Below, piece after piece: positions 1-32,708 of a stretch of 32,708 nucleotides of DNA. The DNA is taken from contig CALXJJ010000017.1 of assembly GCA_944388605.1 (NCBI GenBank), positions 1-32,708 of the forward strand, given 5' to 3'. The translations under genes and the position numbers were made by a program. Below the pieces are notes generated by a model that was not told the DNA's origin, made no database searches, and was given only the letters and a program-made list of their open reading frames with translations. Within the stretch, counting starts at the first letter, position 1. Each line of letters begins with the position of its first letter. Source of the DNA: an uncultured Clostridia bacterium. Its GTDB lineage: Bacteria > Bacillota > Clostridia > TANB77 > CAG-508.

Positions 1-165
1 TGCATTTTTCAAATAATCTTGCATTTCTTGTGCTTTTTTAAATAATCCATTTTCACCTATTGTTGCATCTATTGTTACCAATGCTAATATTATTAATACT
101 ATTATTGTTACCGCTAAGGCTATTAGTGTTATACCGCTTTGCCCTAGATATTTATTCTCCTTCAT
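1..165 (-). CDS. Pilin-like surface protein, N-terminus only (runs off the left edge)
   Basis: Reading the minus strand from an ATG at 165 gives 55 open codons that run off the window. The protein begins with a short charged stretch (MKENKYLGQSG), followed by about 22 hydrophobic residues (ITLIALAVTIIVLIILALV), then TIDATIGENGLFKKAQEMQ. This layout, a glycine just before a hydrophobic helix and then a GxNGLxxKA motif, is typical of the class III-signal-peptide or pseudopilin-like N-termini common in clostridial surface proteins. The start is well supported: AAAGGAGA lies six bases upstream (172-179). A promoter at 357-386 and a long leader precede it. The function of the mature part cannot be judged because it is outside the window. 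The prepilin assignment is inference from the N-terminal pattern. Confidence 0.75.
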   Translation of the reverse strand, partial: MKENKYLGQSGITLIALAVTIIVLIILALVTIDATIGENGLFKKAQEMQDYLKNA

Positions 166-302
166 ATACTTTCTCCTTTCTTTTTTATTCTTTTGTTTCT
201 AGTATTCTCTTTTTTTATTTTTTTATTCATTTTTTACCCACTTTTTTACATAAATGTATATACTTAATACTTTTTTATTTTTTTTCTTCTAGGACTTTGG
301 GT

Positions 303-349
303 ACTCACTTTATTCTGTATTTTTCTATACTCTATGCTCTTTAGTGAGT
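303..349 (-). other. 5'-end stem-loop in the leader of the pilin-like gene
   Basis: ACTCACT (303-309) and AGTGAGT (343-349) form a 7-bp inverted repeat. With the -10 box at 357-362 the transcript would start near 350, so this hairpin would sit at the very 5' end of the mRNA, where such stems often stabilise messages. The rest of the leader (180-300) is A-rich on the minus strand and shows no riboswitch consensus that I recognise. Confidence 0.45.
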
Positions 350-356
350 TACTTAT

Positions 357-386
357 ATTATATACTTATTCCTACTATTTTTGCAA
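357..386 (-). promoter_or_regulatory. Promoter of the pilin-like gene
   Basis: On the minus strand there is a -35 box TTGCAA (381-386), an 18-base spacer, and a perfect -10 box TATAAT (357-362). The whole block, spacer included, nearly matches the promoter at 16952-16981 in front of another surface-type gene. Confidence 0.7.
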
Positions 387-499
387 TACTTTTTCTATTT
401 TTCTTTTTTAGAAATATAATTTTCTTATTAAATATAAAAAATGTTATATTTATTTTTATTTTAGGTATTCTAATAGTAAAAGAAACTTGAGGTATGATT

Positions 500-790
500 A
501 TGTTTAAGAAAAAAATTTTTGAAAAAATATTATTAAAAAACATTATAAACTTAAATTATTTATTATCAAGAGATAAAATTGTTGAATTGGCAGATCTCCT
601 TGGTAATCCTAAAAAGTTGCTATTTCGTAATTTTATTTCTGGCATTTCAAAAGGATTTGGCTTTGGTATTGGATTTACAATTATCACAGCAATTACTTTA
701 ATCATTTTACAAAAAATTGTAACATTAAATATTCCTATCATAGGTCAATATATATATGATATTATTGAAATTGTAGAAAGAAATCATTAA
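500..790 (+). CDS. DUF5665-type small membrane protein
   Basis: This is a protein of about 96 residues. It has a basic amphipathic N-terminus, then GISKGFGFGIGFTIITAIT leading into a hydrophobic helix, and a C-terminal NIPIIGQYIYDIIEIV motif. The glycine-rich GxGxGIGFT turn and the 'IPIIGxxIxDIxxIV' tail match the DUF5665 family of Firmicutes, whose function is unknown; a single-pass membrane protein is expected. The start at 500 is preferred because GAGG (489-492) is seven bases upstream, whereas the ATG at 494 is only one base from it. The gene is divergent from the pilin-like gene and convergent with the UPF0182 gene. Confidence 0.75.
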   Translation: MFKKKIFEKILLKNIINLNYLLSRDKIVELADLLGNPKKLLFRNFISGISKGFGFGIGFTIITAITLIILQKIVTLNIPIIGQYIYDIIEIVERNH

Positions 791-792
791 GA

Positions 793-814
793 GGAAGAAC
801 CTAAATTTTCTTCC
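793..814. terminator. Small hairpin between convergent genes
   Basis: GGAAGAA (793-799) pairs with TTCTTCC (808-814) across an eight-base loop, between the stops of two convergent genes. There is no clear T-run on either side, so this is a weak shared terminator candidate. Confidence 0.35.
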
Positions 815-826
815 CCTACCTTACTA

Positions 827-3646
827 TTAATCTATTATATTATCTATAGTATTTGTACTATTTACAATAACGTTTTCTTCTATTTCATTTATCTCGTCTT
901 TTTCTTGCTCTTCTACAAGTTCTTCTAATTTATTTATAAGTCCTTGTAATTTTTCCATATCTTTTCCTATCATTTCCCAATCATTATTGCTACTTGAGTT
1001 TTCTAAGTTTTTATTTGCTTTTATAATTGCTGAAACTAAATCGTCTATATTATCTGTATTCTCTATTTCTATATCTACTGCATATTTTGAGACTAAATTT
1101 TGTAATGCTTCTTTTAAATCATTTCCTATCGCTACTTTAGTACCTGATGCTACTATAACTTTTTTCAATACTGGAGTAGCATCTACTTCATTTGTATATT
1201 GCTGATATATTGGTTCTACATACAATAATGTATTTTCTATTGGGACTATTACCATAGTTTTAGTTAATTTAGCACCACTTACATTTAAACTTTCTAATTC
1301 ATTAGAAATTGTTTCATCTTGTTCTAATTGCGTATCCAATTGCATTGGTCCTAATATATTACTATCATTTGGAAATTTATATAAAGTTAGCTTTCCTTTA
1401 CTATCTCCATCATAATTTCCTACTAAATAAGATATTATGTTTTGCTTTTCATATGGAGTGTATGGCAATACTAATCCTAATTGTTCTTCTTTGTCTCCTG
1501 GTTTTAATTTTGTATAATATGCTTCTAGTTTTGTTCCTGTTTTTGATGTTGTACTTCCTGTAGTATGAGTAGCAATATCCCATATATCATCATTTCTATA
1601 TAATACATCTGGTTGCACATTATGATATCTATTTATCATTTGAGCTTGTATATTATATAAGTATTTAGGATATATCAAATGTTTTTGTATGTCTTCTGGT
1701 ATTTCTTCATCCTTGTTTACAAAAGCTTCTGTATACATATTGTAATATGCCATAGCAATAGGATCTGTTCTATCTGTTATATAGAATTTCATTGAGCCAT
1801 CATATGCATCTATTATAACTTTTACAGAATTTCTAATATAATTAATTTCTGTTTTAGTATTATTTACTACAATTGATGTTTTTTGTGAATATGGATAATT
1901 ATTTGACATTGTATATGCATCTAGTACCCATACTAATCTTCCTTCGTCTGTTATAACCATATAAGGATTCTCATCATATACAAAGTATGGCATAACTGTT
2001 TTAGCTCTTTCTATTACATTTCTATTTGTTAAAATTTTACTCTCGTTAGTTACATTTCCAGATAAAGCAAGCTTTATATCTTTTTCCTTTATTGCTAAAA
2101 TTAGTCTATCTAGGAAATTTAACTTTAATCCTGCTTTACCATCATATATATTTTCTGCATTTGTTGTTTCATTTATTGGATAATCAAATTCTTTTTTATC
2201 TTTACTATTTGTAACTACTGTTCCATTTGTTAATAAACCAAAATATATTCTTGGTTCTTCAATATTTATAGCTTGATTTTTATTTTCAAAACTTTTTTGT
2301 AAAATTTGTAATGTACCACTTGTATTAGTTTTTGTTGCTGATGTTATAATTGTTCCATATCCATGTGTATATTCATATGTTTTATTATTATATGTTCTTG
2401 TATTATCACTGCTTATTATTTCCCTTGGTGAAATATAAACTGTTTGTTCGTTTCCATCAATATTATATTCTCCTATTACAGTGTTTTGATAAGAATAATA
2501 TCCTTTATTTGTTTGTAATGCATTTAAATCTTTAAGAACTATGCTTTCATTTGTAATTGGTATATTTTCGATTGTTTTTGAATTTTGATTTATTTCTTCT
2601 GAAATTATTGTCCCAGAATATTCCAAATTAACTTCTTCTATATTTATTCCATATGCAGATTTTGTAGATTTTATATTTTCTGCTATATATTGTTTTTCTT
2701 TATCCAATTCATTTCCTTCTACAAATATAGTTTGAAATCCAACTATTGTTATAAATAATATAATTAGATATTCTGGTACTAATAATATAGATGTAATTAT
2801 TTTTTTTGTTTTTCCTTGTTTAAATGCTTTTATTGCTCTATATGCAGAATAAATCATTATAACAGCTAAAATCCTATATCCCCATAATTTAATAGTAACA
2901 TCTTTAATTCCTGCACCATATAAAGAATAATTTGTATCATTATTTTTTAGAGTTAAGAATTTTTGTGTACCTACATTTTGTGCTCCTACAAATGTTAATA
3001 TTGCTATTAAAATTACTATTAACATTATACTATTACATGCTTGTTTAATGATATTACTATCTTTTAATGTTTGTCTATTGATTCCATCAAAGTAAACATT
3101 AAAAACAATAATAAAATATATTATTTTATATATCAAAAGTCCAGCTAAAATCCCTATCATATAAGTAAATATAAGCTTTATAAAAGGCTCTATAAAAATA
3201 AAATATCCTATATCTATATTAAAAATAAAATCATTTATTTCAAAACTAGCACTATTAAAACATAAATTAGCTTTTTCTAAAATAATGCTACTTGTTAATA
3301 TACTTACAACTGCCGCTCCTATTAAGGCAATAGATTTGTTTGGAAGTTTTGGCATTTCTCTTTTTTCTTCATCAAAAAAAGGTTTTAATCCTTTTCTTAT
3401 ATTTCTATTTGCTTGATATATAAATAAAAATATAAATGCAAAATTTATTAATATTGTTATTGTCATTTGTTTACCTTGTTTCCAATATACATCTACAAAT
3501 TCTTCTCCTACTTCTTTTATTTCTAAATAATTTCCTCTTGCTACTACATAGAATATAATTGCAACTAAAATTAAGAAAGCAAGAACAATAATTGTTCTTT
3601 TATTTATTTTTTTCTCTTGTTTTATCCTACTTGTATCTTTTTCCAC
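827..3646 (-). CDS. UPF0182 family membrane protein
   Basis: This protein of about 939 residues matches the UPF0182 family (PF03699) in size and layout. The N-terminal third (about residues 20-310) holds roughly seven hydrophobic helices, and a large extracytoplasmic region of about 600 residues follows. That region contains family-type stretches such as NPYMVITDEGRLVWVLDAYT, INYIRNSVKVIIDAYDG and HLIYPKYLYNIQ. The C-terminus is acidic and probably helical (EKLQGLINKLEELVEEQEKDEINEIEE). The biochemical role of the family is unknown. The chosen start is the GTG at 3646, with AAAGGA nine bases upstream; the TTG nine bases earlier overlaps that site. Only about 40 bases separate it from the upstream ftsY stop, so co-transcription from the ftsY promoter is likely. 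Confidence 0.88.
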   Translation of the reverse strand: MEKDTSRIKQEKKINKRTIIVLAFLILVAIIFYVVARGNYLEIKEVGEEFVDVYWKQGKQMTITILINFAFIFLFIYQANRNIRKGLKPFFDEEKREMPKLPNKSIALIGAAVVSILTSSIILEKANLCFNSASFEINDFIFNIDIGYFIFIEPFIKLIFTYMIGILAGLLIYKIIYFIIVFNVYFDGINRQTLKDSNIIKQACNSIMLIVILIAILTFVGAQNVGTQKFLTLKNNDTNYSLYGAGIKDVTIKLWGYRILAVIMIYSAYRAIKAFKQGKTKKIITSILLVPEYLIILFITIVGFQTIFVEGNELDKEKQYIAENIKSTKSAYGINIEEVNLEYSGTIISEEINQNSKTIENIPITNESIVLKDLNALQTNKGYYSYQNTVIGEYNIDGNEQTVYISPREIISSDNTRTYNNKTYEYTHGYGTIITSATKTNTSGTLQILQKSFENKNQAINIEEPRIYFGLLTNGTVVTNSKDKKEFDYPINETTNAENIYDGKAGLKLNFLDRLILAIKEKDIKLALSGNVTNESKILTNRNVIERAKTVMPYFVYDENPYMVITDEGRLVWVLDAYTMSNNYPYSQKTSIVVNNTKTEINYIRNSVKVIIDAYDGSMKFYITDRTDPIAMAYYNMYTEAFVNKDEEIPEDIQKHLIYPKYLYNIQAQMINRYHNVQPDVLYRNDDIWDIATHTTGSTTSKTGTKLEAYYTKLKPGDKEEQLGLVLPYTPYEKQNIISYLVGNYDGDSKGKLTLYKFPNDSNILGPMQLDTQLEQDETISNELESLNVSGAKLTKTMVIVPIENTLLYVEPIYQQYTNEVDATPVLKKVIVASGTKVAIGNDLKEALQNLVSKYAVDIEIENTDNIDDLVSAIIKANKNLENSSSNNDWEMIGKDMEKLQGLINKLEELVEEQEKDEINEIEENVIVNSTNTIDNIID

Positions 3647-3685
3647 TTTTATCAATCCTTTCTTAAGGTAAACAAATGTAATACC

Positions 3686-4594
3686 CTATTCTATTATTGC
3701 ATTAACAAAATCTCTACTATTGAATACTTGCATATCGTCTATTTTTTCGCCCACTCCTATAAATTTTATAGGAATATGATTTTCTTCTACTATTCCTATA
3801 GTTACGCCACCTTTTGCAGTCCCATCTAGTTTAGTTAATACTATTCCTGTTATTGGCGCTGTTTGTTTAAATGCTGAAACTTGCTCAATAGCGTTTTGAC
3901 CTGTTGATGCATCTAAAACAATTAATATTTCTTTTGATGCATCTGGCAACTCTCTGTCTATTACTTTATTTATTTTGAATAATTCATCCATTAGATATTT
4001 TTTATTATGCAATCTTCCTGCTGTATCACATATCAATACATCTGATTTCTTTTCTTTTACATATTTTATAGCATCAAATACAACTGAAGCAGGATCTGAT
4101 CCTTCTGTTTTTTTTACTATGTCGCAGTTTGCTCTTTTTGCCCATATATCAAGCTGTTCTACTGCTGCTGCTCTAAATGTATCAGCTGCAGCTACCACTA
4201 CTTTTTTCCCTGATTTAACTAAATTGTTAGCTATTTTTCCTATTGATGTTGTTTTTCCGACTCCATTTACTCCAACAATCAATATTACTGATGGTTTTGT
4301 ATATAATTTTAAATTACTATCTTCTTTATCTAATATTTCTTGTATTTCTTGTTTTAATGCTTCTTTTACTTCATCTACATTTTCGATTTTCTCTAATTTT
4401 ATCTTTTGTCTTAATTTATCTATAATCTTAGTTGAAGTTTCTACTCCAACATCTGATAATATAAGTACTTCCTCTAATTCTTCTAACAATTCTTCATCAA
4501 CTTTTCTAAAATTACTAAAAACTTGATTCATTTTTTCATTAAAGGATGTTCTAGTTTTATTTAAACCTTGCTTTAATTTATCAAAGAATCCCAT
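3686..4594 (-). CDS. ftsY: Signal recognition particle receptor FtsY
   Basis: FtsY is the SRP-receptor GTPase that docks ribosome-SRP complexes at the membrane. The 302-residue protein has a short N domain (about 1-95, helical and acidic, 'KVDEELLEELEEVLILSDVGVETS') and then the NG GTPase. Visible motifs are the P-loop GVNGVGKTT (108-116), the insertion-box motif AAADTFRAAAVEQL (135-148), DTAGR (190-194) and TKLDGTAKGG (254-263). The long acidic A domain of E. coli FtsY is absent, as is usual in Firmicutes. It is the first gene of a probable two-gene operon with the UPF0182 gene, behind the promoter at 4674-4702. Genes for Ffh or SMC, frequent neighbours elsewhere, are not in this window. Confidence 0.97.
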   Translation of the reverse strand: MGFFDKLKQGLNKTRTSFNEKMNQVFSNFRKVDEELLEELEEVLILSDVGVETSTKIIDKLRQKIKLEKIENVDEVKEALKQEIQEILDKEDSNLKLYTKPSVILIVGVNGVGKTTSIGKIANNLVKSGKKVVVAAADTFRAAAVEQLDIWAKRANCDIVKKTEGSDPASVVFDAIKYVKEKKSDVLICDTAGRLHNKKYLMDELFKINKVIDRELPDASKEILIVLDASTGQNAIEQVSAFKQTAPITGIVLTKLDGTAKGGVTIGIVEENHIPIKFIGVGEKIDDMQVFNSRDFVNAIIE

Positions 4595-4673
4595 ATTTTA
4601 TATCAATCCTTCCTTAAAAGAATTATAGTTGGTTAATATTGCCAATTCCCAACTTTTTATCTTACCTTTTATT

Positions 4674-4702
4674 ATTATATATTATGTTACATATAAAATC
4701 AA
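4674..4702 (-). promoter_or_regulatory. Promoter of ftsY
   Basis: On the minus strand, -35 TTGATT (4697-4702), a 17-base spacer and a perfect -10 TATAAT (4674-4679). The leader of about 75 bases contains an AGTTGG/CCAACT inverted repeat around 4627-4655. Confidence 0.65.
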
Positions 4703-4817
4703 GAAAAAACCGTAAATTTGCAGGATAAAACAGTAATTTTTGTACCATCTTTACATCTAGAATATTTTTATTATTTTATCATATTTATTATATAGGAACT
4801 TTCCTATAAAGAGGTGT

Positions 4818-5849
4818 ATGTGTTTGATTTTAAAAGTTAATAAACGTTTTTTTATGATAGGATTTATTTCTTTCATTATAATAATTGCACTTGCAGTAAT
4901 AATGTATAATATATTTGCAGTAGAAGGAGAAAATAAAGATTACATAAAATGGTTTGAATTTACAGCAGAATATGATATTTTAGATAAAACATCAAAATTA
5001 GATATTTCATCACATGTAAATAATGAAGAAATAAAATACAATTGGGTTGAACTTATTGCATATCTCGCTTGTAAATATGGAGGTGATTTAAATAAATTTA
5101 AGTCTTCTGATTTAGATGTATTAGTAAACAAATTAAAAAATGGTGAAACAATGGAATCTATTACCAAAGATTTAAAAAATTACTCTTATTATTATGAAGC
5201 ATATAATTCTGTTTTAAAAGAATTTATTGGAGAATATGAAATACAAGTATCTGATGCAAATGGAAACATATCATTTGAAAAAAAATATGGAATAAAAGCT
5301 TTTTCTCCAATTGCTAAGAATTATAGTTTCAGCCATTATAACGATTTTGGTTCTTCTCGTTCATACGGATATAAGCGTAGACATTTAGGTAATGATTTAA
5401 TGGGTAGTATAGGAACACCAATAATAGCAGTAGAATCTGGAATTGTTGAAGCTCTCGGTTGGAATCAATATGGTGGATGGAGAATTGGAATACGTAGTTT
5501 TGACAAAAAAAGATATTATTATTATGCACATTTACGTAAAGGTCATCCATATGCTAGTGACATGTATGAAGGAAAAATTGTAAAAGCAGGAGATGTTATT
5601 GGATATCTCGGAATGACTGGTTATAGTAGCAAAGAAGATGTAAACAATATTAATGTTCCTCATTTACATTTTGGGCTAGAATTGATTTTTGATGAATCTC
5701 AAAAAGATGGTGTTAATCAAATTTGGATAGATTTATATAATATCGTTGAATTTTTACGAAAAAATAAATCTGAAGTAATATTAGAAAATTCTGAAACAAA
5801 AGATTATCAAAGGAAATATGATATAATTGATCCAATAGTACCAGAATAA
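4818..5849 (+). CDS. Membrane-anchored M23 (LytM-type) peptidase
   Basis: This is a zinc metallopeptidase of the M23/LytM family, expected to cut peptidoglycan cross-bridges outside the membrane. One N-terminal membrane helix (about 12-34) is followed by a linker region of about 125 residues and then the M23 domain (about 160-300). Key residues are present: HLGND (H189 and D193, the HxxxD zinc motif), YYYAHL (H238) and PHLHFG (H282, H284). All zinc and catalytic positions are there, so an active enzyme is likely. The SD-like GAGGTG (4811-4816) sits almost against the ATG at 4818, so the in-frame TTG at 4824, seven bases away, may be the true start. The gene stands alone, divergent from ftsY. 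Its stop codon is immediately followed by repeat copy A. Confidence 0.9.
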   Translation: MCLILKVNKRFFMIGFISFIIIIALAVIMYNIFAVEGENKDYIKWFEFTAEYDILDKTSKLDISSHVNNEEIKYNWVELIAYLACKYGGDLNKFKSSDLDVLVNKLKNGETMESITKDLKNYSYYYEAYNSVLKEFIGEYEIQVSDANGNISFEKKYGIKAFSPIAKNYSFSHYNDFGSSRSYGYKRRHLGNDLMGSIGTPIIAVESGIVEALGWNQYGGWRIGIRSFDKKRYYYYAHLRKGHPYASDMYEGKIVKAGDVIGYLGMTGYSSKEDVNNINVPHLHFGLELIFDESQKDGVNQIWIDLYNIVEFLRKNKSEVILENSETKDYQRKYDIIDPIVPE

Positions 5850-6010
5850 GAACAAATCGGAAAGCCTTAAAATTTATACTAATTTTATCTTTCCTCGTTG
5901 GCTTTTTAGTAAATTTGTTCCTAAGCCAATTTTACGAAGTCAAAATTGTGTGCAGTCGTTAGAGCGTAGCGACTTTTCTACAATAGGAAAGGATAACTTT
6001 CCTATTGTAG
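5850..6010 (+). repeat. Dispersed intergenic repeat, copy A
   Basis: First of three full copies of an unrecognised element of about 160 bp. In order: a first part of about 71 bp bounded by GAACAAAT (5850-5857) and AATTTGTTC; a CAATTTT/AAAATTG hairpin with an eight-base loop ACGAAGTC; a variable segment AGTCG...CGACT that pairs in this copy; and a terminal 14-bp perfect hairpin (from CTACAATAGG, 5979 to 6010) with loop GATAA. Compared with copy B it is nearly identical, with a few changes such as CAGTCG for CAACTG. It starts on the base right after the M23 stop codon. GAACAAAT also recurs directly after the last hairpin (6010-6017). Confidence 0.85.
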
Positions 6011-6033
6011 AACAAATATTGCTGAATACCACT

Positions 6034-6072
6034 AAAAAGTAGTATTTTAAAATTATAAAATACTACTTTTTT
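6034..6072. terminator. Bidirectional terminator between the M23 gene and spoIIP
   Basis: A perfect 16-bp stem (left arm 6034-6049, right arm 6056-6071) with loop AAATTA. The outer pairs are an A-run on one side and a T-run on the other, so it can end transcription from both convergent genes. Confidence 0.8.
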
Positions 6073-6096
6073 AATAATATCTCTAATCTTGTACTT

Positions 6097-7284
6097 TTAT
6101 TTTACTACTTCATTAATTACTTTTGCTAAGTATTTCATACTAGTCATACTTTGTTCTAATGTATTTCCTGTTGCTCCAACCTCAATAATGCAAGCTGCTT
6201 TTCCTAATTGCTGATTATACCTTGAATTTCGTAATACTATTGGTTTAAACAATCCTGGATATAATTCATTCGCTTTTTCTTGTATTTTTACAGCAAACTT
6301 TAAATTTTGTACCCAATTTTCATGTTCCAATCCTCCACCATCTGTTCCTATAACAAACATTAATTGTGATGCATATTCTTCACCTATTTTTACAGTAGGT
6401 GCGTATGTACTATCTGCAATAGCATCTCTATGTAAATCTATTATTATATCTGCACTAGTTGATTTTAATATATTTTCTACAGTCTGCATACTTCTATCAT
6501 ATGAACCATTATATGCTGGATAATCATGATAAGTCATATCATGTATTACATTATAATTATATGATTTCAATTGTTTTTCTAATTCTGTACCTACTCTTGC
6601 TACTGAAAAATTTAAATCAATTGTTCTAAAATTTCCTGATTGAGTATAATTATATTTTTCTGTAGGAGTATAACTTTCACATGTATGAGTATGAAATAAT
6701 ATTATATTTTTATTATCTAATGTTATATCTGGTGTAAGCATTTCTGTTGTCAATCCATAATCTGTTCCATTTTTTATAAATACACCATTATATTCATTGG
6801 TATAACTAGTAGGTACATTATTTTCTAATACTTCTGTTTGTAAATTTGTTTCTGCATGTTGCACTTGTTCTTCTTCTATTTGTTCTTCATTTGCTATATT
6901 ATTTTCTTGCATCTCTTTCTCATTCTGTTTTTTCTCCTCCAATGTTCCCAACATACCTAATTGTGAATTTAATATCATTTTTAGAGGTTCTAATCCTTTT
7001 GAATTTTCGTTTTCCATATAATCATCTTCGTTTACATCTTTTATGCTTGGAATTGTTTTATCTAATATTGATAATAATAAATCTGTTTTTCCGTTTTTCT
7101 CTATTTTTTTATAATTTTTTTCAACTTCTTGAGACTTACTTTGATTATCTGATTGTTCAAATAACCTTTTGTTATTTTTATCAAAAAAATATCTAGTAAC
7201 TCCTACAATACATAATAAAATGATTGTTATTTTTACTAGATATTTTAATAATTCTTTTTTATTCCATACAGCTAATTTTACCAT
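6097..7284 (-). CDS. spoIIP: Stage II sporulation protein P
   Basis: SpoIIP is the peptidoglycan amidase/endopeptidase that works with SpoIID and SpoIIM during forespore engulfment. The 395-residue protein has a single N-terminal membrane helix (about 15-33), a low-complexity acidic linker (about 35-165), and the SpoIIP domain (about 190-390). Diagnostic motifs are ILFHTHTCESYTP (195-207), DLHRDA (283-288) and, near the end, ACIIEVGATGNT. These contain the zinc ligands and catalytic glutamate known for this family. It ends the recJ-rel-MBL-hisS run, 71 bases after hisS. In many relatives it sits by gpr instead, so this position is less usual. The SD (AAGGA) is about 12 bases from the ATG, which is long. 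Its presence supports an endospore former. Confidence 0.95.
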   Translation of the reverse strand: MVKLAVWNKKELLKYLVKITIILLCIVGVTRYFFDKNNKRLFEQSDNQSKSQEVEKNYKKIEKNGKTDLLLSILDKTIPSIKDVNEDDYMENENSKGLEPLKMILNSQLGMLGTLEEKKQNEKEMQENNIANEEQIEEEQVQHAETNLQTEVLENNVPTSYTNEYNGVFIKNGTDYGLTTEMLTPDITLDNKNIILFHTHTCESYTPTEKYNYTQSGNFRTIDLNFSVARVGTELEKQLKSYNYNVIHDMTYHDYPAYNGSYDRSMQTVENILKSTSADIIIDLHRDAIADSTYAPTVKIGEEYASQLMFVIGTDGGGLEHENWVQNLKFAVKIQEKANELYPGLFKPIVLRNSRYNQQLGKAACIIEVGATGNTLEQSMTSMKYLAKVINEVVK

Positions 7285-7355
7285 AATAAATCACATTCCT
7301 TCTTAGGTACAAACTTCCATATAATAAATATATGCTTGTACTCCAAGAATTATTA

Positions 7356-8663
7356 CTATTTTTTTAGTTTTAATATTACTTGATCTATTTCTAGTATTTC
7401 TTGTTCTCCGGTTTCCATATTTTTTAGAGATACTTTTCCTGTATTCTTTTCTTCTTCTCCAATTATAATTGCATATGGTATATTCATTTTATCTGCATAC
7501 TTAAATTTTGCTTTACTTTTTTTATTTTCCATATATATTTGTACATTTATTCCTTGTTTTCTTAAAATTGTTCCTACTTCTATTGCTCTTTTGTTATCAT
7601 CGTCCATTGATAGTACTAATGCTTTGGCTATAGAATTTTGTTCTACATTTAAGATATTTAACTCATTTAGCTTATAAAATAATCTGGTTAAACCAATTGA
7701 AACACCTACTCCTGGTAATTTTCTATTAATATAATTTTCTGCTAAGTTTTCATATCTTCCTCCAGAACAAACACTTCCTAATTCTTTATATTCATTCAAA
7801 AAAGTTTCATATACTGTTCCTGTATAGTAATCTAGTCCTCTAGCAATTGTTAAATCTATTTTAAAATTTTCTTCTGGTATTCCAAAAAGTCTAATATATT
7901 TAACAACTTCTTTTAGTTCTTCTATCCCTTTTTTTAAAATATCATTATCAATATTTATTTTCTCTAACTTGTATAATTTTTCGTCGTTATTTCCTTCTAT
8001 TGATATAAAATCCATTATTTCTTTTGAATTAATACCTAATTTTTCAATTTCTTCTTTAACTGCTTCTCTTCCTATTTTGTCTATTTTATCTATTATACGC
8101 ATAATATGTACAGATTTTTCTTTTTCACCAATTTTTGAAAACAATCCGTTTAATATCTTTCTATTATTTATTCTTATTGTAAAATCACCTAAGCCCAATT
8201 CTTTAAATATATTATATATTACACTTGGAATTTCTGCATCATTTATAATACTTAATTCTCCATCTCCAATTATATCTATATCACATTGATAAAATTCTCT
8301 AAATCTCCCTTTTTGTGGCTTCTCTCCTCTATACACTTTTCCTATTTGGTATCTTCTAAAAGGGAATGATAATTTATCATAATAATTTGCCACATATTTT
8401 GCTAGAGGAACTGTTAAATCAAATCTTAGTGCTAAATTTGTATCTCCTTTTTCAAATGCATATATTTGTTTTTCAGTTTCTCCACCAGCTTTTGCAAGCA
8501 ATACTTCTGAATGTTCTATTATTGGAGTATCAATTGGTAAAAATCCATATTTTTCATATGATTTTCTTATTTTATCTTCTATCTGATTAAATAAAATTTG
8601 TTCTTTAGGTAATAATTCCATAAATCCAGGTAAAGTTCTTGGAGTTACTATTTTATTATCCAT
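7356..8663 (-). CDS. hisS: Histidyl-tRNA synthetase
   Basis: This class II synthetase charges tRNA-His. The 435-residue length is normal. The catalytic domain has motif 2 (FRRYQIGKVYRGE, starting at residue 102, with the continuing GRFREFYQCDIDIIG), the HisRS-specific RGLDYYTGTVYE (275-286), SGGRY (300-304) and motif 3 GVGVSIGLTRL (318-328). The C-terminal anticodon-binding domain covers about 340-435. An AGGAGGTG ribosome-binding site lies nine bases before the ATG. It lies 39 bases downstream of the MBL hydrolase gene and belongs to the same minus-strand run. No T-box leader is seen before it, unlike thrS, so it is probably transcribed from upstream. Confidence 0.97.
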   Translation of the reverse strand: MDNKIVTPRTLPGFMELLPKEQILFNQIEDKIRKSYEKYGFLPIDTPIIEHSEVLLAKAGGETEKQIYAFEKGDTNLALRFDLTVPLAKYVANYYDKLSFPFRRYQIGKVYRGEKPQKGRFREFYQCDIDIIGDGELSIINDAEIPSVIYNIFKELGLGDFTIRINNRKILNGLFSKIGEKEKSVHIMRIIDKIDKIGREAVKEEIEKLGINSKEIMDFISIEGNNDEKLYKLEKINIDNDILKKGIEELKEVVKYIRLFGIPEENFKIDLTIARGLDYYTGTVYETFLNEYKELGSVCSGGRYENLAENYINRKLPGVGVSIGLTRLFYKLNELNILNVEQNSIAKALVLSMDDDNKRAIEVGTILRKQGINVQIYMENKKSKAKFKYADKMNIPYAIIIGEEEKNTGKVSLKNMETGEQEILEIDQVILKLKK

Positions 8664-8702
8664 ATTTTATTTCACCTCCTCATTAATGAATTTATACACT
8701 TT

Positions 8703-9350
8703 TTAACCTTCTCTAGGCTGAAGATTAATATATATATTTTTTTCTTCTTTTATCATTGTACTTTTCCCATGACCAGGATATATAATTGTATCTTCTGGCA
8801 ACACTATTATTTTTTCTGTTATAGAATTTATTATATCAGAAAAACTTCCTGTTGGTAAGTCTGTTCTTCCCCATGTTCCCCTAAATATTGTATCACCTGT
8901 AAAAATCATTTTTTCTTTTTCACAATATAAAGATGTTCCTCCCTTAGTATGTCCTGGTGTATGTATCACCTTAAATTCTAAATTTCCAATATGTATTAAA
9001 TCACCATCATCTATTCTCGAATCTGCTTCTAATTCTACATGCTCCATTCCTATATAATCTGTTAAAGTTATATTTTGATTAGCTAATCCTTCTGCATCTA
9101 TTCTATGAATTAAAATAGTTCCACCTTTTTTAGTTTTTAATTCTTTTACTCCTCCTATATGATCACCATGGCAATGTGTTAAATATATATACTTTAGTTT
9201 TGCATTTAATATATCTAACATATCTATTATTCTATTTGGCTCTCCTCCTGGATCAATGACCATTGTTTCTTTTGTCTCTTCATCTTGTACAATATAACAA
9301 TTTGTTGGATCATTTAATAAAGTATTTAATTGTAATCTCTTTAGTATCAT
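8703..9350 (-). CDS. MBL-fold hydrolase (glyoxalase II-like, YqgX type)
   Basis: A 215-residue metallo-beta-lactamase-fold enzyme. It carries the full metal-binding set: THCHGDHIGG (58-67), HTPGHTKGG (about 134-142), GDTIFRGTWGRTDL (about 155-168) and the final PGHG (about 196-199). The set, with 'FRGTWGRTDLPTG', fits the small glyoxalase II-like hydrolases of Firmicutes that often lie between rel and hisS. Substrate is unknown: hydroxyacylglutathione hydrolase activity is unlikely in organisms without glutathione, and a thioester or persulfide substrate is possible. The gene is 36 bases after rel and 39 before hisS. Confidence 0.92.
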   Translation of the reverse strand: MILKRLQLNTLLNDPTNCYIVQDEETKETMVIDPGGEPNRIIDMLDILNAKLKYIYLTHCHGDHIGGVKELKTKKGGTILIHRIDAEGLANQNITLTDYIGMEHVELEADSRIDDGDLIHIGNLEFKVIHTPGHTKGGTSLYCEKEKMIFTGDTIFRGTWGRTDLPTGSFSDIINSITEKIIVLPEDTIIYPGHGKSTMIKEEKNIYINLQPREG

Positions 9351-9386
9351 TTATAAAACCTCCATTATAACTTATAATTAATTTAT

Positions 9387-11585
9387 TTATTTCTTTCTGT
9401 TTACTTCATATACACTATCTATTTTTCTTAATTCTTTAGATAACTTATTTAATTTATCTAAATTTTCTACTTCTACAGTAATCTCTGTAATTGCTACCTT
9501 TTCTTTGTTAGCTCTAGAAGAAACAGCAATAAGTTTTGTTTTTGAATTTTGAATAACATTTATAATATCTGCTAACAATCCTTGTCTATCATTTGCAAAT
9601 ATTTCTATATCCACATTATAAGCTACTTGTTTTGAACATGCCCATGATACATCTATTATTCTATTTTCCTCAGAAACTAAATCATTAATATTTTTACAAT
9701 CTTTTCTATGTACACTAACTCCTCTTCCTCTTGTAATATAACCTATTATTTCATCACCTGGAACAGGATTACAACATTTAGACAATTTTACCAAGCAATT
9801 ATCTATACCTTTAACTATTATTCCACAATTTCCAACAGATACTTTATTTTTCTCTTTTTCTTTTAATTGCTCTATTTTTTGCTCTATATTTTCTTCTTTG
9901 TGTACTTTTCTATATTCTTCTAACATTCTTGAAATTATTTTAGTTGCCGAATTTGCTCCAAATCCAATACTTGCATACATATCATCTAAACTTGCATATT
10001 TATATCTTTCTAGTGCAGGATTTATATATTCTGGCTTAAATAATTCCGCATGATCTATTCCTATTCTCTTTATTTCTCTTTCTACTAATTCTTTTCCTTT
10101 TACTATGTTTTCTGATCTTTCATTCTTTTTAAACCATTGCATTATCTTATTTCTTGCAGAACTACTTTTAATAAATTTAAGCCAATCCCTACTTGGTCCT
10201 TTTGAATTATCTGATGTTACAATTTCAACTATGTCTCCATTTTTTAAGGTAGTTATTATAGGCATCATTTTACTGTTAATTTTGCATCCAACCATATGAT
10301 GACCTATTTCTGCATGTATACTATATGCAAAATCAATAGGAGTTGCTCCTCTAGGTAAAACTTTTATTTGTCCTTTTGGAGTAAACACATATACTTCATC
10401 TTCAAAAAGTTCTCTTTTTAAATTGTTTAAAAATTCTTGTGGATCTTGCATATCTTTTTGCCATTCTAAAGATTCTCTAAGCCATGCTAGTTTATCCCCA
10501 CTTACTTCTACATTTGCCTTTTTACCACTAAAAAAGCTTGCTTCTTTATATGCCCAATGTGCTGCTATTCCATACTCGGCAATTCTATGCATATCCCATG
10601 TACGTATTTGTACTTCAAATGGAGTACCTTTTGGTCCTATTAAAGTATTATGCAAAGATTGATACATATTAGGCTTTGGAACTGCTATGTAATCTTTAAA
10701 CCTTCCTGGCATAGGATTATATAAATCATGTACTACACCTAATGCTGCATAACAATCTTTTACAGAATTTACAAGGATTCTTAAAGCAAACAAATCATAT
10801 ATTTGATCTAAGCTTTTATTATCTCTTTGCATTTTTCTATATATACTATATAAATGTTTTGCTCTACCTGTTACTTCTGCTTCTATTTTTTGCTTTTTTA
10901 ACGAAGCTCTTATTTCGTCCATTATATTATTAATAAATTCTAATCTTTCTTCTCTCTTTTTATCTATTCCTTCTACAATCTCTCTGTATTCTTCTGGATA
11001 TAAATATTTAAAAGCTAAATCTTCAAGTTCCCATTTTAATGAATAAACACCTAATCTATTTGCAAGTGGAGCATATAAATCCATAGTTTCCCTTGCATTT
11101 GCTAATTGTCTATCCCTTTTCAAAAATTTAAGAGTTCTCATATTATGTAATCTGTCAGCTAATTTTATTAATATAACCCTTATATCTCTTCCCATAGCCA
11201 AAAACATTTTTCTGTAATTTTCTACTTGAACTTCTTCTGCACTTGTATAATTCAACTTTCCTAATTTAGTTACTCCATCTACCATTTCTGCAATTTCTTC
11301 ACCAAATTCATTTGTTAATTGCTCTTTTGTTATTTCTGTATCTTCTAAAACATCATGTAACAAAGCTGCACAAATTGTACTATCATCTAATCCAATATCT
11401 GCCAATATATATGCAACTTGAACTGGATGTATTATATATGGCTCTCCAGATTTGCGAAGTTGTCCATCATGTTGACTTTTTGCAAAATCATATACTTTCA
11501 TAATAAATTTTACATCTGGTCTTCTTTTATTCTTTTTTAATTTTGCAATTACATCTTCTATTTTCATATTAGCTACTTCAGACAT
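9387..11585 (-). CDS. relA: Bifunctional (p)ppGpp synthetase/hydrolase Rel
   Basis: Long RelA/SpoT homolog that makes and degrades the stringent-response alarmone (p)ppGpp. The 732 residues show the normal order. The HD hydrolase domain (about 25-190) has H53, H77-D78 in LLHDVLEDT and D144 in KLADRLHN. The synthetase domain (about 235-350) has GRAKHLYSIYRKM (240-252), RFKDYIAVPKPN (295-306) and EVQIRTWDMHRIAEYGIAAHW (starting at 324). TGS follows (about 393-450), then a conserved Cys-containing region (LSKCCNPVPGDEIIGYITRGRG) and a C-terminal ACT domain (about 660-732). The RFKD motif, not EFDD, marks the bifunctional type. It lies 12 bases behind recJ. A second, divergent protein with RelA/SpoT-type motifs is at 19923-21197. 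Confidence 0.96.
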   Translation of the reverse strand: MSEVANMKIEDVIAKLKKNKRRPDVKFIMKVYDFAKSQHDGQLRKSGEPYIIHPVQVAYILADIGLDDSTICAALLHDVLEDTEITKEQLTNEFGEEIAEMVDGVTKLGKLNYTSAEEVQVENYRKMFLAMGRDIRVILIKLADRLHNMRTLKFLKRDRQLANARETMDLYAPLANRLGVYSLKWELEDLAFKYLYPEEYREIVEGIDKKREERLEFINNIMDEIRASLKKQKIEAEVTGRAKHLYSIYRKMQRDNKSLDQIYDLFALRILVNSVKDCYAALGVVHDLYNPMPGRFKDYIAVPKPNMYQSLHNTLIGPKGTPFEVQIRTWDMHRIAEYGIAAHWAYKEASFFSGKKANVEVSGDKLAWLRESLEWQKDMQDPQEFLNNLKRELFEDEVYVFTPKGQIKVLPRGATPIDFAYSIHAEIGHHMVGCKINSKMMPIITTLKNGDIVEIVTSDNSKGPSRDWLKFIKSSSARNKIMQWFKKNERSENIVKGKELVEREIKRIGIDHAELFKPEYINPALERYKYASLDDMYASIGFGANSATKIISRMLEEYRKVHKEENIEQKIEQLKEKEKNKVSVGNCGIIVKGIDNCLVKLSKCCNPVPGDEIIGYITRGRGVSVHRKDCKNINDLVSEENRIIDVSWACSKQVAYNVDIEIFANDRQGLLADIINVIQNSKTKLIAVSSRANKEKVAITEITVEVENLDKLNKLSKELRKIDSVYEVNRKK

Positions 11586-11597
11586 TATATCCCCTCC

Positions 11598-13283
11598 TTA
11601 TTGTAAAGCTTTTCGTATATCTTTTATATTTATCTGTATATTTTCCATTCCATTAAATTCATTTATTTCAAGAACTCCTGCAATTTCTACTTTATCTCCT
11701 ATAACATATTCATTAACTAACTTACCAATATTAAAACCTATTGCATTTATTATATATTTGTCTGACTTTAAAGTTAATTTTAAATGTTTCCCTTCAGATA
11801 AAGACCTTATAGAATCTATTTTTAAATTTTTAAATAAAAATATTGGCATTTTATTTGCTTCTCCAAAAGGTTCTAATTTGTATATTGATTTTACATCTTC
11901 AATACTTATTCCTTTTAGTGATACTTCTGATTCTAACTCAATAATAGGTATTATACCACTTATATCGACTTCTTGTACATAGTCTTGCAATTGTTTTTTT
12001 ATTTTTTCAAAATTCTTTTTCTTAAAGCTTAAACCAATTGCCATACTATGTCCACCAAATTTTTCTAAATATGTACTACAATTTACTAAAGCTTCGTGTA
12101 AATCAAATCCTGGTATGCTTCTACCAGACCCTTTTGCTTCTTCACCTTCAAAACATACTAGTATACTAGGTTTAAAATACATTTCTGTAACTTTCGAAGC
12201 TACTATACCTATTACTCCATGATGCCAGCCTTCTTTACCTACAATAATAAAATTCTTTTCCTCTTCTTTTTCTATTATTTCTCTTGCTTCGTCAAAAATT
12301 TTCTTTTCAGTTTCTTGTCTTTCTTGATTATATTGATTTAACTTATGAGTTATATTTTGAGCTTCTTTACTATCACTAGTTAAAAATAGTTTTAGTGCCT
12401 CTTCCGCTTCTCCCATTCTTCCAGATGCATTTACTCTAGGAGCTATGCCAAATGATACTGCTGTAGAATTTATTTCTTTATATCCTATTGAAGCTATTAA
12501 TGTTTTCAATCCTATGTTTTTTGTTTGTTTTACAAGCATTAATCCTAATTTTGCAATAACTCTATTTTCATCAACTAGAGGAACTATATCTGAAATAGTT
12601 CCAATACAAACTATATCTAAATATTTCAAATACTCTTCTTCTTTTAAATTCATTTTTTTACTTATTGCCTGTATGAATTTAAATGTAACTCCAACTCCAG
12701 CTAATTCTCTAAATGGATATATACTATCCTTTCTTTTTGCATCTACTACACCGATTGCATTAGGCAACTCTTCTATTGGTTCATGGTGATCTGTAACTAT
12801 AGTATCAATCCCAAGACTTTTTGCATAATTAACTTCTTCTATGGCTGTTATTCCACAATCTACAGTAATCATTAATGTATATCCATTATCAGCAATCTTT
12901 TTTATAGCATTGTTATTCAATCCATATCCTTCTTCTAACCTATTAGGTATATAATAATCTACATTAAAATTTCTATCTTTTAAAAAATTTTTTAAAACAG
13001 TAATACTAGTAATTCCATCTACATCATAGTCTCCATAAATTATTGTTTTTTCATTATTTTTTATTGCAGTCAGTATTCTATTTACTGCCTTTTCCATATC
13101 TGGCATTAAAAAAGAATTATAGAAATCATTTCTTGTAGGACTTAAAAATTTTCTTATATCATTTTCTTGTACAATATTTCTCTTTATTAAGCAATCTGCT
13201 AATATTGGTGATATATTATATTCTTTTACCATTTCTGATATCTTTTCTTCATCTTTTTCTTTTACTTTCCATTCTTTATTCAA
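11598..13283 (-). CDS. recJ: Single-stranded-DNA-specific exonuclease RecJ
   Basis: RecJ degrades single-stranded DNA 5' to 3' in recombinational and mismatch repair. The DHH phosphoesterase domain shows IIYGDYDVDGITS (81-93), VDCGI (141-145) and VTDHHEP (163-169). The DHHA1 domain follows with the substrate-binding RMGEAEEALKLF, VASKVTEMYFKPSIL and GSGRSIPGFDLHEAL, plus KFGGHSMAIGL. At 561 residues it is the short E. coli-like form and lacks the extra C-terminal part of B. subtilis YrvE (about 790). The start is a TTG at 13283 with AAGGTG just upstream; the N-terminal residues before the next Met match the family, supporting this start. It is first in the recJ-rel-MBL-hisS-spoIIP run. Confidence 0.95.
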   Translation of the reverse strand: MNKEWKVKEKDEEKISEMVKEYNISPILADCLIKRNIVQENDIRKFLSPTRNDFYNSFLMPDMEKAVNRILTAIKNNEKTIIYGDYDVDGITSITVLKNFLKDRNFNVDYYIPNRLEEGYGLNNNAIKKIADNGYTLMITVDCGITAIEEVNYAKSLGIDTIVTDHHEPIEELPNAIGVVDAKRKDSIYPFRELAGVGVTFKFIQAISKKMNLKEEEYLKYLDIVCIGTISDIVPLVDENRVIAKLGLMLVKQTKNIGLKTLIASIGYKEINSTAVSFGIAPRVNASGRMGEAEEALKLFLTSDSKEAQNITHKLNQYNQERQETEKKIFDEAREIIEKEEEKNFIIVGKEGWHHGVIGIVASKVTEMYFKPSILVCFEGEEAKGSGRSIPGFDLHEALVNCSTYLEKFGGHSMAIGLSFKKKNFEKIKKQLQDYVQEVDISGIIPIIELESEVSLKGISIEDVKSIYKLEPFGEANKMPIFLFKNLKIDSIRSLSEGKHLKLTLKSDKYIINAIGFNIGKLVNEYVIGDKVEIAGVLEINEFNGMENIQINIKDIRKALQ

Positions 13284-13318
13284 TATTACACCTTCTTTTA
13301 TAATAAACTTTACTTATT

Positions 13319-13347
13319 ATTGTACATTATTTTTCTTATTTTGAAAA
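13319..13347 (-). promoter_or_regulatory. Candidate promoter of the recJ operon
   Basis: On the minus strand, weak -35 TTTTCA (13342-13347), a 17-base spacer and -10 TACAAT (13319-13324), about 35 bases before the recJ TTG and just downstream of the thrS terminator. Confidence 0.45.
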
Positions 13348-13364
13348 GTGTAAATAATAATTTT

Positions 13365-13396
13365 ACAAAGGATTCTTAATATCAAGAACCCTTTGT
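13365..13396 (-). terminator. thrS terminator
   Basis: ACAAAGG-x-TTCTT (13365-13377) pairs with AAGAA-x-CCTTTGT (13384-13396), twelve pairs with one mismatch. On the minus strand it lies just after the thrS stop and is followed by an AT-rich tail (AAAATTATTATTT). The T-run is imperfect. Confidence 0.65.
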
Positions 13397-13408
13397 TTAT
13401 ATAATACC

Positions 13409-15322
13409 TTATATTCTCTTTAATATTTCTGCCACTTCCGAATTTACTAATGATATAAATTGATCTATATTCATTGTTCCAATGTCCCCATCTTTTCTTG
13501 AACGTATAGATAATGTATTGTTTTCTTTCTCTTTTTCACCTATAACTACCATATATGGAATTTTTTCTAGTTGAGCTTTTCTTATTTTATATCCTATCTT
13601 TTCATTGCTATTATCAAATTCTACACGAATATTTGCGTTTTCCATTTTTCTTTTTATTTCTTCTGCATATTCAAACTGAGCATCTGTAATATTTAGTATT
13701 TTTACCTGTACTGGTGCAATCCATACTGGAAAAGCACCTGCATAGTTTTCTATCAATACTCCTATAAATCTTTCTATACTTCCAAAAATAACCCTGTGTA
13801 ACATAACAGGTCTATGTTTTTCTCCATCTTCACCTATATATGTTAAATCAAATCTTTCTGGCATTTGGAAATCTAATTGTATTGTTCCACACTGCCATTC
13901 ACGTCCTATAGAATCTTTAATATGAAAATCTATTTTAGGTCCATAAAAAGCTCCATCACCTTCATTAATAACATATGATACATTCATATCCTTCAATACT
14001 TTTTTTAGTGCATCCTCTGCCATATTCCATTGTTCATCAGATCCCATTGAATCATCTGGTCTAGTAGACAGCTCGACTGTATATTCAAAATCAAAAATCT
14101 TATACACTTTATCTACAAGATTCATAATTCCTGCTATCTCAGATTCTATTTGTTCTGGTAAGCAGAATATATGTGCATCATCTTGGGTAAAACATCTTAC
14201 TCTAAATAATCCATTCAGTTCTCCTGATTTTTCATGTCTATGAACTAATCCCAATTCTCCTGCCCTTATTGGTAAATCTTTATATGAACGCATTTTGCTT
14301 TTATATACAAGCATGCCTCCTGGACAGTTCATTGGTTTTATTCCATAATCTACATCATCAATTTTTGTTGTATACATGTTTTCTTTATAATGATCCCAAT
14401 GACCTGAACGATGCCATAATTCTTCATTTAATATCATTGGTGTTTTTATTTCTACATATCCATTTTTTCTATGAATATGTCTCCAAAATTCCTCTAATAT
14501 ATTTCTTAATACCATTCCTTTTGGTAAAAAGAATGGAAAACCAGGTCCTTCTGGAGCTATCATAAATAATTCCAATTCTTTTCCCAATTTTTTATGATCT
14601 CTTTTTTTCGCTTCTTCTAACATATTTAAATAATTTTCTAATTCACTGGTTTTTGGAAAAGAGATTCCATAAAATCTTTGTAACATTTTATTATGCTCAT
14701 CACCCCTCCAATAAGCACCAGATGATGAAAGTATTTTTACTGCTTTTACTTTCCCTGTACTCATCAAATGAGGTCCTGCACAAAGATCTGTAAATTCACC
14801 TTGTTTATAAAATGAAATTTCCTCTCCTTCTGGTAATTCTTCTATTAGCTCTACTTTATAATCTTCACCTAAATCTTTCATAAATTTTATTGCTTCACTC
14901 TTTTCAAGAGTATATCTTTCAATAGGTAAATCTTCTTTAATTATTTTTTTCATTTCTATCTCTATCTTTTCAAAATCATCTGATGAAATATTTTCTTTAA
15001 CATCAAAATCATAATAAAATCCTTTATCTATTGCTGGACCTATTGTTAATTTTATATCTTTCCCATAAATTCTTTTAATAGCTTGTGCCATAATATGTGA
15101 TGTTGTGTGCCAATAAGCTTTTTTGCCATCTAAATCATCAAAAGTTAAAATTTCCACTTTACAATCTTCTTCTAGTTTATATCTCAAATCTTTTACTATT
15201 CCGTTTACTTTACCTGCCATTGCGTTTCTTGCTAATCCTTCGCTTATCTGTTTTGCAAGTTCTAAAATACTAGTTCCTTTTTCAACTTCTAATTTTGAAC
15301 CATCTTTCAATTCAATATTCAT
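13409..15322 (-). CDS. thrS: Threonyl-tRNA synthetase
   Basis: This class II synthetase charges tRNA-Thr. The 637 residues hold a TGS domain (1-61), the SAD editing domain with HTTSHIMAQA (H72, H76) and the conserved LCAGPHL (Cys180), the catalytic core with MNCPGGMLVYKSK and RVRCFTQDDAHIFC, and the C-terminal anticodon-binding domain (about 530-637). An AGAGGAGG ribosome-binding site precedes the ATG. Expression is set by an intact T-box leader at 15515-15735 behind a strong promoter. Unusually, a 164-base dispersed repeat (copy B) lies between the T-box terminator and the ribosome-binding site, so every full-length thrS transcript carries the antisense of that repeat. Confidence 0.97.
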   Translation of the reverse strand: MNIELKDGSKLEVEKGTSILELAKQISEGLARNAMAGKVNGIVKDLRYKLEEDCKVEILTFDDLDGKKAYWHTTSHIMAQAIKRIYGKDIKLTIGPAIDKGFYYDFDVKENISSDDFEKIEIEMKKIIKEDLPIERYTLEKSEAIKFMKDLGEDYKVELIEELPEGEEISFYKQGEFTDLCAGPHLMSTGKVKAVKILSSSGAYWRGDEHNKMLQRFYGISFPKTSELENYLNMLEEAKKRDHKKLGKELELFMIAPEGPGFPFFLPKGMVLRNILEEFWRHIHRKNGYVEIKTPMILNEELWHRSGHWDHYKENMYTTKIDDVDYGIKPMNCPGGMLVYKSKMRSYKDLPIRAGELGLVHRHEKSGELNGLFRVRCFTQDDAHIFCLPEQIESEIAGIMNLVDKVYKIFDFEYTVELSTRPDDSMGSDEQWNMAEDALKKVLKDMNVSYVINEGDGAFYGPKIDFHIKDSIGREWQCGTIQLDFQMPERFDLTYIGEDGEKHRPVMLHRVIFGSIERFIGVLIENYAGAFPVWIAPVQVKILNITDAQFEYAEEIKRKMENANIRVEFDNSNEKIGYKIRKAQLEKIPYMVVIGEKEKENNTLSIRSRKDGDIGTMNIDQFISLVNSEVAEILKRI

Positions 15323-15346
15323 AAAAAAACCTCCTCTAAATTTTTA

Positions 15347-15510
15347 GAACAAATCGGAAAGCCTTAAAATTTATATTAATTTTATCTTTCCTCGTTAGCT
15401 TTTTAGTAAATTTGTTCCTAAGCCAATTTTACGAAGTCAAAATTGTGTGCAACTGTTAGAGCATAGCGACTTTTATACAATATGAAAGGATAACTTTCCT
15501 ATTGTATAAA
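15347..15510 (+). repeat. Dispersed intergenic repeat, copy B (inside the thrS leader)
   Basis: Second full copy, in the same orientation as copies A and C on the plus strand. The first part (GAACAAATCGG at 15347 up to AATTTGTTC) differs from copy A by only a couple of bases. The core TTTAGTAAATTTGTTCC... up to GAGCATA is identical to copy C over about 64 bases. The terminal hairpin keeps loop GATAA but has A-T where copy A has C-G, and one unpaired base in the left arm. It ends four bases before the T-box terminator stem. Because thrS is on the other strand, the repeat is transcribed as its complement in the thrS 5' leader. Confidence 0.85.
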
Positions 15511-15514
15511 ATGA

Positions 15515-15550
15515 CACCCCTAAGCATCATTTTACATATGCTTAGGGGTG
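15515..15550 (-). terminator. T-box attenuator terminator
   Basis: Perfect 13-bp stem CACCCCTAAGCAT / ATGCTTAGGGGTG with a ten-base loop, followed on the minus strand by TCATTTTAT. The T-run is interrupted, possibly because repeat copy B begins right here. Confidence 0.88.
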
Positions 15551-15735
15551 CCTATATAGCACGGTTCCACCCTAATTTTTATCTTCATTAATTTAACCTA
15601 TAACGCAGTTTACACGTCCATTTAGGAAAACAATGAGGTAGTTTTTCAAATACGTTTTTCTAGTTAGCTTACAGCCAATGACTAACTTTCTCTTATAGAT
15701 AACCTTTATTTTACTCTGTCTCATTTATGTTTACT
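15515..15735 (-). promoter_or_regulatory. T-box riboswitch (tRNA-Thr) of thrS
   Basis: On the minus strand: stem I closes with AATGAG and CTCATT (15631-15725). On its 3' side the specifier loop shows ACT (15640-15642), a Thr codon followed by a purine as is usual. The T-box motif AGGGTGGAACCGTG is at 15560-15573. The antiterminator folds well: TTAGGG/CCCTAA, a seven-base bulge TGGAACC, then GTGC/GCAC (15542-15575). It overlaps the terminator stem at 15515-15550, so the two are mutually exclusive. Uncharged tRNA-Thr is expected to stabilise the antiterminator and switch thrS on. In the bulge, TGGA would pair with an acceptor end UCCA. Confidence 0.93.
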
Positions 15736-15741
15736 ACATAT

Positions 15742-15769
15742 ATTATACACTCTTTTCCTCATTTGTCAA
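15742..15769 (-). promoter_or_regulatory. Promoter of thrS
   Basis: Consensus -35 TTGACA (15764-15769), a 16-base spacer and consensus -10 TATAAT (15742-15747) on the minus strand, directly in front of the T-box. Confidence 0.85.
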
Positions 15770-15813
15770 GAAATTTTGGAGCAAATTATCAAAAATCACC
15801 ATTATAATTGACA

Positions 15814-16878
15814 TTATAATACAGTCAAAACAGGTCTAAATGAGTTACTAGTTGCATTTATACCTGAAGATATATAAAAAGAAAATATTCCTGCATTAGA
15901 TCCATAACTTATATATCCTCCACGCATTAAAAATGGATTAGCCGAATTAAAGTATCTTGCCCTATCATAAAACCAGCCATTATTATCTTCATATGATTTA
16001 GAAGTTTCATATATAGCATCTCCATATATGTTTCTGTTTGCATCGTAATTGCTTGATGAGCTATTTCCACTTCCCATAATGTATACATCCTTATATTTTG
16101 AATTTGCATTCAACAAAGAATTCGCATTTTCTGTTAAGCTACTATCTCCATTATTTACATAACATGCTACATACTCTAAAGATCCACCACTCATATCGTA
16201 TATTCCAGAGACATTTCCTGTTGTGCTTGCTTTTTGTCCATTTGGTGTTGTATATCTATATCTTGCTCCACTACTTGTACTTGCACTCGTACTTCCCCCT
16301 GAATTTCCTGTAATAAAATCTGACGAATTGTTTATGTAAGGTTCTTTTCCGTTTCTTCCATAACTGCTTTGTGTTAAATATGCTACTGCTCCCCATTCTA
16401 TATTTTTAATCAAATGTGGATCTATTATATTTTTATTTGTACTTATTCCATATATGCTTGCTTTGCTACTGCTATTCATATTTTGACAATATGTAAATAT
16501 ATCTCCAATATTTTCATCTCTCCAAGAAGTTACATTTGGTTGTATTTTTATTGTTGAGCTTGTTCCCATAGAATCCTTGTCCGTTCCTGCATCACTTCTA
16601 CTCGCTTCAAATTTTGCGACCCATATTCCACTTAATATTGTTCCTCCAAATTTAAATGCTGGATGCTCATTCCAATTGCTCTCTCCTGTTTTATTAGTTA
16701 ATTTTACTCTTTCACTATTTCCTTGATATTTATATGTTACTTCACTTCCTATATTATATGTTTTTGTTCCATCTAAAAATGCTATTTTTATTGTTCCTGA
16801 TATTCCATTTCCTCCATTATGGTAATTACTTGTTATTGCATATGCATATCTTGGTATCCATACATACATACTTCCCAT
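15814..16878 (-). CDS. Surface-type protein with FGE/C-type-lectin-like C-terminal domain, probably 5'-truncated
   Basis: The 354-residue product starts MGSMYVWIPRYAYAIT. It continues with a Ser/Gly/Asn-rich region and ends in motifs of the formylglycine-generating-enzyme/C-type-lectin fold: GIYDMSGGSLEYV (225-237) and RGGYISYGSNAGIF...SFRPVLTVL (319-354). Proteins of this kind in gut Clostridia normally begin with a pilin-like N-terminus such as that at 1-165. Here it is missing: a strong AAAGGAG site leads to an ATG at 16894 in another frame, which runs only 22 codons. The frame used here has a TGA five codons before its own ATG, although codons between them (EDTD) still look like the family. 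A second SD-like GAGAGGA, seven bases before 16878, may allow translation. Catalytic formylglycine function is not implied. Confidence 0.7.
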   Translation of the reverse strand: MGSMYVWIPRYAYAITSNYHNGGNGISGTIKIAFLDGTKTYNIGSEVTYKYQGNSERVKLTNKTGESNWNEHPAFKFGGTILSGIWVAKFEASRSDAGTDKDSMGTSSTIKIQPNVTSWRDENIGDIFTYCQNMNSSSKASIYGISTNKNIIDPHLIKNIEWGAVAYLTQSSYGRNGKEPYINNSSDFITGNSGGSTSASTSSGARYRYTTPNGQKASTTGNVSGIYDMSGGSLEYVACYVNNGDSSLTENANSLLNANSKYKDVYIMGSGNSSSSNYDANRNIYGDAIYETSKSYEDNNGWFYDRARYFNSANPFLMRGGYISYGSNAGIFSFYISSGINATSNSFRPVLTVL

Positions 16879-16951
16879 GTCTGTATCCTCTCATTTCTTT
16901 CGTTCTCCTTTTGTTTATTTTCTATTATCCTTTTCCCTACAACTTTTAATT

Positions 16952-16981
16952 ATTATATACTTATTCTTTCTATTTTTACAA
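16952..16981 (-). promoter_or_regulatory. Promoter of the FGE-like surface gene
   Basis: On the minus strand, -35 TTGTAA (16976-16981), an 18-base spacer and -10 TATAAT (16952-16957). The spacer and boxes match the promoter at 357-386 in all but three positions. Confidence 0.7.
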
Positions 16982-17031
16982 TACTTTTTTAACTCTATTG
17001 GCTAAAAGTATGTGAAACTTATTTTGTTGTA

Positions 17032-18348
17032 TTAATTTGATTTATATCCTGGTTTTTCTAATAATTTAAACATATTTGTTTTGTACTTTTCAACTCCAGG
17101 TTGATCAAAAGGATTTATTTGTAATATTTTGCCAGACATTGCACAAGCCTTTTCAAAGAAATATATCATATGTCCAATTGTTTCTTCATTTAGTTCATCT
17201 AATTGAATTAATATATTTGGTACTCCTCCTTCAAAATGTGCTTCTATAGTTCCTTCCATCGCTTTTCTATTTACATATGATAATCCTTTTCCTTTCAAAT
17301 AATTTAGTTCATCTAAATCTCCTTCTTCTTCTTTTAATATTATATCTGTTTTATATTTTTGTATATCAATAACTGTTTCAAACATCATTCTACGTCCTTC
17401 TTGAATATATTGTCCTAATGAATGCAAATCTGTTGTAAACTCTGCTCCTGTCGGATAAATACCTTTTCCGTGTTTTCCCTCACTCTCTGCAAAAAGTTGT
17501 TTCCACCATTCTATCATATAATGCATTTTTGGTTCATATGATACTAATATCTCTATAAATTTATCCTTACCATATAAAATATTTCTCAATACTGCATATT
17601 TATAACATTCATTATATTTCAAATTATTATCTGAGTATTTTTCACAAGCGAACTTTGCCCCTTCCATTAATTTATCTATATCGACTCCTGATACTGCAAT
17701 AGGTAATAATCCTACTGGTGTAAGTACAGAATATCTTCCACCTATATTATTTGGTATAACAAATGTTGTATATTTCTCCTGTTTTGCAATTTGTATTAAA
17801 GCTCCTTTTTTCTTATCAGTAGTTACATATATTCTTTTACTAGCTTCTTTTATACCATATTTTGTTTCCATAATTTCTCTAAATATTCTAAATGCTATTG
17901 CTGGCTCTGTAGTTGTACCTGACTTTGATATAACATTTAAACTTACATCTTTATCACCTATTAAATCTATAATATCATTTACATAATCTGGATTCAAATT
18001 GTTTCCAACAAATAATATTTGCGGTGAATTTCTATCTATTTTTGATCTCATATTATAAAAATTATTTGACAATGCTTCAATAACTGCTCTTGCTCCTAAA
18101 TATGAACCACCTATACCTATTACAATAAAAATATCTGATTCTTTTCTTATTTTTTCTGCACATTTTTTTATTTTATCAAATTCTTTTTTATCATAACTAT
18201 TTGGTAAATCAAGCCAACCTAAAAAATTATCTTCTCTATCCTTATTTTTATGTAGCCATTGATGTATTCCTTTTACATCATCTGTATATTTCATTATATC
18301 CTTCTCAGATATTTTACATTTATCTAAATTTACTTTTATATTTTGCAT
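17032..18348 (-). CDS. pgi: Glucose-6-phosphate isomerase
   Basis: Pgi interconverts glucose-6-phosphate and fructose-6-phosphate in glycolysis and gluconeogenesis. The 438-residue length is that of the short Firmicute/Thermotoga type. SIS-fold motifs are clear: [13 protein letters not shown] (76-88), [12 protein letters not shown] (139-150) and the family signature [14 protein letters not shown]. Further on come [16 protein letters not shown] and the C-terminal [12 protein letters not shown], with the conserved Lys of the active site. The start has an AGGAGG site six bases upstream. It is a single gene with its own promoter at 18381-18409, divergent from the thioesterase pair; the stop lies close to the upstream region of the FGE-like gene. 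Confidence 0.96.
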
Positions 18349-18380
18349 AATGTCCCTCCTAAATAAGTATTTTCTTTTTT

Positions 18381-18409
18381 ATTTTACTATAACTTTTCTT
18401 TCAAAACAA
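18381..18409 (-). promoter_or_regulatory. Candidate promoter of pgi
   Basis: On the minus strand, -35 TTGTTT (18404-18409), a 17-base spacer and -10 TAAAAT (18381-18386). Confidence 0.5.
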
Positions 18410-18461
18410 GATATTTTACATATATTATTTAAAATTTACTCATTTTGTTACAATATATTTA

Positions 18462-18490
18462 TTGAATTTTATCTTTCAAAGTGATATAAT
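18462..18490 (+). promoter_or_regulatory. Promoter of the thioesterase operon
   Basis: -35 TTGAAT (18462-18467), a 17-base spacer and a perfect -10 TATAAT (18485-18490), about 33 bases before the ATG. Confidence 0.7.
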
Positions 18491-18522
18491 TCTTAATGTT
18501 TTAATAGATAGGAGTGAAAAAA

Positions 18523-18942
18523 ATGATATCTACAACAAAAGTCAATGTTCGTTATGCAGAAACTGACCAAATGGGAATAGTTCATCATTCTGTTTATCCA
18601 ATTTGGTATGAGCTAGCCCGTACAAATTTAAGTAAAGAGTTAGGTTTTTCTTATAAAGATATGGAAAAAATAGGATTAATGACTCCATTAGTTGGATTAA
18701 ATTGTAAATATATTCATCCTGCTTGTTATGATGATACCCTTGATGTAACAGCAAGAATTTCTAAATTAACACCTGCTAGAATAGAATTTTATTATGAAGT
18801 ATTAAAAAATGGAGAATTAATTAATATTGGAACTACTACTCATGCATTTGTAGGCGGAAAAGATCTAAACATAGTAAATGCAAAAAAATCATTTCCAGAA
18901 ATATATTTCTTAATGGAAAAAAATATTGAATCAATTAAATAA
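18523..18942 (+). CDS. YbgC/FadM-family acyl-CoA thioesterase
   Basis: A 139-residue single-hotdog protein. The N-terminal active-site signature VRYAETDQMGIVHHSVYPIWYE contains the family's Asp in D-x-x-G-x-V-H. It is followed by the long helix (ARTNLSKELG) and sheet motifs CKYIHPACYDDTLDV and HAFVGGKDLN. Family members hydrolyse short to long acyl-CoA or acyl-ACP thioesters. The start is set at the ATG 18523, eight bases after AGGAG; a GTG at 18514 overlaps that site and is unlikely. The stop is 15 bases before a second, unrelated-length thioesterase gene, so the two probably form an operon that releases acyl groups from acyl carriers. Confidence 0.9.
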   Translation: MISTTKVNVRYAETDQMGIVHHSVYPIWYELARTNLSKELGFSYKDMEKIGLMTPLVGLNCKYIHPACYDDTLDVTARISKLTPARIEFYYEVLKNGELINIGTTTHAFVGGKDLNIVNAKKSFPEIYFLMEKNIESIK

Positions 18943-18957
18943 AAAGGATGTGTAAAT

Positions 18958-19686
18958 ATGGCTATTTTTGAACATAATTTTAATATAGGGCTTAGAGACG
19001 TCGGAATTTCTAATAAAGTAACAGATAGTACAATTTTAGGATTTCTTGAAGATATTGGTGCAATGCATTCTGATGAAGCAGGTTATGGTTTAAATAACAT
19101 TGCATCTACTGGTGTTTCTTGGATCTTACTAAACTGGAAATTAAAAATTTATAAAAGACCTATATATAAGGATCAATTACATATAAAAACTTGGTCTAGG
19201 AAAACAGAACGAATTTATTCATATCGTGATTATGAAATATATAATTCTAATAATGAGTTAGTTGCAATTGCAACTTCTAAATGGGTACTTATGAATATTA
19301 ATTTAATGAAATTAACTAAAGTAACTCCAGAAATAATAGAAAAATATAAACCTGAATACAATAGAAATGTATTTAGCGAAGAAATTAATTTTAAATTACA
19401 AGAACCTAGTTCGTACATTTCTGAATTCATATACACTGTATTAAGACGAGACATAGACATAAATAAACATATGCATAATATCTGCTATATTGATATTGCA
19501 TATGAAGCATTACCTGAGGAAATATATTACAATAATAATTTTCATGATATAGATGTTTATTACAAAAAAGAAATTAAGTTAGGCGAAACTATTAAATGTA
19601 AATACTCATTTGATAATGAATATCATTATATAGTAATAAAAAATGTAGATGAATCTATCACTCATGCCATAATAAGATTAAAATAA
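18958..19686 (+). CDS. Acyl-ACP thioesterase (FatA/FatB family)
   Basis: A 242-residue double-hotdog protein of the acyl-ACP thioesterase family (PF01643). The first hotdog runs over about 1-130 (GFLEDIGAMHSDEAGYG, STGVSWILLNWKLKIYKRP, IKTWSRKTERIYSYRDYEI). The second (about 150-242) contains RRDIDINKHMHNICYIDIAYEALPEE, which aligns with the catalytic D/N-x-N-x-H-x-N-N segment of plant FatB. It would free fatty acids from acyl-ACP, ending or tuning chain elongation. An AAGGATG site precedes the ATG. It follows the YbgC-like gene by 15 bases. Its stop is followed within two bases by repeat copy C. Confidence 0.92.
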   Translation: MAIFEHNFNIGLRDVGISNKVTDSTILGFLEDIGAMHSDEAGYGLNNIASTGVSWILLNWKLKIYKRPIYKDQLHIKTWSRKTERIYSYRDYEIYNSNNELVAIATSKWVLMNINLMKLTKVTPEIIEKYKPEYNRNVFSEEINFKLQEPSSYISEFIYTVLRRDIDINKHMHNICYIDIAYEALPEEIYYNNNFHDIDVYYKKEIKLGETIKCKYSFDNEYHYIVIKNVDESITHAIIRLK

Positions 19687-19687
19687 T

Positions 19688-19850
19688 AAGTTGAAAGCTT
19701 TATAATTATACTATTTTTAACTTTTATCTTTAGCTTTTAGTAAATTTGTTCCTAAGCCAATTTTACGAAGTCAAAATTGTGTGCAACTGTTAGAGCATAT
19801 CTATTTTATACAATAGGAAAGTTTCCTTTCCTATTGTATAAAATAGATAT
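19688..19850 (+). repeat. Dispersed intergenic repeat, copy C
   Basis: Third full copy. The first part is more diverged (GTTGAAAGC... for GGAAAGCC...) but keeps its pairing arms AAAGCT/AGCTTT. The core from TTTAGTAAATTTG to GAGCATA (about 19736-19799) is identical to copy B. The terminal hairpin is the longest of the three: a perfect 25-bp stem (19797-19821 with 19826-19850) and loop TTTC. It lies directly after the acyl-ACP thioesterase stop, between convergent genes. Confidence 0.85.
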
Positions 19851-19894
19851 CATATATTAGGAAAAGTCATATTGACTTTTCCTAATATATGATA
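19848..19894. repeat. Second long perfect hairpin next to repeat copy C
   Basis: A perfect 22-bp inverted repeat (left arm 19848-19869, right arm 19873-19894) with loop TAT. It overlaps the last bases of the copy C hairpin by three, so the two stems cannot both be fully paired. Confidence 0.8.
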
Positions 19895-19896
19895 AA

Positions 19897-19924
19897 GATA
19901 AAGTGAAACAATTCCACTTTTATC
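19897..19924 (-). terminator. Terminator of the RelA/SpoT-domain gene
   Basis: AAAGTG (19900-19905) pairs with CACTTT (19915-19920), extended by GAT/ATC around one unpaired base. It overlaps the stop codon of the minus-strand gene, and the tail is ATCTTTATC. Confidence 0.5.
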
Positions 19925-21197
19925 ATTTTACTTCATAACTATATCCAAAATCATTTCCATATTGTTTTGAATCCATGATTTCATCATAATATTCCGGCTG
20001 TTCACTAATATTTTTTTGAAAATAATAAATAAAGTTTTCTAAGTCAGAACATCTATATAATCTTCCAGTTTCTTGTACAACCTTATATTTTGGTATCATA
20101 AATTTAATTTCTTTATCAAAATTTGGATTGTTAGGATTGTTCTTTGGTAAAACTCTTTTCTTTCCACTACGTTGTGTATGTGCTGCAGTCCCATCATGTG
20201 CAACCATATCACAATAATCTGACTTAAGTTGCCATTCAAATCTATATGATGTATTATCTTTACATAAATATGATAAATGTTCTGCTCTATAACCATTTGG
20301 TTTATTATGTGACTTTCTTTTATCTTCCATATGTATTAATCCATGTTTATCCATAAATTCTTGATCAGTTGACACCTTGGCTGCTATTATTTTTGATAAT
20401 ATTATTTTTACCTCATTATCTAATTCTTTAAATCTTACATCATCTCCTAAAGTTTTAGCTGATAACCTATCTTGTAACATGGTTTTTAATGGTTCTTCTT
20501 GCCATTCAAAATTATCTGATATTACATTTATTACACATTTCATTCCATATATATCTCTTAATGTCAAAAATTCTTCAGCATTAAATAATTCCTGTTCAAA
20601 TGTGCTATATCTTCCATCTTTTATTGCTTTTTCTTTTTGTGCAATACTTCTCTTCTTTATTTTATAGATATCATAACTTTCTTTTTCCAATTGTTTAATT
20701 TCTTGTTCTCTATTTTGCCTATTAGATTCTCTAATTTTCGCTATTAATACTCTATACAAAATTTTCTTTGTTTCTTCATCTATTTCTTCATTTTCTAATA
20801 CAAGTTTTAATTCTTCTAATGTTTTTGTATTTATTATATTATCAGAGAAAAAATTATTTATTATTCTTTCTATTTTTTTATCTTCAAATTTTTCAACTTT
20901 TCTCATTCTCTTACTTATTAATGTTTTAAAATATTCTTCATTATTTTCTAAATCCAATACTCCAAGATATATTCCCTTTGAAAGCCTTTCTAATTCTTTA
21001 TTTAATATTTTTCCATATATACTTTTTATTGATTTCTTTCTTTGAACAACTTCTGCTTGTATTCCAGGAAATTTTTCTTTTACATATACATACATATCCA
21101 TTGTAAATTCATCAGCAATCCTTTCAAATTCTGGATTGTTATATAATATTATTGATTTCTTTATTGCATCTTCATATGGAGTTATAGGTTTACTCAC
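19923..21197 (-). CDS. Divergent RelA/SpoT-domain protein of unknown role
   Basis: A 424-residue protein. I do not know a named family, but its motifs line up in order with the (p)ppGpp synthetase fold of the Rel at 9387-11585. RKKSIKSIYGKI (53-64) matches RAKHLYSIYRKM. LRDIYGMKCVI (213-223) matches the segment that includes YDLFALRILV. KPNGYRAEHL (299-308) matches KPNMYQSLHN. FEWQLKSDYCDMVAHDGTAAHT (320-341) matches [22 protein letters not shown]. Between the first and second motif lies a mostly helical, charged insert of about 150 residues. There is no HD, TGS or ACT domain. The start is uncertain: GTG 21197 has no good ribosome-binding site, and a 14-codon ORF ends just before it. Whether it makes an alarmone is unproven. 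Confidence 0.65.
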   Translation of the reverse strand: MSKPITPYEDAIKKSIILYNNPEFERIADEFTMDMYVYVKEKFPGIQAEVVQRKKSIKSIYGKILNKELERLSKGIYLGVLDLENNEEYFKTLISKRMRKVEKFEDKKIERIINNFFSDNIINTKTLEELKLVLENEEIDEETKKILYRVLIAKIRESNRQNREQEIKQLEKESYDIYKIKKRSIAQKEKAIKDGRYSTFEQELFNAEEFLTLRDIYGMKCVINVISDNFEWQEEPLKTMLQDRLSAKTLGDDVRFKELDNEVKIILSKIIAAKVSTDQEFMDKHGLIHMEDKRKSHNKPNGYRAEHLSYLCKDNTSYRFEWQLKSDYCDMVAHDGTAAHTQRSGKKRVLPKNNPNNPNFDKEIKFMIPKYKVVQETGRLYRCSDLENFIYYFQKNISEQPEYYDEIMDSKQYGNDFGYSYEVK

Positions 21198-21265
21198 CTT
21201 ATAAGTTTCTATAAATTTCTTTCGATTTAAAATAATTTTTCATCCTTTCTTTTATAAATTCAATT

Positions 21266-21295
21266 AAGTAGACAATTAATTATAATTATCTACTT
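21266..21295 (-). terminator. Candidate clpX terminator
   Basis: AAGTAGA (21266-21272) pairs with TCTACTT (21289-21295), with further AATT/AATT pairing inside. It lies about 33 bases after the clpX stop; the tail (AATTGAATTTATA) is not a clean T-run. Confidence 0.5.
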
Positions 21296-21327
21296 AAATT
21301 CAAATTTATTATTACTTTTCATACTAT

Positions 21328-22647
21328 TTATGCTGTTTCATTTTTTGTTTTTACTTCTACTTTCTTTGTTTTTTCTCTTTTTTTATTTAACTCATTAGCA
21401 TCCCTTAAAACAAGTTTCGGAGGTTTTTTATCTAAAACTGTTTCTTTTGTTACAATGCACTTTTCTATTAGAGGATTTGAAGGTATATCAAACATTATAT
21501 CTCTCATTATATCTTCTATTATAGAACGTAATCCTCTTGCACCAGTTTTTCTTTCAATTGCTTTATCTACTATAGTTTCCAAAGCATTTGGTTCAAATTC
21601 TAATTCTACATTATCTAATTTTACTAATTTTTGATATTGCTTAACTAATGCATTTTTAGGTTTTGTTACTATATCTATTAGTGCTTTTTTATCTAGTTCT
21701 TCCAATGTTACTATTATTGGTAGCCTTCCGACAAACTCTGGTATTAACCCAAATCTTAATAAATCTTGAGGCAACAATTGCTCAAATGCTTTTGATTTCT
21801 CTAATTGCTTATTACTGTTAACTTCTGCTCCAAAACCAATAGACTTTTTTCCTACTCTATTACTTATTATTTTTTCTAATCCTTCAAATGCTCCTCCACA
21901 AATAAATAATATATTTTCGGTATTTATTTGAATTAACTCTTGGTGTGGATGTTTCCTTCCGCCTTGTGGTGGTACAGATGCTACAGTTCCTTCTACTATT
22001 TTTAATAATGCCTGTTGTACTCCCTCACCACTAACATCTCTTGTTATAGATGGATTTTCAGATTTTCTTGAAATTTTATCTATCTCATCTATATATATAA
22101 TTCCTCTTTCAGCTTTTTCTATATCATAATCTGCAGCTTGAATTAATTTTAGTAATACGTTTTCTACATCTTCTCCTACATATCCTGCTTCTGTCAATGT
22201 AGTAGCATCAGCTATTGCAAATGGTACTTTTAAAATTTTTGCTAATGTCTGAGCCAATAATGTTTTTCCACATCCAGTTGGACCTAATAATAATACATTG
22301 CTTTTTTGAATTTCCACATCATCTTTCTTGTCTTGTTCTATATTATTTATTCTTTTATAATGATTATACACTGCTACAGATAATGTTTTTTTAGCTTCAT
22401 CTTGACCTATTACATATTCATCTAATATTTCTTTTATTTCTGCTGGTTTTGGAAGCTCCTTATTTTGTTTTGATTTTATTGTATAAGATTCATCATATTC
22501 ATCATACTCATCTTCTTCTAAAATACTATTACATAATTTTATACATTCATTACAAATAAACACTCCTGGTCCTGCAATAACTCTTCCTACTGCCGACTGT
22601 GGTCTCCCACAAAACGAACATTTTATATTTCTTTCTTTATTCACCAT
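21328..22647 (-). CDS. clpX: ClpX, ATPase subunit of the ClpXP protease
   Basis: ClpX is the AAA+ unfoldase that feeds substrates to ClpP. The 439-residue protein has the N-terminal C4 zinc-binding domain (C10, C13, C32, C35), Walker A GPTGCGKT (122-129), the pore-loop region AGYVGED (154-160), Walker B IIYIDEID (183-190) and sensor/arginine-finger motifs ([32 protein letters not shown]). The C-terminal small domain ends in a Lys-rich tail ([19 protein letters not shown]). It lies 52 bases after clpP in the classic tig-clpP-clpX order. Confidence 0.98.
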
Positions 22648-22699
22648 ATTTCATCTCATTCCTCTCTCAAGGCACAACTTTTTTTATTAATCCTATTTT

Positions 22700-23305
22700 T
22701 TAATTTCTTTTATCTAATATTCCATCAATCAATCCATATTTTAGAGCTTCTTGTGCCGTCATATAATTATCTCTTTCTGTATCTCTATTTATAATATCTA
22801 AAGGTTGACCTGTTCTATCACTCAAAAATTTATTTAATTTTTCTCTTGTTTTTACCATGTGGTCTGCATGTATCTTTATTTCAGTAGTTTGACCTGAAAG
22901 TCCTCCACCACCAATCAATGGTTGATGTATTAAAATCTCTGCATTTGGAGTTGCAAATCTTTTTCCTTTTTCTCCTGCTGCTAATAATACAGCTCCCATA
23001 CTAGCTGCCATTCCAATACAAAAAGTAGAAACTGGACATTTTATATAATTCATAGTGTCAACTATTCCCATTCCATCTGTAATTGAACCACCCGGGCTAT
23101 TAATATATAAACAAATTTCTTTATCTGGATCTTCTGATTCTAAAAATAATAATTGTGCTATTACTAAACTTGCTGATGTTTGATTTACATCTTCTCCTAA
23201 AAATATTATTCTGTCTTTTAATAATCTTGAAAAAATGTCATATGACCTTTCACCTTTTGCAGTTTGTTCAATAACATATGGTACTAAACTATTTTTCTCT
23301 AACAT
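22700..23305 (-). CDS. clpP: ClpP, proteolytic subunit of Clp protease
   Basis: Serine peptidase that forms the double-heptamer proteolytic chamber used by ClpX. The 201 residues show the full catalytic triad: Ser102 in GMAASMGA, His127 in EILIHQPL and Asp176 in RDTERDNYM. The N-terminal processing/gate region [24 protein letters not shown] is typical. It sits between tig and clpX, with a long hairpin (23376-23444) in the tig-clpP gap that may set the ratio of the two. Confidence 0.98.
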
Positions 23306-23375
23306 TTTATATTTCCTCCCTATTTTTAATATTTTATTTAATTTCTAAAATTTACCTATTTTTTATAAAATACTA

Positions 23376-23444
23376 AAAGTTAGTGGTAATTATTTTATAG
23401 AAAATTCTTGTTTTCTAAAATAAAGAAATTTCACCCCTAACTTT
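23376..23444 (-). terminator. Long hairpin between tig and clpP (attenuator candidate)
   Basis: Outer arms AAAGTTAG-x-GGT and ACC-x-CTAACTTT (23376-23387 with 23433-23444) enclose a second stem (TTATTTTA.AAAA / TTTT.TATAAAATAA). On the minus strand it is followed by TAGTATTTTAT. It may partly terminate tig transcripts before clpP. Confidence 0.55.
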
Positions 23445-23458
23445 ATAACATATATTAT

Positions 23459-24742
23459 TTATTTTGTTTTTGCATTTTCTACTAAAAATTTTACTACTTC
23501 TTCTGTATTTATACTATTTTCAATATGTTCTTTTAAACTTTCATTTTTCATTAATTCATCTTTTTCTTTATTATATGCTTTAGCCATTTCCTCTATTTTT
23601 TCTTCTACTTTTACAGGATCTGCTTTCATTTTTTCTGCTTTTATTATTGATTCCAATACTAATCTAGTTTTTATATTCTTTTTTGCTTCTTCTGCTAACT
23701 CTTTTCTCATATCACCTTCAGTTTTTCCCATCATTTCTAAATATTTGTCTAAATTAAATCCTTGATATTTTAATCTATTTTCTAAATCATTTATCATATT
23801 ATCTACTTCTAATTCAATCATTCCTGAAGGAATATCTACTTCTGATTTTTCACATACCTTATTTATTACTTCTTCTTCTTTTTCATGCTTTGCTCTATGC
23901 TCATTTTCTTTTTCCAATTTATCTTTTATACTTTTTTTCAATTCTTCAATAGTATCAAATTCGCTAACATCTTTAGCAAATTCATCATCTATTTTTGGTA
24001 ATTCTGTTTTCTTTATTTCATGCAATTTTATAGCAAATATAGCATCCTTTCCTGCCAAATCCTTGCTAAAATATTCTTTTGGAAATTGAACTTTTATATC
24101 TTTCTCTTCATCAATTTTCATTCCCTTAAGTTGTTCTTCAAATCCTGGTATAAATGTGTTACTTCCTATTTTTAATTCATAATTTTCCGCTTTTCCACCT
24201 TCAAAATGAACTCCATCTACACTTCCATCAAAATCTATAATTACTGTATCTCCATCTTCTACTGGTCTATCTGTAACATTAATCAATCTTGAGTTTCTTT
24301 CTGCCATATGCTCTAATTCATGTTCTATATCTTCATTAGAAACATTATACTCTATTTTCTTTATTTCTATACCTTTATATTTTCCTAATTTAACATCTGG
24401 CTTTGTTTGAACAATTGCTGTAAATATTAAGTCTTTTCCTTTTTCCATTTGAGTAATATCTATATCTGGTCTGCTAACTACTTCTAGATTATTCTCTTTT
24501 ACTGCATTTTCGTATATTTCTGGTACCAATTCATTAAAAGCATCTTCATAAAAAATTGCGGAACCATAATGTTTTTCAACAATATTTAATGGTGCTTTTC
24601 CTTTTCTAAAACCTGGTATACTAAAATACTTAGCATTTTTCACAAATACTTTTTTAATAGCTTCTTCAAATTTCTCAGCCTCTATTTGGAAGCTTAATTT
24701 TACTTCATTATTTTTTTCTGTTTTTTCAACCTTTACATTCAT
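23459..24742 (-). CDS. tig: Trigger factor
   Basis: Ribosome-bound chaperone and peptidyl-prolyl isomerase that shields nascent chains. The 427-residue product has the N-terminal ribosome-binding domain with the signature GFRKGKAP (near residue 45). A central FKBP-type domain follows (about 150-240; DGDTVIIDFDGSVDGVHFEGG, IGSNTFIPGFEEQLKGM), and then a long helical C-terminal chaperone domain rich in Glu and Lys. The start is the second in-frame ATG (24742), ten bases after AAAGG; the first ATG, six codons earlier, overlaps that site. Its promoter is at 24785-24812. It leads the tig-clpP-clpX cluster. Confidence 0.97.
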   Translation of the reverse strand: MNVKVEKTEKNNEVKLSFQIEAEKFEEAIKKVFVKNAKYFSIPGFRKGKAPLNIVEKHYGSAIFYEDAFNELVPEIYENAVKENNLEVVSRPDIDITQMEKGKDLIFTAIVQTKPDVKLGKYKGIEIKKIEYNVSNEDIEHELEHMAERNSRLINVTDRPVEDGDTVIIDFDGSVDGVHFEGGKAENYELKIGSNTFIPGFEEQLKGMKIDEEKDIKVQFPKEYFSKDLAGKDAIFAIKLHEIKKTELPKIDDEFAKDVSEFDTIEELKKSIKDKLEKENEHRAKHEKEEEVINKVCEKSEVDIPSGMIELEVDNMINDLENRLKYQGFNLDKYLEMMGKTEGDMRKELAEEAKKNIKTRLVLESIIKAEKMKADPVKVEEKIEEMAKAYNKEKDELMKNESLKEHIENSINTEEVVKFLVENAKTK

Positions 24743-24784
24743 TGATTTCAATCCTTTCATGCTTTACTTGATTTTTGCTTATAT

Positions 24785-24812
24785 ATTATATCACATTTGT
24801 CAAATTTTGCAA
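24785..24812 (-). promoter_or_regulatory. Promoter of tig
   Basis: On the minus strand, -35 TTGCAA (24807-24812), a 16-base spacer and -10 TATAAT (24785-24790). A TTGACA inside the spacer is too close to the -10 to serve. No CtsR-type heptad repeat is visible. Confidence 0.65.
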
Positions 24813-24845
24813 TACTAAATATTTAATTTATGTAAATTTATATGA

Positions 24846-25535
24846 TTATTCTACTTTTAGCAGATCAAATTTCAAATAGTCTGAACTTACTAATTTATAT
24901 TCTATATTATTGATTTTTCCTTCTACAGCTTCTTTATGTGATATTCCATGTAAATGACCATAGTAGCATTTTTTCACTCTGTATTCTTCCATGATTCTTG
25001 TATATTCTGTTTCGGTTTTTTGTTCTGTAAGAGGTGGATAGTGCATACAAGCTATAATATCCTTATTTGGATATTTTTCTTTTGCACTTTTTAAAGATAT
25101 TTCTAATCTTATTTTCTCTCTATTATGCATTTTTTCATTATCTGTATCTGTAATTGACCAACCTCTTGTTCCTACATAAGCTTTATCTTCTATTATGAAG
25201 CTATTATTAAATAAAAAATCTATGTTGTCAAAATCATTATTCTTTAAAAATTTTTTCATATTTGTAACTGTTGTCCACCAATAATCATGGTTACCTTTTA
25301 ATAATATTTTTTTTCCTTTCAATTTACTTAAATATTTAAAGTCTTCAATGGTATCTTTTATGCTCATTGCCCATGAAAAATCACCTAACAAAATTATTGT
25401 ATCTGTTTCTTTAACTTTTTTATTCCAATTATTCTTTATTTTTTCTGCATGATTTTCCCAATTTTCTCCAAATATATTCATTGGCTTATTTGTACCGAAT
25501 GACAAGTGTAAATCACCTATAACATATACAGACAT
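24846..25535 (-). CDS. Calcineurin-like metallophosphoesterase
   Basis: A 229-residue protein with the complete metal-binding set of the calcineurin-like phosphoesterase fold: GDLHL (7-11), GDFSW (51-55), KGNHDYWW (about 79-86), MHYPPL (about 168-173) and GHLHG (about 196-200). The 'GNHDYWW' and 'HYPPL...YGHLHG' wording matches a compact Firmicute subgroup often annotated only as metallophosphoesterase; the substrate is unknown. The start codon is three bases after the tsaD stop, so the two are certainly one transcript. Confidence 0.92.
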   Translation of the reverse strand: MSVYVIGDLHLSFGTNKPMNIFGENWENHAEKIKNNWNKKVKETDTIILLGDFSWAMSIKDTIEDFKYLSKLKGKKILLKGNHDYWWTTVTNMKKFLKNNDFDNIDFLFNNSFIIEDKAYVGTRGWSITDTDNEKMHNREKIRLEISLKSAKEKYPNKDIIACMHYPPLTEQKTETEYTRIMEEYRVKKCYYGHLHGISHKEAVEGKINNIEYKLVSSDYLKFDLLKVE

Positions 25536-25538
25536 TAT

Positions 25539-26609
25539 TTAAATCCTTTCCCCTATTTTTAAGTTTGGTACAGCATTTAATTCTAAATTTTCTTTTATAT
25601 TATTCATTTTTGAATTGAGTTCATCATAATTAAAATTTGTACCCAAATTTTGTTTTATTTTGCTACACATGCAATAATATCCAGCTACTGCAATCATTGC
25701 TGCATTATCAGTACAAAATTCTAAATTTGGATAATATATTTCATATCCATTATTTCTTAGTTCTAAAAATTTACTTCTTATATAACTATTAGCTGAAACT
25801 CCTCCTGCTAATGCAATTTTGTCAATTTTTAGTTTTTTAGTTGCTTTGATTGTATTATTTAATAATTCTTCTGTAACTACTTTTTCAAAACTTGCACATA
25901 AATCTGCTTTGTTTATATTTGGATTTTTATGATATAAATTAATTACTGCAGTTTTTATTCCACTAAAACTAAAATCTAATTCATTTCCATTATCAAAATG
26001 TGATTTAGGTAAATCAATTTGTTCTTTTCCTTCTTTTGCTAACTTATCAACTTTTGGTCCTCCTGGATATCCTAAACCTATTACTCTAGCAACTTTATCA
26101 AAAGCTTCCCCTATAGCATCATCTCGTGTTTTTCCAATTATTTCATATTCATTATAATCTTTTACATATACCAAATGTGTATGTCCGCCTGAAATTACTA
26201 AACACAAAAATGGTGGAATTAAATCATTATTACTAATATAGTTTGCTGAAATATGTCCTTCTATATGGTTGATTGGGATTAATGGCTTGTTAGAAGCGTA
26301 GCAAAACGCTTTTGCATATGATACTCCTACTAATAGTGCTCCTACTAGTCCTGGTCCATATGTACAACTTACAGCATCTATGTTTTCTATATTTATATTA
26401 GCTTCTTTTATAGCTTTTTTTACTACATATGAAATTGCATCCACATGGTTTCTTGAAGCAATCTCTGGTACTACTCCTCCAAATTTTTCGTGTATTTTAA
26501 TTTGTGAATTTATAACATTTGATAATACAATTCTTCCATTTTTTACTACTGACGCAGCTGTTTCATCACAACTAGATTCAATGCCCAATATATATATATC
26601 CTTTTCCAT
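25539..26609 (-). CDS. tsaD: tRNA N6-threonylcarbamoyladenosine synthase subunit TsaD
   Basis: TsaD transfers the threonylcarbamoyl group to A37 of tRNAs that read ANN codons. The 356-residue ASKHA-fold protein shows [12 protein letters not shown] (9-20), the iron-binding NHIEGH (H115, H119), [12 protein letters not shown] (84-95), [29 protein letters not shown] and [12 protein letters not shown]. All known active-site motifs are present. Its partners TsaB, TsaC and TsaE are not in the window. Upstream lies the site-2 protease, with repeat fragment D between them. Downstream it is joined to a metallophosphoesterase. Confidence 0.97.
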
Positions 26610-26632
26610 ATTTAATTACTTTCCTTCCTAAA

Positions 26633-26698
26633 GAACTAATCGGAAAAACTTGATTTTATACTTTATAACTTTTCTTTTTGTCTTTCCGCAAATTTGTG
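26633..26698 (+). repeat. Dispersed intergenic repeat, partial copy D
   Basis: About 66 bases that resemble the first part of copies A and B: GAACTAATCGGAAA at the left, TTATACT in the middle and CTTTCCG...AAATTTGTG at the right. Its own arms still pair (CGGAAA with TTTCCG), but the core and terminal hairpin are missing. It lies between the site-2 protease stop and the tsaD start. Confidence 0.55.
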
Positions 26699-26719
26699 TA
26701 CAATATATAATAAAATATC

Positions 26720-27454
26720 TTATAATATTCCGAATAGCCTACCTATTCCACCTACTATAATGTTATATATAAAATCTATAACCGGTGAAATTATAACTCC
26801 TGCTAATCCTGTAATCCATATCAATAAAAAAACTATATAAAATATATTTTGGTTTCGTATCATCCAATTTTTTGCATTATATGGTAAGAAATGCATTAAT
26901 ATTTTTGAACCATCTAATGGTGGTAATGGAATTAAATTAAATACACCTAATCCTATATTTATACTAATACAAATCTTTATCAATGTATAAATTATTGCAC
27001 CTATTTGGTTAAATAATATAAAAGAAGAAGCAAATTTTACTAATATACAACTTATAATTGTAAACACAATTGCTAATATAAAATTCATTAATGGTCCTGC
27101 TAATGATACTATTGCTTCACCTGCTGACATTGATATTTTTCTACTAAAATTTCTTGGATTTATCTCTACTGGCTTTCCCCATCCAAAATGTACAAATACT
27201 AAAAGAACCGCACCTATTGGATCTAAATGAGCAAATGGATTAAGAGTTAACCTTCCTTGTATTCTTGGCGTATCATCTCCTAATTTATCTGCAACAAAAG
27301 CATGAGCATATTCATGAAATGTTATTGCTATTAATACTGCTGGCAATGTTAATATAAGACTTAATATACTTCCTGTGGTCATAGTAAAGATAGATCCTAA
27401 TACTAAAATTGCTAAAATTATATAAATAATTTTTTTATCTCCAAAATAAAACAT
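26720..27454 (-). CDS. Site-2 protease family (M50) membrane metalloprotease
   Basis: A 244-residue polytopic protein with about six hydrophobic helices. The zinc site is complete: HEYAH in FHEYAHAFVADKLGDDTPR (46-64) and the second motif NLIPLPPLDGSKI (173-185, Asp181), with the conserved GRLTLNPFAHLDPIG between them. It belongs to the short M50 group without PDZ or CBS domains, widespread in Firmicutes and of unknown substrate. The start is the ATG at 27454, seven bases after GGAGA; the TTG two codons earlier is less likely. A 19-codon ORF ends eleven bases before this start. The integrase of the mobile element lies just upstream. Confidence 0.9.
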   Translation of the reverse strand: MFYFGDKKIIYIILAILVLGSIFTMTTGSILSLILTLPAVLIAITFHEYAHAFVADKLGDDTPRIQGRLTLNPFAHLDPIGAVLLVFVHFGWGKPVEINPRNFSRKISMSAGEAIVSLAGPLMNFILAIVFTIISCILVKFASSFILFNQIGAIIYTLIKICISINIGLGVFNLIPLPPLDGSKILMHFLPYNAKNWMIRNQNIFYIVFLLIWITGLAGVIISPVIDFIYNIIVGGIGRLFGIL

Positions 27455-27465
27455 ATTCAATCTCC

Positions 27466-27525
27466 TTATTTATCTATTGGTTTCATTGAACAATTTTCTA
27501 TATTGTCTGTTTTTGTTAATTTCAT
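27466..27525 (-). CDS. Possible 19-residue leader peptide upstream of the site-2 protease
   Basis: A minimal ORF encodes MKLTKTDNIENCSMKPIDK. AAGGAG lies eight bases before its ATG, and its TAA stop overlaps the ribosome-binding site of the site-2 protease gene (TAAGGAGA), giving tight spacing of eleven bases to the next start. Both facts suggest it is translated and coupled. It has one Cys and no membrane segment. Function unknown; it could be a leader peptide or a chance ORF. Confidence 0.4.
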   Translation of the reverse strand: MKLTKTDNIENCSMKPIDK

Positions 27526-27582
27526 CGCATTTTCTCCTTATTCTTAAATTTTAAAAACTGCTTTTTTAATGCTACGCGATTG

Positions 27583-27623
27583 AATTTATTAAAACTTATT
27601 AAGATTTATTAGTTTAATAAATT
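27583..27623. repeat. Inverted repeat near the integrase end (possible attachment region)
   Basis: AATTTATTAAAACT (27583-27596) faces AGTTTAATAAATT (27611-27623), thirteen pairs with one bulged A, separated by 14 bases. It lies about 60 bases beyond the 3' end of the integrase gene, where Tn916-type elements have their end. No second att copy is in the window, so this is a guess. Confidence 0.3.
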
Positions 27624-27672
27624 ATTTACTACTATATCATATTTTATTTAAAATTTCAATTACTTGCTTTAG

Positions 27673-27701
27673 AAAAAAACTCTATTTTAAAAAATAGAGT
27701 T
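27673..27701 (-). terminator. Integrase terminator overlapping its stop codon
   Basis: An 11-bp stem (27678-27688 with 27691-27701) and, on the minus strand, a run of seven T. The integrase stop codon lies inside the stem and loop. Confidence 0.85.
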
Positions 27702-28889
27702 AATTTTTTCAATTTCTTTTTCTTTAAATTCATTAAATACACTTGTATATGTGTTTAATGTAACTTGTATATCTTTATGTCCCAATATTCTTTGTAAAAC
27801 AACAGGACTTACTCCATTTTCTATACATCTAGTTGCAAATGTATGTCTTAACATATGTGTATTAACTTTGCTTTTAGTTATATCGCATTGATATATTTTT
27901 TTAGTTTTTCTACCACCCATTATTCCTTTCTTCTTTTTATAAACTCTAATGTCTGCATTCTTACAAAGTTTTTGAAATCTTGCATTAAAATTTGTTGCGT
28001 GTATAAAGTTTCCATCTTTTAAAAATAAAAAGCCTTTCTTTTTATCTATTTTGTATTCTACTAGTTTATCATATAATGTATTTAACATTGGCACATCTCT
28101 CATACCTGCATAAGTTTTTGTTGTATTCTCTAATAAAATTCTTCCTTTATCAACGTGGCTTAATGTTTTCCTTACATATATTTTTTTATTCTCAAAATCT
28201 ATATCTTCCCTCTTTAATGCCAATATTTCACTTATTCTCATTCCAGTATAAATAGCCATATAAAAGACTATTGTATAATCATCATACCCCTTATCTAATT
28301 CTTTAATAAATCTTTCTTCTTCATCTATTGTTAAAGCATCAATTTTTTTAGTAGGTTTGCTAGATTTTGGTTTCATCAAATACCCTTTCAATTCAAAAGG
28401 ATTTTTATCCACTATATCTCTTATTCTTGCTTCATTAAATGCCCCTTGTAACTGTTGCCACACTTTTGTTATTACAGATTGCGAGTATTCAGTAAGCAAT
28501 TGACTTTGAATATTTATTATACTTCTAGTAACATTTTGAATTGGAATATTAGCAAATGGTAATATTTTTCTCATTATATCTATTGTTTCCCCAATTCTTA
28601 CATAAGAGGCTCTTTTTATAGAATTAGTATTATATTTTAATTCTCTGATTTCTTCTGCAATATCTACTACTGATAGCACATTTCCTACATCTTTTCCTCT
28701 CTCCATTTCTCTTAAAAGTACATCCATTTTTTCCTTTACTTCTTTTCGTGTATTTCCATATAAGCTTTTTCTTACTTGTTTTCCATTGCCATCTCGTCCT
28801 AAAGTAACTTGTCCTACCCATTTTTTTGTTGCTTCTGAATAATAAATAGTTCCCTCTCCATTGCCTCTCTTTTTTAATGTTCTTCCCAT
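27687..28889 (-). CDS. int: Tyrosine recombinase (integrase), Tn916 family
   Basis: Site-specific recombinase that inserts and excises the element. The 400-residue protein starts with an AP2-like arm-binding domain (RGNGEGTIYYSEATKKWVGQ), followed by a core-binding SAM-like domain (about 70-165) and the catalytic domain. The catalytic residues are all present: Arg218 (TGMRISEIL), His345 and Arg348 (THMLRHTFATR), His371 (LGHKDI) and nucleophile Tyr381 (LNTYTSV). An active enzyme is therefore expected. The ATG at 28889 is eight bases after GGAG; the GTG three codons earlier overlaps that site. It lies 29 bases after the excisionase-like gene. Confidence 0.95.
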   Translation of the reverse strand: MGRTLKKRGNGEGTIYYSEATKKWVGQVTLGRDGNGKQVRKSLYGNTRKEVKEKMDVLLREMERGKDVGNVLSVVDIAEEIRELKYNTNSIKRASYVRIGETIDIMRKILPFANIPIQNVTRSIINIQSQLLTEYSQSVITKVWQQLQGAFNEARIRDIVDKNPFELKGYLMKPKSSKPTKKIDALTIDEEERFIKELDKGYDDYTIVFYMAIYTGMRISEILALKREDIDFENKKIYVRKTLSHVDKGRILLENTTKTYAGMRDVPMLNTLYDKLVEYKIDKKKGFLFLKDGNFIHATNFNARFQKLCKNADIRVYKKKKGIMGGRKTKKIYQCDITKSKVNTHMLRHTFATRCIENGVSPVVLQRILGHKDIQVTLNTYTSVFNEFKEKEIEKINSIF

Positions 28890-28918
28890 ATTTTTCACTC
28901 CACTTCTAAAAATGAAAA

Positions 28919-29173
28919 TTACTCAAACATCTTTGTTGCAATCTTCTCTAATAACATTTTTGTTGTTTCTTCGTCAAGCCCAAATTCATAGATAAAAACT
29001 GCTCTTTTATCTGCTATTAAATTAGCACCACAATTTTTTATTAATGGAAATCCATAACTATGAAATCTTTCTCTTGCTTTAACAACACCTATTCCTCTCC
29101 ATTCCGAATATAATTCTGGAGTTATTGTGTCTGGTAATTCTTCAAATTTTAATTTTGATTGTTTTACTTTCAT
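28919..29173 (-). CDS. Excisionase-like DNA-binding protein
   Basis: A protein of 84 residues from the ATG at 29173, which has GGAGG five to six bases upstream. The central part is TPELYSEWRGIGVVKARERFHSYGFPLIKNCGANLIADKRAVFIYEFGL. It resembles the winged-helix/HTH excisionases that lie beside integrases in Firmicute elements: a helix-turn-helix that picks a site, then a 'GFPLIKN-x-A-LIADK' wing. It probably directs the integrase towards excision. Its position directly before int supports this. Which subfamily it belongs to is uncertain. Confidence 0.7.
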   Translation of the reverse strand: MKVKQSKLKFEELPDTITPELYSEWRGIGVVKARERFHSYGFPLIKNCGANLIADKRAVFIYEFGLDEETTKMLLEKIATKMFE

Positions 29174-29189
29174 TAACCCCTCCAAACTA

Positions 29190-29216
29190 AAAAGGGTCTT
29201 TGATATAATCAAAGAC
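29190..29216 (-). terminator. Terminator/attenuator before the excisionase gene
   Basis: A perfect 9-bp stem GTCTTTGAT / ATCAAAGAC with loop of three (29196-29216), followed on the minus strand by CCTTTTTAG. It lies between the 125-residue gene and the excisionase gene, so it can limit read-through into xis-int. Confidence 0.75.
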
Positions 29217-29285
29217 TACCATTTTTCTTTATTTATTTGTATTGTGTGATATTTTATTTTACACACTTGACAACTTTATTTTTAG

Positions 29286-29663
29286 TTATAATTTCTTTCT
29301 AACATACTCTACCGCATTATCTGGAGAATAAAGTTTAGCAACTACTAAAAATTGACTTACAATATCTTTTATTTCAATCACTCTATTTGCTCTCATAAGA
29401 TTATTAAAAACTATATAAGCATAAGAAAGCATTTGTTCTACTGTCAAATTCCAATATAAGTCAATTTCTTCTATAAATACACTATCAACTAAATCTACTA
29501 ATTTATTTTTATCTATATTTACAATTGCTGTTGTAACATTGTTCATTATTTCTTCAAACTCATTTTTATTTTCTGTGTCTTTAAATCCTATAATAAAATA
29601 GCTTACCATCTGTTTTGCCGAATATCTTTCGTTTAATAATTTTTCTAATATATTTTCTTCCAT
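29286..29663 (-). CDS. Element protein of unknown function (125 aa)
   Basis: I do not recognise this gene. The product is mostly helical, acidic and soluble, with no signal peptide or membrane segment: MEENILEKLLNERYSAKQ, a middle with KNEFEEIMNNVTTAIVNI, and a C-terminal VVAKLYSPDNAVEYVRKKL. It starts behind AAAGGAATAAGAA, a good ribosome-binding site. It lies between two terminators, after the MazF-like gene and before the excisionase-like gene, and so is probably expressed separately. An accessory or regulatory role in the element is only a guess from its place. Confidence 0.7.
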   Translation of the reverse strand: MEENILEKLLNERYSAKQMVSYFIIGFKDTENKNEFEEIMNNVTTAIVNIDKNKLVDLVDSVFIEEIDLYWNLTVEQMLSYAYIVFNNLMRANRVIEIKDIVSQFLVVAKLYSPDNAVEYVRKKL

Positions 29664-29680
29664 TTCTTATTCCTTTCCAA

Positions 29681-29716
29681 TAAAAAAGAAACAAGTATTA
29701 TTAACCCTGTTTCTTT
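29681..29716 (-). terminator. Terminator after the MazF-like gene
   Basis: AAAGAAACA (29685-29693) pairs with TGTTTCTTT (29708-29716) and is followed on the minus strand by TTTTTTATTGG. Confidence 0.75.
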
Positions 29717-29720
29717 ATAT

Positions 29721-30089
29721 CTACTTTTTTATTCCTATAGCAATTTTCATTGCTATATCTAATTTCTCCATTATTTTTGGAGTCAATTTTCCTATTCTAT
29801 CGCCTAATCTTTTTTTATCTATTGTCCTTATCTGTTCTGCTAATATTGTTGAATCACATTTTAATTCTCCAAATTGCTTTACATCTATGTGTGTAGGTTG
29901 TGGATTAACAATATCTAATCTTTTAGTAAACGGCAATACAATTGTAGTTGGAGAATATACATTGCCTATATCATTTTGTACAACAACGACAGGTCTATTT
30001 CCTTTTTGTTCACTTCCTACTGTTTCAAGGAGTTTAGCATAATATATTTCTCCTCTATAAATTTGTCTTGTTCCTTTTTTTGTTTTCAC
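29721..30089 (-). CDS. PemK/MazF-family endoribonuclease toxin
   Basis: A 122-residue SH3-like-barrel protein of the PemK/MazF family. Typical parts are QIYRGEIYYAKL near the start, GSEQKGNRPVVVVQND (about 24-40), TTIVLPFTKR and STILAEQIRTIDKKRLGDRIGKL. The family cuts mRNA at short sequences and is normally paired with a small DNA-binding antitoxin. No such antitoxin gene is adjacent. The preferred start is the GTG at 30089, eight bases after GGAGG; an ATG five codons earlier overlaps that site. The 5' end overlaps the small membrane-protein gene by 35 bases. Without an antitoxin it may be a regulator or be neutralised elsewhere. Confidence 0.88.
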   Translation of the reverse strand: MKTKKGTRQIYRGEIYYAKLLETVGSEQKGNRPVVVVQNDIGNVYSPTTIVLPFTKRLDIVNPQPTHIDVKQFGELKCDSTILAEQIRTIDKKRLGDRIGKLTPKIMEKLDIAMKIAIGIKK

Positions 30090-30249
30090 ATTTTTTGCCT
30101 CCATTTTCGTAATTTCTTATATATTCCAATTGTTCATTATCTTCTATTTCTCTTTCTTTATCAGTTTTATTCATATTAGCACCTACAAGTAAAATATATG
30201 TAAAAAATGTTATTGCTAATAAACTCACAGCTATTATTGCTATTATCAT
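30055..30249 (-). CDS. Small single-pass membrane protein of the element
   Basis: A 64-residue protein. Residues 1-23 form one hydrophobic helix (MIIAIIAVSLLAITFFTYILL), followed by VGANMNKTDKEREIEDNEQLEYIRNYENGGKK and a basic tail. Proteins with this helix plus 'GANMNKT-x-x-E-x-x-x-EDxEQ-x-x-YI' pattern occur in Firmicute phages and conjugative elements, with unknown function. GAGGTGG precedes the ATG. Its end overlaps the start of the MazF-like gene, so the two are translationally coupled. Confidence 0.75.
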   Translation of the reverse strand: MIIAIIAVSLLAITFFTYILLVGANMNKTDKEREIEDNEQLEYIRNYENGGKKCENKKRNKTNL

Positions 30250-30270
30250 TCTTCCACCTCATTTATATTA

Positions 30271-30532
30271 AGGAACTACCCTATTTCAGATAGTTCCTAT
30301 CATTACTTTGTTTCTATCTTTATTACCATTAAATTGTGATTTGCTAAATCACCCATAGGAATTCCACCTGCCTGTACACAGACTTGCACTCAATGCTTGG
30401 GACGGTTTTATCACGCTCGAACTATGACTATGCAAAAGTATCAATCCATTAAAATCATCGCCTTATTAGTTGCAATCTAATATTTTTTCATTCTATGAGT
30501 TCTGTTCTCTCATAAACGAGCTCCTTTAATGG
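30271..30532 (-). ncRNA. Candidate structured non-coding RNA of the element
   Basis: The 387-base gap 30250-30636 has no long ORF and is visibly richer in G and C than its surroundings. On the minus strand it holds CCATTAAA (30525-30532), hairpins ATGAG/CTCAT (30495-30513) and TATTAG/CTAATA (30464-30482), a first TTTAATGG (30446-30453), GTGATTT/AAATCAC (30336-30352), a second TTTAATGG (30326-30333) and a final stem AGGAACTA/TAGTTCCT (30271-30298). The single CCATTAAA can pair with either TTTAATGG, but not both. I match it to no named RNA family. Confidence 0.45.
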
Positions 30533-30586
30533 TGTTATAATGGTTTTATTCAATTTTCAATGTGCTTTTTGGAAAGGTATAAAAAT

Positions 30587-30620
30587 ACCCCCTCAATCCA
30601 TAAAGGAAAAAATCGGGGGT
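30587..30620 (-). terminator. Terminator of the sigma-like gene
   Basis: ACCCCC / GGGGGT outer stem (30587-30592 with 30615-30620), followed on the minus strand by ATTTTTATA. Confidence 0.75.
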
Positions 30621-30636
30621 TTGTACGAAAAAAATT

Positions 30637-31149
30637 TTAAAATTTTAAAATTTTTCTTAATTTTTCTATAATTTTATCTTTTCTACTTTGAATAGTAGTA
30701 AATGGAATACCTCTTATTCTTGCATATTCTCGAACGGTTTTTTCATTAAAAAATAATTCTTTTATAAGTTGATATTCATCATTATCTAGTTCCAATAATG
30801 CCTTTCTTAATTGCTCTATTTCCATTTTTCTTTCTATTTCAATTTCTATATTTTTACTAATATCTGCAATAACTTGTTTATCATCCATATCTTCATCAGT
30901 ATTTAATTCGTCAATAGAAACAACTTGTAATTTCTGTAGTATCTTTTTACAATATCTGTTTCTTTCTATTTCAGTATAGTAATCTTCATATTCTTTTTTT
31001 GATAATTCTAACAACATTCCGTGTATGTATATAAACTTTTTTTCTCTATATGAATTTATTATTTTTCTTCTTTTTTCTAATTCCTCATAAGTAATTTCTT
31101 CATAAATTCCTTTTCCTATTTTTATAAAACATTTTGCATTATCTTTCAT
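30637..31149 (-). CDS. Sigma-70 region 4-like regulator of the element
   Basis: A 170-residue protein. The first half contains KIGKGIYEEITYEELEKRRKIINSYREKKFIYIHGMLLELSKKEYEDYY. The C-terminal part (about 110-170; EQLRKALLELDNDEYQLIKELFFNEKTVREYARIRGIPFTTIQSRKDKIIEKLRKIL) is a sigma region 4-type helix-turn-helix. This architecture is the one seen in the Tn916 Orf7-like sigma-factor-type regulators of conjugative elements. There is no region 2, so it is not a full sigma factor. GGAGG lies nine bases before the ATG. It follows the candidate RNA at 31241-31430 and has its own terminator. Confidence 0.8.
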   Translation of the reverse strand: MKDNAKCFIKIGKGIYEEITYEELEKRRKIINSYREKKFIYIHGMLLELSKKEYEDYYTEIERNRYCKKILQKLQVVSIDELNTDEDMDDKQVIADISKNIEIEIERKMEIEQLRKALLELDNDEYQLIKELFFNEKTVREYARIRGIPFTTIQSRKDKIIEKLRKILKF

Positions 31150-31240
31150 TTTTTATTACCTCCAAATCATCAAATTTAAAAAATTCAACGATTTGCAGGT
31201 GGCGATTTATTTCTTATTATTCTGTTTTTTAAAAAACAAA

Positions 31241-31281
31241 AAGCACTTATTGTAGAACGCAAAAATTCTATATAAGTGCTT
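31241..31281 (-). terminator. Strong terminator upstream of the sigma-like gene
   Basis: AAGCACTTA pairs with TAAGTGCTT and TAGAA with TTCTA; on the minus strand the stem is followed by TTTGTTTTTT. It would cut off most transcripts from upstream. Confidence 0.8.
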
Positions 31282-31430
31282 GTATTCGTTTTTATTAAAT
31301 TATTCTTTCTACTACTAATAAAAATCAACATACATACTTCTCTCCAGACTTCATCTTGATTATTTGTCTGGTGTACTCTGTATGGATTTTTCTAGTGTTC
31401 AGAGTTATTTAACTCATTTCACAAACACTA
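31241..31430 (-). ncRNA. Candidate small RNA ending in a strong terminator
   Basis: The 386-base gap 31150-31535 has no convincing gene. On the minus strand from 31430: TAGTGTT/AACACTA enclosing GAGTT/AACTC (31393-31430), then CATAC/GTATG enclosing CCAGAC/GTCTGG (31333-31384), then a terminator stem at 31241-31281. Three stacked stem-loops followed by a terminator look like an independent small RNA, or a leader of the sigma-like gene. No named family recognised. Confidence 0.4.
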
Positions 31431-31486
31431 TACATTGATTTTTCTAATTTCTTTCAAAATGTGTAGAAAAAAAGATTTTTGTGTAC

Positions 31487-31526
31487 AAAAAAAGACGCTG
31501 TTTTGTAAAACAACGCCTTTTTTTAT
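31487..31526 (-). terminator. Terminator of the 96-residue gene
   Basis: A 14-position stem with two mismatches (31491-31504 with 31507-31520), flanked by a T-run of seven on the minus strand. Confidence 0.75.
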
Positions 31527-31535
31527 TCAATTATT

Positions 31536-31826
31536 TTATTTAAAATTATCAGAAACTTTAAGTAATCTCAAAAGTAAATTGTTAATTATAGATGTATCTT
31601 CATTTTTCTCAACCATTACTTTTCTTTTTCTGTCTAGTCCATTTATAATAATTCCCAAGTCATACTTATCTACTTTAATTTTATTTTTTAATTTTAAAAT
31701 TACATCGCTAATTGCATCTGCAGGTCTATTTTCTTTTAGTATATCATTTCTAAAATCATTTAATGCATATAGTACTATTCTTAATTCTTCATCATTTAGT
31801 TCTATCTTCTTTTTATTACTAAACAT
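31536..31826 (-). CDS. Conserved small element protein (96 aa)
   Basis: A soluble, charged helical protein: KKKIELNDEELRIVLYALNDFRNDILKENRPADAISDVILKLKNKI, then KRKVMVEKNEDTSIINNLLLRLLKVSDNFK. The pattern 'L-x-D/E-E-E-x-R-x-x-L-Y-x-L...N-x-L-x-x-x-G/N-x-x-x-D-x-x-x-x-x-I-L-K-L' is common in Tn916/Tn1549-like elements near the regulation genes; function unknown. GGAGG lies six bases before its ATG and it has its own terminator. It is the next gene after the XRE regulator, 50 bases away. Confidence 0.7.
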   Translation of the reverse strand: MFSNKKKIELNDEELRIVLYALNDFRNDILKENRPADAISDVILKLKNKIKVDKYDLGIIINGLDRKRKVMVEKNEDTSIINNLLLRLLKVSDNFK

Positions 31827-31876
31827 TATAATCCTCCAAAATTGAAATTTGTGTGAAATATTTTTTTTAAATATTT

Positions 31877-32386
31877 TTAATCTTTCTTTCTAGTCAAAAA
31901 AATTCCAATGATTAATCCAATAAAGATAATTGGTGTTATCCTAATGAATAACCATTCAAAAGAATGAAAAGCAACTCCTAAAACAGCATTTTCGGGCTTA
32001 CTATAATCCCAATTTAAGTATGGACTATTTAATAAAATTAAAGATATAAAAATAATTACTAAAATTATACATAATGAGATTAGCAACCAATGAGCTATTT
32101 TTCTTTTCTCTTTTTTTCTTTGTGATAATTGTAAATTTATTATCTCCAGTTTTTCAGAAATAGCTTTCAAATCATCTACTTTAGATTCAGAAATCTTTTC
32201 TCCAAGTAATGTACTTACAGGTGTAGCAAGAACTTCTGATATGGCAATTAACATTTCTGCATCAGGTACTGACAAACCTTGTTCCCATTTAGAAATTGTT
32301 TGTCTAACAACATTCAATTTTATAGCAAGTTCTTCTTGTGAAAGTCCTTTTGACTTTCTTATTGTTTTAATGTTTTCTTTTAACAT
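31877..32386 (-). CDS. Membrane-attached XRE-family regulator
   Basis: A 169-residue protein with an N-terminal HTH_3 domain (1-62: LKENIKTIRKSKGLSQEELAIKLNVVRQTISKWEQGLSVP), a short helical linker and two C-terminal membrane helices (about 96-118 and 147-165). XRE regulators with membrane tails are common in Clostridia and may sense membrane or envelope signals. The ATG at 32386, with AGGAG ten bases upstream, fits the HTH start. A longer frame to 32446 would begin before the promoter-proximal region and is unlikely. Its promoter is at 32414-32442, next to a small palindrome that may be its own operator. Confidence 0.85.
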   Translation of the reverse strand: MLKENIKTIRKSKGLSQEELAIKLNVVRQTISKWEQGLSVPDAEMLIAISEVLATPVSTLLGEKISESKVDDLKAISEKLEIINLQLSQRKKEKRKIAHWLLISLCIILVIIFISLILLNSPYLNWDYSKPENAVLGVAFHSFEWLFIRITPIIFIGLIIGIFLTRKKD

Positions 32387-32413
32387 TTTACAACAACTCC
32401 TTTCTTTATAAAT

Positions 32414-32442
32414 ATTATATAAAGAATTGTCCGTTGCTACAA
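32414..32442 (-). promoter_or_regulatory. Promoter and possible operator of the XRE gene
   Basis: On the minus strand, -35 TTGTAG (32437-32442), a 17-base spacer and -10 TATAAT (32414-32419). The palindrome AAGCAATGCTT (32441-32451) touches the -35 box and could be an autoregulatory operator. Confidence 0.6.
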
Positions 32443-32541
32443 GCAATGCTTTTTAACATTTGAAATATATCTTATAAAATAGCATTTTCTTACTTATATA
32501 TTGTAATTTGTAGTATTCTTCATCTTTTTACTATTTAATAT

Positions 32542-32708
32542 TTATTCTTCATAATTCTCTACTACTTCTTCTTGTGTCTGTATTACTATTGTTTTTGAAT
32601 CACTATCTGCTTCAAGTTTATTAAATGCTATAAATCCTATTATCATAAGAAATACATATAATATTGCTACTATAAGAATGAATATTCCTATTCCCTTTAG
32701 AATCTTAA
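32542..32708 (-). CDS. Small membrane protein, C-terminus only (runs off the right edge)
   Basis: The last 54 codons of a minus-strand gene whose 5' end is outside the window. The visible part is KILKGIGIFILIVAILYVFLMII, a membrane helix, followed by a short acidic tail that ends VIQTQEEVVENYEE and a TAA stop. The product is probably a small single-pass membrane protein of the mobile element. Nothing more specific can be said. About 95 bases without a gene separate it from the XRE promoter region. Confidence 0.6.
   Translation of the reverse strand, partial: KILKGIGIFILIVAILYVFLMIIGFIAFNKLEADSDSKTIVIQTQEEVVENYEE

Follow-up and report, generated by a model that had tools for sequence, protein, structure and literature searches.

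A candidate canT-type antiterminator RNA of the pemK class in an integrative element of an uncultured Clostridia bacterium

The canT RNA of Tn916, encoded between orf8 and xis, is a cis-acting, orientation-specific and processive antiterminator (Wirachman and Grossman, PMC11658703). Assayed in one element and one host, it was processive over terminators of Tn916, B. subtilis, E. coli rrnB and lambda, and transcription of the conjugation genes in the excised Tn916 circle was found to depend on it (PMC11658703). HK022 put and B. subtilis EAR are likewise cis-acting RNAs that give rise to terminator-resistant RNA polymerase (cited in PMC11658703); they belong to different elements and are of different sizes than the RNA described here, to which they are likened by function. 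In the lambda nut site (boxA and boxB, together with the N protein), a mobile element also uses boxA and a structured RNA for antitermination; canT, by contrast, requires no other Tn916 gene (PMC11658703). The authors of canT described its single-sequence structure predictions as complicated (PMC11658703).

Here we describe an RNA that, judged from its sequence and its homologues, is very probably a canT-type, cis-acting processive antiterminator that belongs to an integrative element. It lies in a stretch of 32,708 nucleotides from an uncultured Clostridia bacterium (contig CALXJJ010000017.1, positions 1 to 32,708; hereafter the window), which runs to the end of the contig at 32708 and covers the integrase end of the element. 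A sequence-only reading had placed a structured RNA at 30271-30532, in a mobile element, after a terminator and before a MazF-like gene. Covariation across homologues bears out the structured RNA, and its placement held, with a terminator-like hairpin on its 5' side; the boundaries were slightly off, as the boxA-like motif and the folded RNA together run from 30566 down to 30324. The raised GC content was also confirmed: it amounts to 34.7%, while the remainder of the element within the window has 25.4%, and only 2.5% of 239-nt windows there are as GC-rich. Scans of the window for tRNAs, and for Rfam families at gathering thresholds, gave no match, nor did a blastn search of its element against plasmids and phages; the element from a relative gave weak blastn matches in unannotated phage records. 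The fold of the single sequence was not outstanding (z -1.26), and homologues were therefore needed to decide whether the RNA is structured.

The RNA consists of about 240 nt of nested helices on the minus strand (30324-30562), matched by our covariance model R1 over its full extent (model positions 1-251, 225.3 bits). Following the boxA-like motif AGCACATTGAAAATTGAATA (30547-30566), the 5' arm of the outer helix P0, ACCATTATA (30536-30544), pairs with the 3' arm TTTAATGGTA (30324-30333), as placed in the helix alignment. The P0 arms enclose the inner helix P1, formed by CCATTAAA (30525-30532) and TTTAATGG (30446-30453) and backed by both the helix alignment and the arm-swap energies given below. 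Within P1, the hairpin TATTAG..CTAATA (30464-30482) is 100% paired, with compensatory changes. A core that matches the Rfam pemK RNA follows (30353-30445), and between this core and the 3' arm of P0 stands the hairpin GTGATTTAGCAAATCAC (30336-30352), a helix in the 24-copy alignment. Local hairpins, as noted in the sequence-only reading, are present at 30514-30494, 30482-30464, 30382-30371 and 30352-30336, plus one at 30297-30272. This last hairpin, which has a weak U-run and an uncertain role, lies between the RNA and the first ORF; a pairing AGATAG/CTATCT that would open it was dropped, being present in a few close copies only.

The structure is real and goes beyond what chance would produce. 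Homologues were collected by blastn, which detected the element, whole or in part, in 50 of 195 genomes from the bacterium's family, and 24 copies were aligned with nine hand-placed helices (alignment A1). In this alignment 93.0% of the cells were paired, compared to 84.4% when the 3' letters were shuffled and 35-44% when the partners were slid, and two-sided changes occurred at 26 of the 48 pairs versus 11.5 in shuffles. P1 shows almost no sequence constraint, yet its two arms are complementary in each copy, with energies of -10.0 kcal/mol for a copy's own arms, -5.6 for arms from different copies and -4.8 for shuffled arms. R1, a model of 251 positions, detected the RNA in 63 of 68 loci, one per locus and mostly at full length, with many of these loci outside the training set. 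The covariation score on the R1-based alignment was 0.522 versus 0.178 for shuffled data, though the fitting of this alignment to the structure works in the score's favour.

Two copies of TTTAATGG in the window had suggested a switching RNA with two mutually exclusive partners for CCATTAAA. The repeats themselves are as described, with CCATTAAA at 30532-30525 on the minus strand and TTTAATGG at 30453-30446 and 30333-30326, about 72 and 192 nt downstream. The switch is not borne out, as the second TTTAATGG, part of the 3' arm of P0, has its own partner in ACCATTATA, and P1 and P0 are thus compatible. A length of 7 bp or more is reached by the alternative pairing in only 5 of the 24 homologues, by P0 in all 24 and by P1 in 16, and the two nested helices average 8.0 and 10.3 bp. 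The identical 8-mers are a coincidence peculiar to the window copy.

A permissive Rfam scan gave a match to pemK RNA (RF02913) at 30353-30445, with 24.9 bits (E 0.023), which does not reach the gathering cut-off of 34.8. All 61 RF02913 positions align to the window copy, with an insert of about 40 nt. Two of its blastn homologues (G065:C12 and G009:C38) pass the cut-off, with 41.8 and 35.1 bits, and the single model R1 spans both groups, window-type copies and pemK RNAs above the cut-off. A second pemK copy, itself above the cut-off, is found on contig 16 of the window's own genome. Within the order, RF02913 matches 78 of 287 genomes, 46 of them above the cut-off, and phylum-wide 26 of 398 genomes match at E ≤1e-4. 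The Rfam model, which Rfam classes as ‘Cis-reg’ and which is named after PemK, a minority neighbour, covers only the 3' core (61 positions) of an RNA of about 240 nt. The window RNA is a divergent member of the pemK/canT RNA family. The pemK motif reportedly comes from Weinberg et al. 2017, and its association with recombinases may already stand in that source publication.

For canT itself we examined the Tn916-type copy on pCF10 (L218). Its canT region matches RF02913 above the gathering cut-off (55.0 bits) and R1 at full length (100.3 bits, E 9.5e-24). The copy on pCTN1046 (L220) has the same R1 score, and the vanB element in E. faecium (L219) matches both RF02913 (57.8 bits) and R1 (56.5 bits). 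In the published mutants, the canT(S3) change of ATA to TGC inactivates canT (PMC11658703); by the paper's coordinates it hits the three bases with which the pemK match begins (L218:3038-3040). The pemK core is lost in the 162-bp deletion of canT (2984-3145). Like the window RNA, canT has nested P0 and P1, the core and a boxA-like motif, belongs to the same R1 family and lies on the same strand between a sigma-like gene and xis/int. The gene order of Tn916 (HTH, sigma-like, RNA, small ORFs/xis, int) is matched in the window, where the RNA is preceded, again as in Tn916, by a sigma-70 region 4-like gene (30637-31149, minus strand; PF04545, weak, 0.00039). The window copy differs in being shorter inside P1 and in that a membrane ORF and PemK separate its RNA from the small ORFs, whereas Tn916 canT has no adjoining PemK. 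The canT paper mentions neither pemK nor boxA nor Rfam (PMC11658703), and we found no link of pemK with canT, or of either with boxA, in the literature searched. Equating pemK with canT, boxA and consensus structure included, appears to be novel in that literature. A separate Rfam match in L218 (1589-1818, 229.8 bits), in the Tn916 regulatory region, is to SQ2397 (RF03532), a cis-regulator of an HTH factor, which also has a weak match in the vanB element L219.

By analogy with canT, we infer that the window copy is active as an antiterminator. The RNA would be transcribed together with the regulator and sigma-like genes, or from a promoter near the RNA, and would fold as it emerges into boxA, outer helix P0, inner helix P1 and the conserved pemK core. 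The folded RNA would remain with RNA polymerase and make it resistant to terminators further on, within and after the module of PemK, small ORFs and integrase. After excision into a circle, the terminators guarding genes at the element's other end would also be passed. Host Nus factors may be recruited through boxA. We know of no N-like protein for the canT/pemK class.

The motif at 30547-30566, by its sequence, is boxA-like and of the kind found in rRNA leaders. It is nearly identical to the 16S leader motif of the host's family: nine genomes there have AAAGTACATTGAAAAGTAAACAA, or a form close to it, where the window has AAAAAGCACATTGAAAATTGAATAA, and in more distant Bacillota the 16S leader motifs are GGTCATTGAAAACTGAACA and TTGTTCTTTGAAAACTGCACA. 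In rRNA leaders boxA is the NusB/S10 site; there too it precedes a structured leader, but in the window the canT/pemK fold follows instead of the 16S leader. The pattern C[ACT]TTGA[AC]A[AT] was present within 260 nt 5' of the fold in 56 of 60 loci, compared to 3.7% of control windows. A strict boxA pattern, which the window motif matches, is rare elsewhere in genomes: 74 of 79 genomes contain it, with roughly two sites each, and none of the 79 contains the reversed pattern. Thirty strict-pattern loci that were fetched were mostly rRNA leaders or RNase Y leaders, with one pemK RNA, and in the window's own genome (an assembly without 16S) the two matches are the window element and the RNase Y gene. 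These findings favour a variant in which the RNA mainly loads the host NusB/S10 complex via boxA and the fold helps the complex persist. Against it, the active 452-bp canT fragment starts at L218:2881, inside boxA, and so lacks its first part; the full boxA is therefore dispensable in that reporter. In addition, activity of the 452-bp fragment is abolished by S3, a mutation confined to the core (PMC11658703). We consider it slightly less than an even bet that antitermination depends on boxA in this way.

The TTGAAA within the motif was also considered as a -35 box and rejected for the class: the 5' arm of P0, which lies in the would-be promoter, covaries, a distinct TTGACW-17-TATAAT-like promoter is found another 60-110 nt upstream in several copies, and many distant copies lack a spaced -10. 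In many genomes of the family the RNase Y gene, rny, is preceded by a boxA-like motif about 20-40 bases upstream of its start (L178-L180, L182, L183, L192, L195, L198-L203 and L205, with L202 from the window's own genome); the gene in L178 is RNase Y by Pfam.

Downstream of the RNA in the window, all on the minus strand, lie a 64-aa ORF with a membrane segment (30055-30249), which is the first ORF after the RNA, a PemK/MazF-like gene (29721-30104; PF02452, 5e-29), which it overlaps, and the tyrosine recombinase (integrase) of the element (27687-28898; PF00589, 4.3e-26). Many copies of the element have this pair of membrane ORF and PemK; in L019, both are matched by a single longer ORF. A 125-aa ORF at 29286-29663 has no Pfam match, and similar-looking small ORFs lie between RNA and recombinase in L020 and L057. 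The MazF-like neighbour, which the sequence-only reading had mentioned, did not prove to be a constant partner, as PemK/MazF was found within 3 kb downstream in only 25 of 60 loci with wide flanks. A tyrosine or serine recombinase, on the other hand, was found 3' of the RNA on the same strand in 57 of these loci, at a median of 688 bases from the RNA match, and upstream in two. Recombinases in the 60 loci were found by our own iterated profiles, with Pfam confirmation for the window integrase and the matches in its own genome. A separate pattern scan of named genomes showed a recombinase downstream in 8 of 10 loci, and among 12 recombinase matches in the window's own genome (1.3 Mb), both RNA copies lie 5' of one. 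The RNA is thus tied to the excision/integration module rather than to PemK.

These neighbourhoods bear on the remaining explanations. The RNA precedes genes on its own strand, many copies have a hairpin between the RNA and the first ORF, and the name and Rfam class suggest cis-regulation, as would be expected of an ordinary attenuator-type or riboswitch-like leader acting on the next gene alone. We regard such a leader as unlikely, since the gene that follows varies, being PemK in some loci and otherwise an excisionase, a recombinase or small ORFs, since the alternative pairing is not conserved and since canT is processive over several terminators (PMC11658703). Still less probable is an RNA antitoxin (type III-like) or other regulator specific to the PemK/MazF-like toxin, which would fit the PemK gene directly downstream in the window and the name of the family; PemK is absent within 3 kb in 35 of the 60 loci and from the side of Tn916 canT, and the RNA has no tandem repeats. 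A DNA-level site, such as a transfer origin or recombinase binding site whose inverted repeats mimic helices, would suit a location near the integrase of a mobile element but is the least probable of all, given nine nested covarying helices with conserved single-stranded parts, copies 5' of the recombinase on its strand in 57 of 60 loci, and the function of canT in one orientation only (PMC11658703).

Some observations speak against the proposed antiterminator role. A terminator-like C5..G5 hairpin with a U-run (30581-30619, minus strand) lies just 5' of boxA. Its role is uncertain: from its position the RNA could not act on it, and it is hard to square with read-in transcription. Many copies, including that in the window, show no evident promoter between this hairpin and boxA. 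The hairpin could be a boxB-like hairpin, or could overlap an unrecognised promoter. Downstream of the sigma-like gene, a strong hairpin with a U-run is conserved 15-25 nt before boxA (L111, L114, L116, L117, L120-L122, L128, L129, L131, L136, L143 and L145). Between RNA and recombinase, terminator-like hairpins showed no coding-strand enrichment (41 vs 53).

On its own, the window copy only adds a member to an RNA family, and its value lies in the link between pemK and canT. A toxin-named RNA class, for which no mechanism is stated in the literature searched, is the same RNA as Tn916 canT, and a covariation-backed consensus structure is now available for canT. Since the window RNA shares a family with canT, the pemK class, listed in databases as a toxin-gene regulator, most likely serves transcription control of mobile DNA across Bacillota. 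The copies in many Bacillota mobile elements, including one carrying vanB, thereby gain a probable function. Phage-like elements may use the RNA too, since in L187 a pemK-type core with boxA precedes an ORF that resembles, as judged by eye, a BRO-like phage antirepressor. For the broader joint claim the balance is even: that the whole class, comprising Tn916 canT, vanB elements and elements with serine or tyrosine recombinases, would be Bacillota-wide processive antiterminators of integrative elements that load the host rRNA antitermination machinery via boxA. The finding thus raises the idea that mobile elements may exploit the host rRNA boxA system.
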